Assembly: GCA_905182565.1 (NCBI GenBank) | Contig: CAJJCB010000026.1 | Location: 310,001-374,000 of the forward strand | Length of the DNA stretch: 64,000 nucleotides | Reading direction: 5' to 3' | Source of the DNA: Acidimicrobiaceae bacterium | GTDB taxonomy: Bacteria > Actinomycetota > Acidimicrobiia > Acidimicrobiales > Poriferisodalaceae | Part shown: positions 1-64,000 of the stretch, in pieces | Layout: each line of letters starts with the position of its first letter | How positions within the stretch are numbered: position 1 is the stretch's first letter | Program-made: the position numbers and the translations under genes | Notes under the pieces: model-generated | Database searches by the model: none | What the model saw: only the letters and a program-made list of their open reading frames with translations | Told to the model about the DNA's origin: nothing

Positions 1-169
1 TGGAACAAATGATCGTCAGGTTCCCTATGAAGATGCTAGACAATTAGCGCAGATCCATCCATCTCCGCAGTTGCGATTAATAAAAGGTGCGGATCACCGA
101 ATCCGACATGACCCTAGAGCTGTATCAATTCTTATGGGATGGTTAGAACGTGAAGCGGTAGAAACCTGA
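1..169 (+). CDS. alpha/beta hydrolase, C-terminal fragment
   Basis: This is the last 55 codons of a gene that begins outside the window; the open frame starts at base 2 and ends at TGA 167-169. The visible peptide has GTNDRQVPYEDARQLA followed by LIKGADHRI. That is the usual C-terminal layout of an alpha/beta hydrolase: an acidic residue after beta strand 7 (the D of NDRQVP) and the catalytic histidine in GADH. Substrate cannot be judged from this piece. It converges on the MaoC-like gene, with 2 bases between the two stop codons. A peptidase or esterase of the same fold is equally possible. Confidence 0.6.
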   Translation, partial: GTNDRQVPYEDARQLAQIHPSPQLRLIKGADHRIRHDPRAVSILMGWLEREAVET

Positions 170-171
170 TC

Positions 172-630
172 TCAGGTTCTCAACGCGATCATCATCAATG
201 GCACCGTGCGCATTACAACTACATCATGTTGATTGACTAGGTCATTGCGGCAAGTCAAAAACCCCCGGTCAGGTTTTGATTTACTCAAACGTTTACTGAG
301 GATTTCTATATGCAAAGTAAGAGTATCCCCAGGCCTAACAGGAGCGAACCAACTTAACTCTTCAAGGCCAGGTGAGCCCATACTCGACTCGCCTAGAAAA
401 TCTTCGGTGAGGAGGCGCATCATTAATGAACCGGTATGCCAACCAGAAGCTATGAGCCCACCATATAGACTTTTTGTAGCTGCTTCTTTATCGACATGGA
501 AAAGCTGTGGATCGTACTTGTTCGCAAATTGCAAAATCTCTTTTTCATCGATTTCAACAGATCCAAGAATAAATTTTTCTCCGGTTTCGTAGTCACCGTA
601 CCATCGCATCGGACAGGGAATATTTGTCAC
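172..630 (-). CDS. MaoC-like (R)-specific enoyl-CoA hydratase / dehydratase
   Basis: A 152-residue hot-dog-fold protein of the MaoC dehydratase family, which hydrates or dehydrates acyl-CoA thioesters in the cytosol. The hydratase signature is visible: FANKYDPQLFHVD puts the catalytic Asp at about residue 40 and His at about 45, with the usual five-residue spacing, followed by GGLIASGWHTGSLMMRL. The C-terminal part has the WFAPVRPGDTL segment typical of the family. The start at 628-630 is GTG without a clear ribosome-binding site; ATG at 607-609 (residue 8) is a reasonable alternative because many homologues begin near RWYGDYETGE. The true substrate is unknown; fatty-acid or short-chain acyl-CoA metabolism is most likely. 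Confidence 0.85.
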   Translation of the reverse strand: MTNIPCPMRWYGDYETGEKFILGSVEIDEKEILQFANKYDPQLFHVDKEAATKSLYGGLIASGWHTGSLMMRLLTEDFLGESSMGSPGLEELSWFAPVRPGDTLTLHIEILSKRLSKSKPDRGFLTCRNDLVNQHDVVVMRTVPLMMIALRT

Positions 631-794
631 AAAAACACTCTACTTGAGATCTGAATTTTGACTCATCTGCAACTGATTAATAGTGTCCGCAGAGCCGAGG
701 TCAGCCATAGAACGAAAACCACGAGATGAGTAGGTACCTGCTGATTAGACCCAGTCCGGTTCAGCTACTCCCAAAAATTTGCTGATCCAGTTAC

Positions 795-812
795 AGACCG
801 AATAAGCGGTCT
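795..812. terminator. weak inverted repeat downstream of aceE
   Basis: AGACCG and CGGTCT form a 6-bp stem around a 6-nt loop, 71 bases beyond the aceE stop codon on the minus strand. There is no T-run directly after the stem in that direction, so it would be a poor intrinsic terminator. The rest of the 631-882 gap holds no gene or other signal that I can recognise. Confidence 0.2.
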
Positions 813-882
813 TATGGCTCTGGGTCGAGAAGTCGGTTCGATTACTAGCTCAGAGTCATAGCTAGAAGACTGATACCAACTA

Positions 883-3585
883 TCAATAGAAAATAGCTGA
901 CCATGGGTCAGGCAAATTCGCTGGTAAATGAAATTGTTTAATAGCTTTGTCATGCTCTGACTGATCGAGGTCGCCAGCGATAGCTAATCTGCTGAGCACG
1001 GTCATGGCAAGATGTTCAGCGGTTACTTCAAAATGTTGTCGTAGCTTTTCCCTGGTGTCACTTCTGCCAAAACCATCGGTGCCTAAACAGGTGTAGTCTC
1101 TCGGCACCCATCGAGCTATTTGATCTGGGACCAGCGTTATGTAGTCAGTTATGGCAACAATAGGCCCTTCGCTTTGCCCGAGTTGGCTTGCTACGAACGA
1201 AATGCCGGCGGTATCGTCTGGGTTAAGAAAGCTATTACGCTCAGTTGAAAGAGCATCTTCTCGCAGGGCTTTGTAGGAAGTTGCGCTCCAGAGGTCAACG
1301 CCGACGTCGTATTGGTCAGCTAGTAGTTCTGCTGCTTTAGCGGCAGCACCGTAAGCAGTGCCAGAAAAAAGAATAGTGGCTCGACGTTTATGATGATCAG
1401 AAGCGCTTTTGAATTTGTAGAGGCCTTTAATAAGATCTTCTTTTGAGTAGCTAGGCTCAAGAGCTGGTTGAAGGTAATTCTCGTTGTAAATCGTTAGATA
1501 ATAGAAAACGTCTTCGTTCTGCTGATACATCTTTTGTAGGCCATCTTCAATAATTATTCCGAGTTCGAACGCAAAACTAGGATCATAAGCTCGACATGAT
1601 GGAACAGTGCTAGCCATTAGTAGCGAGTGCCCGTCTTGGTGTTGTAACCCTTCACCCATCAATGTTGTTCTGCCTGCTGTAGCACCTAACAAAAAACCTC
1701 TTCCTCTCATATCAGCGAGAGCCCAAATAGCGTCGCCTACCCGCTGAAAGCCAAACATCGAATAAAATGTATAGAAAGGAACCATTGGAACGCCGCGCGT
1801 GGCATATGAGGTTGCAGCAGCCGTAAAACTCGCTAATGCTCCTGCCTCCGTGATGCCTTCTTCAAGGATCTGCCCATCTTGTGCCTCCATGTATGAAAGC
1901 AAGAGATCATGGTCTACTGGCTCATATTTTTGGCCTTGACTTGCGTAAATCCCGATAGTCCGGAAAAGAGAGTCCATACCGAAGGTTCTTGCTTCGTCAG
2001 GGATAATGGGTACTACCCGTTCTCCGAAACCATCTTCTCGAGTTAAATCACGAAGTAGTCTGGTGAATGCCATGGTGGTGGAAACTTCTTGTTTCCCTGA
2101 GCCTTTCTCCATTGCCAAAAATGGTTTACGAGATGGGAGGGGAAGAGGCTTTCGTCGCCATTCAGAGTTCCTACTTGGAAGTGAACCATCGAGTTCCCTG
2201 CGCCTATCCATAAGGTATTTAAGCTCTTCGGAGCCGTTGGGCGGACGGTAGTAAGGAGGGTTGTCCGGGTCAAAATCCTCGGCAATTTCAGAGTGCAGCT
2301 GAAGCCGGTCTCGTATAGTTTTTAGCTGGCCATGATTAAGTTTCTTAATCTGGTGGGTAGCATTACGTCCTTCGACGTCAGGTCCCAGTGTCCAGCCTTT
2401 CACTGTCTTGGCAAGAATCACTGTTGGAGAACCTTGGTGATCTACGGCGGCTTTGTACGCTGCGTAAAGCTTCTTGTAGTCATGGCCGCCGCGCGGTAAT
2501 TGTTCGAGGTCCTCATCTGAAAGATGTTCCACGATCTGGCGCAACTGAGGGTCTGGTCCAAAGAAATGTTCCCTGATGAATGCTCCGCTTTCAACCGAGT
2601 AACGTTGGTATTCGCCATCTACTGTTGAGAGCATTTTGTTTAATAAAACTCCATGTGTGTCGCGTGCCAGTAAATCATCCCAACGGCTGCCCCAAATAAC
2701 TTTAATAACATTCCACCCTGACCCCCGGAACCGAGCCTCCAGCTCTTGGATTATCTTCCCGTTTCCTCTGACCGGCCCGTCAAGACGCTGCAAATTGCAG
2801 TTGATAACAAAAATTAGATTGTCTAGTTTCTCTCGGGAAGCTACGTTCAGTGCTCCTAAAGTTTCAGGTTCGTCGGTTTCGCCGTCACCGACGAATGCCC
2901 ATATTTTTGAACCTGAAGTATCGTCAATCCGTCGGTGATGCAGGTAGCGGTTGAAACGCGCATGATAGATAGCGTTCATCGGGCCGAGCCCCATAGACAC
3001 AGTTGGGTATTCCCAAAACGTAGGCATTAACCGTGGATGGGGATATGAAGAGAGCCCTTCTCGCCCGATTTCGCGCCTGAAGTGGTTGAGGTCTTCATCA
3101 CTCAGCCTCCCTTCGAGATATGCCCGAGCATAAATACCTGGGGCCGCATGTCCCTGAATGTAGATATGGTCACCAGGTAAACCAGCGTCTTTGCCCTTCC
3201 AGAAATGGTTGAAGCCAACATCGTAGAGTGCAGCGGAACTAGCGAAAGTGCTTAGATGACCGCCGATTCCATCTGCCCATTTGTTGGCATGTGTGACCAT
3301 GGCTACGGCATTCCAGCGAATATAAGCCCTTAGTCGTCGTTCAATATGCTCATTACCTGGGAACCAAGGTTCGTTGCTCGAAGCAATTGTGTTGATGTAG
3401 GGCGAAGAAACGCTTACTGGGAAGTCGACTTCTAACTCACGAGCTTTCGCCATGAGACGGCGAATAATGTAACGAGCTCTGTGTTTCCCATTCTGCTCTA
3501 CTATTGAGCTAAACGATTGTAGCCATTCCTCAGTTTCTTCAATATCTATATCCGGTGTTTGATCATGAAACTCATCGAACAACAT
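883..3585 (-). CDS. aceE: pyruvate dehydrogenase E1 component, homodimeric type
   Basis: A 900-residue AceE that decarboxylates pyruvate with thiamine diphosphate and passes the acetyl group to the lipoyl arm of E2. The length matches the single-chain E1 of enterobacteria and actinobacteria rather than the split alpha/beta type. The thiamine-diphosphate motif runs from GDGE (residues 233-236) to NCN (262-264). The HAAPGIYARAYLEGR region (146-160) and the later LLSYMEAQDGQILEEGITEAGA and QHQDGHSLL segments are family hallmarks. In the message direction AGGATAGGGGC lies just before the ATG. It is transcribed away from the RNase H gene at 3662, with 76 bases between starts. E3, E2 and lipoate genes lie 3-7 kb away on the other strand, so the complex is encoded in two units. 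Confidence 0.96.
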   Translation of the reverse strand: MLFDEFHDQTPDIDIEETEEWLQSFSSIVEQNGKHRARYIIRRLMAKARELEVDFPVSVSSPYINTIASSNEPWFPGNEHIERRLRAYIRWNAVAMVTHANKWADGIGGHLSTFASSAALYDVGFNHFWKGKDAGLPGDHIYIQGHAAPGIYARAYLEGRLSDEDLNHFRREIGREGLSSYPHPRLMPTFWEYPTVSMGLGPMNAIYHARFNRYLHHRRIDDTSGSKIWAFVGDGETDEPETLGALNVASREKLDNLIFVINCNLQRLDGPVRGNGKIIQELEARFRGSGWNVIKVIWGSRWDDLLARDTHGVLLNKMLSTVDGEYQRYSVESGAFIREHFFGPDPQLRQIVEHLSDEDLEQLPRGGHDYKKLYAAYKAAVDHQGSPTVILAKTVKGWTLGPDVEGRNATHQIKKLNHGQLKTIRDRLQLHSEIAEDFDPDNPPYYRPPNGSEELKYLMDRRRELDGSLPSRNSEWRRKPLPLPSRKPFLAMEKGSGKQEVSTTMAFTRLLRDLTREDGFGERVVPIIPDEARTFGMDSLFRTIGIYASQGQKYEPVDHDLLLSYMEAQDGQILEEGITEAGALASFTAAATSYATRGVPMVPFYTFYSMFGFQRVGDAIWALADMRGRGFLLGATAGRTTLMGEGLQHQDGHSLLMASTVPSCRAYDPSFAFELGIIIEDGLQKMYQQNEDVFYYLTIYNENYLQPALEPSYSKEDLIKGLYKFKSASDHHKRRATILFSGTAYGAAAKAAELLADQYDVGVDLWSATSYKALREDALSTERNSFLNPDDTAGISFVASQLGQSEGPIVAITDYITLVPDQIARWVPRDYTCLGTDGFGRSDTREKLRQHFEVTAEHLAMTVLSRLAIAGDLDQSEHDKAIKQFHLPANLPDPWSAIFY

Positions 3586-3661
3586 GCCCCTATCCTTACA
3601 TGTATTACGAAGTCTGCCGAATAAAAGTTGGGCAAACTAATTAGCTGACCCAGGTGAAACG

Positions 3662-4714
3662 ATGATTACTGATGTATTTACTGATGGTGCTTGTATAGGA
3701 AACCCTGGACCCGGTGGTTGGGCCTTTGTTGTCGATCAAGGCCAATGGGCTTCGGGAGCTGAAGGTAAAACAACCAATCAAAGAATGGAACTGACGGCAG
3801 CAAGTGCGGCTGTTCAATCTATCGACGGGCCTATCCGGGTGCATAGTGATTCAACCTATGTGGTCAACTGTTTTAATCAAAATTGGTGGAAGGGTTGGCA
3901 TAAGAGAGGTTGGAAAAACTCCAAAAATGACCCTGTTGCTAATCGAGATCTCTGGGAGCCTTTCATTGAGCTCGTGGTAGCGCGAGGTAACGTGGAATTC
4001 ATCTGGGTAAAGGGGCACTCTGGAGACAGACTCAATGATGCTGCAGATCGACTAGCTACCTTAGCTGCGGCAGAACAAGAAGGAAGAACTGGTGGCCATT
4101 ACGCCGATTCCATAGTTCGAGGGCTATCAGATGATGATGTTTCAGGAAAAGAAACGCCTGGAGCTAAGCCACGAATTAGCGCAGACAATAAAAATTTCAA
4201 GGAAACTCTAACGACTCACGGGTTAGCTATCTTTGGGCATCGTCCGCCTGATATCGGTGGATACGGAGAAACCTCAACTTCCTTAGGAATAAGAAGGAAG
4301 CTCATAACTATTCTAAGAGCCAAAGCAGAGATGGAAACAAAGTTAGAGATAGTGACAGGATTGAGTCTTGGGGTTGAAATGCTTGGAGCTGAAGCTGCAG
4401 CAGCCAGCGGACTGCCATACGTGGTGATTCTGGCGTTCGACGGTGTAGATGAAAAGTGGCCGGACTCAACGCGTGCCCGCTTCCGAGAGCTACTTGATGG
4501 AGCGCGTCAAATTATTTTGGTAAGTAATGAGACGCCAGTAACAGCAACTGAATACGCAAAAGTAATGGGAAGGCGAGACGACCGAATAATCGCCAGATCT
4601 AAAGAAGCAATAATCGTTCGTAATGCTGAAGATAAGACGATGAAAGAACTACACGGCAAGCTAGATCGCACTTTTGATGATGGGGTATGGGCAATAGAAC
4701 CAACGTTCAAATAG
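3662..4714 (+). CDS. rnhA: RNase HI fused to a SLOG/YpsA-like domain
   Basis: This 350-residue protein begins with a complete RNase HI domain (about 1-140), which cuts the RNA strand of RNA-DNA hybrids. The four metal-binding acids are present: D8 in TDGACIGNPGPGGWA, E43 in MELTA, D63 in SDSTY and D129 in AADRLA, with H119 in VKGHSGD. A linker (about 145-183) joins it to a second domain at about 185-350. That domain starts with GLAIFGHRPPDIGGYG and continues through LEIVTGLSLGVEMLGAEAA and RQIILVSNE, a layout like the YpsA/DUF1273 branch of the SLOG nucleotide-binding superfamily. RNase H assignment is firm; the SLOG call is by pattern and its ligand is unknown. Stand-alone RNase HI is about 150 residues. 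AGGTGA precedes the ATG by 4 bases. The 3' end overlaps the convergent lipoprotein gene by 8 bases. Confidence 0.9.
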   Translation: MITDVFTDGACIGNPGPGGWAFVVDQGQWASGAEGKTTNQRMELTAASAAVQSIDGPIRVHSDSTYVVNCFNQNWWKGWHKRGWKNSKNDPVANRDLWEPFIELVVARGNVEFIWVKGHSGDRLNDAADRLATLAAAEQEGRTGGHYADSIVRGLSDDDVSGKETPGAKPRISADNKNFKETLTTHGLAIFGHRPPDIGGYGETSTSLGIRRKLITILRAKAEMETKLEIVTGLSLGVEMLGAEAAAASGLPYVVILAFDGVDEKWPDSTRARFRELLDGARQIILVSNETPVTATEYAKVMGRRDDRIIARSKEAIIVRNAEDKTMKELHGKLDRTFDDGVWAIEPTFK

Positions 4715-5201
4715 TTTTCTGGAAACCTTCAGAGTTGACTTCAACCTTGGGTGTGGCAAAGCAAATGACTGAACGGTCGTTAGCCCAGGAGTTTGAATCG
4801 GGTGCATAGCCACTGATAGATATTATTTTAGTGACATCCAAAAGCTCGGGTGTGTTCAGAGACTCATCGAAGCATTTCATGAGAGCTATGTTTTTGGTCT
4901 TCTCTAGCCCTGGGTATTCACCGACCGGGAGCTCAAAGATTGCGAAAACCTTGGCAGAGTGAGGTGTGCTGCAAGGAACGCCTAGGACAAACTCAACTGA
5001 GTCACCTTCGTTCGTGAAACAATCTCCGATTTTTAGTCGAAGCACGCCGACTTCGCCTGGGGCCTCGATCTGACCTCTCTCATTTCGTGAAGCCTCGTCA
5101 ATTAGCGAGCTCGAAATCTCTTTATTACACGCGGTAAACATCGCTATCGAAAGCATAAAAAAAATGCTGACTATTACTCGACGTGATCTAACTTTCAACA
5201 A
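4707..5201 (-). CDS. septum-formation-like lipoprotein
   Basis: A 164-residue exported lipoprotein. Basic residues (RSRR) precede a hydrophobic stretch, ending in a lipobox MFTAC with the lipidated Cys at 25. The mature part has a pattern found in the actinobacterial septum-formation domain (Septum_form): LKIGDCF, then VPCSTPHSAKVFAIFELPVGEYPG, a central Cys in ALMKCFDES, and W-NDRSVICFA near the end. The four Cys probably form two disulfides outside the membrane. The name comes from a family annotation; the actual role is unknown. Its start overlaps the end of the upstream SRPBCC gene by 14 bases, so the two are probably translated from one message. Confidence 0.65.
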   Translation of the reverse strand: MLKVRSRRVIVSIFFMLSIAMFTACNKEISSSLIDEASRNERGQIEAPGEVGVLRLKIGDCFTNEGDSVEFVLGVPCSTPHSAKVFAIFELPVGEYPGLEKTKNIALMKCFDESLNTPELLDVTKIISISGYAPDSNSWANDRSVICFATPKVEVNSEGFQKTI

Positions 5202-5619
5202 GATTCGCTATTTGCTCTAACGTCGCTTCCATTTTTTGTGGGTGAGTTGTAGGGAACCGACAAAGTTCGATCGCCCACGGGAAGATTGATGTTGACCAAT
5301 CAAAGGTCTCTGTTACAAGGGTGCCTTCAGGTTGATCTTGTAAAAGGTAGCGCCATCGGTGGCCACCGAAATGCCCCCAAGCAATAAGTCTGTTTTCTTC
5401 GAATTCAAATACACGACTTTTTATCCGGTAGGGCACCCAAAGTTTCATTTCCATCGCAAAGGTAGATCCAAGAACTAATCGACTCTGTTGCCCTTTATAA
5501 GATCTGACTGTTCCAGAACAATCAATTACTGGGTGCTGGGATGGATCTGCTAACAGCTCAAAAATATTTTGAGCCGGTGCATGAATCATACGATCTCTGC
5601 TTACGCTGCGCTGCTTCAC
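5188..5619 (-). CDS. SRPBCC-family (START-like) lipid/ligand-binding protein
   Basis: A 143-residue protein with the SRPBCC (polyketide cyclase/START-like) layout. It opens with RMIHAPAQNIFELLADPSQHPVIDCSG, the usual first helix-strand pattern for a hydrophobic-pocket protein. Later come RLVLGSTFAMEMK, a segment with FEFEENRLIAWGHFGGHRWRY, and VTETFDWS. Members bind or transform hydrophobic ligands in the cytosol; none of them can be named here. The start is GTG (5617-5619). It sits 25 bases downstream of the thioredoxin-like gene and overlaps the next lipoprotein gene by 14 bases, so the three leftward genes look like an operon. Confidence 0.75.
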   Translation of the reverse strand: MKQRSVSRDRMIHAPAQNIFELLADPSQHPVIDCSGTVRSYKGQQSRLVLGSTFAMEMKLWVPYRIKSRVFEFEENRLIAWGHFGGHRWRYLLQDQPEGTLVTETFDWSTSIFPWAIELCRFPTTHPQKMEATLEQIANLVES

Positions 5620-5644
5620 GCTTTAAACGCTAGTGGAAAAAATA

Positions 5645-6205
5645 TTAATAACCACGGTTTAAGAAGGTGCCTAGTCCCTTTTCGACTTCTCCGGTCGCTG
5701 AAATAAAAATCCAGGAAGGCTGGCGGTTGATTCCGTAGCTTCTCCATAAATCCCCATTCAGATCAGGGATGTGAGTTAAAAAATCTAGCTGGTGTAGGTC
5801 AATAAAACTTTCCATGGCATCGACGGTGTCGCGTCCAGGAACACTAATAACTAGTAACTCATTGTCGACTGAATGTGCCGCTGCGACCGCAGGGGCTTCT
5901 CTGTTACATGCGAGTCACCAGGGTGCCCAAAACCACAAAATTATGTCTTTGCCGATGACCGAGTCGACGTCAAAGGGTTGGCCAGACAACGTTACCTGCC
6001 CGAGTTGCTGCAACTCATAGGGAATAGGAGCAATCGTTTTTTCTAACTCAGAGGGCGCAGAGGCTATTGTCGATTTTTGTGAAAGTGGAGGGCTTGAGAC
6101 ACTCACAGCCGTCGTCTCTTCGAGGAATTGAGCTTCATCGGTGCTCTCGGCACATGCGGTAGCGATTAATGCCACTACAAAAAAAGCGATACATCGTCGA
6201 GCCAT
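5645..6205 (-). CDS. TlpA/thioredoxin-fold lipoprotein with in-frame TGA (candidate selenoprotein)
   Basis: If TGA 5915-5917 is read through, this is a 186-residue exported thiol-redox protein. The signal peptide ends in a lipobox LIATAC (Cys 18). A Ser/Thr/Pro-rich linker follows, then the thioredoxin fold from about residue 63. The active site reads WFWAPW-TGA-LAC, so the TGA (codon 97) replaces the first Cys of the normal WAPWCxxC and Cys 100 remains. After TGA the frame is open for 89 codons to TAA 5645-5647 and encodes the rest of the fold: ELLVISVPG, then SYGINRQPSWIFI with the conserved cis-Pro, then SATGEVE. Selenocysteine at 97 is my inference, backed by the hairpin at 5877-5896. A nonsense mutation or sequencing error (TGT or TGC to TGA) is the alternative. 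It heads a likely operon with the SRPBCC and septum-formation-like genes. Confidence 0.75.
5877..5896 (-). promoter_or_regulatory. SECIS-like hairpin downstream of the in-frame TGA
   Basis: In the message, GCC, an unpaired C, and CUGC form the 5' arm; GGUC is the apical loop; GCAG, an unpaired C, and GGC form the 3' arm. That gives 4 + 3 G-C-rich base pairs around one C/C mismatch. Outside the core, GAA (5897-5899) could pair with UUC (5871-5873) across a 3-nt bulge. The loop begins 26 nt after the TGA. Bacterial SECIS elements are known as coding-region hairpins with a small loop having G in its first two positions, roughly 16-37 nt after UGA; this one fits all three criteria. Pairing was found by eye, without an energy calculation. 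Confidence 0.55.
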
Positions 6206-6255
6206 ATAAAACAGCGTACGTCCTTCAGCAAAGACTCGGCGCTACATTTAAGTAT

Positions 6256-6345
6256 GTGAGTACGCGCTCTTTAATAATTACCGCATTAGCCACTGGGCTC
6301 ATCATTTTAGTTGCTTTTGCAGTACAAGTTTTGATGACTGTATAA
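6256..6345 (+). CDS. possible 29-residue single-span membrane peptide
   Basis: GTG 6256 opens a 29-codon frame ending at TAA 6343-6345. The product is basic at the start (STRS) and then almost wholly hydrophobic (LIITALATGLIILVAFAVQV), like a small single-span membrane peptide. No clear ribosome-binding site is present and the frame overlaps the likely lpd promoter, so it may be chance. No family is recognised. Confidence 0.2.
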   Translation: MSTRSLIITALATGLIILVAFAVQVLMTV

Positions 6346-6346
6346 T
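6317..6346 (+). promoter_or_regulatory. sigma-70-like promoter for lpd operon
   Basis: A perfect TATAAT lies at 6341-6346. An approximate -35, TTGCAG at 6317-6322, sits 18 bases upstream. Transcription would begin near 6353, giving a leader of about 37 bases before the lpd ATG at 6390. The -10 is convincing; the -35 is weak. Confidence 0.45.
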
Positions 6347-6389
6347 CTTCCTCTTCGTTAGCTCTCGTTGGCGGTTAGTCTTATCTCGT

Positions 6390-7802
6390 ATGAGTGACCT
6401 GAACTTTGACCTCGTGGTAATCGGTGCAGGACCTGCCGGTTATGGTGCGGCTCTCTACGCGGGAGGCGCTGGCCTTCAAGTGGCAATAATCGAACGCGAG
6501 GATTTAGGAGGCACTTGCCTCCACAGGGGTTGTGTACCAGCTAAAGCACTTTTGGAAACAGCGGCAGTTTATCGAACGGTCCAGAATGCTAAAAAGTTTG
6601 GTATCAGTGCATCAGATCCGAAAGTTGATTTATCTGTCGCTCAGGGTCGTAAACAGTCATTAGTTGATGGTTTGGCAAAAGGTGTTGAACAACTCCTGAA
6701 AAAGCGAAACGTTCAAATTTTCAGTGGGACAGGCCGAGTTGGTCATGGAAAAACTGTGTCCGTAGAAGCTGAAGATGGCTCTATTCGCGTTTTGCGAGGT
6801 AACGCTATTTTGTTGGCGGCAGGCTCAGTACCCCGGAACATCGTGGGATTCGAACCTGATGGTATCCGAGTCATGACATCTAACGAAGTCTTAGATATAA
6901 GCGAAGTGCCGGTGGATGTTGTTGTTCTTGGAGGAGGGGCTATTGGCTGTGAATTCGCATCGATGTTTAGTGACTTAGGTGCCGCTGTGACTATTGTGGA
7001 ACACGAAGGCAGTATTCTTCCAAGCGCAGATATCGACGTGTCTAAAGCCCTACTTCGTGCGTTTAAGAAAAAAAATATCAAAGTCAAGACCGGAGTGAGA
7101 GCAACCGGGCATTCCCCTAGAACTGACACAGTTAGTGGTTCAATTGTGCACCTAGATGACGGTAGCGCCTTGGAAACCGAGCTGATAGTGGTATCAGTGG
7201 GGCGAAGTCCTAGGTCTGATCTACTTGGGTTAGATGGAACATCAGTAAGTGTCGATGGTCGCGGTTTCGTGCAAGTTGATGCGCTATGCCAAACTACTTC
7301 TGAAGGTATCTACGCTATTGGAGATCTGATTGACACTCCTCAATTGGCGCATGTTGGATTTGCTGAAGCGATGATGGTGGTTACCCACCTCCTGGGCGAA
7401 GTTGCTGTTCCTATCGATTACGCAAACGTGCCTTGGGCGATCTACTGCCACCCAGAGGTAGCTTTCGCAGGTTTGACTGAAACTCAAGCAAAGGAACAGG
7501 GCTATCAAGTTACCGTCTCCAAACACAGGTATAACGCGAACTCTAGGGCCATGATCCTGAACGAAACAGAAGGCTTAGTAAAAGTTGTAGCTGAAAAGCT
7601 TCCCGGTGGTGAAGCAGGGAGAATTCTGGGTGTGCATATTGTTGGTCCTTGGGCAACCGAACAAATTGGCCAGGGGTACTTAGCAGTAAATTGGGAAGCG
7701 ACCGTTAGAGATGTAGCTAGTCTGGTACAGCCTCACCCGACGCTTTCAGAACTATTCGGAGAAACTGTTTTGGATCTGACTGGGAGAAGTCTGCATGGCT
7801 AA
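6390..7802 (+). CDS. lpd: dihydrolipoamide dehydrogenase (E3)
   Basis: A 470-residue FAD- and NAD-dependent disulfide oxidoreductase that reoxidises dihydrolipoyl groups of 2-oxoacid dehydrogenase complexes. The FAD fingerprint VIGAGPAGYGAA begins at residue 10. The redox-active disulfide motif GGTCLHRGCVPAK carries Cys 43 and Cys 48. The NAD Rossmann motif is VVLGGGAIGCEFA, and AIGDL marks the second FAD contact. The C-terminal interface motif HPTLSE supplies the catalytic His 449 and Glu 454. All key residues are intact, in contrast to the homologue at 32749. It overlaps the E2 start by 8 bases, so translation is probably coupled, and it is the first gene of the E3-E2-lipBA operon. Confidence 0.96.
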   Translation: MSDLNFDLVVIGAGPAGYGAALYAGGAGLQVAIIEREDLGGTCLHRGCVPAKALLETAAVYRTVQNAKKFGISASDPKVDLSVAQGRKQSLVDGLAKGVEQLLKKRNVQIFSGTGRVGHGKTVSVEAEDGSIRVLRGNAILLAAGSVPRNIVGFEPDGIRVMTSNEVLDISEVPVDVVVLGGGAIGCEFASMFSDLGAAVTIVEHEGSILPSADIDVSKALLRAFKKKNIKVKTGVRATGHSPRTDTVSGSIVHLDDGSALETELIVVSVGRSPRSDLLGLDGTSVSVDGRGFVQVDALCQTTSEGIYAIGDLIDTPQLAHVGFAEAMMVVTHLLGEVAVPIDYANVPWAIYCHPEVAFAGLTETQAKEQGYQVTVSKHRYNANSRAMILNETEGLVKVVAEKLPGGEAGRILGVHIVGPWATEQIGQGYLAVNWEATVRDVASLVQPHPTLSELFGETVLDLTGRSLHG

Positions 7803-9111
7803 TGAAACCTCAAAAGTCGAAGTCCTACTGCCTCAATTAGGCGAAACGGTTGAGGAGGGCACTATCACTCGCTGGTTCAAAAAACCGGGTGAATATGTGA
7901 TGGTCGACGAGGTTCTGTATGAAGTGTCTACAGAGAAAGTAGACAGCGAAGTGCCATCGCCCATAAGCGGAACGATTAGCGAAATAAAAGTTGGTGAAGG
8001 GGACACGGTCGACGTCGGAACCGTTCTTTTAATAATCGAAAAGGAGTTAAGCGAAGATGACGTAGCTGAAACTCAACCAGACTCTGAAAGCGATAGTTCT
8101 GTCCAAGCAGACAAAGAGGTGGCCTCAGTCTCTGACCAGGTCCAAGACCAAAACCAAAAGGATGTACCCATTAAGAGAAGCTCAAATTCTACTGACGGTT
8201 TGCTCGTAGTTTCCCCGCTTGTTCGTAAGCTCATCCGCGAAAGCGAGCTGGACCCATCATCAATATTTGGTACTGGTGTAGGCGGCAGAATAACGAGAAG
8301 AGATGTTCTCGCAGTGATAGATAGTCGGAGCCGAGAAGACGTTCTCATTCCATCAAACGATCCGCCTGCTCCAACTAAAAAGTTCAGACCTCAAGCAGAT
8401 TCTGGAGGTAACCTGCCTTTCTCTAATATCAGGAGAAGAACAGCAGAACATATGCTGATGTCTGTCGCTACATCTCCCCATGCGCTTACCGTGATGGAAG
8501 TTGATTATGAGAATGTCGACACAGTACGAAACAAACGAAAGAAAGAATGGAAAGAGAGCGCCGGATCGAGTCTGACGTATCTCCCTTTCGTTATGAGAGC
8601 AGTAATAGATGCTTTAGAGGATTGGCCTTGCTTAAATGCGTCAGTTGTTGGTGACGGCCTACAACTCCACGAAAACGTTAATATAGGTATTGCCGTAGAT
8701 CTTGATCATGAGGGACTAATTGTCCCCGTTATCAAGCAAGCAGGAGGCATACGACTAGAAGCGCTCGCAAAATTAGTTAGTGAGCTCGCTCGAAAAGCAA
8801 GGAATCGTCAGTTGTCTGCTGATGATGTTCATGGTGGCACGTTCACAATCTCTAATAACGGTTCGTTCGGAACTCACACTACAGCGGCGATAATTAATCA
8901 ACCTCAAGTAGGTGTGTTGTCAACTGATGGTGTGACTCGCAGACCAGTCGTTGTAGCCGATAAATTTGGAAATGAAAGCATAGCTATTCATTCAGTTGGA
9001 CATTTAGCTCTAGCCTGGGATCACCGTGCCTTTGACGGAGGCTACGCCGCAGGGTTTTTGCGTCAGATAAAAGAATCTCTTGAAACCAGAAACTGGGATT
9101 CGGAATTTTAG
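7795..9111 (+). CDS. dihydrolipoamide acyltransferase (E2)
   Basis: A 438-residue E2 core of a 2-oxoacid dehydrogenase complex. Domain order: one lipoyl domain (about 6-82) with lipoylated Lys 48 in STEKVDSEVPSP; an acidic/Gln-rich linker; a peripheral subunit-binding domain (about 132-172) with VVSPLVRKLIRES and GTGVGGRITRRDV; and the catalytic acyltransferase domain (about 205-438). The catalytic motif DHRAFDGG near the end gives His 410 and Asp 414. Sequence alone does not fix the acyl group. The STEKVDSEVPSP lipoyl site is like actinobacterial SucB/DlaT proteins. As the only E2 in the window, near aceE, it most likely serves pyruvate dehydrogenase, possibly shared with 2-oxoglutarate dehydrogenase. 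Confidence 0.93.
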   Translation: MANETSKVEVLLPQLGETVEEGTITRWFKKPGEYVMVDEVLYEVSTEKVDSEVPSPISGTISEIKVGEGDTVDVGTVLLIIEKELSEDDVAETQPDSESDSSVQADKEVASVSDQVQDQNQKDVPIKRSSNSTDGLLVVSPLVRKLIRESELDPSSIFGTGVGGRITRRDVLAVIDSRSREDVLIPSNDPPAPTKKFRPQADSGGNLPFSNIRRRTAEHMLMSVATSPHALTVMEVDYENVDTVRNKRKKEWKESAGSSLTYLPFVMRAVIDALEDWPCLNASVVGDGLQLHENVNIGIAVDLDHEGLIVPVIKQAGGIRLEALAKLVSELARKARNRQLSADDVHGGTFTISNNGSFGTHTTAAIINQPQVGVLSTDGVTRRPVVVADKFGNESIAIHSVGHLALAWDHRAFDGGYAAGFLRQIKESLETRNWDSEF

Positions 9112-10848
9112 ATGCTTCGAATACGGTGGCTTGGACAAATGGCATTTGCTGAAGCCTATGATTTGCAACAACAACTATTTAGAAGCAGCGATTCCGACCA
9201 TCTGTTGCTCTTAGAGCATGATCATGTTTTTACAGCCGGGACCAGAGCAGATTTAAATAATTTGTTAGTCGAACCTGCTGCGTTAGGGGCTCCACTAGTG
9301 GATGCTGACCGGGGGGGTGATTTGACTTATCACGGCCCAGGGCAACTTGTCGGTTACCCAATCATGAGCGTTCCAGGCAAAAGAGGTGGAGGAATGGCCG
9401 ACACTGTTGCTTATGTCCGCCAAGTGGAACAAATACTTATCGACGTGGTTACCGAACTTGGTATATCTAATTGTGGCCGGCTGAAAGGTTACCCCGGCGT
9501 ATGGATTGATCCCGATAAGAAACCCCGAAAAATAGCAGCTATTGGACTTCGGTTGAGCAGAGGGCGCTCCATGCACGGATTTGCTTTGAACGTTTCGACC
9601 GATTTGCAGTGGTTCGAAAAAATAGTTCCATGTGGAATAAGCAACTACCCAGTCACGTCCCTTGCAGAAGAAGGAATCGATGTCGACATGGAGACAGTCG
9701 TGGAAACACTAGTAAATAGAGCTGTGAAAATTTGGGGTCTAAAAGGATATGACCGAGCAGATGTAGTTTGGCGACATACTCCTGATGACCTAAGTAAATT
9801 TAGCCGTGGCGAGGGAGCAGGAGATTCAATATCTCGGCAAACGAGCGAAGCGACTGCCATAAATCAAGAACTTTCACCAGTCTTTGCTAATAAAGGAACT
9901 ACTAAACACAGAAAAAGTCGTCTCGAACAAGCGGGTGTAGTAGGAGGCTTGCAGATCAGCTCTAGAAAGCCTTCATGGATGAAAGTAAAGCTTGATTTGA
10001 ACTCCGGGTACAAAGTTCTAAAAAACACAATGCGAGAATTGGAACTTGTCACTGTATGTGAAGAGGCTGGATGCCCGAATATCTATGAATGTTGGGGGCA
10101 AGGCACTGCGACTTTCATGATTAATGGCGAAAGGTGTACTAGAGCTTGCGGCTTTTGCATGGTCGATACGCGGCTTCCGATGCCTATAGACATTGAAGAA
10201 CCTCTAAGAATTGCTGAAGCTGTGCGTCGCATGGATCTAAAGCATGTAGTTATTACTGCAGTCGCGCGAGATGACCTCAGCGATGGTGGTGCTTCTGGTT
10301 TCGTCGATACGATTAAGGCCATTCGCAAGGAAGTCTCAACTACACGAATAGAAGTTTTAATACCAGATTTTAAAGGCCTCAAAGGGCCTTTGGAAGAAGT
10401 GCTAGAGGCTAAACCTGATATTTTAAACCATAACCTCGAGACAATCGCTCGGTTGCAGCGCGCCGTTCGTCCGAGTGCAGGGTATGGACGTAGTTTAGCT
10501 ATGTTAGCTAGGGCAAAACGAGCCGGCTTTACGACTAAATCTGGGCTTATCGTTGGGATGGGAGAGACTGACGCTGAGGTTGATTCAGCCTTGGCTGATT
10601 TGGCTGACATCGGAGTGGACATTGTTACCATCGGACAGTATTTACGGCCGACGACACATCACATTCCGATACAGCGCTGGGTAGAGCCTTCCACGTTTAC
10701 TTCGTGGATAAAAAATGGTACTGAACTCGGAATAGGTCACGTGCAGGCGAGTCCGTTAACACGGTCAAGCTATCATGCGAGCCAAGCGGCACAAGGTCTA
10801 GACGACAGCGACAAACCGGCAGTTGATGCTCAGTACACTCAGCTTTGA
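9112..10848 (+). CDS. LipB-LipA fusion: octanoyltransferase + lipoyl synthase
   Basis: One 578-residue protein carries both steps of de novo lipoate assembly. Residues 1 to about 225 are LipB, which moves octanoyl from acyl carrier protein to a target lysine: RGGDLTYHGPGQLVGYP (67-83), Lys 140 in RKIAAIGLR and the acyl-carrying Cys 174 in VPCGISNYP. A linker of about 60 residues follows. Residues about 285-578 are LipA, a radical-SAM enzyme that inserts two sulfurs. Its auxiliary-cluster cysteines are C316, C321 and C327; the SAM-cluster motif CTRACGFC gives C342, C346 and C349; and RSSYHA near the end supplies the conserved Ser. No stop or frameshift separates the halves. The ATG directly follows the E2 TAG (TAGATG), so it is cotranslated with its lipoylation target. 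Confidence 0.95.
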   Translation: MLRIRWLGQMAFAEAYDLQQQLFRSSDSDHLLLLEHDHVFTAGTRADLNNLLVEPAALGAPLVDADRGGDLTYHGPGQLVGYPIMSVPGKRGGGMADTVAYVRQVEQILIDVVTELGISNCGRLKGYPGVWIDPDKKPRKIAAIGLRLSRGRSMHGFALNVSTDLQWFEKIVPCGISNYPVTSLAEEGIDVDMETVVETLVNRAVKIWGLKGYDRADVVWRHTPDDLSKFSRGEGAGDSISRQTSEATAINQELSPVFANKGTTKHRKSRLEQAGVVGGLQISSRKPSWMKVKLDLNSGYKVLKNTMRELELVTVCEEAGCPNIYECWGQGTATFMINGERCTRACGFCMVDTRLPMPIDIEEPLRIAEAVRRMDLKHVVITAVARDDLSDGGASGFVDTIKAIRKEVSTTRIEVLIPDFKGLKGPLEEVLEAKPDILNHNLETIARLQRAVRPSAGYGRSLAMLARAKRAGFTTKSGLIVGMGETDAEVDSALADLADIGVDIVTIGQYLRPTTHHIPIQRWVEPSTFTSWIKNGTELGIGHVQASPLTRSSYHASQAAQGLDDSDKPAVDAQYTQL

Positions 10849-11711
10849 TGAAATCTGGCCCAACTGTTGATGCTGCAACCGTGCTGTTGCAATGGTCTAC
10901 CGGTGGCCTATTTTTCTTATGGGTAACCACTCGGCGAAGAGAAGTAGGTCTTGGCTACGGGTGGTTAATGCGTTCCACTTATATTGTTATAGCTGCTTTG
11001 GGGGCTTTCGCCGGATTCGGTTGGTCCAAACAAACGCTCCGAGACATGTTTTTGGTAGCCGTTGTCGTGTCTACGTCTGCAGCGTTGGCTACCTCGATTG
11101 CCCGACGGAAAGTCGGCGTGGCCTACCAGAGCGAAGAAAATGATCGACGCACCGAACGCGTAGCTCAAATGACAGGTTTGCGAAAAGAAACAAATACTGC
11201 TGATCTAGACGTCTCTGAGTTTAATCCTCAATGGGATTTGCTCGCCCCTGCAGTAGGTTTCGTTGGCCTTTGCGCGACTGGATTAGCGAGCAATGGGAAC
11301 GTAGCGTTAGAGATGGTGCGGCTCGTTGTTGGAGCAGCATTTTTAGGTGTAGTCACAGATGCGATGCTTCTAGGCCATTGGTATTTAGTTCAGCCGGGTC
11401 TAAGGCGTGATCCGTTGCTAGAGCAAGTCTCTTGGCTCGGAAGAATATGGCCGTTAGAAGTTGCAGCGTTGTTAATACCAACTGGAATGGTTTCGGTTCT
11501 TTCAGGAGAAATAGACGATGGTTATGGCGGCATGCTGGGCTGGTTTTGGGTAGCGTGCGCATTATCGACTTTAATTCTTACTGTCGTCACCAGACTTGCA
11601 CTTCGCGAGCGACAATACGCGGCGGTAATGGCGGCAACAGGACTTTTGTATCTAGCAATTCTAACCGCTTTCGGTACAGACATAGTTGGCCGCCTGGTCC
11701 TCGAAACATAA
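10845..11711 (+). CDS. multi-span membrane protein, unknown function
   Basis: A 288-residue integral membrane protein with about seven hydrophobic spans (for example near 14-27, 43-58, 68-83, 131-145, 155-172, 203-218 and 230-245). No family is recognised. A conspicuous motif is DAMLLGHWYLVQPGLRRDPLLEQ, just after the fifth span, which looks conserved rather than random and has a His-Trp-Tyr cluster at the membrane surface. A cytoplasmic loop of about 45 charged residues lies between spans three and four. Its start overlaps the lipBA stop by 4 bases (ATGA), so it is the last gene of the E3-E2-lipBA operon. A link to lipoylation or respiration is possible from context only. Confidence 0.7.
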   Translation: MMKSGPTVDAATVLLQWSTGGLFFLWVTTRRREVGLGYGWLMRSTYIVIAALGAFAGFGWSKQTLRDMFLVAVVVSTSAALATSIARRKVGVAYQSEENDRRTERVAQMTGLRKETNTADLDVSEFNPQWDLLAPAVGFVGLCATGLASNGNVALEMVRLVVGAAFLGVVTDAMLLGHWYLVQPGLRRDPLLEQVSWLGRIWPLEVAALLIPTGMVSVLSGEIDDGYGGMLGWFWVACALSTLILTVVTRLALRERQYAAVMAATGLLYLAILTAFGTDIVGRLVLET

Positions 11712-11732
11712 TTTAGAAAATTGCTACGAAGA

Positions 11733-12512
11733 TCATCTTCCTTTCCACACCGGTGGTCTCTTCTCCCGAAAAGAAGCAAGCCCTTCTTTAGCATCCTCGG
11801 TGTCCCCAACTATTCTTCGAATACTTTCGCCCATTCGGATAGCTTCACTCCAACCCATTCTGCGTGAGCGACTAGCTACCTCTTTGACGGCTCGAATTGC
11901 TAGCGGTGCACCTTGGCAAAGCCGATTTGCGAGTTTATGAGCTTCTTCTATTAATTCTGCATGAGGGACTACCTTCCAAGCGAGCCCAATTTGGGCTGCT
12001 TTTTCTGCGCTTATGTTGTCTCCCGTCAGAAGTATCTCCATAGCGTCTGCCCAGGACAGCTTCTCAGAAATGCGCATCGATCCAACTATGGTGGGCACCC
12101 CTACTTTGACTTCAGGCATTCCGAAAATAGCTTTGTCCGAAGCAATGAGAAAATCAGTTGCAACAGCTCCGGTAAGCCCATAGCCGATGCATGCGCCATT
12201 GACGGCAGCGATAGTTGGCTTCCATAGCTCTAAGCCACTTTCGAAGCTATTGATAGTGGGTATTTCGAAATAGCTACCGGACCATTTCCCTGCAGCGTTC
12301 CCTTGCCCCGACCGAAGATCCGCTCCAGCGCAGAAGGCCCTACCAGCTCCAGTTAAGATCGCTACCCAAGCTTCAGGGTCATTGTAAAATTCTAGCCAAG
12401 CATCGTTAAGGCACTCGCGCATATCCCCGTTAATAGCGTTAAGTGATTCTGGGCGATTATAAGTGATAGTCGCTATATGGCCTTCTAATTTATATGTGGC
12501 TTCTTTACTCAT
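11733..12512 (-). CDS. enoyl-CoA hydratase/isomerase (crotonase) family
   Basis: A 259-residue crotonase-fold enzyme, the usual family length, acting on acyl-CoA thioesters. The oxyanion-hole region is seen in GRAFCAGADLRSG, and the second half-site in NGACIGYGLTGAVATDFLIASDKAIFGMPEVKVG, where the Glu of MPE is at the position of a catalytic glutamate. The second catalytic Glu of classic hydratases is not obvious, so an isomerase or other crotonase reaction cannot be excluded. It starts divergently from the glycosyltransferase at 12557 and converges on the membrane-protein gene ending at 11711, 21 bases apart. Confidence 0.88.
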   Translation of the reverse strand: MSKEATYKLEGHIATITYNRPESLNAINGDMRECLNDAWLEFYNDPEAWVAILTGAGRAFCAGADLRSGQGNAAGKWSGSYFEIPTINSFESGLELWKPTIAAVNGACIGYGLTGAVATDFLIASDKAIFGMPEVKVGVPTIVGSMRISEKLSWADAMEILLTGDNISAEKAAQIGLAWKVVPHAELIEEAHKLANRLCQGAPLAIRAVKEVASRSRRMGWSEAIRMGESIRRIVGDTEDAKEGLASFREKRPPVWKGR

Positions 12513-12556
12513 ATGTACGTTCTAGCTCATCTATAGAGCACAATGGAGAGGTGCGA

Positions 12557-13528
12557 TTGGTCATTCAGATCCCATGTCTAAATGAAGCAGCAACTTTGCC
12601 TGAGACATTGTGTGCTCTCCCGCGTGACGTCGCAGGCTTTGATGAGGTCTTATGGCTAGTCGTAGATGACGGTTCAACCGACGCAACAGCCGAAGTCGCT
12701 CGTCAAAACGGTGCAGACGTTGTTGTAAGCCTCACTCAGAATAAAGGCTTAGCTGTTGCGTTTCAGGCAGGTTTGGATGCTGCTTTAAAGCTAGGCGCAG
12801 ACGTGATTGTGAACACGGATGGCGATAACCAATACTTTGCTGACGATATCGAAAAACTGATCGAACCAATTGTTGATGGTAAAGCTGATTTAGTCATAGG
12901 TTCACGCGACATCGCAAATCATAATGAGTTTTCGAAAAGCAAAAAAAGGCTTCAACGACTTGGCTCGTGGGTCGTTCGTCAAGCTTCAAAAACCGATGTA
13001 GCTGACGTCACTTCAGGATTTCGTGCTTACAGTAAAGAAGCTGCGTTAACTGTAAATGTAGTATCACGTTTCACATATACGCTCGAAACTGTTATCCAAG
13101 CAGGAAGATCTGACCTAGCAGTCGTGGACGTACCGGTTCGGGTAAACAAAACAACTCGACCTTCCCGACTCTTTCGATCTAAGCGACAGTATGTGCGACG
13201 ATCAGCAGGAACTATTCTTCGAATCTATGCCATGCATGAACCCATTAAAGTCTTCGCTTTCCCAGCTATTTTATTGGCTTCTGTAGGAAGTATTCTGTTC
13301 GGACGTTTCGCTTGGTTTTTTTGCACTTCGGATGGTTCGGGCCATGTTCAGTCATTGATAGTCGGAGCCGTTTGTCTAGTTCTTGCTTTTCAGCTTTTAA
13401 TGTTAGGTATTCTTGGAGATTTACTTCGGGCTAATCGCGTGATTTCGGAGCGGATACTCAAGCGAGTCAGAAGTATAGAACTCCAAGCCGGCGCTCAGAT
13501 ATTTGATTCTGAAGACCGACTTCTTTGA
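12557..13528 (+). CDS. membrane-anchored family 2 glycosyltransferase (DPM/GtrB-like)
   Basis: About 323 residues. The GT-A domain begins VIQIPCLNEAATLPETLCALP, has the nucleotide-sugar motifs VVDDGSTDAT and NTDGDNQY, and the late TSGFRAYSKEAA segment typical of polyprenyl-phosphate sugar transferases. Two hydrophobic segments near the C terminus (about 230-248 and 268-290) anchor it. It probably transfers a sugar to a polyprenyl phosphate on the cytosolic face. The start is chosen as TTG 12557 because GGAGAGG lies 5 bases upstream; GTG 12551 and ATG 12494 are in-frame alternatives, but the extra residues look unlike the family. Its 3' end overlaps the convergent YfhO-like gene by 34 bases. 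Confidence 0.85.
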   Translation: MVIQIPCLNEAATLPETLCALPRDVAGFDEVLWLVVDDGSTDATAEVARQNGADVVVSLTQNKGLAVAFQAGLDAALKLGADVIVNTDGDNQYFADDIEKLIEPIVDGKADLVIGSRDIANHNEFSKSKKRLQRLGSWVVRQASKTDVADVTSGFRAYSKEAALTVNVVSRFTYTLETVIQAGRSDLAVVDVPVRVNKTTRPSRLFRSKRQYVRRSAGTILRIYAMHEPIKVFAFPAILLASVGSILFGRFAWFFCTSDGSGHVQSLIVGAVCLVLAFQLLMLGILGDLLRANRVISERILKRVRSIELQAGAQIFDSEDRLL

Positions 13529-16230
13529 AAAGCGACGAAGCCTAGCGTCAACGTAAGAAGAGTAGATAGCATCGAAACCACAACCCCGACTCTTAACCCA
13601 GCGGGGCTATAGGCTAACTCCACTTTGCTAATGCCAGCAGGAATGGGCACGGCAACTACGGCGTGGTCAGCGTTTATCAATGGTGCGGGTTCGCCGTTCA
13701 CGGAAGCCACCCATCCATCTTGCAACGCGTCAGCGACAACCAGATAACCGGGGTCCTCAGAAAAGATAGTTATGGCCAACTCGTCGTAGGTATCTGTTAT
13801 TTCAGAGATTGTTGCTTCTCCGCCATAAGAACCAGTGACGTGCTCTGCCTGTTCTGATAGAACCACTACCTGTGGCGGAAGAGGGCTCATTAAAAGTTGA
13901 ATTCGTTCTGTGGGATCAGTAACTATTGCCGTATCGCTGGCGAACCTGATGCGGTCGACTGCATTAAGATTTTCCCAGATCACAACGTCGTCGGCGTAAG
14001 CGAGACGCAGTTGTTCAATGCCTGGAAGCATCAAATTGACTGCTAACAAGCCGCTCTGGGTCGTGCCCAAGGTCATGTCGCCGTTAGTGCCATCCAGTCG
14101 AACAGAAACCTCAATTTGTCCATCAGAGAGGAGGTGTTCACCGGCTATAGGAATCCAGTGTCTTCCTTTGGGAAGAAGGCCTCTCACATGACGTCCGCTG
14201 CGAATAACATCTCCGTTAGGGCTTGTGATCTCAACTTGTAGGCGGGCTGCTAAATCGGTCGTATATAAATCTTCGGTAGCAGTTATTTCGATACCTCGAA
14301 TTGGGCGAGAAGCTACGACCGTGGAAAGTGCCGTTCTTGGCGCAACTTTTTGGCTTCCTGTTATTTCAGGACCGGCAAAAGGTTCTCCAATTATAGGAAA
14401 GTCCACTTGGGTTACTAACCAACGGACAGCTAAACGATCGAGAATAGCTGAATTCAGGCGCTGGACATCAAGAAATTCGATGAATGAAAATGTTGGTGAT
14501 CGAGTCAGAGCAAGTGGGTCCACCGCTTCTAAAAGATCTCTCCATGTGGGCGGATGAAAAGTATGTCCGGTTAGTGTCCTGATCTCGTAATAAGTGGTGG
14601 TGCCGGTATAGAAAGCTAAATCATGCGCGGCAATTCTGTCTCCGTTGGCGTTAGCTGCCAGAAATTCATGGGCTGGTGTATTTGGGTAATGTTTCTCAGA
14701 ATCGATCCTGGGCCAAAATGGTAGAACGAAAAGTAAGATCTCGGCTGAGGCAATGAGAGTTATGAAAACTGGAGAAAATTTAGACCATGAATAGTTTCGA
14801 CGAGCGCCGTAAGCAAGCAATGCGACGCAAGATGCTGCGCCCACAGCAATCGCCACCGGTAATACAATTTTTGATGTGACCCCTTCAGCGTGACCGCGTT
14901 CCACAACATAATAAATACTAAACGCGACGCAGAACAGGGTGATTCCAGTTCCTAGTAAACCAAACTTATTTTTTGAAGCCTTTAATTTTCCCGGAGCAGC
15001 GTTAGAAACTGAGATAACTGTTTCGAGTCCAAGGCCAACCAGGATTGACAGTAACAGAAGCCATATCGATCTCATACGCCCAATGAAATTAGAGTCGAAG
15101 ACTGGTAGCTGCTGGGCTGCTGAGAGTAGTGGTCCGCCAAAAAAAATTAGTGTGGTGGTAAGAAATAGAAGGAATGCGATAATTGGTATAGCCCATTCGG
15201 ACACATTCGAGGGCCGTTTTTTGAACAACGAAAAGCCGACTAAAACAAGCGCCCCTGCACCAAGAAATGCGACGCTTTCGATGTAGTTTTTATCTCCATA
15301 AAAAAACCCTTGCTCATGAGAACCAAAAGCAGTGGGAACAGCCGCCGTTGCCATAAGGCTGGAAGAGAGGTGGTCTGCAGCGGTTTGAATTCGATGACCT
15401 AGGTCGATACTGCGCATTTGAAAGAGAAAAGGAAGTAATTGCCAAGCAGCCAAACCAATACCGAGTGCAAATGACGCTAAGAGAGAGATTGATTGTTTTA
15501 ACAATCGATATAAATCTTTGTGAAAACACCAAGATCGCATAATTACATAGAGAATTAGAGCTGCGGCGCCCCAAGCCGTTACTGCCGGGAAGCCTGATAA
15601 CAACATTGCTGCAGTTATTAGCGAGATCCAAAGGGGTGCACGAATGTTTATGCGTCTAGCAAGACTTTCCCCAGCCCAAAACAACCATGGAAGGTACGCC
15701 CCGACATGTGTCTGAGGCCAGTTAGTCCAGACTGTCTGGAACCCGCTAAATCCGTAAACCAGACCTGAAAGAAGACCCGCAGACTGGCTTGCTCCTAGCC
15801 TTCTGAGCAATAGGAACATTCCACCAATAGCAGTTATTAGCTCAAGCACTTTGACCCATGCTGGAGCTATATGATCAGGAAGAAACCAGAACGGTAAGTT
15901 TAATGGGTCAAAAAGTCCTTGATTCGGAAGAGAGGCAAGAGGTGTCCCGCCAGCGGGAAAAGGATTCCACAAAGGCAAGTCGCCGTTAAATATTCTTTCT
16001 TGAAACTGGTGTTGAGCTGGAAAGCCGGAGTCCACCGGATCTGCTACGGGGATCGAAGTGAGCTCTACATCAATAGAGGTGTTCTCATTCCACGGCGCCC
16101 ACCGCAGCAACGTGTCTGACCTAAGAAAGACTTTCGATCCAACTAACGGTAATCCGACAGCACACACAATCGTGATAATGATAATTGCGCTTATCAAGCG
16201 GACTGCTAGTCGGTTTTCTTTGACTTTCAC
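13495..16230 (-). CDS. YfhO-like multi-span membrane protein
   Basis: A 911-residue membrane protein. The first span (about 10-30) is followed by a long extracytoplasmic loop with LRWAPWNENTS and NGDLPLWNPFPAGGTPLASLPNQGLFDPLNL. About a dozen further spans lie between residues 110 and 500, then a large soluble extracytoplasmic region (about 510-870) and a last span near the end. This matches the YfhO family (PF09586), related in fold to GT-C glycosyltransferases that use polyprenyl-linked sugars, and involved in decorating cell-wall polymers. The sugar and acceptor are unknown. It overlaps rmlA by 4 bases upstream and shares 34 bases with the convergent GT2 gene, which could supply its polyprenyl-sugar donor. 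Confidence 0.8.
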   Translation of the reverse strand: MKVKENRLAVRLISAIIIITIVCAVGLPLVGSKVFLRSDTLLRWAPWNENTSIDVELTSIPVADPVDSGFPAQHQFQERIFNGDLPLWNPFPAGGTPLASLPNQGLFDPLNLPFWFLPDHIAPAWVKVLELITAIGGMFLLLRRLGASQSAGLLSGLVYGFSGFQTVWTNWPQTHVGAYLPWLFWAGESLARRINIRAPLWISLITAAMLLSGFPAVTAWGAAALILYVIMRSWCFHKDLYRLLKQSISLLASFALGIGLAAWQLLPFLFQMRSIDLGHRIQTAADHLSSSLMATAAVPTAFGSHEQGFFYGDKNYIESVAFLGAGALVLVGFSLFKKRPSNVSEWAIPIIAFLLFLTTTLIFFGGPLLSAAQQLPVFDSNFIGRMRSIWLLLLSILVGLGLETVISVSNAAPGKLKASKNKFGLLGTGITLFCVAFSIYYVVERGHAEGVTSKIVLPVAIAVGAASCVALLAYGARRNYSWSKFSPVFITLIASAEILLFVLPFWPRIDSEKHYPNTPAHEFLAANANGDRIAAHDLAFYTGTTTYYEIRTLTGHTFHPPTWRDLLEAVDPLALTRSPTFSFIEFLDVQRLNSAILDRLAVRWLVTQVDFPIIGEPFAGPEITGSQKVAPRTALSTVVASRPIRGIEITATEDLYTTDLAARLQVEITSPNGDVIRSGRHVRGLLPKGRHWIPIAGEHLLSDGQIEVSVRLDGTNGDMTLGTTQSGLLAVNLMLPGIEQLRLAYADDVVIWENLNAVDRIRFASDTAIVTDPTERIQLLMSPLPPQVVVLSEQAEHVTGSYGGEATISEITDTYDELAITIFSEDPGYLVVADALQDGWVASVNGEPAPLINADHAVVAVPIPAGISKVELAYSPAGLRVGVVVSMLSTLLTLTLGFVAFQRSRSSESNI

Positions 16231-17099
16231 TCCGAAAGAGCGCTCTCGCAGTAGGTCCGGTATGGCGAATCTGGCATTTGAGCGATGGTTGAACGCAGAC
16301 CTTCTTCATCTATATATCGAAGCTGGTATGCGATTTCTTCTAAGCAAGCTATTTTTAGACCTTGACGTTTCTCAATCGTTGAGATGAATTTCGAACTGTC
16401 CAAGAGGCTTTCGTGAGTTCCTGAATCGAGCCACGTCACGCCCCGATCGAGTTTGATTACTTTTAGCTGCTTGTCTGATAAGTAACTTCGATTAAGATCA
16501 GTGATTTCTAATTCCCCGCGAGCTGAAGGAGTAAGAGCCGCTGCTCGCTCAAAAGCAGTTTGATCGTAAATATAAAGTCCAGGAACGGCTAAATTCGTTC
16601 TCGGATATTTAGGTTTTTCCTCGATGTCGAGAACAGCGCCATTGTCGTCAATCTCCACCACGCCGTAGCGTTCAGGATCATCAACCGGGTAGCCCCAAAT
16701 TACTGCTCCGCTCTTAAACTCTGCTAACTCTTCAGTAAGTTTCAATTCACCATGGAAAATGTTGTCGCCTAGAATTAGAGCGACTGGGGAGTCACCAATA
16801 AATTTCTCTCCGATGATGAGTGCTTCAGCGATTCCTTTAGGAGCATGCTGTACTTCATAGCTAAGATTAATACCCCATTGTGAGCCGCTTCCAAGAAAAC
16901 GTTCAAACATAGGTAGATCATGGGGAGTGGTTATGAGCTGGATGTCCTGGATACCAGCCGACATGAGAGTAGCAATCGGGTAGTAGATCATGGGTTTGTC
17001 ATAAACCGGCTGCAGCTGCTTACTGACCACAGAACTAAGTGGGAATAAACGGCTACCGCTGCCGCCTGCCAGAACCATGCCCTTTATCGGTTTTTGCAT
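16227..17099 (-). CDS. rmlA: glucose-1-phosphate thymidylyltransferase
   Basis: About 290 residues; makes dTDP-glucose from glucose-1-phosphate and dTTP, first step to dTDP-rhamnose. The nucleotide-binding loop GMVLAGGSGSRLFPLSSVVSKQLQPVYDKPM is at the N terminus. Family marks also include YEVQHAPKGIAEALIIG, ALILGDNIFHG, EKPKYPRTNLAVPGLYIYD and TWLDSGTHESLL. ATG 17097-17099 is preferred over the 18-codon longer frame from 17153, because homologues begin just before the AGGSGSRL loop. It is followed, with a 4-base overlap, by the YfhO-like gene. The other rml genes are at 19946, 20505 and 34113 on the opposite strand. Confidence 0.94.
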   Translation of the reverse strand: MQKPIKGMVLAGGSGSRLFPLSSVVSKQLQPVYDKPMIYYPIATLMSAGIQDIQLITTPHDLPMFERFLGSGSQWGINLSYEVQHAPKGIAEALIIGEKFIGDSPVALILGDNIFHGELKLTEELAEFKSGAVIWGYPVDDPERYGVVEIDDNGAVLDIEEKPKYPRTNLAVPGLYIYDQTAFERAAALTPSARGELEITDLNRSYLSDKQLKVIKLDRGVTWLDSGTHESLLDSSKFISTIEKRQGLKIACLEEIAYQLRYIDEEGLRSTIAQMPDSPYRTYCESALSE

Positions 17100-17189
17100 A
17101 CAAACCACCCGCTCTGGATTGGAGCCATGCTCGCTGGGAGTGATGATATCCAAATACTGGTGCGAGCGTTGTTAACCAACGGTGTGGTT

Positions 17190-18980
17190 CTATTCAATCA
17201 CAACAATCACGTCACCGGCACCGACAGTGTCCCCGACATCCACCTTAAGCTCTGTAATCTTCCCGGTTTTGTCGGCATTGATGTTGTTTTCCATTTTCAT
17301 AGCCTCAAGAACGACAACCGACTCACCTTCTATGATTTCTTGACCGACTTCGACATGAATCTTGATAATCGTTCCCTGCATCGGCGCAGCGACTCGACCG
17401 GACCCTGGAGCTGAAGCGCTACCTGCTGATGAAGCTCGCCGCTGTTTCGAGGGGCCGGCAGACAACGTCCCGGCGCTTTCAGGAACCCATGCTGCAACCT
17501 GGAAGCGTTTACCATTGACCTCCATTAATACGTCTTTACGAACCTTAGCTTCGTTATCTGATGTATCTGAGAACTCAGATGACTTACCCGAAATGCCTGT
17601 GAGGTCGAGAACTTCTTCGACCCATTTGGTGCTATGGATCCCATTTCGAAAATCTTCGGCAGAAAGAATAGCTTGGTGAGCAGCAGCAGTTGTAGCTATT
17701 CCACCAACTTTAAGTTCGCTGAGCGCACTTAACATTCGATCGATAGCGGTAGGCCTATCGGTACCCCAAACAATAAGCTTCCCTACAAGGTTGTCGTAGA
17801 ATTGACTTACAGTGTCACCTTCTTCATACCCGCCATCCCATCTAACTCCGAAGCCTTGTGGTATAGAAAGTTTCGTGATATCTCCTGGAGATGGTAAAAA
17901 TTTACCACCAGCGGGGTCCTCCGCGTTTATCCTGACTTCGATAGCATGACCATTTTGTGCCATATCGGCTTGCGAAAAAGATAAGGGCAAGCCGGCGGCA
18001 ACTCTAATTTGCTCGCGTACTAGATCGATCCCAGAAACTAATTCGCTGACTGGGTGCTCTACTTGCAAACGGGTGTTCATCTCTAGATAGAAAAATTCGC
18101 CGTCTTGATAGAGAAATTCTACTGTGCCTGCGTTGGTGTAGTTGCAACCTTCGGCCACGGCAACAGCTGCAGCTCCCATTGCTTGACGAACATCTTCAGG
18201 GAAGTTTGGAGCAGGGCTTTCTTCAACTAATTTTTGATGACGACGTTGAGCTGAACAATCGCGTTCGCCTAACCAAACTGTATTACCGTGTTGGTCCGCA
18301 ATTATTTGCATTTCAATGTGGCGTGGCCAAGTTAAGTAGCGTTCCATATAGCATTCGCTACGTCCAAAAAAACTTTGCGCTTCTCGCTGAGCAGATTCGA
18401 GTGCAGAGACTACCTGGTCAGCAGAGCGAACGACTTTCATGCCCCGTCCGCCACCACCATAAGCAGCTTTGATGGCAACTGGATACCCATGTTCGTCTGC
18501 AAAAGCATGTATCTCATCGACCGACTCGATGACTGTTGTTGTGCCTGGAACTCCGTTTACGTTTACCTTTTCGGCCGCCAATCGCGCGGAAATCTTATCT
18601 CCCATTACCTCGATTGCTTCTGGTGGGGGACCTATGAAGGCAATACCAAGTTCGGTAATAGATCGAGCAAAATCGGCATTCTCGCTGTAGAAGCCGTATC
18701 CGGGATGCACAGCTTCAGCGCCGCTTTGTTTGATCGCTGCCAAAATTGCTTCGGTGTTCAAGTACGACTCAGCTGCGGTTTCACCCCCCAGAGCGTAAGC
18801 CTCATCGGCTAAGCGCACGTGAAGGGCATCGCGATCGAGCTCGCTGTATACAGCCACACTAGTAATACCCAATTCGCGACAAGCCCTGATAACTCGGACA
18901 GCTATTTCTCCACGATTGGCAATCAAAATCTTAGAAAACACGGAATTCGCCCTCCGGGCGTCAGACAAAGTAAGTGCCAT
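17190..18980 (-). CDS. acyl-CoA carboxylase alpha subunit (biotin carboxylase + BCCP)
   Basis: About 596 residues. Residues 15 to about 460 form a biotin carboxylase: SKILIANRGEIAVRVIRACRELG at the N terminus, the ATP-grasp loop AAYGGGGRGMKVV, and LEMNTRLQVEHPVSELVSGIDLV with the catalytic Glu/Arg region. The C-terminal 75 residues are a biotin carboxyl carrier domain with the biotinylated Lys 562 in EAMKMEN. An Ala/Gly/Ser/Pro-rich hinge precedes it. The enzyme carboxylates biotin for an acetyl- or propionyl-CoA carboxylase; the beta subunit is not in the window. ATG 18978-18980 is chosen; the frame extends upstream to 19073 but that would overlap birA. The divergent neighbour is birA, which attaches its biotin. 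Confidence 0.92.
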   Translation of the reverse strand: MALTLSDARRANSVFSKILIANRGEIAVRVIRACRELGITSVAVYSELDRDALHVRLADEAYALGGETAAESYLNTEAILAAIKQSGAEAVHPGYGFYSENADFARSITELGIAFIGPPPEAIEVMGDKISARLAAEKVNVNGVPGTTTVIESVDEIHAFADEHGYPVAIKAAYGGGGRGMKVVRSADQVVSALESAQREAQSFFGRSECYMERYLTWPRHIEMQIIADQHGNTVWLGERDCSAQRRHQKLVEESPAPNFPEDVRQAMGAAAVAVAEGCNYTNAGTVEFLYQDGEFFYLEMNTRLQVEHPVSELVSGIDLVREQIRVAAGLPLSFSQADMAQNGHAIEVRINAEDPAGGKFLPSPGDITKLSIPQGFGVRWDGGYEEGDTVSQFYDNLVGKLIVWGTDRPTAIDRMLSALSELKVGGIATTAAAHQAILSAEDFRNGIHSTKWVEEVLDLTGISGKSSEFSDTSDNEAKVRKDVLMEVNGKRFQVAAWVPESAGTLSAGPSKQRRASSAGSASAPGSGRVAAPMQGTIIKIHVEVGQEIIEGESVVVLEAMKMENNINADKTGKITELKVDVGDTVGAGDVIVVIE

Positions 18981-19057
18981 CGTGCCACATCTGCGGTCGT
19001 AAGAGTTTGACCAACAAGAAAGAAGCAATCCGGCTGAGATGACTACGATAACGCTAC

Positions 19058-19909
19058 GTGGAACATAACCCAATTACCGACTTGTCAGAAACTCGATTTC
19101 AACGTGTCGAATGGGTCTCAGAAATAGAGTCAACTAACACCGAACTTCTTAGGAGAGCAAGAGAAGAAGCACCCGAAGGAGAAGTGTTGATCGCCGATCT
19201 CCAAACTGCTGGACGAGGTCGGCGCGGAAGAGTATGGGAGGCTCCCGCCCGGACTTCACTCATGATGTCCATTCTTCTACGGCCTCCTCCGACAGCTTTC
19301 AAGATTTCTCAAATTTCTCTCTTCACCTCAGCGCTAGCTTTAGCAGCACTCTCGGCGATTCAAGAACTTACAGGAATAACGCTTCAAGTGAAATGGCCTA
19401 ACGATCTTGTCATCGACTCAATCGAACCATCCACGAGTCCTGTCGATGGTGACTTCGGCTACCGAAAGATAGCTGGGATTCTTACGGAAACTGTCATTCT
19501 CGGAAGAGAGGTGAATGCCCTCGTAATCGGGATCGGAATTAATACTGATTGGCCAGAAGTACCTCCGCATCTTGAACACAAGGCATCTAGCTTGAACTTG
19601 ATATGTGGAAAAAAAACTGATCGAGATCTTCTTAGTAAAAAAATCTTAATTAATTTAGAAAGAAGATACGTTGAGCTGCTCGAAGGTGGCGGAACAAACA
19701 AACTTTTAAGAGAACTGAAATCAAATTCAGCCACTCTTCACAAACAGGTAAAAGTGGAAATGTTGACTGCTGCTGGATCGATGTCAGTTATCGAAGGAAC
19801 GGCCATAGATATAGACAACGATGGACAGTTGCTCGTTCGCCTAATCAATGGCGACGAAAAAACTATTAACGTTGGAGATGTCCATCACCTGCGACCATTG
19901 CCCCGCTAA
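19058..19909 (+). CDS. birA: biotin--[acetyl-CoA carboxylase] ligase
   Basis: A 283-residue biotin protein ligase that activates biotin as biotinyl-AMP and attaches it to carrier domains. The adenylate-binding loop TAGRGRRGRVWEAP is clear, with SLMMSILLRPP and VKWPNDLVID following, and KIAGILTE. The C-terminal SH3-like segment has GTAIDIDNDGQLLVRL. There is no N-terminal DNA-binding helix-turn-helix, so it is the catalytic-only (group I) type rather than a repressor. The start is GTG 19058. It is divergent from the BCCP-containing carboxylase gene, 77 bases between starts, a functional pairing of enzyme and substrate. Confidence 0.93.
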   Translation: MEHNPITDLSETRFQRVEWVSEIESTNTELLRRAREEAPEGEVLIADLQTAGRGRRGRVWEAPARTSLMMSILLRPPPTAFKISQISLFTSALALAALSAIQELTGITLQVKWPNDLVIDSIEPSTSPVDGDFGYRKIAGILTETVILGREVNALVIGIGINTDWPEVPPHLEHKASSLNLICGKKTDRDLLSKKILINLERRYVELLEGGGTNKLLRELKSNSATLHKQVKVEMLTAAGSMSVIEGTAIDIDNDGQLLVRLINGDEKTINVGDVHHLRPLPR

Positions 19910-19945
19910 CCAATGCCGCACAATACCTCCTAGAATGGCGACTGT

Positions 19946-20500
19946 ATGGCTGAGGTTGTTCCTTCGGAGTTAATAGACGGCGTTTACATCATCACTCCCC
20001 AAGTGTTCGATGACGATCGCGGATTTTTCGTAGAAACTTATCGGCGCGAGTGGATACCTAAAAGCAGTCGCGAAATGCTGCAAGCGAATCGAGGTGACCG
20101 TCAAGCTGGATGTGTCGTTGGATTGCACTACCACCTTCACCAAGCTGATTATTGGTATGTGCCATTTGGAACTGTGCGAGTAGTTCTTCATGACCTACGT
20201 GTTGGGTCACCAACTGAGGGTGGCACAATCGAAACAAATCTTGATGGTATAGACCACCGAGGCCTGTTTATTCCTCCCGGAGTAGCGCATGGTTTTGCGA
20301 GCTTGACTGATGCTACGATCACCTATCTAGTCGATAGCTACTACAATTCGTCAGATGAGTTGGGTGTGGCATGGGACGACCCAGAGATTAATGCAGAGTG
20401 GGGGGTTGCTAGTCCGGTTCTTTCGAAGCGTGACGCTAATAATCCGCTTTTGAAAAATATTGAGAATCACCTGCGACCCAGTTATGGACTGAGAAATTAA
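19946..20500 (+). CDS. rmlC: RmlC-like dTDP-4-dehydrorhamnose 3,5-epimerase
   Basis: A 184-residue cupin of the RmlC family, third step of dTDP-rhamnose synthesis. Recognisable parts are VFDDDRGFFVETYRREW, GLHYH with the catalytic His, LHDLRVGSPT, LFIPPGVAHGFASLTD and VDSYYNSSDELGVAWDDP. Two active-site positions differ from canonical RmlC: the Arg-Gly-Leu-His motif is VGLHYH (Arg replaced by Val), and the QxKLV segment is QADYWYV, so the usual Lys is absent. It may belong to a divergent subgroup or act on another dTDP sugar. Position 4 bases before rmlB supports a dTDP-sugar role. Confidence 0.82.
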   Translation: MAEVVPSELIDGVYIITPQVFDDDRGFFVETYRREWIPKSSREMLQANRGDRQAGCVVGLHYHLHQADYWYVPFGTVRVVLHDLRVGSPTEGGTIETNLDGIDHRGLFIPPGVAHGFASLTDATITYLVDSYYNSSDELGVAWDDPEINAEWGVASPVLSKRDANNPLLKNIENHLRPSYGLRN

Positions 20501-20504
20501 TCAA

Positions 20505-21458
20505 ATGAAGATTCTCATAACTGGCGGAGCGGGGTTTATCGCATCTAATTTTGTTCGTCTCCTTCTTGAAACGTCGGATGATGAAATAACAATTTTAGAT
20601 TCTCTTACCTACGCTGGAGACCGGCGCACCCTCTCGGATCTAATGGAAAACTCTCGAGTGAGCTTTGTCCAAGGTGATGTTTGCGATCGTGCAACTGTCA
20701 CAAAAGTAGTAAAAGGTCACAAAGCAATCGTTCATTTTGCGGCAGAAAGTCATGTCGATCGTTCTATCCAAGGCCCTGATCAGTTTGTGCTTACCAATTG
20801 CTTGGGAACCAACGTGATGTGTGATGTGGCGCGAAAACACGACATAGAAAAATTTGTGCACGTATCAACCGATGAAACGTACGGTTCGATAGACACAGGC
20901 TCTTTCAGCGAACTTGATATATTGAACCCAAGTTCTCCATACTCTGCTTCTAAAGCTGCATCTGACCTTATAGCGCTGAGCTATCGAACCACGTTTGATC
21001 TTCCTGTTATAGTCACTCGATCATCGAATAACTATGGACCGTTCCAACACCCAGAAAAACTAATTCCACTGTTCATCACTAATTTGCTTGACGGACTGAG
21101 TGTTCCTCTATACGGCACTGGTCAGAACATTCGCGATTGGATCTACGTCGATGATAATTGCAATGCGATAGAAACTGTCCTGAGGTTGGGGAATGTTGGT
21201 GAAACCTACAACATCGGTGCTGATAACGAAGTAACTAATCTCGATGTCACCAAGTGGCTCATTGAATTATGTGAAGCGAAATCTGATGCCATGATGTTCG
21301 TGGAAGATCGGCTTGGGCATGACTTGCGTTACTCTGTCGACTGTTCGAAAGTTCGTTCGTTAGGGTGGTCTCCACTCATGAGGCTATCTGAGGGCCTTGC
21401 TGAGACCGTGAATTGGTATCGTGAGAACGAGGCCTGGTGGCGTGGCAAGAAGTCTTAG
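20505..21458 (+). CDS. rmlB: dTDP-glucose 4,6-dehydratase
   Basis: A 317-residue short-chain dehydrogenase (extended SDR) that makes dTDP-4-keto-6-deoxyglucose with bound NAD. It shows the Rossmann motif ITGGAGFIASNFVRLL, VHFAAESHVDRSI, STDETYGS with the Asp-Glu acid/base pair, the catalytic YSASK, and RSSNNYGPFQHPEKLIPLFITN, all specific to RmlB. STDETYG in place of the usual STDEVYG is a minor change. Length is slightly short for the family. It follows the rmlC-like gene after 4 bases and its stop TAG abuts the ATG of the ABC permease. Confidence 0.94.
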   Translation: MKILITGGAGFIASNFVRLLLETSDDEITILDSLTYAGDRRTLSDLMENSRVSFVQGDVCDRATVTKVVKGHKAIVHFAAESHVDRSIQGPDQFVLTNCLGTNVMCDVARKHDIEKFVHVSTDETYGSIDTGSFSELDILNPSSPYSASKAASDLIALSYRTTFDLPVIVTRSSNNYGPFQHPEKLIPLFITNLLDGLSVPLYGTGQNIRDWIYVDDNCNAIETVLRLGNVGETYNIGADNEVTNLDVTKWLIELCEAKSDAMMFVEDRLGHDLRYSVDCSKVRSLGWSPLMRLSEGLAETVNWYRENEAWWRGKKS

Positions 21459-22268
21459 ATGAATTCACTTATTTCAAGCGCTAAGCGCTACCTCCCTCTC
21501 GTTCGAAATTTCGCTCGGCGTGAGCTTAAAGCGCGCTATAAAAGGTCAGTCCTGGGATGGACCTGGTCTTTGTTGAGTCCATTGTCAACCATCATTGTTT
21601 ATAGTCTCGTATTCTCAGTCTTTTTTCGGGCTAGCCCGCCTGCATCTGGAAACGGTGACCAGAATTTTGCTCTTTTCCTATTTACAGGTTTGGTAGTTTG
21701 GCTTTTTTTCTCTGGGATGATCACTGGCTCAATGGGCTGGTTGGCATCGATAGGAGATTTGCGTCGTAAAGTCTATTTCCCTCCGGAGACCGCTATTTTT
21801 GGGAGCGCTGCTGCCTTAGGAGTGCAGACGGCCATAGAGAGTGCTGTTCTTGTAGCAATTATGATTTTCATTGGTAATGTCGGTTTGCCGGTGTTGATAT
21901 TCCCGATCGTGTTAGTGCTAGCAGGAATGTTTGGGCTAGGAATTGGTTTCTTTGTTGCTGTCGCGAATACTCACTACCGTGATGTGCAGTATCTGGTAGG
22001 GATTATTTTGAATGCACTTTTTTTCCTAGTGCCAATTGTTTATCCCATCGATATTATTCCTGAACGTTACCTTGGCATTCCGATTCGATCGTTAGTTGAA
22101 GCTAACCCTGTTAACCAATTCGTAGCTGCAGCTCGAGAATCGGTATACCTAGTCGAGTGGCCGAGTTTGCAAAGGTGGGTAGCCATCATTGGTTACGCAA
22201 CAATCGTTTTCGTTCTAGGATGGCGATTCTTTACTTCTCGGTCGATGGAATTGAGTGAGGACATGTGA
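21459..22268 (+). CDS. ABC-2 type polysaccharide export permease (Wzm/TagG-like)
   Basis: A 269-residue inner-membrane permease with about six spans. The N terminus has the family pattern LVRNFARRELKARYKRSVLGWTWSLLSPL before the first span, and the C-terminal half has TGLVVWLFFSG, NTHYRDVQYLVGIILNALFFLVPIVYP, and NPVNQFVAAARESVYL. These mark permeases that export undecaprenyl-linked polysaccharide or teichoic acid. The ATPase partner follows with a 4-base overlap. The ATG directly follows the rmlB stop, which suggests the exported polymer contains rhamnose or another dTDP-derived sugar. Confidence 0.92.
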   Translation: MNSLISSAKRYLPLVRNFARRELKARYKRSVLGWTWSLLSPLSTIIVYSLVFSVFFRASPPASGNGDQNFALFLFTGLVVWLFFSGMITGSMGWLASIGDLRRKVYFPPETAIFGSAAALGVQTAIESAVLVAIMIFIGNVGLPVLIFPIVLVLAGMFGLGIGFFVAVANTHYRDVQYLVGIILNALFFLVPIVYPIDIIPERYLGIPIRSLVEANPVNQFVAAARESVYLVEWPSLQRWVAIIGYATIVFVLGWRFFTSRSMELSEDM

Positions 22269-23542
22269 GCCCCATTATTTCCGTTAATCAAGTATCAAAA
22301 CAATACAGGATTCACCGTGATCGCCCGAATTCGTTAAAAGAAGCGTTGGTGAGACGCTCGAGATCGCGCAAAATTGATGACTTTTGGGCTCTGACAGACG
22401 TGAATCTTGAAATAAAAAAAGGAGCTTTTTACGGATTCGTAGGACATAACGGATCAGGCAAAACAACGCTTCTGAAGTTGATGGCAGGGATCCATCAACC
22501 TACTAGCGGCGAGGTACGCGTCGGTGGGCGCGTTTCAGCGCTGCTGGAGCTTGGTTCAGGTTTCCACCCTGAGCTGAGTGGAAGAGAAAATATTTACTTG
22601 AATGGAGCGATTCTTGGGATGAGTCGCCGAGAGATGGACGCAGCCGTTGATGGCATAATAGATTTCAGCGATATCGGCGACTTCATTGATGCCCCTGTGA
22701 AGATTCTGTCGAGCGGCATGTACGTTCGCCTAGGGTTCTCCGTTGCAGTCCATGTAGAACCAGAAATTCTTTTGATTGATGAGGTGATTGCGGTCGGGGA
22801 CGAAGCATTCCAGCGAAAGTGTCTGGAACACTTGTATGAACTTCGACGAAACGGAACAACAATTGTACTTGTCTCTCACTCATTGCCTTTAGTGGAGGGT
22901 TTGTGCGACGAAGTTGCATGGCTAGACCACGGTCGGCTCATGGCAGATGGTGACTCGACAGAAGTCTGTTGGGCGTATCTCGACGCTGTCAATGCTGCTG
23001 AAGCTGAAAAATTGCGTGATAACGAAGAGGGTGCAGTTCACACCGATACATCATTGGCCGAAATAGAAGTGCGGCGAGGCAGCGGAGAGGTACGAATTTT
23101 TCATGTTGACTATTTGGATGCGGCGTGGCGTTCAAACCCATTACCAAGCTCTGGTGATCCGTTAACCATTCGCCTCTGGTACGAAGCAGAAGAAGCGGTA
23201 GCTGATGTAGTTTTTTCGGTGAAGTTACATCAAGCAACTGGAGTGCATCTAGCGTCACCAAATAGTGCATTGCAGCAGCTTGAGGCTGGCACTATAGAAC
23301 CAGGTCGCGGATATGTAGATCTAATTATGGATGAGCTACTGCTTCTCCCCGGTGACTATGTTCTTTCATCATCGATCACAGACAGAGACCGACTGCACAC
23401 TCTCGACGCTTGGGAGCGTTCCCACGCTCTTAGGGTCGTCCCCGGATCCTCGCTAGAGCGAGAAGGCGCTATCGATCTCAAAGCACGATGGCAACCACCG
23501 GTTCCTCATCAACGTGGAGAACCGGGCCATCCCAACCGCTGA
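22265..23542 (+). CDS. ABC polysaccharide exporter ATPase with C-terminal glycan-recognition domain (Wzt-like)
   Basis: A 425-residue protein. Residues 1 to about 245 are the ATPase: Walker A GHNGSGKTT, signature region LSSGMYVRLGFSVAVH, Walker B EILLIDEVIAVGD and the H-loop VSHS. The subfamily mark LELGSGFHPELSGRENIYLNG is typical of polysaccharide and teichoic-acid exporters. Residues from about 265 to 415 form a beta-rich C-terminal domain (LTIRLWYEAEEAVADVVFSVKLHQATG, LLLPGDYVLSSSI) like the Wzt domain that reads the end of the exported O-polysaccharide. The start is GTG 22265 inside the permease stop (GTGA). Polymer-end modification enzymes are often nearby in such systems. Confidence 0.92.
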   Translation: MSPIISVNQVSKQYRIHRDRPNSLKEALVRRSRSRKIDDFWALTDVNLEIKKGAFYGFVGHNGSGKTTLLKLMAGIHQPTSGEVRVGGRVSALLELGSGFHPELSGRENIYLNGAILGMSRREMDAAVDGIIDFSDIGDFIDAPVKILSSGMYVRLGFSVAVHVEPEILLIDEVIAVGDEAFQRKCLEHLYELRRNGTTIVLVSHSLPLVEGLCDEVAWLDHGRLMADGDSTEVCWAYLDAVNAAEAEKLRDNEEGAVHTDTSLAEIEVRRGSGEVRIFHVDYLDAAWRSNPLPSSGDPLTIRLWYEAEEAVADVVFSVKLHQATGVHLASPNSALQQLEAGTIEPGRGYVDLIMDELLLLPGDYVLSSSITDRDRLHTLDAWERSHALRVVPGSSLEREGAIDLKARWQPPVPHQRGEPGHPNR

Positions 23543-23634
23543 TACTCCGTTGCAGCGAAGCCAACCAACCATGGATTGCACGTACAATCGTAGTTGTTGT
23601 AGCAAAGCCATGACAGAGCACAGGAGCTTCCTAA

Positions 23635-24969
23635 ATGGAATCCCAGACACCAGGCCCAGAGCTAAACGATGCTCCCTTAAATCCGACTTACCACAACGTT
23701 GCTGATTCAACGAACGTGGTTAATACTATAAACTTAAGTTTTATCAACGAATATGACGATGGCGAGATTACGACCTGGATTGCGGCTGAAATCTTAAAAT
23801 CTGAGATCCAATGGAGATTAAACCCCGTCCGAATCAAAAACTTCTCCACCGGCTCTACGTTTCTTGAGTATGGCTGGATTTCAGATGGAGACGTTGAACC
23901 AACAGAAGTAATTAGCTCTGACCTGATCAGGCAAAAAAGCCAAGAGGCTGATTCAGCAATAGCTCTTTGCCCACCAGAGTCAACGGCTAAAGAACCTGAA
24001 AAAATTAATGGACTTGTTCGACTACCCTGGTTGAGTCAATCGACGGAGAAAAAAGTTGATCAAGAAACACTTTTAAGACTCGCTAGCCGTTGGCTTACTC
24101 CTATCAGAGCAGAACAGTTTAATCCCATGGTGCTCGCTGAAACAGCGATAGTTGTAGACCTAAGCTCAGAAATTAACGAAGTTACCTCCAACGAGATAGC
24201 CCGATTCGCTCGCTCCGAAAATTTGACCGTGATTGCCCTGAGCACTAATGAACTAAGCGAACAGGCATTTTTAGTGCGAATGCAGTCGAGGGGAGTGCGA
24301 ACTGAGCGCCTCGGTTTGTTATTAAGTCCGCAGCAAACCATTGGCCTGTTAGCAAAGTCTTCGTTAGTGATCTCCGCAAACCCTCAAGTAGTTGCCTTGG
24401 CTCTCTCGTACCATCCGAGAGTCGCGTATCTCAACGGTACTTCAGGAACCTCAGAACAAAGCCAACGAATAATTCAAGCTGCATCTTTTGCCGCAGCGGA
24501 TCAAAGTATTTTTGATACTGCTGAAAATGCTTTGGATGCGCTGGCAGAAGTAGTTGAAAATATTGCGTTGATTCGATTTGCCAGAAAAAGCAAAGAGAAT
24601 CAGGACATTGACACTATTGTGAGCGAAAGAAAAAGTGAGAGCAGAGCGAGAAAATTTTTGTCCGCTCGCTTGGAGAAAGAACGGCTGTTGGCAGCCGAGA
24701 CGGCGAACGAGCTGCGCAAAGAAGTAGAGGGACTTACTGAACAGCGAGACCTAGCTGAACTAGAAGTAAGAAGGCTTCAAGCGAATTTAAAAAGTCAGAT
24801 GACCCACCTAAACAATCTTGAAACCAGAATAGCTGACTACGACCAGGGCCCTGTACTGCGACCCCGAGCGGCTCGGTTGAAGGCAGTTTTGGTCGTAGCT
24901 GAAAATGAGCTGGTGGTAATTCTAAGGAAACTAAGAGTTTACGTAAAAAGCTGGTTGAGAAACACTTGA
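23635..24969 (+). CDS. polysaccharide pyruvyltransferase-like protein with C-terminal coiled coil
   Basis: A 444-residue protein, not firmly assigned. Residues about 25-320 have the alternating pattern of a GT-B-like or polysaccharide pyruvyltransferase-like fold: ETAIVVDLSSEINEVTSNEIARFAR, ENLTVIALSTNE, and TIGLLAKSSLVISANPQVVALALSYHPRVAYLNGTSG, which resembles the acceptor-site region of CsaB-type enzymes. Residues about 335-425 are a charged heptad-like coiled coil rich in Glu, Lys, Arg and Leu, and the tail is basic. AGGAG lies 8 bases before the ATG. It overlaps the next glycosyltransferase gene by 4 bases and follows the exporter pair, so a role in glycan modification or assembly is inferred. 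Confidence 0.55.
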   Translation: MESQTPGPELNDAPLNPTYHNVADSTNVVNTINLSFINEYDDGEITTWIAAEILKSEIQWRLNPVRIKNFSTGSTFLEYGWISDGDVEPTEVISSDLIRQKSQEADSAIALCPPESTAKEPEKINGLVRLPWLSQSTEKKVDQETLLRLASRWLTPIRAEQFNPMVLAETAIVVDLSSEINEVTSNEIARFARSENLTVIALSTNELSEQAFLVRMQSRGVRTERLGLLLSPQQTIGLLAKSSLVISANPQVVALALSYHPRVAYLNGTSGTSEQSQRIIQAASFAAADQSIFDTAENALDALAEVVENIALIRFARKSKENQDIDTIVSERKSESRARKFLSARLEKERLLAAETANELRKEVEGLTEQRDLAELEVRRLQANLKSQMTHLNNLETRIADYDQGPVLRPRAARLKAVLVVAENELVVILRKLRVYVKSWLRNT

Positions 24970-27737
24970 CTCCTCAAAGCGCCCTCATAGTCCTAGATGC
25001 CCCTCCTCAAGGAGGAGTGGATCCGCATGGATGGCGGATCGAGCAGATCATAAAAGGAGTTTTGGACACCGAAGCTGACGTGAGCATTGTTGTGTGCGGC
25101 CCGGCAGATGAGCATCAACTAATTTTTGGGGTGAAGGCCACGCCAATTAGAAATGACCTAGAGAGTTGGTGGCAATCAAATTCAGTCCAATACGACTTAA
25201 TTATTTTAATGTGCGGAGGAAACGCGCACCGGTTCTCTTCTCTAGCTAAAACTTATAGACCTGGAGCCATTGTAGTTGTTGACTCTTCGACGCTATTGAC
25301 CTTTCAAAGACCCGCAATGCCTGATAGCGAGACACCAGAAAATGAAAGAGAAGGCCAAGTAACAGTAACTGAACTTCGGATCCAGCGAGATGCTGAACTC
25401 CTTAACAGGGCGAACTTTGTTTGGGTGGTAAGCCAAAAAGAAGCTACTCGAATTCAACAGATAGACACCGATGTTTTATTCCTCTACACGGCTCCGCCAG
25501 ATTTTAGAGGGATCCCCGCAGATAGAAAAATACCCACAGTTCTTGTCGCTCCGCATCGAGAATTTGGTGAACCAGATTTAGCTGCAGTCAAGCTGGTGCA
25601 GGAACAAGTAGCTCCTGCGCTTGAGCCCAGTTTCGGGCTGACACGTGTCTTAACTGAACGCACTTTTAAACCCTGGGAAAATGACGCAACCAATATTGAG
25701 GTAATCGAACGCCAAGGGCCCTTGACTGAAGAACTTCGTACATCTTCAGTACTTGTAGTAGCGCGACCTTATGGACCAACAGCTTGGGCGCAGTTTTGTG
25801 CTGGCAGGTCAGTCGGTATCCCAATGGTTGCAACACATGAATCTGCGATGATGGTGGATGACCCGCTTAGTTGGGGAATCGAATTAAGTACTGTTGATCA
25901 GTTGGCGGTAACAATTCGGCGTGTGCTCACATTGCGAAGGCCGAAGATTATGCCACCTATCCAAGAGACTGGTTTAAGCAAAGCACTTAGTGTCTTGGGT
26001 TTAAAACCTCGAGGACTTTTAAGCGAAAATTGGGACTGGATTGATAGTGCCGCTAATTCGCGACGACGCAACACAGGGGTGCAAACTTACAGACGTTCGA
26101 TTGATGATGCACTCGTAGATCCTGATCCTAATCCCGGAACAGATATAAAAAACCGACCCTTAATTTCAATCATCACACCCGTATACGACCCATCAATTCA
26201 TGTACTTAAAGAAACAATTGAGTCCGTATTAAGTCAGAAGTATGAAAATTGGCAACTTTGTTTGATCAATGACTGTTCCAATGATCCTGAAGTGGATGCT
26301 TGCTGTCGGAAATATGCATCTCAAGAACCTCGGATCGCTTATGTCGAAAGAAAACTAAACGGTGGGATAGCGGCAGCATCGAATAGTGGGCTCGATGTGG
26401 CCAAAGGTGAATTTGTTGCTCTTCTAGACCATGATGATCTATTGCGGCCCGACGCGCTGCTAGAAGTTGTGCGCGCAATTGACAAATTTCCAGAGCTCGA
26501 CATGGCTTACTCAGATGAAGATAAATTGTTTGCCGATGGAACATATGACCATAGTTACGCTAAGTCGGGATGGTCACCGGATCTTCACCTTTCCTACAAC
26601 TACGTATGTCACTTTGCTGTGTTTCGCCGAACCTTGCTACAGCAATTAAATGGCTGGAATCTCGGATTCGATGGAGCGCAAGATTACGATTTGAGTTTAC
26701 GATTCAGCGAGATAACCGATCAGATAGTTCATATTCCTAGGAACTTGTACCACTGGCGCGTTGTCAAAGGATCAACTGCAGGAGGGATCGGTGAAAAATC
26801 TGATGCTTGGAACGCAGGGAAAAGAGCATTAGAGGCAGCGTTAGTTCGTCGGTCTGTGGATGGCAGTGTTAACGAGGGAATCGACCCGGGAACCTACCAC
26901 GTTTCATATATGGCAAAAAAAACACAACGTGTCGGAATCATTATTCCAACGAGGGACCGGCATGAACTGATCTCTGTGTGCGTTGATGGAATAAACAACG
27001 CAACGTCTTGGGATAACATCGAGACCCTTGTTATCAATAACGAAAGTACTGACAAATCAACCCTTGAATGGATGGATAGCCACGCAGGACCGGTCATAGA
27101 TTTTCCGCACCAATTCTCTTATGCGCGAATGATGAACTTGGCCGCCGAACAAGTAGATGCAGACTTACTGCTTTTCCTTAACTGTGACATCACAATTATT
27201 GAACCAAACTGGATTTCTGCAATGGTTGGCCATATCCAAGAACGACGCGTTGGAGCTGTTGGGGCGCGTCTGGCTTTCCCAGATGGGCAAGTTCAACACG
27301 AAGGAATAGCGGTCGGGGTTGGTGGAGTCGCTGTAAATGTCAGCTCTCGCGGCTATTTCTCGATAGGGAATTTAGTACGGAATTGTTATGCGCTAACTGG
27401 GGCGTGTTTGATGGTCAGACCAGAAGTTTTTTGGGAAGCGGGTGGCTTTGAAGAACGTCTCAGAGTCGCTTTTAACGATGTAGATTTGACTATGAGAATT
27501 CATCAGCTTGGTTACGACTTGGTATACACGCCGCATGCTTCGCTACTGCATCAAGAGTCTGCTCTTCGAGGATCACTTCACCCCATGGAAGATGAAAATT
27601 TTTTTATTGAAAGATGGGGTCAACCTTCTACTTACGATGACCCATATTACAATCCGAGACTTTCGCGCCACGCCCAGTATTACTTCGCTGACGATGTAAA
27701 GCAGGTTTGGTTGCCTCGTGGGCACCCACTTGCATAA
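24966..27737 (+). CDS. large multidomain glycosyltransferase (GT-B-like + two GT2 domains)
   Basis: A 923-residue cytosolic protein with three parts. Residues 1 to about 350 look like a reduced GT-B fold (DAPPQGGVDPHGWRIEQI, LRTSSVLVVARPYGPTAWAQFCAGRSVGIPMVA). Residues about 395-620 are a GT2 domain: PLISIITPVYDPS, LINDCSND, ALLDHDDLLRPDAL, YSDEDK. Residues about 660-890 are a second GT2 domain: VGIIIPTRDRHEL, VINNESTD, LFLNCDITIIEP, GACLMVRPEVFWEAGGFEE, FNDVDLTMRIHQLG. Such tandem enzymes commonly build repeating-unit glycans. The start is TTG 24966, sharing bases with the upstream stop (TTGA). Specificity of each domain is unknown. Confidence 0.88.
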   Translation: MTPQSALIVLDAPPQGGVDPHGWRIEQIIKGVLDTEADVSIVVCGPADEHQLIFGVKATPIRNDLESWWQSNSVQYDLIILMCGGNAHRFSSLAKTYRPGAIVVVDSSTLLTFQRPAMPDSETPENEREGQVTVTELRIQRDAELLNRANFVWVVSQKEATRIQQIDTDVLFLYTAPPDFRGIPADRKIPTVLVAPHREFGEPDLAAVKLVQEQVAPALEPSFGLTRVLTERTFKPWENDATNIEVIERQGPLTEELRTSSVLVVARPYGPTAWAQFCAGRSVGIPMVATHESAMMVDDPLSWGIELSTVDQLAVTIRRVLTLRRPKIMPPIQETGLSKALSVLGLKPRGLLSENWDWIDSAANSRRRNTGVQTYRRSIDDALVDPDPNPGTDIKNRPLISIITPVYDPSIHVLKETIESVLSQKYENWQLCLINDCSNDPEVDACCRKYASQEPRIAYVERKLNGGIAAASNSGLDVAKGEFVALLDHDDLLRPDALLEVVRAIDKFPELDMAYSDEDKLFADGTYDHSYAKSGWSPDLHLSYNYVCHFAVFRRTLLQQLNGWNLGFDGAQDYDLSLRFSEITDQIVHIPRNLYHWRVVKGSTAGGIGEKSDAWNAGKRALEAALVRRSVDGSVNEGIDPGTYHVSYMAKKTQRVGIIIPTRDRHELISVCVDGINNATSWDNIETLVINNESTDKSTLEWMDSHAGPVIDFPHQFSYARMMNLAAEQVDADLLLFLNCDITIIEPNWISAMVGHIQERRVGAVGARLAFPDGQVQHEGIAVGVGGVAVNVSSRGYFSIGNLVRNCYALTGACLMVRPEVFWEAGGFEERLRVAFNDVDLTMRIHQLGYDLVYTPHASLLHQESALRGSLHPMEDENFFIERWGQPSTYDDPYYNPRLSRHAQYYFADDVKQVWLPRGHPLA

Positions 27738-27742
27738 ATTGT

Positions 27743-28549
27743 TTAAGTAACAGCGATGACCGACAACCCTTGACCAACTGGTGATCCCAAGTTAGGTGTA
27801 CTCCCATAAACGGTTACGGCCCCGCGACGATCAACACAAAGAAAACCATCCGGCGAGGCTATTAAGCCAACCGAATCAAACTCTCCGAAGTCTGAAGGGG
27901 AACCATACTCAGGAAGGCCACCAAACGAAAAAATAGTTCCTGCCTTACTCAAAAGGCGGTAGCCGCACTCTGTTGGATCAGATGCGAAACCAACAATCTC
28001 TACTTTCGTTGCTTGCGGGACTGCGGTAACAGCGCCAAAAAAAGGAGCGGAACCAAATGAGTAAACGCCCCCACTCTTATCAGCTATCCAATAACCGTCA
28101 CCTATAGAGGTCGGGTGAATAGATACTGCTGTTTCGGCGTTTTGACTAACCTGAGGAACGCCTTCGAGAAATGCTGCGTTTCCGAAGCTAAAGACACTGC
28201 CATCTGAATCGATTATCCAGTACCCAACTCCAGAAGGAGAAGCGGCGATGTCAACAGGAACAGCCTGCAAATTTAGATTCGAAATATCACCGAGGAGACG
28301 CGCCGTTCCATGTGCTTGAACCCGACCTCGAGAATCCAGAACCAGACAGCCTTGACCATCTTTAGTGGAACTAATGGCAACAGGTTCAGATTCCAGACGG
28401 AGATCAAAAATTTCATTGCTAGCGCCATAAGATCGCAACCGCATGTCAGATGTAAGCATCCAATATCCGAAGGAAGGCACACTCGGAGCATAGAGGCATC
28501 TAGACAAGATGAAATAAGTTAGTGCTTTCGGGGCTAGTTTGGAATACAT
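27743..28549 (-). CDS. six-repeat beta-propeller-like GYW/FSFG protein
   Basis: A 268-residue protein made almost wholly of about six 40-44-residue units with the pattern GYWxxDxxGxVxSFGxAxxxG. It is homologous to the C-terminal third of the SpoIID-like protein at 54774. The units most likely form a beta-propeller. The N-terminal 25 residues contain a short hydrophobic stretch (LTYFILSRCLYA) that could be a poor signal peptide. No enzyme motif is present. Its ATG directly abuts the ATG of the divergent cobalamin adenosyltransferase gene (CATATG), leaving no room for a standard promoter, so the true start of one of the genes may lie further inside. It converges on the glycosyltransferase ending at 27737. 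Confidence 0.65.
   Translation of the reverse strand: MYSKLAPKALTYFILSRCLYAPSVPSFGYWMLTSDMRLRSYGASNEIFDLRLESEPVAISSTKDGQGCLVLDSRGRVQAHGTARLLGDISNLNLQAVPVDIAASPSGVGYWIIDSDGSVFSFGNAAFLEGVPQVSQNAETAVSIHPTSIGDGYWIADKSGGVYSFGSAPFFGAVTAVPQATKVEIVGFASDPTECGYRLLSKAGTIFSFGGLPEYGSPSDFGEFDSVGLIASPDGFLCVDRRGAVTVYGSTPNLGSPVGQGLSVIAVT
27746..28468 (-). repeat. six degenerate ~42-codon repeats
   Basis: The coding region from Gly 28 onward is divided into about six units. The best conserved start GYWIIDSDGSVFSFGNA, GYWIADKSGGVYSFGSA and GYRLLSKAGTIFSFGG. The first, second and last are worn. Repeat length and wording match the region 56097-56834. Confidence 0.7.
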
Positions 28550-29095
28550 ATGAAGATTTACACCAAAACCGGAGATGATGGTTCTACCGGCCTTTTCTTT
28601 GGTGGTCGGGTTGCAAAGGACTCAATGCGACCGACCGCCTACGGAGCTGTAGACGAAGCTCAAGCAGCGTTGGGTCTTGCTCGGGTAGCGGCGACCAACG
28701 AAACGTTGAATAAAATTTTAGTTGGCCTTTGTAGAGACCTTTACGTTGCTATGGCAGAACTTGCAACATTAGAAGAGAACCAGTCAAAACTTGAACCCGG
28801 TAAAACTTTAGTAACTTCGCAAATGGTTGATTCGTTAGATCAGTTGATTGATGAAATTAGTCTGCGTTTCGAACCATTAAAAGATTTCGTGATCCCAGGC
28901 CAAAATGAAGCTGCAGCCAGACTGGATTGGGCACGCGTTGTGATTAGGCGAGCTGAACGAGAATCACTCCCTGTGCATTCAGAAACTTCTCATGTCGGTG
29001 CATACCTAAATCGACTATCAGATCTTGCTTGGGTGCTAGCCCGCTGGCAGGAAGATGAAACTTTAAAGAGTAAATCAGTACCCGAAAATAGCTAG
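28550..29095 (+). CDS. ATP:cob(I)alamin adenosyltransferase, PduO type
   Basis: A 181-residue helical-bundle enzyme that makes adenosylcobalamin from cob(I)alamin and ATP. The ATP-binding N terminus KIYTKTGDDGSTGLFFGGRVAKDSMRPTAYGAVDEAQAALGLAR is characteristic of the PduO/MMAB class. The C-terminal half has FVIPGQNEAAARLDWARVVIRRAERE and YLNRLSDLAWVLAR, which hold the conserved Arg and Asn residues. The likely downstream use is a B12-dependent enzyme such as methylmalonyl-CoA mutase, consistent with an acyl-CoA carboxylase in the same window, but none is encoded here. It begins directly next to the divergent propeller gene. Confidence 0.94.
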   Translation: MKIYTKTGDDGSTGLFFGGRVAKDSMRPTAYGAVDEAQAALGLARVAATNETLNKILVGLCRDLYVAMAELATLEENQSKLEPGKTLVTSQMVDSLDQLIDEISLRFEPLKDFVIPGQNEAAARLDWARVVIRRAERESLPVHSETSHVGAYLNRLSDLAWVLARWQEDETLKSKSVPENS

Positions 29096-29133
29096 TTTAC
29101 GATTCCGATAACGACAAGAATAGAAACGAAACA

Positions 29134-30585
29134 ATGCCACTAACATTTCCGATAGAAGCGATAAATGTAGTTTCAGAAATAGGAGCTACCCAGACAGTTG
29201 CCTCGGACCGTCCGGTGAGGTCAGATGACCTGGAGCTGCTCGGGGTAGAAAGACCCTACCTAGACGCCAGCGGTTTTACCGGCAAAGTGGGTGAAACGAC
29301 GTTACTGCCCAACGGAACTAATTTGGTTATAGCGGTCGGGTTAGGTGACAGCGAATTAACTGTTTCAGAGGTACGGCGAGTATCTGCCTCACTATGGAAA
29401 GCTGCTACCAAAGTTAAATCGTTAAGCTCAACAGTCGCCATGGTGGCCGCTCAAACTATGGGGGCAGAAAAAGCCTTGCAGGCAGTCATAGAGGGAATGC
29501 TTTTAGCGTCCTATCGGTTTGATGAGCATAAAGGAATGACTGAAGACCCTAGTTTCCTAGAAAACGTAGTAATAGTCGCTCCTGACGGCGTGGATGCATC
29601 AAAAGCTTTAGACAGAGGATTATCAGTTGCAAGAGCCATTGCGCTAGCCCGTGATTTAGTTAATCACCCTGGCGGAAGTATGACTGCAATCGGTATGGCA
29701 GGAGAAGCTGAGAAAGTAGCGTCCGAAACTGGTCTAGAAATCGAAATATGGAATCGTGAACGTCTAGAAGAAGAAAAATGCGGCGGAATCCTTGGTGTCA
29801 ACGCCGGATCAACAGAAGAACCGAGGTTGATCCGAATGACCTATAGACCTCTCGGCGAGTCGCGAGCCACAATTCACTTAGTCGGTAAAGGGATTACCTT
29901 CGATACTGGTGGCCTCAATCTGAAAAGTTTCGAGGGAATGGAAACAATGAAAATCGACATGGGGGGAGCGGCGGCTGTGATTGGAGCTATGAGCGCGCTT
30001 AGCTCATTAGCCCCGGACGTCACAGTTGTAGGCACGTGCTGTTGTACCGATAATCAACCAGGACCAAATGCCACAAAGCCTGGAGATGTACTCAAAATCA
30101 GAAACGGTAAAACCGTTGAGGTTCTTAACACTGACGCGGAAGGAAGACTGGTTTTAGCAGACGGCCTTTCGATAGCAGCCGAAGAGGCCCCTGATCTAAT
30201 AGTCGATTTAGCTACCTTGACGGGAGCATGCATGGTTGCACTAGGAAATGAGTACGCAGGTCTTATGGGAAATGATGCTGGTGCAGTCGCTCGGGTTGAA
30301 TCAGCTTCATCAGCAGCTAACGAAAAAATGTGGCATCTCCCATTGCCAAAAGAATATCGGAAGCAGCTTGATTCACCGATAGCAGATCTTCGAAACATCG
30401 GAACTGGCCGACTCGGCGGAGCATTAACTGCAGGGCTTTTTCTGAAAGAGTTTGCAGGGAACACGCCGTGGGTCCATTTAGATATAGCTGGCCCTGTTAC
30501 CACAGAAGAAACGACGGGTGAGAGTAGTAAAGGGGCAACCGGTTTCGGCGTTCGGACGCTGTTAGAACTAGCCGTTAGTTGGTAA
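29134..30585 (+). CDS. pepA: leucyl aminopeptidase (M17)
   Basis: A 483-residue cytosolic aminopeptidase that removes N-terminal residues from peptides with two metal ions. The metal and catalytic residues appear in VGKGITFDTGGLNLK, MKIDMGGAAAVIGA and NTDAEGRLVLADGL, the family signature. Later DLATLTGACMVALGNEYAGLMGN and GRLGGALTAGLFLKEF confirm M17. The N-terminal 150 residues form the less conserved macro-like domain. Length is normal. It lies 38 bases after the adenosyltransferase and 65 bases before the sirtuin, in the same direction. Confidence 0.96.
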   Translation: MPLTFPIEAINVVSEIGATQTVASDRPVRSDDLELLGVERPYLDASGFTGKVGETTLLPNGTNLVIAVGLGDSELTVSEVRRVSASLWKAATKVKSLSSTVAMVAAQTMGAEKALQAVIEGMLLASYRFDEHKGMTEDPSFLENVVIVAPDGVDASKALDRGLSVARAIALARDLVNHPGGSMTAIGMAGEAEKVASETGLEIEIWNRERLEEEKCGGILGVNAGSTEEPRLIRMTYRPLGESRATIHLVGKGITFDTGGLNLKSFEGMETMKIDMGGAAAVIGAMSALSSLAPDVTVVGTCCCTDNQPGPNATKPGDVLKIRNGKTVEVLNTDAEGRLVLADGLSIAAEEAPDLIVDLATLTGACMVALGNEYAGLMGNDAGAVARVESASSAANEKMWHLPLPKEYRKQLDSPIADLRNIGTGRLGGALTAGLFLKEFAGNTPWVHLDIAGPVTTEETTGESSKGATGFGVRTLLELAVSW

Positions 30586-30650
30586 ATGAAGTTACGAGGT
30601 CTAATGCATGTCTCCAAAAATCTTGAAGCATTTTTTGTGGGAGGCCGAGA

Positions 30651-31451
30651 ATGTCAACTGAACTAGAGAGAAATCCACAAGTACGATTGCTAGCTAAATG
30701 GGTCGATGAATCTAATCGCGTAGTCGTGTTAACCGGTGCTGGAATTTCAACCGATTCCGGTATCCCTGATTTCAGAGGCCCTAATGGTTTATGGACCAAA
30801 AACCCTAAAGCGGAGAAAGCATCTAATATTCAAAATTTTGTCAATGACAGAGAAGTACGAAAAGCATCATGGCGGAGCCGCTTAGACAGTAGGAGTTGGT
30901 CAGCTGAACCGAACAAAGGCCACGAAGCTTTGGTCCAACTGGAACGCAAAAACAAACTAGTTCTATTGATTACACAAAACGTAGACGGGTTGCATCATCA
31001 AGCCGGCTCAAACCCAGAAAAAGTTGTTGAAATCCACGGTACGTTACGCGAAGTTGCCTGTTTGTCATGTGACTACAGAGATGACATGAAAGTGGCCCTT
31101 GACCGAATCCGATCAGGTGAAGAAGATCTAGATTGTCCTAATTGTGGAGGAATCCTTAAGAGCGCAACGATCTCATTTGGCCAATCCCTTGTACACGAGG
31201 ACTTAGCACGAGCCGAAGCAGCCGCCCAGAACTGTGATCTTTTCATCGCAATAGGCACGACCTTAGGTGTGTACCCAATAGCAGCAGTTCTTCCTAGTGC
31301 GAAAAGAGTTGGAGCAAAAATAGTTGTGGTTAACGGGGAGCCGACTGAAATGGACCATCTCGCTGACCTAGCAATTCGTGGATCCATCAGCGAAGTCATG
31401 CCACTCGCAGTCAATGGCGAAAAGAATTTGCCAAAGTCTGCAGAAATATAG
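30651..31451 (+). CDS. cobB: NAD-dependent protein deacylase, sirtuin family
   Basis: A 266-residue Sir2 enzyme that removes acyl groups from lysines with NAD. NAD-binding motif VVLTGAGISTDSGIPDFRGPNGLW begins near residue 24. TQNVDGLHHQAG and the catalytic His in EIHGTLREV follow. Four zinc-binding Cys are intact as CLSC and CPNC. GTTLGVYPIA and VVVNGEPT complete the Rossmann side. A short insertion with KNPKAEKASNIQNF follows the NAD loop. GGGAGG stands 8 bases before the ATG. Acyl-CoA enzymes in the window would be plausible substrates, by inference only. Confidence 0.95.
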   Translation: MSTELERNPQVRLLAKWVDESNRVVVLTGAGISTDSGIPDFRGPNGLWTKNPKAEKASNIQNFVNDREVRKASWRSRLDSRSWSAEPNKGHEALVQLERKNKLVLLITQNVDGLHHQAGSNPEKVVEIHGTLREVACLSCDYRDDMKVALDRIRSGEEDLDCPNCGGILKSATISFGQSLVHEDLARAEAAAQNCDLFIAIGTTLGVYPIAAVLPSAKRVGAKIVVVNGEPTEMDHLADLAIRGSISEVMPLAVNGEKNLPKSAEI

Positions 31452-31472
31452 ATGCCGTTCTAGCTAAACGCA

Positions 31473-31505
31473 GATAATACCCGACCAATTTGGTAGGGTA
31501 TTATC
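31473..31505. promoter_or_regulatory. 33-bp near-perfect palindrome (operator or terminator)
   Basis: Arms GATAATACCC (31473-31482) and GGGTATTATC (31496-31505) are perfectly complementary. Between them, ACCAA-T-TTGGT (31484-31494) is a second palindrome on the same axis. Only the G/A pair at 31483/31495 breaks the dyad. It lies 22 bases after the sirtuin stop and 36 bases before the rhodanese-ThiF start. TATTAT at 31499-31504 could be a -10 within the right arm, in which case a bound regulator would block it. No T-run follows, which argues against a classic terminator. Confidence 0.6.
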
Positions 31506-31540
31506 TCTTGTGTCCGGTCCAAACGTAGCAGGGTGATGTT

Positions 31541-32704
31541 GTGGCTTCTTTCCGAGAACTTTTGAATAAAGCTAAATCAGTGATCAATGAGATAGACACT
31601 GCTGGAGCACAACAAAGAATATTAAATAGTTCTCCAATAGTGCTCGATATTCGAGAACCTGATGAATTCGAACAAGGGGCCCTAGATGGAGTGACTCACA
31701 TTCCTCGCGGTCACCTAGAAGCACAAGTCGAACAGCGTATCCAAGATCATGATGCAGAAATAATTGTTTATTGCGCAGGTGGAGTCCGCTCAGCGTTCGC
31801 GGCCCAAACCCTAGGAGAGCTCGGGTACACCGATGTGGCGTCAATGGATGGTGGATTTGGCAAGTGGAAAGATGAAGGACGAAATTGGGTAACCCCACAA
31901 ACGTTGAGCCCAGAGCAACGGAATAGATATCAGCGCCATTTGCTTTTACCTGAAATTGGAGATGAAGGCCAACAGACACTTCTCAACGCCCGAGTCTTAA
32001 TGTTGGGAGCGGGAGGCTTAGGGTCTCCTGCAGCGTTATATCTGGCGGCTGCAGGAGTGGGAACCATTGGCATAATCGACATGGACGTAGTCGATGAATC
32101 AAATCTACAACGCCAAATTCTGCATAACCTTGACCGGATCGGCGATCGTAAGGTCGACTCCGCAAAGAAAACTTTAACTTTGCTGAACCCTGACGTTGAT
32201 GTTGTTACGTATGACACAAGGCTGGGCGCCGACAACATCTTAGACATTCTTCAAGGTTGGGATGTCGTAGTGGATGGTGCTGACAATTTCCCAAGCCGAT
32301 ACATACTGAACGATGCTTCAGTGAAGCTAGGGATACCAGTTGTCCACGGATCCATTTACCGATTCGAAGGGCAAATTACAGTCTTCGACCCGCTCAATGG
32401 CCCTACTTACCGTGACTATATTCCTGTTCCTCCTCCTGCTGAACTAGCGCCGTCTTGCGCTGAAGCAGGCGTGCTTGGAGTGTTGCCGGGGATAGTAGGC
32501 ACTATTCAGGCATTGGAAACAATCAAAGTTATTTTGAGCCTAGGTGATTCACTTCGGGGTCGTATTCTCGCCTTTGATTCACTCGAAATGTCCTTTAGGG
32601 AATTTAAGCTTCGAGTCGATCCTGAGAATCTAATTACCTATGAAAATCGTGATCGAATCCAGATAGAAGAAATGAATGATCTCTGCTCGCCCAGCTTGAA
32701 GTAA
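31541..32704 (+). CDS. rhodanese-ThiF/MoeB fusion, sulfur-carrier adenylyltransferase
   Basis: A 387-residue protein with a rhodanese domain first (about 10-115; active-site Cys 78 in YCAGGVRS) and an E1-like adenylyltransferase second (about 122-375). The second domain has GAGGLGS (156-162), DMDVVDESNLQRQ, DGADNFPSRYILND and PSCAEAGVLGVLPGIVG (Cys 306). Such proteins activate a ThiS/MoaD/CysO-like carrier C terminus and pass sulfur to it. In the common MoeZ/MOCS3 type the order is reversed. The two CxxC pairs that bind zinc in MoeB/ThiF are missing: only three Cys exist in the whole protein (78, 306 and one near the end). The start is GTG 31541. The target pathway (molybdopterin, thiamine or cysteine) is undetermined. 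Confidence 0.88.
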   Translation: MASFRELLNKAKSVINEIDTAGAQQRILNSSPIVLDIREPDEFEQGALDGVTHIPRGHLEAQVEQRIQDHDAEIIVYCAGGVRSAFAAQTLGELGYTDVASMDGGFGKWKDEGRNWVTPQTLSPEQRNRYQRHLLLPEIGDEGQQTLLNARVLMLGAGGLGSPAALYLAAAGVGTIGIIDMDVVDESNLQRQILHNLDRIGDRKVDSAKKTLTLLNPDVDVVTYDTRLGADNILDILQGWDVVVDGADNFPSRYILNDASVKLGIPVVHGSIYRFEGQITVFDPLNGPTYRDYIPVPPPAELAPSCAEAGVLGVLPGIVGTIQALETIKVILSLGDSLRGRILAFDSLEMSFREFKLRVDPENLITYENRDRIQIEEMNDLCSPSLK

Positions 32705-32748
32705 GTAAGTGAAACCCGGATGGCCACTGGTGCTCCTACACTTTGGTC

Positions 32749-34116
32749 ATGATAAAGAAAAAAGTCGTTGTCGTAGGTGGTGGGCCTGCAGGACATAATG
32801 CGGCGGCCTTGGCCGCTCGCTATGGCGCTCAAGTGGTTCTAGTCGAACGTGACGTTATCGGGGGGCTCGCTCACCTGAGAGACTGTGTTCCTTCTAAGTC
32901 AATGATTGCGACCGGTGGCGCATTATCATTTGCTCGCCGATTAGATGGTATGGGCCTGGCTCAAGTAGAAACAGAAATTAATGTACAGCAGCTGAGAAAC
33001 CGAATTCAGAGTATCGAAGATCGGTTAGAACGTTCAGTGACAGAGCTTTTAACAAGCCTGGAAGTTCAAATTATTCGTGGTACCGCCCATCTTTCCGGTC
33101 CAAATAGCGTGTCCGTCAAGACGGAAGTAGATGAAATCGAAATTGAAGCCGACGTTATTGTATTAGCTACTGGAAGTCGGCCTCGCATTCCTGAGTGGGC
33201 CGTAATTGATTCCGAAAGAATTCTGACTACCCGTGATGCCTATCCGCCGAAAGAAATCCCTGAACACCTTGTAGTAGTCGGCTCAGGGGTTACCGGCGTC
33301 GAGTTTGTCCATATGTTTAGTTCACTTGGCTCAGAGGTCACGCTAATTGTTAGTCGACAACAGGTTCTCCCAAATAAGGATCCGGAAGCGGCAGCGCTAC
33401 TTGAGCAAACGTTTTTAGATCGAGGCGTTCAATTATTCAAAGGAGCCCGAGCTACTGGTATTAAACGCACTGGTCAAAAAGTTGAGGTTTACTGCAGCGA
33501 TGGAAGGCTTGCGAAAGGAAGCCATGCCTTGATAGCCATTGGTTCTCAACCGAATACGGAATCTCTTGGACTAGATAATGCAAACGTCTTATTGAACTCA
33601 GATGGTCATGTAGAAGTCGATCATAATCTTAAATCTTCTGTGCCGAGTATCTATGTAGCCGGTGATCTTTCTGGCAAGTTACCGCTTTCATCAGTAGCTG
33701 CGATGCAAGGCAGAAAAATTGCGGAACACATTATGGGTTTGCACGATGGGCGACCGCATCGGCACTTAGCTTATGACAAAGCTGCTTCTGCGATTTTTAC
33801 TGACCCAGAAATAGCAGATGTTGGCTTGGTCGAGGCCGAGGCATTCGCTACTGGTAGAAAAATAAGGGTAACGAAAGTCCCTTTTTCATCAAATGCGAAA
33901 GCACTAATAAATGATGATCCGAAAGGCTTTGTCAAAATCGTTTCCGATCCGAACACAGGTCACGTTTTAGGTGGCTCCATAGTCGGCAGACACGCTGCTG
34001 AGTTGATCTCGGTGGTGGCTCTTGCCGTAACTGCAAATTTGACAGTACAAGACGTACACGAAAGCCTGTTCGTGTATCCATCCTTAAGCGAAGCTCTTTC
34101 CGAGGCTGCCGAATGA
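32749..34116 (+). CDS. LpdA-like NAD(P)H:quinone/flavin oxidoreductase
   Basis: About 455 residues, homologous to lipoamide dehydrogenase but altered at the active site. The FAD motif VVVGGGPAGHNAAALAARYG starts the protein. Where E3 has two Cys, this one has GGLAHLRDCVPSK, so the first Cys is Ala 41 and only Cys 46 remains. The C-terminal HPTLSE is YPSLSE, so the catalytic His is also lost. The same loss of the disulfide is known in mycobacterial LpdA (Rv3303c), which reduces quinones rather than lipoamide; that is the best model. VVVGSGVTGVEFVHMF binds the nicotinamide nucleotide. ATG 32749 is chosen; TTG 32743 is in frame two codons upstream. It overlaps rmlD by 4 bases. Confidence 0.85.
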   Translation: MIKKKVVVVGGGPAGHNAAALAARYGAQVVLVERDVIGGLAHLRDCVPSKSMIATGGALSFARRLDGMGLAQVETEINVQQLRNRIQSIEDRLERSVTELLTSLEVQIIRGTAHLSGPNSVSVKTEVDEIEIEADVIVLATGSRPRIPEWAVIDSERILTTRDAYPPKEIPEHLVVVGSGVTGVEFVHMFSSLGSEVTLIVSRQQVLPNKDPEAAALLEQTFLDRGVQLFKGARATGIKRTGQKVEVYCSDGRLAKGSHALIAIGSQPNTESLGLDNANVLLNSDGHVEVDHNLKSSVPSIYVAGDLSGKLPLSSVAAMQGRKIAEHIMGLHDGRPHRHLAYDKAASAIFTDPEIADVGLVEAEAFATGRKIRVTKVPFSSNAKALINDDPKGFVKIVSDPNTGHVLGGSIVGRHAAELISVVALAVTANLTVQDVHESLFVYPSLSEALSEAAE

Positions 34117-34961
34117 AAAACAGTCCAAAAATTTTAGTGACAGGAGGAGGAGGTCAGCTAGGGCAAGAGCTAGAGCGCGAGCTATATCACGAACATCTAA
34201 TTGTTTTGCCTCGTAACCAGTTGGACATTACTAATTACGAAGATGTGGACTTAGCAGTCAAGACACACCAGCCGGACGTCATAATTAACGCTGGGGCTTT
34301 TACCGCCGTTGATCAATGTGAGTCTGAACCAGACCTTGCTTATGCAGCTAACGCACTTGGGCCAGCCCATCTGGTCCGAGCTGCTGACCGTTATAGAGCT
34401 CGGGTAGTGCAAATATCTACAGACTACGTGTTTGATGGCACGCAGAGTCGAGCGTATCGAGAAACTGATAAGACAAACCCTTCCTCTGAGTACGGCAGAA
34501 GTAAAGAAGCAGGAGAGCAAGCGATGAGACCAGAAGATCTCATTGTGAGGACGTCGTGGCTCTGTGGCGCACATGGTTCAAACTTGTTGAAAACTGTTGT
34601 GAGCTTGGCATCGCAAGGCACGCCTATGACGTTTGTTACAGATCAAATTGGGCACCCTTCCTTTACGAGCGATGTTGCATCAACTATTCGTGACTTGGTG
34701 CTTAAAGAGGCCAACGGCACATTTCACGTAACGAATCAAGGAATCGTAAGTTGGTACGAATTCGTAAAAGAGATTCTTAAGGCACTGGGTAAGCCAACTG
34801 ATCTAGTAACTGCCATAAAGACGGAGGAGCTGATACCGCAGCGAGCGGCTCTGCGACCTGCCAACTCAGTGCTAGACAACCTTGCTCTGCGAGTAGCTGG
34901 GCTACCTGAACTACCTGATTTTCGCGAATCACTTCCCCAAGTATTAGGGAAAATATTATGA
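34113..34961 (+). CDS. rmlD: dTDP-4-dehydrorhamnose reductase
   Basis: A 282-residue extended SDR that performs the last step to dTDP-rhamnose using NAD(P)H. Rossmann motif VTGGGGQLGQELE; LDITNYEDV; NAGAFTAVDQCESEPDLAYAAN; ISTDYVFDGT; catalytic YGRSK. C-terminal GTFHVTNQGIVSWYEF and ALRPANSVLDN match the substrate-binding part. It overlaps both neighbours by 4 bases (ATGA). It is separated from rmlB by about 13 kb, so the pathway is split over three places in the window. Confidence 0.95.
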   Translation: MKNSPKILVTGGGGQLGQELERELYHEHLIVLPRNQLDITNYEDVDLAVKTHQPDVIINAGAFTAVDQCESEPDLAYAANALGPAHLVRAADRYRARVVQISTDYVFDGTQSRAYRETDKTNPSSEYGRSKEAGEQAMRPEDLIVRTSWLCGAHGSNLLKTVVSLASQGTPMTFVTDQIGHPSFTSDVASTIRDLVLKEANGTFHVTNQGIVSWYEFVKEILKALGKPTDLVTAIKTEELIPQRAALRPANSVLDNLALRVAGLPELPDFRESLPQVLGKIL

Positions 34962-35566
34962 GAAATTCTCTACGGATAGCGGTTAGTTCACCTAATCCCA
35001 GTGCGTCGCAACGCCTGATTGACACGGCGGGTTTTCTGGCGTTGGAGTGGGCAGCGCCTTTCGCTGAAGTCGTTATGGCTGATGATGGAGACATAGTAGT
35101 CTCGGGCGAAGCAAGGGCGATCGGAGGGATTCTCCGGATGCCTGCAAGCGAGAGTAAACGGCTATCGGAGTCTTTAATCGAATTAAGCGTAGAGGCTCCA
35201 CTGGAACTCATCGAAGATGGAAAAGGCAATTGGGATATTGACCCGGAGCTATCTAATTGGGCACTACTTAGAGCTGTTCTCAGAGCATCGTCATTTACCC
35301 CATCCACAGCCGAAGGCGCTGCTATAAGCAGTTTGATCAAAGCTAAATTAGACCCGGCAGAAGAAAAAGATAAATTATTGGCGACTGCGGATCTTTGGGC
35401 AAAAGAAATAGTTGACCTGGCGATTAGCGACATCGCAACGGTAGACCCTAACCGAATACGCAGCTGGCTCACCGAGCAGGCAGCTGAGTTGGAAAGAACC
35501 ACAAGCATTCATCAGATACTTCGATCTAGGTATGACGATGACATTCGACGCGTAATCTCCCAATGA
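34958..35566 (+). CDS. hypothetical protein in rmlD-GT2 operon
   Basis: A 202-residue soluble protein without a recognised domain. The first third is beta-like (LRIAVSSPNPSASQRLIDTAGFLALEW, VVMADDGDIVVSGEARAIGGILRMP); the rest looks helical and charged, with the tail LTEQAAELERTTSIHQILRSRYDDDIRRVI likely to form a helix. No signal peptide or membrane span is seen. It shares 4-base ATGA overlaps with rmlD before and the glycosyltransferase after, so it is made with them and probably serves the same glycan; it could be a glycosyltransferase accessory protein. Confidence 0.6.
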   Translation: MRNSLRIAVSSPNPSASQRLIDTAGFLALEWAAPFAEVVMADDGDIVVSGEARAIGGILRMPASESKRLSESLIELSVEAPLELIEDGKGNWDIDPELSNWALLRAVLRASSFTPSTAEGAAISSLIKAKLDPAEEKDKLLATADLWAKEIVDLAISDIATVDPNRIRSWLTEQAAELERTTSIHQILRSRYDDDIRRVISQ

Positions 35567-36636
35567 TGAGTTCAGTTACGACGAGCATAGTAATTGTGGC
35601 CTATGGAAAAAAAATGTTAACAGACAGGCTTCTACGCTCAATAAAAAAATGTACGCCAGAAAAACATGAAGTTATCGTAATCGATAATGCATCGCCTGAT
35701 GACACTAGCGAGTGGGTGATTTCTCAGTTCCCAGATGTCAGATTAATCAAGTCACCCGTAAACCTAGGTTATGGACGAGGGGCCAACTTAGGAGTCCAAT
35801 CTTCGAGAGGCAAACAAGTAGTGATTATGAATTCTGACATAATCGTTACTGAAAACTGGCTGGGTCCACTGTTGAAGGCTCTCGAAAATCCTTCAGTCGT
35901 AATCGCATCGCCTGTTTACTTCGACACAGAAATGACTCTTACTGAGGCTGGAACAGAACTTACCGAAGATGGCCATGTCCACGCCCACCGGATACCGTCG
36001 AGGACTGTTCGTCGTGTTGATCACATATCTGCCGCTTGTTGGGCCATAGATAAAGACTGGTTTGATCGAATAGGCGGGTTTGATGGCGCGTATGGGTTCG
36101 GATATTACGAGGATGTGGATCTAGCAACGCTCGCAGCGGCTCAGAATCATTCCGTGGTAGCAGTTCCGCAATCTCAAGTGATTCATGAAGTTGGTGGATC
36201 TTTCCACAATGATCTAGTTGCAGAGCTTTCCCATAGAAACCATAAGAGACTTTCAACTCGCTGGTCGTGGCTTCTGCGTGACCATCCTCGGATTTCCAAT
36301 TTTAGAGCGGAAACAACGAGGTGTCATGGGCGCATAGCAATCGTGGATAATGATGTTGAATCTGAGTTCGTCTCATCGCTTTGTGCCCTTAATCTTTCTG
36401 TCGTAATAGTCGCTAATGTTGACGATCTAAAGAACCGCTGTAGTAGAGATGATGTAGTGGTGTCTGAATCCTTTCCCTCAAATATTGAGCAACTGAAACT
36501 TGCGGCTCCGCGCGCCGTTCACTGCAATCCGGCTGGGGTATGGGATGCCCTATTAGAGGCTGGTATCGCAGCGAACTCGGCCCCTCCTAGGTTGCGGTTC
36601 AAGCTACTCAACTCCGTTCGAGACAACCAATGGTAG
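35563..36636 (+). CDS. family 2 glycosyltransferase, rhamnosyltransferase-like
   Basis: A 357-residue enzyme. The GT-A domain covers about 1-245: TSIVIVAYGKKMLTDRLLRSI, VIDNASPDDTSEWV, LGYGRGANLGVQSSRG, MNSDIIVTENW (the DxD-like site), ISAACWAIDKDWFDRIGGFD and YYEDVDLATLA. The pattern is like WbbL-type rhamnosyltransferases, and the position after rmlD resembles rmlD-wbbL of mycobacteria. Residues about 260-357 form an extra C-terminal Rossmann-like section (IAIVDNDVESEFVSSLCALNLSVVIVANVDD) not present in short WbbL proteins. Sugar specificity is inferred, not proved. Confidence 0.88.
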   Translation: MMSSVTTSIVIVAYGKKMLTDRLLRSIKKCTPEKHEVIVIDNASPDDTSEWVISQFPDVRLIKSPVNLGYGRGANLGVQSSRGKQVVIMNSDIIVTENWLGPLLKALENPSVVIASPVYFDTEMTLTEAGTELTEDGHVHAHRIPSRTVRRVDHISAACWAIDKDWFDRIGGFDGAYGFGYYEDVDLATLAAAQNHSVVAVPQSQVIHEVGGSFHNDLVAELSHRNHKRLSTRWSWLLRDHPRISNFRAETTRCHGRIAIVDNDVESEFVSSLCALNLSVVIVANVDDLKNRCSRDDVVVSESFPSNIEQLKLAAPRAVHCNPAGVWDALLEAGIAANSAPPRLRFKLLNSVRDNQW

Positions 36637-36664
36637 CTAAGACTGAAAGACAAAGAGTAAAAGT

Positions 36665-37090
36665 ATGAACGGCGACGAAGAGAAAATCAGTGCTATGGGC
36701 CACCTCGAGAATGCCCGTCAGCACCTCAGTAATCATAGCCAACTTGGTCGGATCCGAAGGTTTAAATCGTCGGGAGCTAGCGCTATGAATGTCGCTAGTG
36801 AGCTAGCTGCTGCCATAGAACAATTAGCGGAGAGCCAGAAACAATTCGCAGAGAGCCAGAAACAACACAGCGAAAAAAAATATCAAATCTATTTAGAAAG
36901 ATTTGAGAAGATAGAAGTTCAGACTCAAGTTCTAGATGAAGCTACGGCTCGCCTCGAAATAGTTACAGCTGGAGATGAACAGTTAATTGATGATCTTGGT
37001 GCTGCGCTCGAAGAGCTACAAGTTGATCTGCTTCGGCTAACTCGGTTGCAAGAGCTAATAAGCGAGCAGCTGAAACCAGAAAAAATATGA
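36665..37090 (+). CDS. coiled-coil hypothetical protein
   Basis: A 141-residue, mostly helical protein. Residues about 40-135 are charged heptads. They include a tandem QLAESQKQFAESQKQH and a long ERFEKIEVQTQVLDEATARLEI region. No signal peptide, membrane segment or catalytic motif is present. It is located between a GT2 gene and a GT-B-like gene with a 4-base overlap to the latter, so it may tether or organise glycosyltransferases. No family is recognised. Confidence 0.55.
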   Translation: MNGDEEKISAMGHLENARQHLSNHSQLGRIRRFKSSGASAMNVASELAAAIEQLAESQKQFAESQKQHSEKKYQIYLERFEKIEVQTQVLDEATARLEIVTAGDEQLIDDLGAALEELQVDLLRLTRLQELISEQLKPEKI

Positions 37091-38019
37091 AAAAAATCGG
37101 GATAGCCCAAGGCGTTCCAGATGGCCTTGCCGAAGCGTTGACCAGCCGCTACCAGGGTGAGGTCGAACAAGTAAGCTCTACAACTCAGAACATAGGATAT
37201 GAATTTGTAATCTCTTACGACGACCTACCAGTCCCTTCGGGTGTAGCCATCCGACGATACGTAACACACGTAGACGCTGTATCGCCGGAATGGTCTGTAG
37301 TGGCTGCTCGGCATTTACTCCCGGAAGCAGCGAGGAGGGGCACTCCTTTGGCTCTTTGCGCACCGCTGCCGGTGGAGTCCAAAAAAAACTGCTCACAAGG
37401 TGCTGCTTCAGTTGCCGTGCTTCACGGTAAATGGGCAAGCGAAATATCTCTGCGATTAAAGTCACATGGTATCGATAACGAAGAGGTTGCTGAGGCGGGC
37501 GCTTCTTTGCTAGTTGTCGATGCATCTTCAGAAGGGTCGGGCGTCTACCGAATAAGATTCCCAATGGCTGCTGAGATTCCAGTAATCGGCTTAGTCTCAA
37601 ACTCCTGTGCCACAGACACAATTCGTCACCAGTCGAATGGACTACTAGGGAGTAGTGCCGAAGAAATAGTTTTACTTGCTATGGAGTTACTCAAAAATAA
37701 GCCTGAGCTTAAAAGATTAGGCTTTGAAGCAAGAGCTACTGTAGCTGAGGCTTCATGGGGACGAGTAGCCCGAGCCTTGCTGCAACAAGGAAGAGTCGGC
37801 TATCCCGAGCTAGAGCAGCTGGGCAGTGCAGCCAAATACCATCGTTGGGTAGAGCGGCTCGGCCACGCTGCAGAATGGAAAGATGGGCAGCTACTCGAAA
37901 ATATTGAAGGATTAGCTATGCGAGAACCGAACGGCAGCAGGCAAATCGGCTTAAAAATGCGAGAAGGTCTAAGGAAAAAAATGCTCAAAAGGCTCATTGG
38001 CAAAGCCGACTCTAATTAA
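37087..38019 (+). CDS. degenerate GT-B (GT4-like) glycosyltransferase
   Basis: A 310-residue protein. The second half has the signs of a GT4 C-terminal lobe: SLLVVDASSEG, IPVIGLVSNSCATDTIRHQSNGLLGSSAEEIVLLAMELL, and LGFEARATVAEASWGRVARALL. The EX7E-type donor motif of active GT4 enzymes is not clear: SSEGSGVYRIRFPMAAEIPVIG keeps the spacing but the second Glu is shifted. The N-terminal lobe is short. It could be an active but divergent enzyme or a non-catalytic partner. A basic C-terminal helix (REGLRKKMLKRLIGK) may touch the membrane. Confidence 0.5.
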   Translation: MKKIGIAQGVPDGLAEALTSRYQGEVEQVSSTTQNIGYEFVISYDDLPVPSGVAIRRYVTHVDAVSPEWSVVAARHLLPEAARRGTPLALCAPLPVESKKNCSQGAASVAVLHGKWASEISLRLKSHGIDNEEVAEAGASLLVVDASSEGSGVYRIRFPMAAEIPVIGLVSNSCATDTIRHQSNGLLGSSAEEIVLLAMELLKNKPELKRLGFEARATVAEASWGRVARALLQQGRVGYPELEQLGSAAKYHRWVERLGHAAEWKDGQLLENIEGLAMREPNGSRQIGLKMREGLRKKMLKRLIGKADSN

Positions 38020-38047
38020 GTCCTGATTTGGGCTACCTTGCGAAGTA

Positions 38048-39610
38048 ATGAATCGTGCTCGTTTAAGAAGAAGGCGTTTAACTGGCGAACGGCTTATTCT
38101 TTTCTTTTTGGGTGCGTTAACTATTGTTGCAGCATCCGCGACAACAATAATTGGCTTGTCTGTCTGGAAGCTAAGCAGCGTCGACCGGCTGAGCCTCCAC
38201 GCGTCATTGACTGCTGCTCAACCGCGTCAGATAACTGCCGACGATGTAATAATCTCAAACAACCAAGTCGTTGCAGGAAGTAATGAACAGCAAATAACGA
38301 AAGAGGAAGAAGAATCAGATGAGTTTCTTGCATCTTGGACAGGAAGAGAGTCACAAAATTATTTGCTAGTTGGCTCGGATAGCGTCGAGGGCATTCAAGA
38401 TGGCGATGCGATACTCGCTGGGCGAGAAGCGTCTCTCGACAATCACTTAGCAGATACGATAATGATCCTTCGCCTACGCGAAGATGGAACCGCTGCAATA
38501 GTTTCAGTGCCTAGAGATTTACTTGTTGTTGTAGCAGGATCTGAAGAACTGGCAAAAATAAACTCCGCCTACAATTTTGATCTAGACAACAAAGACAGAG
38601 CAGCGCGACTAATCAAAACTATTGAAAACCACTTAAAAATAGGGCTCCAACATTTCGTTGAAATTGATCTCGATGGCTTCAGAAAACTCGTTGATGCAAT
38701 CGGAGGAGTAGATGTCTGCTTCGAAAGGCCAACCCGAGACCGCAACGTGGATGATAGTGGCAACCAAAATCAAGGTGGCACAGGTTTCGCCGTCGACGCT
38801 GGTGAGCACAGATTACAAGGCGAGGAGGCTTTAGCATTTGTTCGAAGCCGTAGACTTCTAAGTCAAACTGATGCTGGAACTTGGGAACGGATAGGAGTTT
38901 GGAATGATCTAGAAAGAAATAGTCGCCAACAACAATTTCTCTTCGAAGCCCTTCAACAAGCCCTCAAGACGATCTCAAGAAGCCCGACTGCGTTCTGGCG
39001 CGCTTTGAATATTTTTTCTACAAATGTAAAAACGTCAGACACATTTAGTGTATTTGACGATGGAGTCGCTCTTTCTCGGCGCTTTCGAACTGTTGATCTT
39101 AAGAGCGACCTCGAACGCTACACTCTTCAGTTTGTAGATATTAATAGTGACGGGATTCAGGGGATAAGTCTCAAAAAAAATAACCACAACTCACGAGTCA
39201 TCGAAGTGTTCGATGGAGTCCGGTGGGGTGCAGTTACCGAAAACAGAGTTTATGTAACTGTAGAAGGTTCCAAGGCTGTTCAAGTAGCCGAAAGACTATC
39301 TGAATTAGGATTTCAGTCAGAGACAGCAACCGGTTATACAGGCGCGGCATCACGAATCGTGTATGGCTTTGGCGGAGAAAAAGCCGCGGCACTGCTGGCA
39401 AGTCATTTTGTAACTGAAATTGATATGTTGTCGAAGCCTGACTTATCGGGTAATAAACTAAAGCTTGAAGTAGGTCAAAAACTACCGGAATTGCGACAAC
39501 AATATAGAAAAGTTTTCCTTCCAAACTCAATTCAAAACGAAGACAAATCGACACAAGAAACCTCGCGTGTTCCTGTGCCTGAAGTACTTGGCTTGTGTGG
39601 AAAGAATTAG
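38048..39610 (+). CDS. LytR-CpsA-Psr (LCP) family glycopolymer ligase
   Basis: A 520-residue membrane-anchored enzyme that attaches polyprenyl-linked glycopolymers to peptidoglycan outside the membrane. A basic N terminus (RARLRRRRL) and one span (about 15-40) set it type II. The LCP domain (about 95-320) has NYLLVGSD, LADTIMILRL, VSVPRDLLVVV with the conserved Arg, KINSAYNF, and DAIGGVDVCFERP with the conserved Asp residues, then GEEALAFVRSR. A LytR_C domain (about 395-490; VYVTVEGSKAVQVAERLSELGF) follows. The position after rmlD and the GT2 resembles mycobacterial cpsA. Arabinogalactan or other rhamnose-linked wall polymer is the likely load. Confidence 0.92.
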   Translation: MNRARLRRRRLTGERLILFFLGALTIVAASATTIIGLSVWKLSSVDRLSLHASLTAAQPRQITADDVIISNNQVVAGSNEQQITKEEEESDEFLASWTGRESQNYLLVGSDSVEGIQDGDAILAGREASLDNHLADTIMILRLREDGTAAIVSVPRDLLVVVAGSEELAKINSAYNFDLDNKDRAARLIKTIENHLKIGLQHFVEIDLDGFRKLVDAIGGVDVCFERPTRDRNVDDSGNQNQGGTGFAVDAGEHRLQGEEALAFVRSRRLLSQTDAGTWERIGVWNDLERNSRQQQFLFEALQQALKTISRSPTAFWRALNIFSTNVKTSDTFSVFDDGVALSRRFRTVDLKSDLERYTLQFVDINSDGIQGISLKKNNHNSRVIEVFDGVRWGAVTENRVYVTVEGSKAVQVAERLSELGFQSETATGYTGAASRIVYGFGGEKAAALLASHFVTEIDMLSKPDLSGNKLKLEVGQKLPELRQQYRKVFLPNSIQNEDKSTQETSRVPVPEVLGLCGKN

Positions 39611-39718
39611 ATATGAGAAAGCTTGAATATCAACTACTATGTCGATAGTGCATCGTCGATCGTCGAGGACTGTAGCCAAGTCCATCTGGCTGCAATCAAC
39701 TGAAATAGTTAGAGAACC

Positions 39719-41002
39719 ATGGCAAAGCAGATAACAATTATTGGGACTGGATATGTAGGGCTTACGACCGGAGCCTGTCTGGCCTATTTAGGTCACCAAG
39801 TAGTCTGCATTGACACAAACGTAGAGAAAATAGCTGAACTGAATTCTGGAATATGTCCGATTTACGAAAAAGGCCTCCCGGACTTATTAGCTAAGGGGTT
39901 GGAAACTGAGAGGTTGTCATTTTCTGACACTGCCGATACGAAGCTACTCCAAAACGAATTTATTTTTCTTTGTCTACCGACTCCACAAGCTGAAGACGGC
40001 AGGGCTGAACTGTCAGCTATTTACGAAGTAGCAGAAAGTCTGAAATCCTTTTTAAGTTCTAAAGCGATCGTGGTAAATAAGTCGACTGTCCCAGTAGGGA
40101 CATGCAAAGTGATCTCACAAATAATAGGGAGAGAAGATATAGATATTGTTTCAAATCCTGAGTTCCTGCGCGAGGGATCAGCAATTGAAGATTTCCTGAA
40201 GCCGGATCGAATAATAATCGGAGCGAACGCGATAGAGGCGAGCGACAGAGTAGCCGAACTTTATTCCAATTTGGAATCCCCGATCATTCAAGTCGATTGG
40301 GCATCTGCCGAGACAGTTAAGTATGCGACAAATTCCTTTCTTGCCATGAAGGTATCTTTCGTGAACGCGTTAGCAGCAGTCTGTGAGGCAGTGGGAGCGG
40401 ACATAGAATTAGTTGCTAAAGGGCTTGGGACAGATAACCGTATTGGGTCGAAGTTCTTGCAGCCTGGACCCGGATGGGGAGGTTCTTGTTTCCCCAAGGA
40501 TATGCAGGCGCTAGTTCGCCTAGCGTCAGATTCAGGCTACAAATTTGAGCTTTTGGAAGCTGTGGTAGACGCAAACGCTCAGCAATTTAAACGAATAGCA
40601 GAGAAAGTAGAAAAAGCTGTTGGCAAATCGCTTGAAGGAGTGCACGTAGCTGTCCTCGGTTTGACATTCAAGGCTGGTACCGACGATATCCGAAACTCTC
40701 CTGCTATTGCCGTTTCAAAGCTATTGTCAGAACTTGGCGCTCAATTAAACTTTTATGACCCTTTAGTCGAATCACTTCCAGAGGAATTATCAGATGGCAT
40801 TGTTCATGACTCGGCAGAGAAAGCAGTTACGAATACTGAAGTGATTGTTATATTGACAGAATGGCCTGAGTTTAAAGACTTGGACTGGATCAAATTTCAA
40901 CGGATTGCAAAGTCATCTAAGATAGTAGATGCCCGAAATTTACTAAATCCACAGACTCTAAGAGACATAGGTTTTGAGTACGCGAGCCTTGGACGTAAAT
41001 AA
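39719..41002 (+). CDS. ugd: UDP-glucose 6-dehydrogenase
   Basis: A 427-residue enzyme that oxidises UDP-glucose to UDP-glucuronate with two NAD. The N-terminal Rossmann motif IIGTGYVGLTTGACLAYLGHQV is followed by NKSTVPVGT, NPEFLREGSAIEDFL and the central helix region with EtvKYATNSFLA. The thiohemiacetal-forming Cys is in GGSCFPKD. The C-terminal UDP-binding part has LGLTFKAGTDDIRNSPA. The residues cover the full family length. The product would feed the neighbouring glycosyltransferases with glucuronate or a derived pentose. A GDP-mannose dehydrogenase is a less likely alternative, since the same superfamily uses GDP-mannose. Confidence 0.92.
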   Translation: MAKQITIIGTGYVGLTTGACLAYLGHQVVCIDTNVEKIAELNSGICPIYEKGLPDLLAKGLETERLSFSDTADTKLLQNEFIFLCLPTPQAEDGRAELSAIYEVAESLKSFLSSKAIVVNKSTVPVGTCKVISQIIGREDIDIVSNPEFLREGSAIEDFLKPDRIIIGANAIEASDRVAELYSNLESPIIQVDWASAETVKYATNSFLAMKVSFVNALAAVCEAVGADIELVAKGLGTDNRIGSKFLQPGPGWGGSCFPKDMQALVRLASDSGYKFELLEAVVDANAQQFKRIAEKVEKAVGKSLEGVHVAVLGLTFKAGTDDIRNSPAIAVSKLLSELGAQLNFYDPLVESLPEELSDGIVHDSAEKAVTNTEVIVILTEWPEFKDLDWIKFQRIAKSSKIVDARNLLNPQTLRDIGFEYASLGRK

Positions 41003-41057
41003 GTGAGCTTAAACACTAGAGAAGCACTGGTGTCTTTTCTCGGGAGTGCATAGAGCC

Positions 41058-42173
41058 GTGGTTTCTGAGATACGCGTTTTGATGACCGTTGAAGCCGCTT
41101 GGCATACCGTCCCTGGAGGAACTGCTCGAGTAGCTCTCGACTTAGCTTCAGCGCTTGAAAAGCGGCCGGATATTCAGGTTCAAGGGCTCGCAGCGATGCA
41201 CCGAAAAAAAGCACCGAGAGATTGGCGCCCGTCAATTAATGTGACGCATCACAAGCTGCCACGTCTATTTTTGTATGAATCTTGGTCTAGATCGCCGTGG
41301 CCAAAAGCGAAATTTTCAAATAGGGCAGACCTTATTCACTCAACTACGATTATCACCCCACCTGCAAGTGCGATTCCGTTGGTTGTCAACGTACATGATT
41401 TGGCGTTCAGGAAATTTCCTGATCGTTTTCCAAAACGTGCGCGTCGACTATTCGAGCGGTCGTGGAAAAGGGTACTGGAAAGAGCTGACGCGGTACTTTC
41501 TCCGTCGAAAGCAACGTCAGATGACCTTAGGGCTGGTGGTCTTGACCATGACAGATTGCATCTAGTTCCTCTTGGACATAACCCCATAGAAGTAAGCGAA
41601 ATAGCGCAAGCTTTAACATCTGAAAAATTCGGTATTGGTGAGCGGTTTATTTTGGCTGCTGGAACTTTAGAACCCAGGAAAAATATTCCTAACCTGCTGA
41701 AAGCATTTGAAAAAATAGTTCATGAGACAGAATCTCAGTTAGTGCTTGCTGGGCCCATTGGATGGGGTGTCTCCCTTAGGGAACTTCTTGGGTCGGTGTC
41801 AAAAGCAGCACAGGATCAAATAATTGTTACCGGCGCCGTTACTAGAGATGAGCTAGCCGCGTTGTATTCCAGAGCAAGTGCCTTTTGCTACCCCAGTTTT
41901 TTGGAAGGTTTTGGTCTCCCAGTTCTAGAAGCCATGTCATATGGCACACCCGTAGTGACCTCGAAAGGCCGATCGACAGAAGAGGTCTCTGGATTCGCAG
42001 CGCTGACAGTAGATCCACTATCAGTCAACGAAATAGCAGAGGCCTTGAAGCTGGTGCTAACTGATGCATCGGTTGCCAAAGAACTAGGAGAGCTTGGACG
42101 AGCGCGGGCAAAACTGTTCACATGGGAAGCTGCAGCAGCTTCAACAGTTGACGTTTATAGGAGTCTCCTATGA
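41058..42173 (+). CDS. family 4 glycosyltransferase
   Basis: About 371 residues, GT-B fold. The N-terminal lobe has AWHTVPGGTARVALDLASALE, VVNVHDLAFRKFPDRFP and ADAVLSPSKATSDDL; the C-terminal lobe has LAAGTLEPRKNIPNLLKAF and YPSFLEGFGLPVLEAMSYGTPVVTS with the donor-binding EX7E motif (E in LEGFGLPVLE). The wording is like mannosyl- or other WbpZ/RfaG-type GT4 enzymes. GTG 41058 is preferred as start; GTG 41046 is in frame four codons before. It overlaps the next GT4 gene by 4 bases. Confidence 0.88.
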   Translation: MVSEIRVLMTVEAAWHTVPGGTARVALDLASALEKRPDIQVQGLAAMHRKKAPRDWRPSINVTHHKLPRLFLYESWSRSPWPKAKFSNRADLIHSTTIITPPASAIPLVVNVHDLAFRKFPDRFPKRARRLFERSWKRVLERADAVLSPSKATSDDLRAGGLDHDRLHLVPLGHNPIEVSEIAQALTSEKFGIGERFILAAGTLEPRKNIPNLLKAFEKIVHETESQLVLAGPIGWGVSLRELLGSVSKAAQDQIIVTGAVTRDELAALYSRASAFCYPSFLEGFGLPVLEAMSYGTPVVTSKGRSTEEVSGFAALTVDPLSVNEIAEALKLVLTDASVAKELGELGRARAKLFTWEAAAASTVDVYRSLL

Positions 42174-43249
42174 CCGATGTGACCGTAAACCTTATGTGGC
42201 TTCGCCCTGGATTGACTGGAGGGTCCGAGAATTTCGCAATCAATTTGCTCAAAGCGATAGCCGAACATGAGCCGCAAGTACATATTGAAATTGTTGCTCC
42301 ATCAAACGTTTTTGAGGCGTATCCATTTCTATCTGCTGACTTTGAAACCAAGAGTACAAAAGTCCAGTCGAGTCGTGTCAGACGAGTTGTCTCAGAGAAT
42401 TTAATGTTCAGAAATCACGTATCAAGTTCGATGGTTCATCATATGGGCGGTACTGCTGCCAGAGCTTTTAGAGATACAAAGTTGGTAACGACAATCTATG
42501 ATCTTCAGTTTTTGGAATACCCAGAAAACTTTTCAATACCTAAAAAACTTTTCTTAAGCAGGGCCGTCCCTGCTGCAATCAAACGCAGCAATGTTATTTG
42601 TGTAACAAGCAAATTTGTGGCGGACTCTTTGCTAACCCGGTTTGACATTTCTGAAAACTCGATAAGAATCATAAAGCCCTCAATTACTGCTCCGCCAAGT
42701 GCTAAAGGTAAGAGTGGTATTAAGACACCATTTGTTCTATTCCCTGCCGTGACTTGGCCACATAAAGGTCACAAATTCTTAATTAAGGTAATGGAGCTAA
42801 CCGAGCCGGATGTGACGCTAGTTTTGACAGGCAATAAAGGCCAGGCTCATTCGGAAGTGATGCAGTGCATTAGGAACTCGAAAGCCACGAATCGCATCGT
42901 GCATTTAGGAAGCGTCAGTCCAACAAAGCTCGAAGCTCTCTATGCAGATGCCCTTGCGCTCGTATTTCCCTCTGAATACGAAGGTTTCGGCCAGCCGCTT
43001 ATTGAAGCGATGGCACGTGGTTGCCCAGTCATATCTAGTGACAAGGGCGCAATCCCGGAAACAGTCGGAAATGGGGGGGTAACTCTTCCCAAAGACGAAT
43101 TAATCTGGGCAGAAGAAATTTCTCAGCTAAAAAACAAATCACATCGAGAAAATCTAATAAAACGAGGGTTATTACGATCTGAGCAATTTACTGCTACTGA
43201 GGCGGCAGCTAGCCAAGTAGCCGTTTACAACTCCGTGATTGCTCTCTAA
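42170..43249 (+). CDS. family 4 glycosyltransferase
   Basis: A 359-residue GT-B enzyme. N-terminal LMWLRPGLTGGSENFAINLLKAI is a typical GT4 opening with the acceptor-side Gly-Gly; SMVHHMGGTAA and TTIYDLQFLEYPENFS follow. The C-terminal lobe has LFPAVTWPHKGHKFLIKVM, and FPSEYEGFGQPLIEAMARGCPVISS with the EX7E donor motif. It starts 4 bases inside the upstream GT4 gene and ends 9 bases before the next one, so three GT4 enzymes are made in a row, probably for sequential steps of one glycan. Confidence 0.88.
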   Translation: MTDVTVNLMWLRPGLTGGSENFAINLLKAIAEHEPQVHIEIVAPSNVFEAYPFLSADFETKSTKVQSSRVRRVVSENLMFRNHVSSSMVHHMGGTAARAFRDTKLVTTIYDLQFLEYPENFSIPKKLFLSRAVPAAIKRSNVICVTSKFVADSLLTRFDISENSIRIIKPSITAPPSAKGKSGIKTPFVLFPAVTWPHKGHKFLIKVMELTEPDVTLVLTGNKGQAHSEVMQCIRNSKATNRIVHLGSVSPTKLEALYADALALVFPSEYEGFGQPLIEAMARGCPVISSDKGAIPETVGNGGVTLPKDELIWAEEISQLKNKSHRENLIKRGLLRSEQFTATEAAASQVAVYNSVIAL

Positions 43250-43258
43250 GGCTTGGTT

Positions 43259-44518
43259 ATGCGAGTTCTCGTATTATGTCCGCACTTTGAACCAGACACA
43301 GCGCCTACAGGCCATGTGATGACGCGACTCGTCGAAGAGTTAGGAAAGCGAGAACACGATGTCCATGTGATTACATCTTTACCTTGGTACAAAACTCATT
43401 CGGTTGACTCACAATGGACTGGCCGCTTGGTTAGGAAAAAGACCACGCCGTGGGGCTCAATCACAAGATTACATCCGATGACTTCTGCGAAAAAAAACAA
43501 TTTAGTAGCGCGCGCTTTGGCATTCGGAATGTTCAGTATGTTCTCGGCGCTGGCAGGAGTCGCTCGAAAGCGATGCGATGTGATTTTAGTGATGAGTCCA
43601 CCGCTTACACTTGGGCTGGCTGGCTGGCTTGCCGCTTTGCGACACCGAGCCCCATTGGTACTCAACATTCAAGATATTCACCCAGAGGCAGCTGTGGCAA
43701 CAGGCTCTATCTCTAATCCAAAAATTATCTCGATGCTTGAGGCGCTCGAATCTTTTAGCTACAAAAAAGCTGATGCGATTACCGCACTTTCTGATGACCT
43801 CCGCCTCAATATAGCTAACCGGATTGAACACCCAGACAAGGTAAAAATTATCCCAAACTTCGTTGACACTGATTGGATATATCCAGACTCTAAGTTCAAT
43901 AGTTACAGAACGGCATTAGGGCTAACCGATGAAGTAGTCGTCATGTATGCGGGTAATCTTGGATATTCGCAACCAATAGAAATTGTCATTGACGCAGCGC
44001 GAAGATTACAGCACCGTCAAGAGATAGTTTTTGTAATTAACGGAGAAGGAAGCCGACGACTAGAGCTTGAAGCAAAAGCTGAGGGACTCGAAAATATACG
44101 ATTTGTAGATTTTTCACCACATGAAGATCTCAATGAAGTACTCGCCGCAGCAGATATTCATCTCATTTTGTTAAAACCGGGATTAGGGACTGTGAGTGTG
44201 CCATCGAAGCTGTATTCGATTTTGGCCGCCGGGCGCCCAGTGCTAGCGAGCGTGGACACGGGCACCGAGATAGATCTTGTTGTATCTAGAACTGGTGCAG
44301 GTCGGAGCGTCTCATCCAACGATAATGGCTTATTTGCGGAAACTTTAATAGCTCTGGCTGATGATCCAGTTGGCCGTAACGCTGCTGGCAAAGCAGGTAG
44401 AAAGTTCGCGGAAGAATGGTTATCGGCAGATTCGGTCGCTCAAAGTTATGACGAATTATTCGAAGAACTGCTTTTTTCGGAAGTAAATAAAAAAAAGAAT
44501 TTCAGAAGAAAACTATAA
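43259..44518 (+). CDS. family 4 glycosyltransferase, WbuB-like
   Basis: About 419 residues. VLVLCPHFEPDTAPTGHVMTRLVEELGKREHDVHVITSLPWY opens the protein; LVMSPPLTLGLAGWLAALRHRAPLVLNIQDIHPEAAVATG is distinctive for the WbuB-like GT4 group, which transfers N-acetylated fucosamine or related sugars. MYAGNLGYSQPIEIVIDAARRL and LKPGLGTVSVPSKLYSILAAGRPVLA mark the donor lobe. A hydrophobic patch near 85-120 may contact the membrane. ATG 43259 is chosen because AAGG lies 7 bases before it; TTG 43253 is in frame. The last residues are lysine-rich. Confidence 0.87.
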   Translation: MRVLVLCPHFEPDTAPTGHVMTRLVEELGKREHDVHVITSLPWYKTHSVDSQWTGRLVRKKTTPWGSITRLHPMTSAKKNNLVARALAFGMFSMFSALAGVARKRCDVILVMSPPLTLGLAGWLAALRHRAPLVLNIQDIHPEAAVATGSISNPKIISMLEALESFSYKKADAITALSDDLRLNIANRIEHPDKVKIIPNFVDTDWIYPDSKFNSYRTALGLTDEVVVMYAGNLGYSQPIEIVIDAARRLQHRQEIVFVINGEGSRRLELEAKAEGLENIRFVDFSPHEDLNEVLAAADIHLILLKPGLGTVSVPSKLYSILAAGRPVLASVDTGTEIDLVVSRTGAGRSVSSNDNGLFAETLIALADDPVGRNAAGKAGRKFAEEWLSADSVAQSYDELFEELLFSEVNKKKNFRRKL

Positions 44519-44571
44519 CAAGGGTCAAGAAAGCGGAACCGGCCCTTTCATGCGGTAACTTGACGAGTCGT

Positions 44572-45351
44572 ATGGCCAGATCTGCAGCAGCCAAAAAAGT
44601 CGCTAAAGCGGCAAGCACCGGAGCGGGCGGTAAAAGCGCGCTCTCAGACCGCAATTTTCTGTTTCCAGGAGCGATGGTCCTGGTGGCTCTTTTAGGCATC
44701 GTCCTGATATTCATAGCGCGAGACCAACGTTATGATTTAGCTCCCCACGGCGACCCAACCACAGCCGACCATTGGCACTCTGCTTACAACGTTTACGTAT
44801 GTGATGAAATCAGTCCATCCACGTACGTTAACGATTCTGACGATGATAGGACCGGTATCCACACACACGGAGATGGGTTGATTCATATCCATCCATTCCT
44901 CAGTACTGTGACGGGCCAATACGCAACAGTGGGCGCTTTTATGGACGAAAGCGAACTGGTGTTTGATGATTTCCAAATGGAATTGCCTAATGGCGTAGTG
45001 GTCAACGAAAATGACTTCAAGTGCGGTGATGATGACGAGAACGCTGAGTTGCGAGTACTTAAGTGGAATACTCTCGACGCAGAAACAGCGACTGAGTATG
45101 TGACCGATTTAAGCGACGTGCGATTCAACGCGAACGGGCAACTATTCACTTTTGCGATGGTTTCGCCTTCAACGAAGAGTTCTGATATCCCTCGCCCAGA
45201 TGATACTTTCCTTAAGAGTTATACGACGTTACCGAATGAGCAGCAACCAATCGGCGAAGACGGAAGCGACTCCACCGGTCCTACTCTCCCTGCTACCGAA
45301 GAACCTTCTGAGTCTGAGCCACCTGAGTCAGAAGAGCCGTCGGAAGGTTAA
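44572..45351 (+). CDS. single-span membrane protein with histidine-rich extracytoplasmic motif
   Basis: About 259 residues. A basic Ala/Lys-rich N terminus (AAAKKVAKAA) precedes one span at about 29-49. The outside part starts with DHWHSAYNVYVCDE (His 67, His 69) and continues with GIHTHGDGLIHIHPF (His 97, 99, 105, 107), a dense set that could bind a metal ion. Two Cys lie at 77 and about 150. The tail is rich in Glu, Ser and Pro. The motif looks conserved but no family name or function is recognised. ATG 44572 is chosen; TTG 44560 is an alternative. The gene sits between a GT4 and a sugar-nucleotide synthase, 6 bases before the latter. Confidence 0.65.
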   Translation: MARSAAAKKVAKAASTGAGGKSALSDRNFLFPGAMVLVALLGIVLIFIARDQRYDLAPHGDPTTADHWHSAYNVYVCDEISPSTYVNDSDDDRTGIHTHGDGLIHIHPFLSTVTGQYATVGAFMDESELVFDDFQMELPNGVVVNENDFKCGDDDENAELRVLKWNTLDAETATEYVTDLSDVRFNANGQLFTFAMVSPSTKSSDIPRPDDTFLKSYTTLPNEQQPIGEDGSDSTGPTLPATEEPSESEPPESEEPSEG

Positions 45352-45357
45352 ATAGCG

Positions 45358-46350
45358 TTGAAAGCGCTGCTGCTAGTAGGTGGATTTGGAACGAGACTTC
45401 GTCCTTTGACCGTGTCGACGCCTAAACAACTCCTGCCGATAGCGGGGAAACCCATGATCGAATGGGTTGTTGAACGACTCGTAAATCACGGTGTTGAAGA
45501 GTTAATTCTGTCTCTTGGTTATAAGTCAGACGCTTTTCTTGATGCCTATCCGACAGGAAAAATTCTTGGACTGCCTTTTAAGATAGCGATTGAGCCGGAG
45601 CCTCGCGGAACTGCTGGAGCAATTCGTTTTTGTGCCGAGACAGTTGAGCTAGATAAGACCTTTTTGGTGCTGAATGGTGATGTGCTTACAGACCTAGACA
45701 CATCATCGTTGGTGGCGTTCCACAGGCAGAGTGGTGGGCTAGCGACAATAGCTATGCAAACAGTAGAAACCCCATCGCGTTATGGCGTCATCTCGACTTC
45801 GGACATAGGCCAGGTCCTGAATTTCGTTGAGAAGCCGGCACCTGGAACAGAACCTTCAAATAATATTAACGCCGGCACATATGTGATGGAACCAGGGGTG
45901 TTGGAAAGAATTCCTATTAACACTGCGGTTTCCATCGAACGTGAAACATTTCCTCAGTTAGCCGCAGATGGCGAATTGTACGCCATGTCAGCGGACTCTT
46001 ACTGGCTTGATACCGGTACACCCGAGCAATTTTTGGAGGCGAATGTTGATGCTCTTCGTAGCTCGTCTACATTAGAGACAGACAACGCGATGAATTGCTC
46101 TGTGTCAGATACGGCCCTAGTCGTCGAGTCAATCCTTGGCCGAGGTTCAGAGTTGCAAGCGGGCGTATCAGTTAATAGTTCCGTCCTGTTTAGCCAATGC
46201 ATAATCGAGAGAGATGCATCGGTAACGCGATCTATTCTAGCGGACAATGTAAGAGTAGGAGAAGGAGCAATTCTCGAAGATTGTGTAGTGGCCGCAGGCC
46301 AAGTGATCCCAAAGAATACCCATCTCAAGAACAAGAAAATTCCGGAATAG
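45358..46350 (+). CDS. manB: mannose-1-phosphate guanylyltransferase-like nucleotidyltransferase
   Basis: A 330-residue sugar-nucleotide synthase. The nucleotide-binding loop LLLVGGFGTRLRPLTVSTPKQLLPIAGKPMIEW is followed by PRGTAGAIRFC, FLVLNGDVLTDLD, FVEKPAPGTEPSNNINAGTYVMEP and YWLDTGTPEQFLEAN. The C-terminal 80 residues are a short left-handed beta-helix with hexapeptide repeats (DASVTRSILADNVRVGEGAILEDCVVAAGQVI). This form is like the actinobacterial ManB (Rv3264c) that makes GDP-mannose, and its position beside the F420 genes also matches. Specificity for another NDP-sugar cannot be ruled out. The start is TTG 45358. GDP-mannose would feed the dehydratase at 53571. Confidence 0.85.
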   Translation: MKALLLVGGFGTRLRPLTVSTPKQLLPIAGKPMIEWVVERLVNHGVEELILSLGYKSDAFLDAYPTGKILGLPFKIAIEPEPRGTAGAIRFCAETVELDKTFLVLNGDVLTDLDTSSLVAFHRQSGGLATIAMQTVETPSRYGVISTSDIGQVLNFVEKPAPGTEPSNNINAGTYVMEPGVLERIPINTAVSIERETFPQLAADGELYAMSADSYWLDTGTPEQFLEANVDALRSSSTLETDNAMNCSVSDTALVVESILGRGSELQAGVSVNSSVLFSQCIIERDASVTRSILADNVRVGEGAILEDCVVAAGQVIPKNTHLKNKKIPE

Positions 46351-46365
46351 AATCACTGATGATTG

Positions 46366-47076
46366 TTAACGGAATAAATCTTCCGATGGATCACGAATAA
46401 CTTCTTCTCGCACCGAACCTTCCCGCAGCCAAGACGGGTTGATGCCTCTAACGATTGCTACTGGAACTCCATCTGCCTTACCGCATACTAAATCAGCAGC
46501 TGCAGAAATCTCATCAGCCACACAAACCTCTGTAACCATTAGCTCTCTTCCTAGGGAGTCAGTGCTACCTCTTAGGTCGACCACAGCAGAGATTCCTGCG
46601 CATCCGATGGCGACGTCTGTGAGACCTCTACGCCACGGGCGCCCGAAAGTATCTGAGATGATTATCGCGACCTCAATGTCAGAGGTGCCTTTGATCCGAT
46701 CACGAATTTTTCGAGCGGAACGGTCGCTATCATCGGGAAGAAGTGCTGCTTGTCCACGTGCTACATTAGATAGGTCGATTCCGGCATTGGCACATACAAA
46801 ACCGTGCTTAGTTTCGCTGATTATGAGCTCTCCTCGTCTGCGTAGAATACGTACAGACTCCCGTTCAACCAGTGGCTTATGAGAGAGCGGATTGGTTGGG
46901 TCAATAGCGACCATCGCTCCTTCAGCTTTTGAAACAATTTTTTGTGTGACGACTAAGACGTCTCCGGTCTTAAGTCCTTGTGGCCCTGCTTTGCATGCTT
47001 CAGCAATTAATACTCCAAGATCTACGTCATCTGTAATCTCTGGAATTCCGTGGATTGGAAAAATTTGGAGTGTCAT
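46366..47076 (-). CDS. cofE: coenzyme F420-0:L-glutamate ligase
   Basis: A 236-residue ligase that adds glutamates to F420-0 with GTP. Family features: LKTGDVLVVTQKIVSKAEG near the N terminus, ETKHGFVCANAGIDLSN, SARKIRDRI, and IISDTFGRPWRRGLTDVAIGCAG, then the late ELMVTEVCVADEISAAADLVCGKADGVPVAIVRG. It is the archaeal CofE length; the nitroreductase-like C-terminal domain found in mycobacterial FbiB is absent. It follows cofD after 5 bases in the same direction. The pair supports F420 use by this organism. Confidence 0.94.
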   Translation of the reverse strand: MTLQIFPIHGIPEITDDVDLGVLIAEACKAGPQGLKTGDVLVVTQKIVSKAEGAMVAIDPTNPLSHKPLVERESVRILRRRGELIISETKHGFVCANAGIDLSNVARGQAALLPDDSDRSARKIRDRIKGTSDIEVAIIISDTFGRPWRRGLTDVAIGCAGISAVVDLRGSTDSLGRELMVTEVCVADEISAAADLVCGKADGVPVAIVRGINPSWLREGSVREEVIRDPSEDLFR

Positions 47077-47081
47077 AATTT

Positions 47082-48032
47082 CTAGGCTCCTGTTAATGGT
47101 GGATTGGTTGCGTTTATAGCGGATAGAGCCACCTGTGCAGCTTTTGAGATATCAGACATGACAGTATTAGCTACGACGGCTTTTATCCCAAGATTACTAA
47201 TTTTAGTTGATAAGTGTTTATCTGCGGTATCGATAAGAAGCGCTGAAGAAAAAGGCTGATATAGCGATGCAACTCCAAGAGCAGATGGTTCGTGCCCTAG
47301 CTCTGAAAGCATTCGATCGGCGGGGCCTTTAAGCGCTAAACCCCCGATTATGGGAGATACAGCTACTACTCGTTCCTTGTTTTGGACTAGTGCCTCGAGA
47401 ATTCCTGGTATTGCTAGGAGTGGACCGATCGAAACAATTGGGTTGGAAGGCGCAATCACAATGTGACTCGCTTCATTAATGGCTTCTAGAACTCCTGGCG
47501 CAGGAATAGCATCACTAGCACCATCAAATCGCACGGCATTAATTGCGACGTCATGTTGGCGCGCGACGAAGTAGTCCTGAAAATCTATGTCGCCTTCCCC
47601 CTCGACAGTTAATCGAGTACGAACTGGATGATTAGTGACTGGCAGCAAATTTACTTCGATTTCCCATGCAGCCGATACCTCCTTGGTGACCTCAGCTAGA
47701 GTTGAGCCTTCTGCAAGCCGCTGCGTGCGATAAAGGTGTAGGGCGAGATCCAGGTCTCCGAGACTAAACCAAGTTTGTCCTTTGTAACGTTCGAGCTCGC
47801 TCATTACACGCCAAGTCTCGCCTTTCTGACCCCATCCTGTTTCTGGGTTGACTTGTTCGGCAAGAGTGTAAGTAACTGTGTCTATGTCGGGGCTAATAGC
47901 TAGGCCATGTAGTCGAAAGTCATCTGCGACATTGATGATCGCTGTGATTGAGTCAGGTGGATGTATCTTTGAGAGACCGCGCAAAAACTTTGCCGCCCCG
48001 ACGCCACCTGACATCACAACAGTTTTAGACAT
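47082..48032 (-). CDS. cofD: 2-phospho-L-lactate transferase (F420 biosynthesis)
   Basis: A 316-residue enzyme (FbiA in actinobacteria) that transfers the phospho-lactyl or phosphoenolpyruvyl group to Fo to make F420-0 or its dehydro form. VVMSGGVGAAKFLRGL at the N terminus, NVADDFRLHGLAISPDIDTVTYTLA, ETWRVMSELERY and WFSLGDLDLALHLYRT are signatures; IVIAPSNPIVSIGPLLAIPG and VAVSPIIGGLALKGPADRML complete the fold. No fbiC or cofC is in the window. cofE follows after 5 bases. The upstream gene is a GT4 in the same direction, 12 bases apart, so the F420 genes may be cotranscribed with surface-glycan genes. Confidence 0.95.
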   Translation of the reverse strand: MSKTVVMSGGVGAAKFLRGLSKIHPPDSITAIINVADDFRLHGLAISPDIDTVTYTLAEQVNPETGWGQKGETWRVMSELERYKGQTWFSLGDLDLALHLYRTQRLAEGSTLAEVTKEVSAAWEIEVNLLPVTNHPVRTRLTVEGEGDIDFQDYFVARQHDVAINAVRFDGASDAIPAPGVLEAINEASHIVIAPSNPIVSIGPLLAIPGILEALVQNKERVVAVSPIIGGLALKGPADRMLSELGHEPSALGVASLYQPFSSALLIDTADKHLSTKISNLGIKAVVANTVMSDISKAAQVALSAINATNPPLTGA

Positions 48033-48044
48033 AGATACTGGATC

Positions 48045-49229
48045 CTAACTGGGCCTTTTCTGAACAAGTATTCGATTGATAAAGCTTTCAAGCCTATTTG
48101 TAATGGAATCCCAGTTGTAGCGGCTGCTGCCGAAGGCCTTTCCGGCTCGCCCGAGCGTGTTTCTCAGATCTGAATCGTGTAAGAGTCGGCTAAGAGCAGA
48201 CTCAAACTCGAGGTAACTTCCGTAGGTGAGACCGCCGCAACTATCGATTATGTGCCCGTTTGTCGCCCCGCAGTATTTGTTTACAAGTACCGGCTTGTTA
48301 GCTGCCCATGCTTCAAAAATCACTAGTGAAAAAGATTCCATAGCAGAGGGGTTGATGAGAAGGTCAGCGCCTCTTAGCAGACCCCATTTTGTGTGATCAT
48401 TTGCATTTTCGACAACACAGATATCGTGGTCTGAGGGAATTTGAGCATTATTTTCGCCGACGAGTACGAGCTGGTAGTTCGTCCCTGTCTCGGTGCAATA
48501 ATTTTTCCAGAATTGTGCGAGTGAAACGGTTCCTTTGGCATGTTCAATTCGTCCAATGCAGATGATGTAAGGGCGACTGGGATCTATGCCAGCTTCTGTT
48601 TGAGCTTCTAATGAGTCGCCTTGTTTCACATCGATGCCCCAGCCCAGAACAGTTTGCGGGAGGTGAGCGATGGGGTGAACGCTCTCGAGAAGTTTCCGCT
48701 CAGCGGTACATCCGTATATGAGTCCCAGGGTTGAAGAGAGCATTTCTCGCACTCTTGAAAGGCGAAGGAATGGCTCATCATGTGCTGCAGGCACCACTAT
48801 TGAGCGTTGAGCAACTGTCGGCAGCACGGCAATTGTGGACCAGAAAAGGTACGGTCCAAAAATTATTAAGTCCGCCTCACTATTAGCCACGCCATCTCTT
48901 AGCGCAGCGCTAACAGGTCCTTGATGATGAAAAAATGCATCTTGGGTTGCGGCATCAATGGAGCTCGGCGATTGTTTGATTTTTTCGTTAAGTTCCGACC
49001 AGGCTGGACTTCTGCCTGAGTCGACAAGGTATTTTTTTATAGCGAGCTTCCCAACATGAGATATTCCAGGCTCCTCAGCGTTAGACCAGGTCAAAGACGA
49101 GGATGCACAAGTAGCGTGAACGGTGATGTCCCAGCCCAGTGTCTCAGCAAGTTTTGAGGCAGTTGTTCCAAGGGCGTTTTCGGCGCCGCCTCGCGGTCCA
49201 TATCGTGGAATGACAAAATCAATTTTCAT
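48045..49229 (-). CDS. family 4 glycosyltransferase
   Basis: A 394-residue GT-B enzyme. N terminus FVIPRYGPRGGAENALGTTASKLAETLGWDITVHATCA is a standard acceptor lobe opening. The donor lobe has PYIICIGRIEHAKGTVSLAQFW and LLINPSAMESFSLVIFEAWAANKPVLVNKYCGATNG, where ESFSLVIFE supplies the EX7E motif. It is the third and last of three leftward GT4 genes and overlaps the one before it by 11 bases. It is only distantly similar to the other two. Confidence 0.88.
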   Translation of the reverse strand: MKIDFVIPRYGPRGGAENALGTTASKLAETLGWDITVHATCASSSLTWSNAEEPGISHVGKLAIKKYLVDSGRSPAWSELNEKIKQSPSSIDAATQDAFFHHQGPVSAALRDGVANSEADLIIFGPYLFWSTIAVLPTVAQRSIVVPAAHDEPFLRLSRVREMLSSTLGLIYGCTAERKLLESVHPIAHLPQTVLGWGIDVKQGDSLEAQTEAGIDPSRPYIICIGRIEHAKGTVSLAQFWKNYCTETGTNYQLVLVGENNAQIPSDHDICVVENANDHTKWGLLRGADLLINPSAMESFSLVIFEAWAANKPVLVNKYCGATNGHIIDSCGGLTYGSYLEFESALSRLLHDSDLRNTLGRAGKAFGSSRYNWDSITNRLESFINRILVQKRPS

Positions 49230-50283
49230 AGTCGCTCATTGAGTTGATAGCTGAAAAAATTTTAGATGCGATGTGATTTTCGGAAAATATTGCTGCTCTT
49301 TGTTCTCCTGCAGCGATCATCGCCTTAGAAAGATTTTGATCAGTCATGACACGTTCGATAGCTGTAGCGACCATAGTCGGAGATTTGTTATCGATTAACA
49401 AACCTGCGCTTCCGAGAGTCTCGGGAACTGCCGCAGCGTTATACGCGATGACAGGAAGTCCGAGCTTCATGGCTTCAAGAATCGGGACTCCGAAACCTTC
49501 GTGGTCACTCAAACAGCAAAAGACTTGCGCCGAAAGATATTCTTTGGCTAGTTGAGTCTCGGTTACGCGACCTGTGAAAGTTACAGCATCTTCCAGTGCT
49601 AGTTGGGTTACTAATTTAGTTAGATAGGAGTAGTAGCTGGTGAAACTCGTGTCACCGACGAATCTGACTTTAACGTTGGGAATCTTTGTTCGTAAAAGCG
49701 CTGCTGCAGCAATAATGTCTTGGAAAGCCTTATTTGGGGCTATTCGGCCTACAAAAAGTATTGTTGGATCATTCGAAGGTTTCACCACCGACACTGGTTT
49801 GTTGATACGGATGGGCAGTGGTACAACTGACGTGTTGATCAGCCCAAGCTTGTTTAGTGCCGATGCGTTATAGGAACTGTCACATATTGCTATTTGAGCG
49901 CGTTCGGCTAATTGTTTGAGTTCACGTTCTGCACGCATTAGGTCGTCTGCTAGAGCACCGTCCCAGTTAATTAATTGTTCGGGCGGAGTGAAGTTATGGA
50001 AAATTAGAGCGAGCGGCTCAGTTCTATCTAATATGAACTGGGCGCAAGTTGAGGCCTGCGCCACGTGGTAGAGAAGGAGAGTGTTTTTCGAAGGGTGAGT
50101 TAGCCCTTCCATCTCACCAAAGGAATGAGTGATGTTTTGAGTTTCATTGTTCTCAACACCTACGAATATTTCTGATTGAATATTTTTTTCGAGAAGCTTC
50201 TCGCGAACCCAAAGCGTGTAGTCACCGATGGCATCTCCTTGAATCAGGGTAGGCACAAATTGGTGTACTGAATCCCAAATCAT
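49219..50283 (-). CDS. family 4 glycosyltransferase (tandem paralogue)
   Basis: A 354-residue GT-B enzyme. VHQFVPTLIQGDAIGDYTLWVREKL begins it, LIFHNFTPPEQLINWDG and ICDSSYNASALNKLG lie in the first lobe, and ILFVGRIAPNKAFQDIIAAA plus CLSDHEGFGVPILEAMKLGLPVIAYNAAAVPETLG in the second, with an intact EX7E donor motif. It is a clear paralogue of the gene at 50280, sharing opening, acceptor and donor motifs along the full length. It overlaps both neighbours (11 and 5 bases). Confidence 0.9.
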   Translation of the reverse strand: MIWDSVHQFVPTLIQGDAIGDYTLWVREKLLEKNIQSEIFVGVENNETQNITHSFGEMEGLTHPSKNTLLLYHVAQASTCAQFILDRTEPLALIFHNFTPPEQLINWDGALADDLMRAERELKQLAERAQIAICDSSYNASALNKLGLINTSVVPLPIRINKPVSVVKPSNDPTILFVGRIAPNKAFQDIIAAAALLRTKIPNVKVRFVGDTSFTSYYSYLTKLVTQLALEDAVTFTGRVTETQLAKEYLSAQVFCCLSDHEGFGVPILEAMKLGLPVIAYNAAAVPETLGSAGLLIDNKSPTMVATAIERVMTDQNLSKAMIAAGEQRAAIFSENHIASKIFSAINSMSDYEN

Positions 50284-51347
50284 GGTGAGCCCATCAAGTC
50301 GACAAATTCTTTGGTGAATTGATTCGATGTTGTTTCACGATTGAAGCAAGCCGCACGTTTTACTCCCGCTCTGCGAAGTCTCCCAGCGAGATTACCATCC
50401 TCGTTTAGCTTGTTTAGAGCAGCTGCGATTGTTAGAGGGTGCTTATCATTTAAAAGTAAACCTCCCTGCCCGACGGTTTCACCCACAGCAGTTGAGTTGT
50501 ATGCGATGACAGGGAGTTGGTGGTGCATGGCCTCGACGACGGGAACGCAGAACCCTTCGTGATCCGAAACGCAAAGAAAAATATCAGTGCCTTGGTAGAA
50601 CGCTACTAATTGTTCTTGGGTTACGGATCCGTGAAAAGTCACGTGGTCAGCCATATCTGCGTGCGCCACGACAGCGTCTACCATTTTTCGGTAATTTGGT
50701 GGCCCATCAGTACCGACGATGTGGAGATGCGCATCATTTTGGTAGACGTCGCGAAACGTGCGAACGGCGGCTATCAAATCATGATGAGCTTTGTTAGGTG
50801 CTATTCGGCCAACGAACAGTATTTGTAGACCTGATTTTTTCTTATTTATAGATTTTAAAGTTGAAGCATCTGGGTTGGCGGAAGCCACGTCAAAAAGCAC
50901 TGGAATCGTTGTCGTAGAGTTGTAGCCGAGGGAATCTAGTTCTGATCTGTTGAAATCTGAATCACAAATGGCGTGCTCACAGATGCTCGCAAGTCTGCTC
51001 ATTTGGTCACGTCCCAGCTCTACTTCTGCTTCGAGTAGGCCGTCCCATTTTCCGATAAATTCAACAGGGGTTATGTTGTGGTAGTTAATAAATTTCCGTC
51101 CGCCATGTTGCGCCCACCGATCAGCTATTGGGCTTCCGATAGAGAACTGGTAGACGAGCGCATCAGCGTCTGCTGGTAATTGGTCAATGTAAAAAGTTTC
51201 GCCAGTGAGTTCTGGATGCCTAAACATGGAAAATATGTCACTGTCGTATCCAGCTGCCCTAAGAAGGGAACGGATGAAGAGAGTATGATTTCCGACCGCA
51301 TCGCGAGGCGAGATTGTAGGAACTAGTTGATGGACCGAAATGGTCAT
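50280..51347 (-). CDS. family 4 glycosyltransferase (tandem paralogue)
   Basis: A 355-residue GT-B enzyme. VHQLVPTISPRDAVGNHTLFIRSLL, FINYHNITPVEFIGKWDGLLEAE, ICDSDFNRSELDSLGYNSTT, ILFVGRIAPNKAHHDLIAAV and CVSDHEGFCVPVVEAMHHQLPVIAYNSTAVGETVG give the same sequence of motifs as the gene at 49219, so the two arose by duplication. The EX7E donor motif is present (EGFCVPVVE). It overlaps the upstream methyltransferase-like gene by 4 bases. Confidence 0.9.
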   Translation of the reverse strand: MTISVHQLVPTISPRDAVGNHTLFIRSLLRAAGYDSDIFSMFRHPELTGETFYIDQLPADADALVYQFSIGSPIADRWAQHGGRKFINYHNITPVEFIGKWDGLLEAEVELGRDQMSRLASICEHAICDSDFNRSELDSLGYNSTTTIPVLFDVASANPDASTLKSINKKKSGLQILFVGRIAPNKAHHDLIAAVRTFRDVYQNDAHLHIVGTDGPPNYRKMVDAVVAHADMADHVTFHGSVTQEQLVAFYQGTDIFLCVSDHEGFCVPVVEAMHHQLPVIAYNSTAVGETVGQGGLLLNDKHPLTIAAALNKLNEDGNLAGRLRRAGVKRAACFNRETTSNQFTKEFVDLMGSP

Positions 51348-52318
51348 TTTAGGATTGCCGTAACTAGAGCACTTGATTGATCTGAGGCTTTGTAGACCTC
51401 AATATTTTCTGCGTGCTCACGTTTGAGCAAATGGACCCAGGTTTCTGGATGCAGTGGACGGCCATCGAGAAGATCTGCGCCTACAGGTCCTAAGAGTTGT
51501 TCCCAGTATTTGGGTAGCGTAATGATGATTACGATTCGAGCACCAGGTGCACACTTGTTGAGGGCTTTTCGAAGGGTGCGAAGTTGTTCGTTGAGGCTCA
51601 GTCGATCTGTCATACCGGTGAGGATGAGTCCCGCGAGAGACTGACCTGGTAACACGTTGAGGTGATCCGTGGCTGATTCGTATCTGAGTTCGAGGTCGTC
51701 ATTCCCGGGAATTACTGCTGGTCCGACGCCGTAAGCTGATTGCCCAGGGTTTTGCAATGAGCGAAGTAGGTCCAGATCAACTGAATCAGTCATTAATATT
51801 CTGCCGGCGACTGAGGACATGGCCGTTACTATTTCTGCACTTAGATCTTCAGTGAGTTTGCCCCCAGAAAGGCCGGCTAAAAGCTCTTCACGCTCGATGG
51901 TGTTCACATCAAGGGAATCTTCGAGAGCAGTTAAGCGGCGGCTAAGTTGTTTTAGAGATGCGTCTAGGAGCCGTAATGGCCGGGTGATGTGGATACCTAA
52001 AACAGTGATTTGTTGCGTGATATGTCTATGGTAAAAATATGTTAGTCGCCTTATAGAGTATTTAACTTTACGACCTAGACGAGATCGACTATCGATGGGG
52101 ACCACTGGGTCCACGTAGGAAGCAAGTTCGATGCCTCGAATAGACTCTTCTATCCCTTGCTGACTGGCTGAATCTGGAAGCCATCGTCGGAATTCTTCAT
52201 CGAGAGTGCGAAGTAGGGCACGCGGGTACTCGCCACTAGTAGCTCTAATTTGTGCTTCATTTTCTATTTCAGCGACCACCGACGCAAAGAAGTCTGCATC
52301 GCTTTGGGGTTCGGTCAT
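51344..52318 (-). CDS. methyltransferase-like remnant with coiled coil, glycan cluster
   Basis: A 324-residue protein. Residues about 1-75 are acidic and helical. The middle (about 85-170) has a basic stretch YSIRRLTYFYHRHITQQI and a coiled coil (LRLLDASLKQLSRRLTALEDSLDV). The C-terminal 130 residues resemble the second half of a Rossmann methyltransferase as found in glycan clusters: DHLNVLPGQSLAGLILTGMTDRLSLNEQLRTLRKALNKCAPGARIVIIITLPKYWEQ and RPLHPETWVHLLKREHAENIEVY. The SAM-binding glycine loop that should precede it is not seen, so activity is doubtful. It leads the run of three GT4 genes with a 4-base overlap. Confidence 0.5.
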   Translation of the reverse strand: MTEPQSDADFFASVVAEIENEAQIRATSGEYPRALLRTLDEEFRRWLPDSASQQGIEESIRGIELASYVDPVVPIDSRSRLGRKVKYSIRRLTYFYHRHITQQITVLGIHITRPLRLLDASLKQLSRRLTALEDSLDVNTIEREELLAGLSGGKLTEDLSAEIVTAMSSVAGRILMTDSVDLDLLRSLQNPGQSAYGVGPAVIPGNDDLELRYESATDHLNVLPGQSLAGLILTGMTDRLSLNEQLRTLRKALNKCAPGARIVIIITLPKYWEQLLGPVGADLLDGRPLHPETWVHLLKREHAENIEVYKASDQSSALVTAILK

Positions 52319-52381
52319 TTTTTGGCCCCTCCAGAGGCCTGATGCACTAGACGTTCAACAATTCGCTAGCGTACCCAATCA

Positions 52382-53464
52382 ATGCGGGTTGCTCTTGACG
52401 CTACGCCACTGATTGGGATTAGAACGGGCATAGGTACATTTGTCGATGAGATAGTTCGAGGGCTCAATTCTTCGGTCATTGATGAAGATCCTATAAACGT
52501 AATCGAATACACGCTAAGTGTTGGAGCGCGATGGCGTGGTGAAACTCGTGGAGTTTGGGTTCCGATTCCCGCTGGGCAAGCTCCGACTTTATGGCGAAGA
52601 ACGAAACGCCCTTTGATTGAAAAATTCACGGGGAATATTGATCTGGTGCATGGAACGAACTATTTAGTTCCACCGTCGAAGGCACCCCGATTAGTAACAG
52701 TTCATGATCTTTCTTTTGTGCATGACCCGGTGGCGGCTCCAGCACCAGTGGCGCGATTTGATAGAGCAGTAGCCGACGCTGTTCAAAGCGGCGCTACTAT
52801 CCATGCACTTTCTAACTATGTAGCAGAAGAAATAGCTCAGAGGTATGGAGCGGAAAAAATAGTCGTCGTGTGTCCTGGAGTTCATATTAAAAGCGTTCAG
52901 ACATCTGAGAGAGATAATGCCAAAGATTTTATTTTGGCGCTCGGAGCGACAGTTCATCGAAAACGTATCCCTACTTTGGTGCAAGCTTTCGAACTAGTTT
53001 GTGAAGAGCTTAAAGAAATGGAGCTCTACATCGTCGGGCCTCCTGGCGATGATGAAGGAGCTGTCAAGGCTGCAATTAAAAAACTTCCGCTATCAGCGCA
53101 GAAGCGAGTTCTGCGAATTGGCCGTGTGGACGACCTAGAGCGTGACCGCCTTCTCGCAGATGCCTCGCTTTTAGCTCACCCGAGCGAGTACGAAGGCTTT
53201 GGTCTGCCCGTGATAGAGGCAATGGCGGCGCGAACACCGGTGATTACAACCACCGGTGGTTCACTGGCTGAAGTAGCTGCTGATGCCGCTGTTTTAGTAG
53301 AGCCAGGAGATATCCACGAGCTAGCTACTGGGATACTGCATATTCTGTCTTCGCCAGAGACTAGGAAGACTCTTATCGAAAAGGGTCAGGTAAGAGCAGC
53401 GGAGTTTTCTTGGGAGTCAACAACTAGCGGTCTAATTAATGTCTATAAAGACCTAGCTACATAA
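52382..53464 (+). CDS. family 4 glycosyltransferase
   Basis: A 360-residue GT-B enzyme. ALDATPLIGIRTGIGTFVDEIVRGL opens the acceptor lobe, a form common in mannosyltransferases of this family; LVHGTNYLVPPSKAPRLVTVHDLSFVHDP and ATIHALSNYVAEEIAQRYG follow. The donor lobe has FILALGATVHRKRIPTLVQAF and LAHPSEYEGFGLPVIEAMAARTPVITTTGGSLAEVAADAAVLVEPGD with an intact EX7E motif. It starts 63 bases from the divergent methyltransferase-like gene and precedes the GDP-mannose dehydratase by 106 bases. Confidence 0.9.
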   Translation: MRVALDATPLIGIRTGIGTFVDEIVRGLNSSVIDEDPINVIEYTLSVGARWRGETRGVWVPIPAGQAPTLWRRTKRPLIEKFTGNIDLVHGTNYLVPPSKAPRLVTVHDLSFVHDPVAAPAPVARFDRAVADAVQSGATIHALSNYVAEEIAQRYGAEKIVVVCPGVHIKSVQTSERDNAKDFILALGATVHRKRIPTLVQAFELVCEELKEMELYIVGPPGDDEGAVKAAIKKLPLSAQKRVLRIGRVDDLERDRLLADASLLAHPSEYEGFGLPVIEAMAARTPVITTTGGSLAEVAADAAVLVEPGDIHELATGILHILSSPETRKTLIEKGQVRAAEFSWESTTSGLINVYKDLAT

Positions 53465-53570
53465 AATTTATACCTAAAGAGTGACCGGAATCGTAAGGGT
53501 GCGCCAACAAAGTACCAAGTGGCAATAGGCTGCGACAGACGACTAACTTTAAGAACGCGGAGAACGCAAA

Positions 53571-54566
53571 GTGCGAACTGCCCTTATCACAGGTATTACT
53601 GGTCAGGATGGTCAGTATCTGGCGGAAGTCCTTCACGACGAGGGATACAAAATTTATGGCCTATTGAAAGGTCAGAGAAACCCGAGAGCAGAATTGATCA
53701 GCTCTCAATTCCCATATGTGGAGTTGGTTGAAGGTGATCTCCAAGATCTTTCATCTTTGATAGCGGTTCTCGAATACACGCAGCCAGATGAAGTTTACAA
53801 CCTCGGCGCTATTTCATTTGTGGCACTTTCGTTTAAGCAAGCTGAATTGACAGCCAACATCACTGGGCTTGGTGTGCTGAGACTTCTTGAGGCTATTCGA
53901 CTAGTTGGCGGCCAAAACAATCCGATTCGCTTTTACCAAGCATCATCTAGCGAAATGTTCGGTAAAGTTCGAGAGACACCTCAAACAGAACTCACCCCGC
54001 TGCACCCACGTAGCCCATATGGATCTGCCAAAGTTTTTGGTCATCACACCACTGTTAATTACCGAGAAAGCTACGGCCTATACACCTGCAGCGGGATTTT
54101 GTTTAATCATGAGTCACCGCGTCGTGGGATCGAATTTGTAACTCGAAAAGTGACAAATGCGGTCGCTCGAATAAGTCTTGGTTTGCAGGATCATGTGTCC
54201 CTTGGGAATCTTGAAGCGAAACGAGATTGGGGCTTTGCTGGCGATTATGTGAAAGCAATGTATCTGATGTTGCAACAAGATGAACCAGATGATTTTGTTG
54301 TGGCTACGGGTGAAACTCATGCGGTGAGTGAATTTGTTCAGCTAGCTTTTGAAGCAGCAGGTATGGATGATTGGGAGCGCTACGTCAAAATTGATGAGCG
54401 CTTCTTTCGACCTGCTGAAGTAGACCTTCTTGTGGGTGACGCATCAAAAGCGAAAGAGCAGCTTGGGTGGGAGCCTGTAGTATCTTTTCGTGATTTAGTG
54501 ACAATGATGGTAGATCATGACCTTGAGTTAGAGAAAGCAAAGCTCGGTCAAAATAGGGGCGTTTAA
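53571..54566 (+). CDS. gmd: GDP-mannose 4,6-dehydratase
   Basis: A 331-residue extended SDR that turns GDP-mannose into GDP-4-keto-6-deoxymannose, on the way to fucose, rhamnose or perosamine. The motif [16 protein letters not shown] is diagnostic of [27 protein letters not shown], the catalytic YGSAK and [25 protein letters not shown] support it, as do [24 protein letters not shown] and [23 protein letters not shown]. The start is GTG 53571 with GGAG upstream. It is somewhat shorter than most GMDs. The donor GDP-mannose would come from the synthase at 45358. No reductase for a GDP-6-deoxy sugar is next to it. Confidence 0.93.
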
Positions 54567-54773
54567 AGTTTTTTTAGTCAATATGACATTGGTTAGATGC
54601 GCAAGCGTGTAATCCTGGATAAGCCCTAACTAATATTTTGCTAAAGTCGATGGTGGCTACAACATGATGCCAGTGTTATCTGCAGCCTCTAGAGATTTAG
54701 CTTTTGTGTCGCTAGGAAATTTCAGCCTTTTTGGACATGTTGAGAGAATAAAGTGTTTTAGGAATGAGATCTT

Positions 54774-56837
54774 ATGAGTTGTATACGGTTACTGAGGTGC
54801 CTACTGGCGCTGCTGGTAGCTGCTACCGCTGTTGTTATCCCGGCAAGTAGTGCGACAGCGCTCGCTCCTGAAACGATTACCGTAGAGGGTCGTGGGTGGG
54901 GACATGGTCGAGGACTACAGCAATGGGGCGCGCTTGGGTATGCAGTTAACTATGGGTGGAACCATGAGCAAATATTGCAACATTTTTACTCAGGAACAGT
55001 ATTAAGCACGACAGGAAATAGTGACGTTCGAGTTCAAGTGAGCGGGAATGACCGTCAAGATGTTTTAATCACGTCTGGGTCGCCTTACACGGTTGAAGGG
55101 GTCCAATTTCAAGCTGGCGAAGTCGTTCGAATAGTTGCGGTCGCTCCATCCAATTTTTCATATAGAAAGACAACGGGTTGCGATAATCCAGGAGTCGATG
55201 TCGCAACTAATCAGCCTGGGAGGCTTCACCACACGGGTAAGTCTTACGTTGAAGCAATTCCAGCTAACCCGGATACGTCAGTTGATGACCTGAATCAACT
55301 CCTAGTGCTTATTCGGTGTGTTCCCGGAAACCCTGCGCTTGAATTTTCCAGGAGACACTACCGAGGTGCCATCGGTATGGTCGAAATTGGAGGCCAGTAC
55401 ACCTTTAATCGAGTTCCGATGGAGGAGTACCTTCGAGGCGTAGTGCAACAAGAAATGCCATCCTACTGGGGAACCGAGGGTGGCGGTTCCGGGATGGAGG
55501 CGCTGGAGGCACAGGCTGTAGCAGCTAGAACGTACCTGCTGGCGATATCAGCCAGTCGGTTGGCTAAAAACTATTTTACGGACACCTGCGACACCATTTC
55601 GTGTCAGGTCTACGGAGGAGCAGCCATAAATGGTGTTCCCATCGATTTCGGAGAAACGTACTGGACGACTACCTCAGCAGTCCGGGCTACCGCAGGGCAG
55701 ATCCTCCTCTCTTCTAACGGCTCGATTCCTCTAACGGAATTTGGTTCGAGTAGTGGTGGCTATACGGCTCCGCTCGAAGAAAATTCTGGTTTTAAAGCAG
55801 TTGAAGATTTAGGTGATGCATACGAAAAAAATCCTCAGAAACTTTGGACGAAAGAAATACGTCGAAGTGAGATTGAGGGCATGTTTCCTGAGATTGGTGA
55901 GTTAAAAGGAATTCGTGTAACTCTTCGTAATGGACTGGGGCCATGGGGTGGCCGCACCCGGCAAATTGTGTTTTTGGGTACTAAGGCGGACGCAACTCTT
56001 GATATAGCAAATTGGCGTGGCGATCAGTTCCGAAAGAAATTTTCGCTTAAGTCGGATTGGTATCAATTTCCTCAGTTCCCTGATTATAGCGATCCTGGTT
56101 TTTGGCTAGCGAAAAGCAACGGAGGAGTTCTTGCTGTTGGAACAGCTAAACACTTTGGTGATGCCAAGAAAGTGAACCGAACCGGCGACATTGTGGATAT
56201 AGCTGGGATTCCTACCGCTGGTGGGTATTGGCTCGTGTCCTCAGCAGGTGAAGTTTTTTCTTTTGGAGACGCACAACATTATGGTGATCTGGCTGCGGTC
56301 TCGTTAGCGGCCCCCATAGTTGCTATAACTCCGCATCCGGATGGGCGAGGCTATTGGCTGGCTAGCGCAGATGGCGGAGTGTTTACATTTGGTTCTGCAA
56401 GCTATTACGGGTCAATGGGCGAAGTGGCTTTGAACAAGCCTGTAGTCGGCATGGAAGCAACCCGATCGGGTAGGGGCTACTGGCTCGTGGCTTCTGATGG
56501 CGGAATTTTTTCTTTTGGAGATGCACAGTTCTACGGGTCAACCGGGGGAATCCGACTCAATATGCCTATTACTTCCATGGCTGCTGCACCCGATGGCAAG
56601 GGCTACTGGTTTGTGGCATCTGATGGAGGCGTGTTTGCCTTTGGATCAGTAGGTTTTTTCGGATCGCGTGGAGGTGATACGAATAGGCGGCCCACCAGTG
56701 GAATGGCTGTTTCTAATACTGGAGAGGGTTATTGGCTGGTATGGGATGACGGAGTCAGCTTTCCTTTCGGCGATACCCCTGATTTTCGGAGCAGTGTTGC
56801 CAAAAAAACCGTTGTGGCGATAGAAGTCGTTCCATGA
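54774..56837 (+). CDS. SpoIID/LytB-domain exported protein with six C-terminal propeller repeats
   Basis: A 687-residue secreted protein. A signal peptide (about 1-30; LLALLVAATAVVIPASSATA) is followed by a SpoIID-like region. It has GRGWGHGRGLQQWGALGYA, YRGAIGMVEIGGQYTFNRVPMEEYLRGVVQQEMP and EALEAQAVAARTYLLA, then DTCDTISCQVYGG and TEFGSSSGGYT. SpoIID proteins cut glycan strands of peptidoglycan lacking stem peptides; here it is likely a wall-processing or wall-binding protein, not sporulation. From residue about 442 to the end are six 42-residue GYW repeats (see 56097-56834). Residue changes in the catalytic site cannot be judged by eye. Confidence 0.88.
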   Translation: MSCIRLLRCLLALLVAATAVVIPASSATALAPETITVEGRGWGHGRGLQQWGALGYAVNYGWNHEQILQHFYSGTVLSTTGNSDVRVQVSGNDRQDVLITSGSPYTVEGVQFQAGEVVRIVAVAPSNFSYRKTTGCDNPGVDVATNQPGRLHHTGKSYVEAIPANPDTSVDDLNQLLVLIRCVPGNPALEFSRRHYRGAIGMVEIGGQYTFNRVPMEEYLRGVVQQEMPSYWGTEGGGSGMEALEAQAVAARTYLLAISASRLAKNYFTDTCDTISCQVYGGAAINGVPIDFGETYWTTTSAVRATAGQILLSSNGSIPLTEFGSSSGGYTAPLEENSGFKAVEDLGDAYEKNPQKLWTKEIRRSEIEGMFPEIGELKGIRVTLRNGLGPWGGRTRQIVFLGTKADATLDIANWRGDQFRKKFSLKSDWYQFPQFPDYSDPGFWLAKSNGGVLAVGTAKHFGDAKKVNRTGDIVDIAGIPTAGGYWLVSSAGEVFSFGDAQHYGDLAAVSLAAPIVAITPHPDGRGYWLASADGGVFTFGSASYYGSMGEVALNKPVVGMEATRSGRGYWLVASDGGIFSFGDAQFYGSTGGIRLNMPITSMAAAPDGKGYWFVASDGGVFAFGSVGFFGSRGGDTNRRPTSGMAVSNTGEGYWLVWDDGVSFPFGDTPDFRSSVAKKTVVAIEVVP
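56097..56834 (+). repeat. six ~42-codon GYW/DGGVFSFG repeats
   Basis: Six in-frame units begin at GFW or GYW and contain a DGG or similar turn followed by VFSFG or a variant. The third, fourth and fifth are the cleanest (GYWLASADGGVFTFG, GYWLVASDGGIFSFG, GYWFVASDGGVFAFG). A likely beta-propeller of six blades. The same repeat type makes up the gene at 27743. Confidence 0.85.
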
Positions 56838-56926
56838 CTGTATCTGCAGGCACTTGATACTAAAAAATTGTCAGGATTATGAAGCTGCGTCGGGGTGCGC
56901 TTCGAGACGCGGTAGCTTTCTAGTTC

Positions 56927-59900
56927 GTGACTAATCCCGTGAGATCTCAGCCTCCTGTTGTCGCTGTGCTCGTGGCGCGCGATCCGGGGGATTGGTTTGA
57001 GGAGACTCTCGCATCGCTAGCGAACCAAGATTATGAAAATCTTAAAGTTTTGGTAGTGGACACCGGCTTTGAATCAGTAGCTGAGCGCGTGAATGCTCTT
57101 ATTCCGGACTCAATAGTTTTGCAAGACCAAGAGGCTCGAGGCTTCGGTGTGGCGGCGAACTGTGTGATGAAGGCGGCTACTGGATCTTCTTTTTATCTTT
57201 TTCTTCAAGATGACGTTTACTTAGAACCTCAGACTGTCAGTGTTCTTGTCAACGAAGCGGTGATATCTAATGCTGGAGTAGTTGGACCAAAGCTAGTTAT
57301 GTGGTCTGACAACGAGCGACTGTTCAATATGGGCGCGAGTATCGATGTCCTGGGGGAAATGGAGCCTTTTGTCGAACCTGGAGAGTTAGATCAACAGCAA
57401 CATGATCGAGTACGAGACGCTTTTGTAGTTTCAAAAGCAGCGATGCTTGTTCGAAGCGACTTGTTTGGCAGCATTGGCGGTTTTGACCCGTTGATAGAGC
57501 ATTATGGGATTGAAACTGATTTCTGCTGGCGTGCTCAGTTAGCAGGCGGGCGAATCCTTGTTGTGCCGTCGGCAGTAGCCCGTGAGCGAGGCGGCTACAA
57601 TGGTCGCACTGCTACCAGAAATCCTCGAAAAGATGTTCATAGGTATCGGCTCTACACGACAAGCAAGTGCTACGGCTGGCTTCATTTACTAAGCGTTCTA
57701 CCATTCGCTCTTCTGATTTCTGCTCTTGAAATTATTTTTAGCATGATGGCGGGAAGAGTTCGTCAAGCCGGCGATGTTGCTGCTGCCTGGCTTTGGAATG
57801 CCGCACGTATTATCCCGATCTTAAGGGCTCGAAAGCAGATCAAGAGATATCGCTTAGTGAGAGATCGTGACTTGCGGCGGCTGCAAGTATCAGGTTCTGT
57901 TCGCTTGAAGTCTTTTTTGAGGGGCCAAATTGGTGGAGAATTAAGTCTCGTCGTATTTGAAAATCGACGTAGGAAGATTGCGTCTCAATTAAAGTCTGCT
58001 TCTCTGCAAACAGTTGTGGCTGGTTGGTTCGTAGTGTTGCTAGTGGTCGCCTTCGGCAGTCGCCATCTGATTACACAAGGAGTACCGGCGATTGGTCAAT
58101 TTGGAGACTTTCCGCAAGCTGGTGAACTTTTAAATTCCTATTGGAGCGGATGGCGAGAAGTAGGAACAGGGGTGGCTGGGCTTGGCCCTGCTGCGCTGGG
58201 GTTAATTGGCGCAGGAAGCACTTTGACTGGTGGAGCATCTGAGCTTCTGAGACATGTTCTAATCATAGGCCTGCTCCCCATCGGGCTGTTTAACATCTGG
58301 AGGCTTGCTGGCCTATCGGGTACCCGAAGAAGTCGATTAGTGGCGATAGCACTCTACGCTGCTAATCCGTTGCCATACTATGCGTTGCAAAATGGTCGTT
58401 GGAACGGCTTATTGTTCTATGCCGTGTTGCCGCTGTTACTCCGAAGAATAATTGAACTTGTTGACGACAGGCCTGAAGGAGGCAAAGGAAGCCAGTCACG
58501 GTTGGGAAATATTCGAACTGGACCTCTTCAAAAAGTAGCTGCGTTGGCGCTCTTAATAGCGGTTATCACAGCCTTCGAAGCGATGTTTTTAGTCTTCGCT
58601 GCTTGTATCGGAGTTGTACTCTGCTGCTTTGGGTCTGGGGGGCTTAGGAACAGATTTCAGCGACTATACCTAAGTCTCTCCGCCTGCATAGTGGCGGGTA
58701 TCATGCACATGCCATGGTGGCTGGCATTCCATGACTATCGAAGCCTGGTAGACAATCTTTTTGGAGCTGTAAACCAAGCGGTACCGACGGAGCTCTACCG
58801 ACTTGTATCTTTTGAACTGGAAGGTGGAAAAGTTCCATGGCTCCAGTTTGCACCATTAGTTTTGGCGACCATATCGCTTTTAATTAGTCGAGGCAGAGCT
58901 CTCTGTTTAGCGACGCAGGCATGGAGTCTATGCCTTTTAGGTTTCGGCTTTGCATGGATAGCATCGGATAACTTACTGGCTGCAGCGATCGGCCCTTCTG
59001 TCAGATTGCGAGAGTTGGCTTTGTTCGTCGCCGCTGTTGGTGTTTGCTGGGCGGCTTCAATCGGTTGCGCCAGCTTTGAAAAAGATGCCTACCGAATTAA
59101 AGCCTCATGGCGCCGACTCCTCGTAACGACTGGCATCACACTATTTATTCTGGGGCTCCTGCCACTTCTGGGAGCAGCAAAAAATGGGCGATGGGAAACC
59201 CCGAAATATGATCTAGAAGTTGCGTTATCGCTAATAGATGATCGAAATGTTGGGCCTTCTTATCGAGTTCTTTGGATTGGCGACGAATCGATCTTACCGC
59301 TGGCGTCTTGGCGCTTGGAAAACATGGGAACGAGCGCTAAAAATTTGAGTATTGCTTCATCAGTGGGTGGATACCCAGATATTCGCTATCAATGGGCGGG
59401 CGTTCCAACAGCTGGGGTGCAACAACTTGTCAATACCGTAGAGCTGGGGTTGAGTGGAGGCACTTCGAGACTGGGCCGTTTACTTGCGCCTTTCGGAATT
59501 CGTTACGTAGTTGTTGTTGAGGAGTCAGCTCCATCATTCGGCCATGGAGTTCAGAGCCCTTTAGACCCACGGATCAGAAATTCGGTTAGATCCCATATCG
59601 ATCTTCGACCCATAGCTGCGGACCCAGCGGTTCTGGTGTTTGAGAACGAATCCTGGTTCGCAACTCGAGCCCAGTTCGATGATGGTGCTGCGCTTGATGG
59701 TATGACTGACTTATCGCAGCTCGTTATTTCTGACCTTACGAGCGGTATTCCGGTTCTCACAGACCGCAGGTCCTTAGTTGAACAACATGGCCGGCTTGGA
59801 TTTGGTGCGGTGCAAGTTGCTGAAGAATTTGATCAAAATTGGCGACTTTATATAGGTGAAGACATTCTAAAACCCCAATTGTCTTTTGGATGGGCAATGA

Positions 59901-60091
59901 GGTTCGATTCTGAAGCTACTGGCCCAGCAGCGCTTTTCTATTCGCGTCCGAGACACATTCGATATGAAGTGGTACTGCAGATAGTGAGCTGGATGTTAGT
60001 TCTAAGGTTTGCGATGCGCAGACAACGAACTTACTCAAAAGATTTAATACCACTGGCGAATGAAGCAACAGAGTCTGGGCGAGCTCAATGA
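56927..60091 (+). CDS. large membrane glycosyltransferase, family 2 head and multi-span tail
   Basis: A 1054-residue protein. Residues about 10-260 are a GT2 domain: VVAVLVARDPGDWFEETLASLANQDYENLKVLVVD, YLFLQDDVYLEPQ (DD site), KAAMLVRSDLFGSIGGFDPLIEHYGIETDFCWRAQLAGG. Two spans about 255-300 follow, then about ten more spans up to residue 760, with a periplasmic-type soluble region of about 250 residues after TPKYDLEVALSLIDDR and a last span near 1025. Such fused GT2/GT-C-like proteins occur beside DUF5719 genes in many actinobacteria. Its substrate is unknown. The start is GTG 56927; the next gene overlaps it by 4 bases. Confidence 0.85.
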   Translation: MTNPVRSQPPVVAVLVARDPGDWFEETLASLANQDYENLKVLVVDTGFESVAERVNALIPDSIVLQDQEARGFGVAANCVMKAATGSSFYLFLQDDVYLEPQTVSVLVNEAVISNAGVVGPKLVMWSDNERLFNMGASIDVLGEMEPFVEPGELDQQQHDRVRDAFVVSKAAMLVRSDLFGSIGGFDPLIEHYGIETDFCWRAQLAGGRILVVPSAVARERGGYNGRTATRNPRKDVHRYRLYTTSKCYGWLHLLSVLPFALLISALEIIFSMMAGRVRQAGDVAAAWLWNAARIIPILRARKQIKRYRLVRDRDLRRLQVSGSVRLKSFLRGQIGGELSLVVFENRRRKIASQLKSASLQTVVAGWFVVLLVVAFGSRHLITQGVPAIGQFGDFPQAGELLNSYWSGWREVGTGVAGLGPAALGLIGAGSTLTGGASELLRHVLIIGLLPIGLFNIWRLAGLSGTRRSRLVAIALYAANPLPYYALQNGRWNGLLFYAVLPLLLRRIIELVDDRPEGGKGSQSRLGNIRTGPLQKVAALALLIAVITAFEAMFLVFAACIGVVLCCFGSGGLRNRFQRLYLSLSACIVAGIMHMPWWLAFHDYRSLVDNLFGAVNQAVPTELYRLVSFELEGGKVPWLQFAPLVLATISLLISRGRALCLATQAWSLCLLGFGFAWIASDNLLAAAIGPSVRLRELALFVAAVGVCWAASIGCASFEKDAYRIKASWRRLLVTTGITLFILGLLPLLGAAKNGRWETPKYDLEVALSLIDDRNVGPSYRVLWIGDESILPLASWRLENMGTSAKNLSIASSVGGYPDIRYQWAGVPTAGVQQLVNTVELGLSGGTSRLGRLLAPFGIRYVVVVEESAPSFGHGVQSPLDPRIRNSVRSHIDLRPIAADPAVLVFENESWFATRAQFDDGAALDGMTDLSQLVISDLTSGIPVLTDRRSLVEQHGRLGFGAVQVAEEFDQNWRLYIGEDILKPQLSFGWAMRFDSEATGPAALFYSRPRHIRYEVVLQIVSWMLVLRFAMRRQRTYSKDLIPLANEATESGRAQ

Positions 60092-61566
60092 AGTTATTCT
60101 CGATAGCAGCTCGCGCAGTACTTCCACTAATTCTGGTCGCTGGTATCTCTTACGACATCAGCATGACAGAGTCCGATGAGGAGTCCGAAGAGGAAATAGA
60201 AGACCTCCGTATTGACCCAGTAGTGGACCAAAAAAATACTCTGACATCAACTTGGTTCTGTCCAGCGGTGCATCTAAGACGTATAAATCAAAAAGGAATT
60301 GAGGCGACAGCTGATTTAACAATAACTAATTTTAGTGCTGAGCCAGTTCGTGTTGCTGTTGAATTAGTTTCGGCTACCAGTGCTAATAAGTTCAAGGTGC
60401 TTGAAGTTCCAGGGTTTGAAATGCACCAGGTAGAGCTTGGCGATGTTCTCGGTGAGGAATTGGTTTCAGCTTTGGTTGAAGCGTCTGCTGGTGCTGTGGC
60501 GGTGACTAGAAAATTTACCTCGGAACTCGGCACAGATGAGTCACCGTGCACGAACGTGTTAGCTGAATCGCTTTTTGCGCTAGGTGGTTCAAGCCAACAG
60601 GGAGATGTCAACGAAATTGTTCTATATAACCCACTTTCCAGTGATGCAATCGTCGACTTTAAGTTTGCAACAGAGGCAGAGACGGGTATTTTCTCAGTTC
60701 CGGAACTAGAGGGGGTAGTTGTGCCAGCGGGTGGCAACTATAGAGTCGATGTTGGAGAGGCAGTCCGGCGTCGGGACACAGTAGCTACATGGATAACGAC
60801 ACGCGTCGGCAAAGTCGTTGCTGATTATTTCCAAACTTTTGACGGGGTAGATGATGATCGCGGATTTTCCACAGGCTTAGCGGGAAGCAACGAAGCATTG
60901 AGATGGAGTCATTCGTTAGAAGCATCTGACCATGCCAAAAGCAGTTATCTACAAGTTTACAACCCGACAGAGCTAGTGGCGGAAATCACTGTCAGTTCGG
61001 GTAATCCTGAAGGCCGAACTGATGGGCAGGATTATTTAGTTGGACCCTTCGATGTTCTTACCTTACCTATTCACATGGAGGCGCCGGCGCAAGGGTCACT
61101 TGAGGTTGCACTGAATGCCAACGTTTTGATTGTCGAGTCACCTTCAGGAGTTCCGGTTGTATCAGGGCTCGTAACTTCGCTCAAAAAAATTATGGCGTCT
61201 CATTCGGCTATTGATCAAACAGATGAGGTACCACCTGAACGAGATTTGTTTGTGGAGAGGACTATTTCGTCGGGCAATTCAGTTCCCAGGCTGAGATGGG
61301 CGGTAGTGCTCTCACATTGGGAAAATTCAAACACACTTGTCACAGTCAGTAATTTGTCTGGAAATGATACCCAAGTAAAAATTGAAGATATTGGTGGCGA
61401 GTTAATTGACAGCGGTTTACTAGAGGCGAACTCGACAGTTCGACTTCTATACGATTATGTTTCTGCTGCGCTGGTAGTGTCGGCAAAAGATGAAATATTG
61501 GTAGATGTCATCCGGGAATCGAAGAGTGAAAAATTATTGAGTTCGAGTCCAAAGTTGGGGTTTTGA
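60088..61566 (+). CDS. DUF5719-like exported protein
   Basis: A 492-residue protein with an N-terminal hydrophobic segment (about 5-23) that is a signal anchor or signal peptide, then an acidic stretch (ESDEESEEEIEDL). STWFCPAVHLRR with a conserved Cys comes early in the mature part. The remainder is beta-rich: DLTITNFSAEPVRVAVELVS, EIVLYNPLSSDAIVDFKF, and SYLQVYNPTELVAEITVSS recur as similar immunoglobulin-like modules. Size, the WxCP motif and the place after a giant GT2 fit the actinobacterial DUF5719 family, by memory of the arrangement. No catalytic residue is recognised. It probably works outside the membrane with the upstream protein. Confidence 0.65.
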   Translation: MKLFSIAARAVLPLILVAGISYDISMTESDEESEEEIEDLRIDPVVDQKNTLTSTWFCPAVHLRRINQKGIEATADLTITNFSAEPVRVAVELVSATSANKFKVLEVPGFEMHQVELGDVLGEELVSALVEASAGAVAVTRKFTSELGTDESPCTNVLAESLFALGGSSQQGDVNEIVLYNPLSSDAIVDFKFATEAETGIFSVPELEGVVVPAGGNYRVDVGEAVRRRDTVATWITTRVGKVVADYFQTFDGVDDDRGFSTGLAGSNEALRWSHSLEASDHAKSSYLQVYNPTELVAEITVSSGNPEGRTDGQDYLVGPFDVLTLPIHMEAPAQGSLEVALNANVLIVESPSGVPVVSGLVTSLKKIMASHSAIDQTDEVPPERDLFVERTISSGNSVPRLRWAVVLSHWENSNTLVTVSNLSGNDTQVKIEDIGGELIDSGLLEANSTVRLLYDYVSAALVVSAKDEILVDVIRESKSEKLLSSSPKLGF

Positions 61567-61584
61567 AGTAAGGTAAATTTTTTG

Positions 61585-61992
61585 ATGGTACGACTACTTA
61601 TAGCTTTGACTCTTATCTTAGTATCCGTAAGCATTGCAGTAATCGTGGAACGACGGAAGGTAGAGAACCCTTTTTCGGTTAAGCGTAATCAACTCCCAAC
61701 TCTGGTTCCGCCGCAAGACTTCGGGCTTGAATCAGAGGCCGCAATAATAATATTTACGGAATCGACCTGTAGAAGCTGCTCGACCGTTCTAGCTTTATTG
61801 CGTGGCCCGGCGGGAGCTAATGTGGCTGTTGCTGAAGTGGAATATGGGGAGAATCCAGAGCTTCACAGAAAGTATGGAATTGATACTGTTCCGACAACGG
61901 TTTTAGTTGAAGGAGATGGAAATGTTGTTGAGGGTTGGACTGGAAAGATCGAAGTGGGAGAACTAGCCAGGGCTTTAGCTCTAGTCGTATAG
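61585..61992 (+). CDS. membrane-anchored thioredoxin-like protein
   Basis: About 135 residues. An N-terminal span (about 3-21) anchors a thioredoxin fold on the outer side. The active site is CRSC (Cys 62, Cys 65) in FTESTCRSCSTV, preceded by IIIFT as in thioredoxins; the cis-Pro is in GIDTVPTTVLV. The linker after the span is short. It may deliver or remove electrons from extracytoplasmic disulfides, such as those of surface proteins. ATG 61585 is used; TTG 61582 is in frame directly before. It follows the DUF5719-like gene by 18 bases and is convergent with ftsH. Confidence 0.82.
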   Translation: MVRLLIALTLILVSVSIAVIVERRKVENPFSVKRNQLPTLVPPQDFGLESEAAIIIFTESTCRSCSTVLALLRGPAGANVAVAEVEYGENPELHRKYGIDTVPTTVLVEGDGNVVEGWTGKIEVGELARALALVV

Positions 61993-62030
61993 TTGGCATT
62001 TCCAATCTTCAGGAAAAGATCGCCGAGAGA

Positions 62031-63923
62031 CTAGACCTCTGGGCCTAAGGTGTCCAGGTCTGCATTTAGACTCTCTACTGAATTGGGCGAAGGCTCTGGA
62101 ATCAACTTAGCGATATCGTTTCCATCGATCGTCTCTTTGTCGAGAAGAGCAGCTGCAATACGGTCAAGAGCGCTTCGATTTTCTACCAGAGTTTTTTTAG
62201 CTCGATGCTCTTGCTCAACTAGGATTCTCTGGACCTCTTCATCGATGATGCGCGCAGTATCTTCGCTATATTCTCTTCCGCTCATTAGATCATCGCCAAG
62301 AAAAATTTGAGCGTTCGAGCCCCAAGCTCTCGGTCCGACTCTTTCGCTCATGCCCCATTCTGTCACCATTTTTCGAGCCAACTCTGTGCCTTGCATCAGA
62401 TCATTGGAAGCTCCAGTTGAGGTCACTCCGAATACGTTATCTTCAGCCATTCTTCCGCCGAATAGAACCGCCAACCTGTCCTCTATGTATTCCTTTGTGT
62501 ATGCGTGGCGTTCCTCTGGGAGCTGCATAGTTACTCCTAAAGCTTGACCTGTCGGCAAAATAGTTACTTTGTGGACCGGGTCAGCATGGGGTAAAAGCGT
62601 TGCTACCAGAGCATGACCTGCTTCGTGGTATGCAGTTGCGGTTTTCTCCTCATCGGACATAGCGACAGATTCTCTGCGTTGGCCAATTAAGACTCTGTCT
62701 CGCGCCGCTTCAAGATCTTCTTGTTCGACTTGTTTCGAGTCTCTGCGAACGGCATGCAGTGCTGCTTCATTAACTAGATTTGCTAAATCTGCTCCGCTCA
62801 TACCCGGCGTGCCTTTTGCCATTGCTTCAAAGTTGATAGCGGTATCAACTTTTTTGCTTTCTGCATGCACTTTCAGGATCGAGAGCCGCTCGCTGTATTC
62901 AGGGAGAGGAACAATGACTTGACGATCGAATCTGCCTGGGCGAAGCAGAGCAGGGTCTAAAACATCTGGCCTGTTGGTGGCTGCCATCATGACGATGCCT
63001 TCTGTGGCCTCGAAACCATCCATTTCTGCGAGCATCTGGTTCAAGGTCTGCTCCCGTTCATCATTGCCGCCTCCTAGCCCTGCACCACGTTTCCTGCCGA
63101 TTGAGTCGATTTCATCAATAAAAATAATAGCACTGCCTAATTTTTTGGCAGTTTGGAATAAATCTCTGACCCTGCTCGCTCCTACTCCAACGAACATTTC
63201 CATGAAATCTGAACCAGTTACAGAAAGAAAAGGCACCCCAGCTTCGCCTGCCACAGCTCTTGCTATCAAGGTTTTGCCGGTGCCGGGCGGCCCAACCAGT
63301 AGAACACCCTTTGGTATCCGTGCACCAATTTCCGTGAAACGCTCAGGCTCTTTTAGGAAGTCAACAATCTCTGTTATCTCTTGTTTCACTCCTTCGTAGC
63401 CGGCAACATCGTTAAATCCGGTATCAGGTCGTTCGGTTGTGTAGGTCTTAGCCTTACTCTTGCCGATTGACATGATGCCAGACATCTGGCCCTGCGCTCG
63501 GCGTTGCATCCACCAGAAAAGACCGATTATTAAGGCAAATGGAAGAAATAGCGGTAGGAGGTTCAGTATTGGATTTGAGCTTTCAGTTTTGAATTGGACA
63601 TCAACGTTGCGGTCTCTAAGAAGTTCGAGATCGACCGCTGGTAGTTCGACCGGACCTTTCGTGGTGAAGAGATCGCCATCTAAGAGCTCACCCTCAATGG
63701 TTCCGGTTTCGTTGGTTACCTCTACCGAGTTAACGGTTCCTGCGCTGACTTCAGCAATAAACACGCTGTAGTCAAGACTCTTGCGGTCCTCGCGATTAAG
63801 TACCCCAGGGAGAAGGATTGAAGCGAGAATCAGTGAGAGTAAAATCCAAAGAGACCAACGGGGCCAACCTTCTCGGCCTTTACGGCGTTCACTGGTACCA
63901 GTTTCAGGGGCGTCGGAAGCCAT
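62031..63923 (-). CDS. ftsH: ATP-dependent zinc metalloprotease
   Basis: A 630-residue membrane AAA+ protease that degrades misfolded and short-lived membrane and cytosolic proteins. Two spans (about 23-42 and 122-141) bracket an extracytoplasmic domain of about 80 residues. The AAA domain has Walker A GPPGTGKT, Walker B IIFIDEID and the second region of homology [21 protein letters not shown]. The protease domain has the zinc motif HEAGH. The C-terminal tail is short and acidic. No Shine-Dalgarno is obvious before the ATG. In many actinobacteria hpt/tilS lie upstream; the 77 bases left in the window do not show them. Confidence 0.97.
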
Positions 63924-64000
63924 TTGGATATGCTACGTCGGCATGAGCTTGAAACCGATGCCGAAAATGAGAAGGAAGCAGGAAAACAGGTCTTAGGGTC

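Follow-up and report, generated by a model that had tools for sequence, protein, structure and literature searches.

An in-frame TGA in the gene of a putative thioredoxin-like lipoprotein

The minus-strand reading frame at 5645-6205 of the 64,000-nucleotide stretch of DNA analysed here (the window) contains a single internal stop codon, a TGA that falls exactly where thioredoxin-like proteins carry their first active-site cysteine, and it raises the question of whether this codon is decoded as selenocysteine (Sec) or ends a damaged gene. Retranslation of the frame (MARRC...LWFWAPW-TGA-LACNREAPAV...YGINRQPSW...NRGY) reproduced the layout of the original prediction, in which a signal peptide, a lipobox-like IATA-C, a linker and a thioredoxin fold lead to WFWAPW-TGA-LAC; the 89 open codons said to lie beyond the TGA, including the cis-Pro in YGINRQPSW, are likewise present and end in a TAA at 5645-5647 (Table 1). 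The linker between IATA-C18 and the thioredoxin fold is of low complexity, and homologues show the same organization, with a hydrophobic segment and Cys followed by a low-complexity linker.

The read-through frame matches the Pfam families AhpC-TSA (36 bits, cut-off 26) and Redoxin (31 bits, cut-off 26.6). Its best matches among solved structures are DsbF (3IOS, 1e-24) and MPT53/DsbE (1LU4, 1e-22), in alignments that are ungapped at the TGA and run across both the active site and the QP cis-Pro motif. A single-sequence AlphaFold2 model of the protein was set aside (mean pLDDT 38). The protein had been described as TlpA-like: its place in the thioredoxin superfamily stands, but its sequence is nearer to the actinobacterial DsbE/MPT53-DsbF group than to TlpA itself. 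Judged by sequence, DsbE/DsbF-like is the more exact name, because mycobacterial DsbF and DsbE/MPT53 are its closest relatives of solved structure.

Table 1. Positions of the predicted selenoprotein gene, its elements and its neighbours in the window
Feature	Position	Strand	Basis or remark
Sec-containing DsbE/DsbF-like lipoprotein (predicted), complete CDS	5645..6205	-	186 aa with Sec97
Putative signal peptide (residues 1-17), with lipobox-like I-A-T-A at its end and Cys18 (codon 6152-6154) next	6155..6205	-	sequence, by eye
Thioredoxin-fold (AhpC-TSA/Redoxin) domain, residues ~67-176	5678..6007	-	Pfam and structure matches
In-frame TGA, Sec97 (predicted), first, nucleophilic position of UxxC	5915..5917	-	sequence and homologue column
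Cys100 (TGT), resolving cysteine of UxxC	5906..5908	-	sequence
cis-Proline 163, QP motif of the thioredoxin fold	5717..5719	-	structure-sequence alignment
bSECIS hairpin GCCCCUGCGGUCGCAGCGGC, apical loop GGUC at 5885-5888, 26 nt past UGA	5877..5896	-	comparative and folding
Polyketide_cyc2/SRPBCC-like neighbour (weak, below cut-off), co-directional	5188..5619	-	position conserved in family
Lipoprotein-like neighbour, no Pfam match, co-directional	4707..5201	-	position conserved in four related genera
Dihydrolipoamide dehydrogenase-like neighbour, divergent, locus anchor in relatives	6390..7802	+	named from sequence

The active-site codon is TGA or Cys in related genomes

A homologue was identified in 361 of the 397 genomes of the order, with one internal TGA in almost every best match listed. 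Reading the first active-site codon in 71 loci of these related genomes yielded TGA in 59, TGC or TGT in 12 and no other codon, in agreement with the predicted placement of the TGA at the nucleophilic Cys of CxxC. This is the pattern by which bacterial selenoproteins are recognized, namely a UGA at a redox-active position in a conserved frame, with Cys in homologues. In-frame-TGA homologues were also listed for further orders of this class and, from a smaller sample, for the rest of the phylum, and the six that were read beyond the order have the TGA at the active site, as UxxC. Two paralogues (L097 and L098, family f28) have TGA for both active-site Cys (FWAPWUPFU, a UxxU form), each with a well-paired GGUC hairpin.

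To cover related loci we used a single protein as query, which gave no matches, and an alignment keyed on the peptide WFWAPWC, whose Cys homologues serve as negative controls below. The mycobacterial, streptomycete and nocardial homologues that we read all have Cys, and they came from this latter search, whose peptide meant that only Cys forms could be returned. Named Acidimicrobiia and Ilumatobacteraceae records also hold Cys homologues, which group among the Cys rows of the order in a phylogenetic tree and suggest that the order is Acidimicrobiales-like. On this tree of 92 rows at least three Sec/Cys label changes are required, and the window protein and its family form an all-Sec clade (100/95).

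The distribution of selA follows that of the TGA form. Among the matches listed (E below about 2e-15), selA is present in 96 of the 99 genomes with a TGA homologue versus 141 of the remaining 298 (Fisher 5e-22, with kinship ignored), and in two of the eight genomes whose listed matches are Cys only. The three TGA genomes lacking a selA match are all incomplete assemblies (73-83%).

A covarying hairpin follows the UGA

The hairpin downstream of the UGA consists of a GGUC loop on a 4 bp upper stem, with a 1x1 mismatch and 3 bp below, and folds alone at -9.7 kcal/mol. Together with its spacing from UGA to loop (26 nt), these values lie within published bSECIS limits (apical loop of 3-9 nt, upper stem of 4-16 bp, G in the first two loop positions, 16-37 nt from the UGA and MFE of at most -7.5 kcal/mol; PMC13188914). 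The stability of the hairpin is ordinary for its composition (z -1.2), and the case for this predicted element is comparative. Every one of the 55 TGA rows in the alignment, from which families f10 and f14 were omitted, has the GGUC loop. Of 53 distinct TGA rows, 46 form all four inner pairs, as opposed to 0/12 Cys homologues within the order and 2/81 taken from across Actinomycetota. Paired-side compensatory variants comprise CUGC/GCAG, CGGC/GCCG, GUGC/GCAU, CCUC/GAGG and CUAC/GUAG; cells changed on both stem sides number 29, versus 6.2 in shuffles, and the covariation score is 0.314 versus 0.123 when shuffled (0/500 as high), with slid versions of the stem reaching at most 0.113.

Conservation of this region might merely reflect the coding of EAPAVA, with termination at the UGA yielding a meaningful truncated product, and the EAPxV protein motif is indeed conserved in Cys homologues as well. 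The Cys homologues, however, keep the motif while almost never forming the stem, and the Val codon of the region is invariably GTC where the row has TGA (53/53) but varies among the Cys rows. A product stopping at Trp96, moreover, would be left without half of the fold and the resolving Cys. We accordingly give this explanation next to no credence and retain that of a predicted bSECIS.

A covariance model of the hairpin scored 50 bits in a homologue from another class of the phylum and 49 bits in one from the same order, both outside its building set, and at most 19.3 bits in Cys loci. Scores in four other homologues beyond the order range from 17.5 to 28.5 bits, with an inner stem that is mismatched or different. 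A search of the window's own genome with the model gave no convincing second hairpin of the window type, and the remaining TGA genes there do not conform to the model. The exact stem is not formed in a few TGA homologues (family f10, those of genomes G013, G017 and G273, and some beyond the order). Four TGA homologues without the usual stem (L036, L038 and L040 of family f10, and L083 of f14) present other hairpins nearer the UGA, such as CGGGC-GGC-GCCCG in L036, which suggests a shifted SECIS.

Selection and gene order

Where it could be estimated among close relatives, dN/dS is 0.05-0.33 from codon 16 past the TGA onward; purifying selection acts on the coding part downstream of the TGA. Within the 15 hairpin-bearing codons, synonymous divergence is for the most part reduced (e.g. 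pS 0.08 vs 0.39). These data bear on whether the TGA is a recent nonsense mutation in a decaying DsbE/TlpA-like gene, of which a first inactivating mutation would indeed look like one in-frame stop. The identical codon, however, is TGA in dozens of relatives from many families, which we count as refuting a pseudogene, and both the selection past the TGA and a hairpin present and covarying in TGA homologues, but not in Cys homologues, speak against it. With codon column, RNA hairpin and downstream coding all conserved in relatives, the initial judgement that random decay was unlikely is reinforced, and we consider a pseudogene extremely improbable.

Four related genera share the gene order rnhA, lipoprotein, SRPBCC-like, Sec protein, lpdA, and a fifth has the same order with no lipoprotein gene detected; the TGA gene is present in all five. 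An apparent loss of the gene in the only other genome of the same genus (G352) was rejected: its 6129-base contig stops about 15 nt into the gene, which is therefore unassembled there, with no loss implied. The host assembly is itself a 2.65 Mb draft in 27 contigs, 95.6% complete, and an error in it could have turned TGC or TGT into TGA. Against such an error, the same-locus TGA recurs in separately assembled genomes of the five related genera, and the window's own hairpin has the Sec form; the chance that the codon is an artefact appears negligible to us, and we take the TGA as genuine.

Two other open reading frames of the window have composite domain structures. One (9112-10848, plus strand) combines, in 578 aa, a domain of octanoyltransferase type (LplA-B_cat) with a lipoyl synthase (LIAS_N, Radical_SAM), and relatives align to it nearly end to end, so that this LipB-LipA fusion looks family-conserved. 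In the other (3662-4714, plus strand, 350 aa), an RNase HI domain precedes a YpsA/SLOG-like one that scores marginally below its cut-off, an arrangement also conserved in relatives.

Selenocysteine machinery in the same genome

The genome encodes one copy of selA (2.6e-97) with selB directly downstream (C22:131824), a tRNA-Sec on the same contig 15 kb from the selA locus, and selD (2.7e-104), which has an in-frame TGA of its own in HGAGU. The tRNA-Sec is the single match above the Rfam gathering score (65.5 bits) and is called as tRNA-SeC with anticodon tca by ARAGORN; an Rfam scan limited to the selA locus gave no match. All four components of the machinery are thus present, and together with the TGA/Cys column they support the predicted decoding as selenocysteine; the lack of all such machinery, named with the original prediction as a finding that would refute it, does not apply here. 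Four further likely selenoproteins of this genome, L012 (C12:21547-22488), L192 (C26:122299), L193 (C26:472239) and L195 (C14:5836), comprise the SelD with HGAGU, two peroxiredoxins (one with TPGU, one with SPGU) and a redoxin in which VVWUPPC is followed by a DsbD_N domain.

TGA is the stop codon of 21 of the 49 long open reading frames in the window, and the genetic code is therefore not reassigned. Other tRNAs are able to suppress UGA in some bacteria, and the codon could by the same token be read as Trp, as Cys or through an allo-tRNA instead of as canonical Sec. The genome, however, has a canonical tRNA-Sec (UCA) with selA, selB and selD, only this one tRNA-Sec match passes the cut-off, TGA is a normal stop elsewhere and the bSECIS covaries, so that we rate a different amino acid as very improbable and hold to canonical Sec. 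Beyond this genome, SelA and SelB have been reported in most symbiont bins of a sponge metagenome, from various phyla (PMC5649159).

Proposed function and implications

Because the whole Sec machinery, dozens of relatives with the same UGA and a conserved hairpin are found together, we are highly confident, on sequence evidence, that this is a real selenoprotein gene with a UxxC active site, a confidence that excludes the direction of the redox reaction. Sec insertion at residue 97, export, lipidation, redox direction and substrates are what we infer from this assignment. The product would be a thiol-disulfide oxidoreductase anchored in the membrane and located outside the cytoplasm, akin to actinobacterial DsbE/MPT53-DsbF but with Sec as its attacking residue. 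SelA, SelD and tRNA-Sec would make Sec-tRNA(UCA), and SelB would bind the GGUC-loop hairpin and deliver it at the UGA. In the exported protein, Sec97 would attack as a selenolate and Cys100 would resolve as a thiol, and the pair would alternate between its selenol/thiol and selenenylsulfide states while acting on disulfides (or oxidized thiols) of secreted proteins. A CcdA/DsbD_TM-like membrane protein, encoded next to a Cys-type redoxin on another contig (C27:93014-94032), may be the electron donor here and for exported redoxins in general.

Compared with Cys, Sec has a lower redox potential and higher nucleophilicity. Since Sec lowers the redox potential, we lean towards a reducing or repair role rather than an oxidizing one, but only slightly, because the mycobacterial Cys homologues are oxidants in vitro, where DsbE and DsbF oxidatively fold hirudin (PMC3853704).

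No NCBIfam model exceeds its cut-off for the window protein, and automatic annotation therefore probably cuts or splits the gene at the UGA across the whole order. Sec and Cys replace one another clade-wide in this exported relative of mycobacterial DsbE/DsbF, a disulfide oxidoreductase whose two versions lend themselves to direct comparison, and the tight, covarying bSECIS can be used to find more copies of the family. On a broader scale, the Acidimicrobiia and neighbouring non-Actinomycetes lineages may possess many extracytoplasmic selenoproteins, most of them not yet described, among which the DsbE/DsbF-type protein is mainly Sec, including UxxU, and Cys where selA is absent, a proposal that we find evenly poised between true and false. 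If true, selenium-based disulfide chemistry beyond the cytoplasm would be a regular trait of the Acidimicrobiia and neighbouring non-Actinomycetes actinobacteria.

Comparison with known systems

The TlpA, ResA and StoA families of NCBIfam belong to the same superfamily of exported thiol-disulfide oxidoreductases and match the window protein at 3e-11 to 3e-6, but it falls far under their curated cut-offs (e.g. ResA, 43 vs 170 bits) and outside these families. The UGC-containing TlpA family selenoprotein (NF041054, WAxxUGC_long) shares the ResA/TlpA-like fold and an active-site Sec; its motif, however, is UGC where the window protein has UxxC, and the latter scores 18.8 against a cut-off of 300.

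UxxC had been put forward as a known selenoprotein active site, and such thioredoxin-like forms are indeed on record. One metagenomic study describes UxxC Trx-like 1 (COG0526) selenoproteins (PMC2398784), and two recent reviews list UxxC forms of thiol-disulfide isomerase-like (cd02966) and Prx-like thiol:disulfide oxidoreductase (PF00578) proteins (PMC13188914, PMC9312934). By its sequence, with a thioredoxin fold and a predicted Sec first in CxxC, the window protein belongs with the UxxC thioredoxin-like proteins (cd02966/COG0526) and appears to share their fold class and UxxC position. In the passages searched, the known forms come from metagenomes and other bacteria, and neither Actinobacteria nor Acidimicrobiia are named for them; our literature search found no paper on selenoproteins of Acidimicrobiia or on UxxC thioredoxin-like forms there. 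What the locus adds to this known class is a sequence of DsbE/DsbF type, widely distributed in one actinobacterial order.

The closest known relatives remain mycobacterial DsbE/MPT53 (PDB 1LU4) and DsbF (PDB 3IOS), the best solved-structure matches, which are also exported and carry WFWxPWCxxC. With its single thioredoxin domain, predicted to be exported, its WFWxPW-C/U-xxC motif and its close sequence match, the window protein would fall within the DsbE/MPT53-DsbF group by similarity, with orthology to neither one implied. It differs from both in that the mycobacterial proteins have CxxC, whereas the window gene has UxxC and a bSECIS.

Follow-up and report, generated by a model that had tools for sequence, protein, structure and literature searches.

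A candidate SECIS hairpin in a UGA-containing gene for a TlpA/ResA/DsbF-type thioredoxin of the Acidimicrobiia

The UGA-containing gene and its hairpin

The window analyzed here, which is the whole stretch of 64,000 nucleotides, carries on its minus strand an open reading frame that starts at 6205, contains an in-frame TGA at 5915-5917 and ends with a TAA at 5645-5647. Reading through the TGA gives a protein of 186 residues, and the list of open reading frames shows only the 96-aa frame that ends at the UGA. Read from 5917 on the minus strand, the sequence is UGACUCGCAUGUAACAGAGAAGCCCCUGCGGUCGCAGCGGCACAUU, within which we have found the hairpin GCC-C-CUGC-GGUC-GCAG-C-GGC. The features of the locus are given below, with positions relative to the U of the UGA (+1) where a plus sign is used.

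5645..6205, minus strand: putative selenoprotein gene, 186 codons from ATG to TAA with UGA as Sec at codon 97; the predicted product is a lipoprotein thioredoxin of the TlpA/ResA/DsbF type
6152..6154, minus strand: Cys18, probable lipobox cysteine (LIATAC), invariant in 14/14 aligned Sec homologues
5915..5917, minus strand: in-frame TGA (U97), opposite the first active-site Cys in the alignment with DsbF (WAPWCPTC)
5906..5908, minus strand: Cys100, resolving Cys of the U-x-x-C motif
5877..5896, minus strand: SECIS-like hairpin, +22..+41
5885..5888, minus strand: apical GGUC loop, +30..+33, 26 nt after the UGA
5881..5892, minus strand: upper stem CUGC/GCAG (4 bp) with its loop
5880..5893, minus strand: C.C mismatch below the upper stem (5893 against 5880)
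5877..5879, minus strand: GGC, the 3' arm of the 3-bp lower stem, pairing with GCC at 5894-5896; less conserved than the upper stem

The read-through protein passed the Pfam cut-offs for AhpC-TSA (36.2 bits, cut-off 26) and Redoxin (31.2 bits, cut-off 26.6), has a WxxC-type active site that reads WAPW-U-LAC at the UGA, and carries an invariant Q162-P163 in the cis-Pro region. Its best solved relatives are the Mycobacterium proteins DsbF (3ios, E = 9.8e-25) and MPT53 (1lu4, E = 2e-22), which share the WxPWCxxC region although they use Cys. The similarity to DsbF runs on through the UGA and is enough to assign the fold and to place the active site. The LIATAC signal and Cys18 suggest that the product is a lipoprotein and would be anchored by lipid. 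None of the NCBIfam models reached its cut-off; the closest selenoprotein model, WAxxUGC_long (NF041054), gave 18.8 bits against 300, and the protein falls outside that group, whose motif is U-G-C versus U-L-A-C here. Related UxxC selenoproteins, either thiol-disulfide isomerase-like or TlpA-like (cd02966) or of the Redoxin/AhpC-TSA type, have been described (PMC13188914, PMC9312934), the first sighting of such types being in the Sargasso Sea set (PMC1088965). They have in common with the present protein a thioredoxin fold, Sec as the first residue of the CxxC and matches to the AhpC-TSA/Redoxin profiles. A literature search found no paper on the present Acidimicrobiia subfamily. Judging from the sequence, the element is a SECIS, and the UxxC selenoprotein in which it lies belongs to a type already known in broad terms but not yet covered by an NCBIfam model.

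The earlier note had placed a SECIS-like hairpin of 4 + 3 bp, with a C/C mismatch and a GGUC loop 26 nt after the TGA, at 5877-5896, and this description proved exact. Its fold was strongly favoured in every context tried. The hairpin was the minimum-free-energy and the centroid structure over 46 nt (-12.6 kcal/mol) and was retained over 91 nt; every pair had a probability of at least 0.99 in contexts of 60-150 nt, and the 20-nt hairpin by itself had an MFE of -9.7 kcal/mol. The significance of folding for this single sequence was low (z of -0.80 over 46 nt and -1.38 over 91 nt). When the protein was held fixed and codons were drawn with the usage of the window, 5.7% of the synonymous recodings folded equally well, a 4-bp stem at that place appeared in 40% of them and a 4-bp stem with the GGUC loop in 1.7%. 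These statistics are weak, and hence only comparison shows that the hairpin exceeds chance.

The hairpin has what is required of a bacterial SECIS in general, a short stem-loop downstream of the UGA with G at the start of the loop. The published bSECIS model sets an upper stem of 4-16 bp, 16-37 nt from UGA to apical loop, an MFE of -7.5 kcal/mol or lower and a G within the first two loop positions (PMC13188914). The 4-bp upper stem, the 26 nt, the MFE (-9.7 and -12.6 kcal/mol) and the GGUC loop of the present hairpin all lie within these four limits. Loop size, the GG at its start, stem length, spacing and MFE agree with the bSECIS consensus of the same work, although the present element is far more uniform, with one position and one GGUC loop throughout the clade. 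The loose bSECIS rules also fit, at scattered positions, 29 of 50 homologues with Cys in place of Sec, so that agreement with the model does not discriminate on its own and we have not used it as evidence of specificity. No covariance model of Rfam, the SECIS families included, matched at the gathering threshold, nor did any in 5800-5960 at E up to 10.

The SECIS of Escherichia coli fdhF, whose sequence was confirmed in E. coli records, is similar in its GGUC apical loop, its 4-bp upper stem, the one-base irregularity beneath and its location downstream of the UGA within the coding frame. At the place of the C.C mismatch fdhF has a bulged U. It differs in that its loop lies about 18 nt after the UGA (counted from the sequence) versus 26 nt here, and the stem sequence is different; we do not claim nucleotide homology.

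Conservation of the hairpin among UGA and Cys homologues

Of the 39 genomes of the family, 37 have an orthologue that contains a single in-frame TGA, and in the first 30 orthologues inspected the motif GCGGTCGC was present at the same place in all 30. This conservation bears on another reading of the TGA, that it is a true stop or the result of a sequencing or assembly error or of frame decay, leaving a pseudogene or a gene for a short truncated product. Elsewhere in this genome, itself an assembly in 27 contigs, TGA serves as an ordinary stop (18 of 44 long open frames). Against this, the TGA occurs at the identical codon in those 37 genomes and in independent named assemblies, it is always at the position of the active-site Cys, and the conservation of the protein reaches the C terminus. 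A pseudogene or sequencing error is refuted by these comparative data, and we give this reading practically no weight. The UGA, aligned with the catalytic Cys of homologues and kept across species, behaves as that of a selenoprotein gene.

A scan of genome contigs gave 80 further homologues, those of Acidimicrobiia mostly with UGA and those of Mycobacterium, Lentzea, Nocardia and others with Cys. In a first deduplicated set, the 4-bp upper stem was found in 44/44 motif-bearing UGA homologues and in 0/41 Cys homologues. Homologues from the whole class were added later, and the final set of about 150 related genes contained, after deduplication, 99 distinct UGA-containing and 50 Cys genes. We designated as class A the sequences with GGUC at +30 and a fully paired 4-bp upper stem, a group that comprised 73 of the 99 UGA homologues and none of the 50 with Cys. 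The other 26 UGA homologues were five near-class-A sequences (GGUC with an imperfect stem), which with class A make up those carrying the GGUC loop, and 21 with another layout. Retention of the hairpin by Cys homologues would have pointed to codon composition, and it was seen in none of them. Mycobacterial genes, from the genus of DsbF and MPT53, are among the 50. By this comparison, retention of the hairpin is confined to genes that appear to encode selenocysteine.

The stem also varies in the way expected of paired bases, the compensatory changes sought by the earlier note being present at two pairs. Among the 73 class-A sequences, pair +27/+36 was UA in 31, GC in 21 and CG in 21, paired in 73/73, and pair +28/+35 was GC in 56 and UA in 17; these counts are of sequences and not of events. 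Independent changes were few, with about seven at pair 27-36 on a tree from which the SECIS columns had been left out. Positions +27 and +36 are the third bases of codons +8 and +11, respectively. The change at +28/+35 goes with a replacement of Ala-Val-Ala by Ser-Val-Glu in which the stem is preserved. In an alignment of 66 sequences the covariation score was 0.505, compared with 0.161 +/- 0.016 after shuffling (0/500 shuffles reached 0.505) and at most 0.17 in slid registers. A test of independent pairs on the tree had too few supported pairs for significance.

The codons under the loop are constrained as well. In the 44 close UGA homologues codon +9 was GCG in 44/44 and codon +10 was GTC in 44/44, with no synonymous variation, GCG being 19% of the Ala codons and GTC 23% of the Val codons here. 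In the same 44 sequences the third bases of the invariant Ala -3, Pro -2 and Ala +11 vary (1.75, 1.81 and 1.35 bits). Codon +9 of the Cys homologues specifies G, T, D, M or H, so the Ala is specific to the UGA homologues; the protein appears to be shaped by the RNA, and the Ala at codon +9 appears to serve the RNA.

All this has to be weighed against the view that the hairpin is a by-product of Ala-rich, G+C-rich coding and that any recoding needs no such element. In 40% of the synonymous recodings, as given above, the A-P-A-V-A-A stretch forms a 4-bp stem, and an identical 18-nt hairpin scoring 17.8 bits exists in a GatA/amidase-like Gly-Ser-Ala stretch of the same genome without a UGA. The earlier statement that the element is hard to explain by coding alone was therefore too strong for the lone hairpin. 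The by-product view is at odds with the presence of the hairpin in 73/99 UGA and 0/50 Cys homologues, with codons under the loop that have no synonymous variation, with Ala residues found specifically in the UGA homologues and with the Ser/Glu replacements that preserve the stem. The UGA versus Cys comparison largely refutes it, and we regard it as very improbable. When a covariance model of the SECIS was used to scan the genome, the site in the window scored 52.4 bits and the next matches were without an in-frame UGA. The GatA/amidase-like copy, at the centre of locus L141 with no UGA nearby, is a recurrence by chance and a warning against predicting a SECIS from one hairpin.

Some loci deserve separate mention. 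A second UGA paralogue that keeps the same SECIS was found in one genus (L128, L129, L131, L133-L135), with a long acidic low-complexity linker between the signal peptide and the thioredoxin domain. L172 (G087:C154) has a Cys copy in tandem beside a UGA copy, and adjacent UGA copies are found in the L208 region (G317:C11) and at L201. L187 (G317:C36) has A-U at +28/+35, giving the hairpin CCAC-GGUC-GUGG, and two in-frame TGAs that form U-P-H-U, with the hairpin after both. In G038, the sole genome compared from the same genus as that of the window (93% complete), SelB was present and the UGA orthologue was not found, reflecting either a recent loss or a missing contig.

A second arrangement of hairpins

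The 21 UGA homologues of the other layout, which we call class B, had two tandem hairpins at +15..+29 and +33..+47 from the UGA.

Class-B loci: L087, L089, L110, L125, L158, L161, L162, L167, L177, L185, L193-L195, L199, L201-L205, L207

Both hairpins showed compensatory changes, with double changes at six pairs, and a covariation of 0.293 that was reached by 0/500 shuffles (0.116 when shuffled). The second hairpin has an invariant G in a loop of the A-G-[UG]-N-N type, 34 nt after the UGA, and it fits the bSECIS model with its 5-nt loop, G at the second position and this distance. Class A and class B paralogues coexist in G046 (L171, L207) and G071 (L186, L204). A single SelB was detected in each of these genomes and would therefore be required to recognize elements of both classes. 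The chances seem to us evenly balanced that there are two SECIS layouts in one selenoprotein family, read by one SelB, with the class-B pair as a distinct SECIS arrangement.

Selenocysteine machinery and the proposed decoding of the UGA

As for a selenoprotein gene, the genome contains selA, selB, selC and selD, with SelA, SelB, SelD and tRNA-Sec all encoded. SelB scored 270.9 bits, over its cut-off, and is encoded directly after SelA; the tRNA-Sec has a TCA anticodon (UCA) and scored 65.5 bits. SelD (L017:1489-2544, outside the window) has itself one in-frame TGA, in the context GAG-U-ACK. A short hairpin, GGUC-CGGAU-GACC, follows this UGA. SelB was found in 39/39 genomes of the family. Over the 296 genomes of the class it was present in 40 of the 42 with a UGA homologue versus 123 of the 254 others (p = 1.4e-9), and in two of the seven genomes that have only a Cys homologue. 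Together with the comparison of homologues, this encoded machinery supports the proposal of the earlier note that the hairpin is a signal for recoding.

It is known in general that structure downstream can promote the readthrough of a stop codon, and from this it could be argued that the UGA is decoded as something other than Sec, by near-cognate Trp or Cys readthrough that the hairpin stimulates. The UGA occupies the position of the catalytic Cys, at which a Trp would abolish activity; moreover, the genome encodes a complete Sec system, including tRNA-Sec(UCA), and UGA homologues co-occur with SelB. We think that such decoding has hardly any likelihood. By far the most probable interpretation, of which we are nearly certain, is that the hairpin (5877-5896) represents a bacterial SECIS for the translation of UGA as Sec in an exported oxidoreductase of the TlpA/ResA/DsbF type. 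In the mechanism that we propose for this SECIS, SelB carrying Sec-tRNA-Sec would bind the hairpin in the mRNA, and the UGA 26 nt upstream of the loop would be decoded as selenocysteine instead of causing termination. Sec would then take the place of the nucleophilic Cys at the start of the CxxC (WAPW-U-LAC) in an exported, probably lipid-anchored oxidoreductase with a thioredoxin fold. The protein may act as a reductase or isomerase that receives electrons from a donor in the membrane, for which a DsbD/CcdA-like protein encoded in the genome is an example.

These data would add an exported UxxC selenoprotein of the DsbF/TlpA type that nearly all members of one actinobacterial family have, that occurs across the class to which they belong, and that gene callers cut at the UGA. 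The roughly 100 homologues with UGA and 50 with Cys make it an exceptionally clear example of a protein whose codons, and even residues, appear to be set by an RNA signal. Paralogues with the two layouts could be used to ask directly what SelB recognizes.
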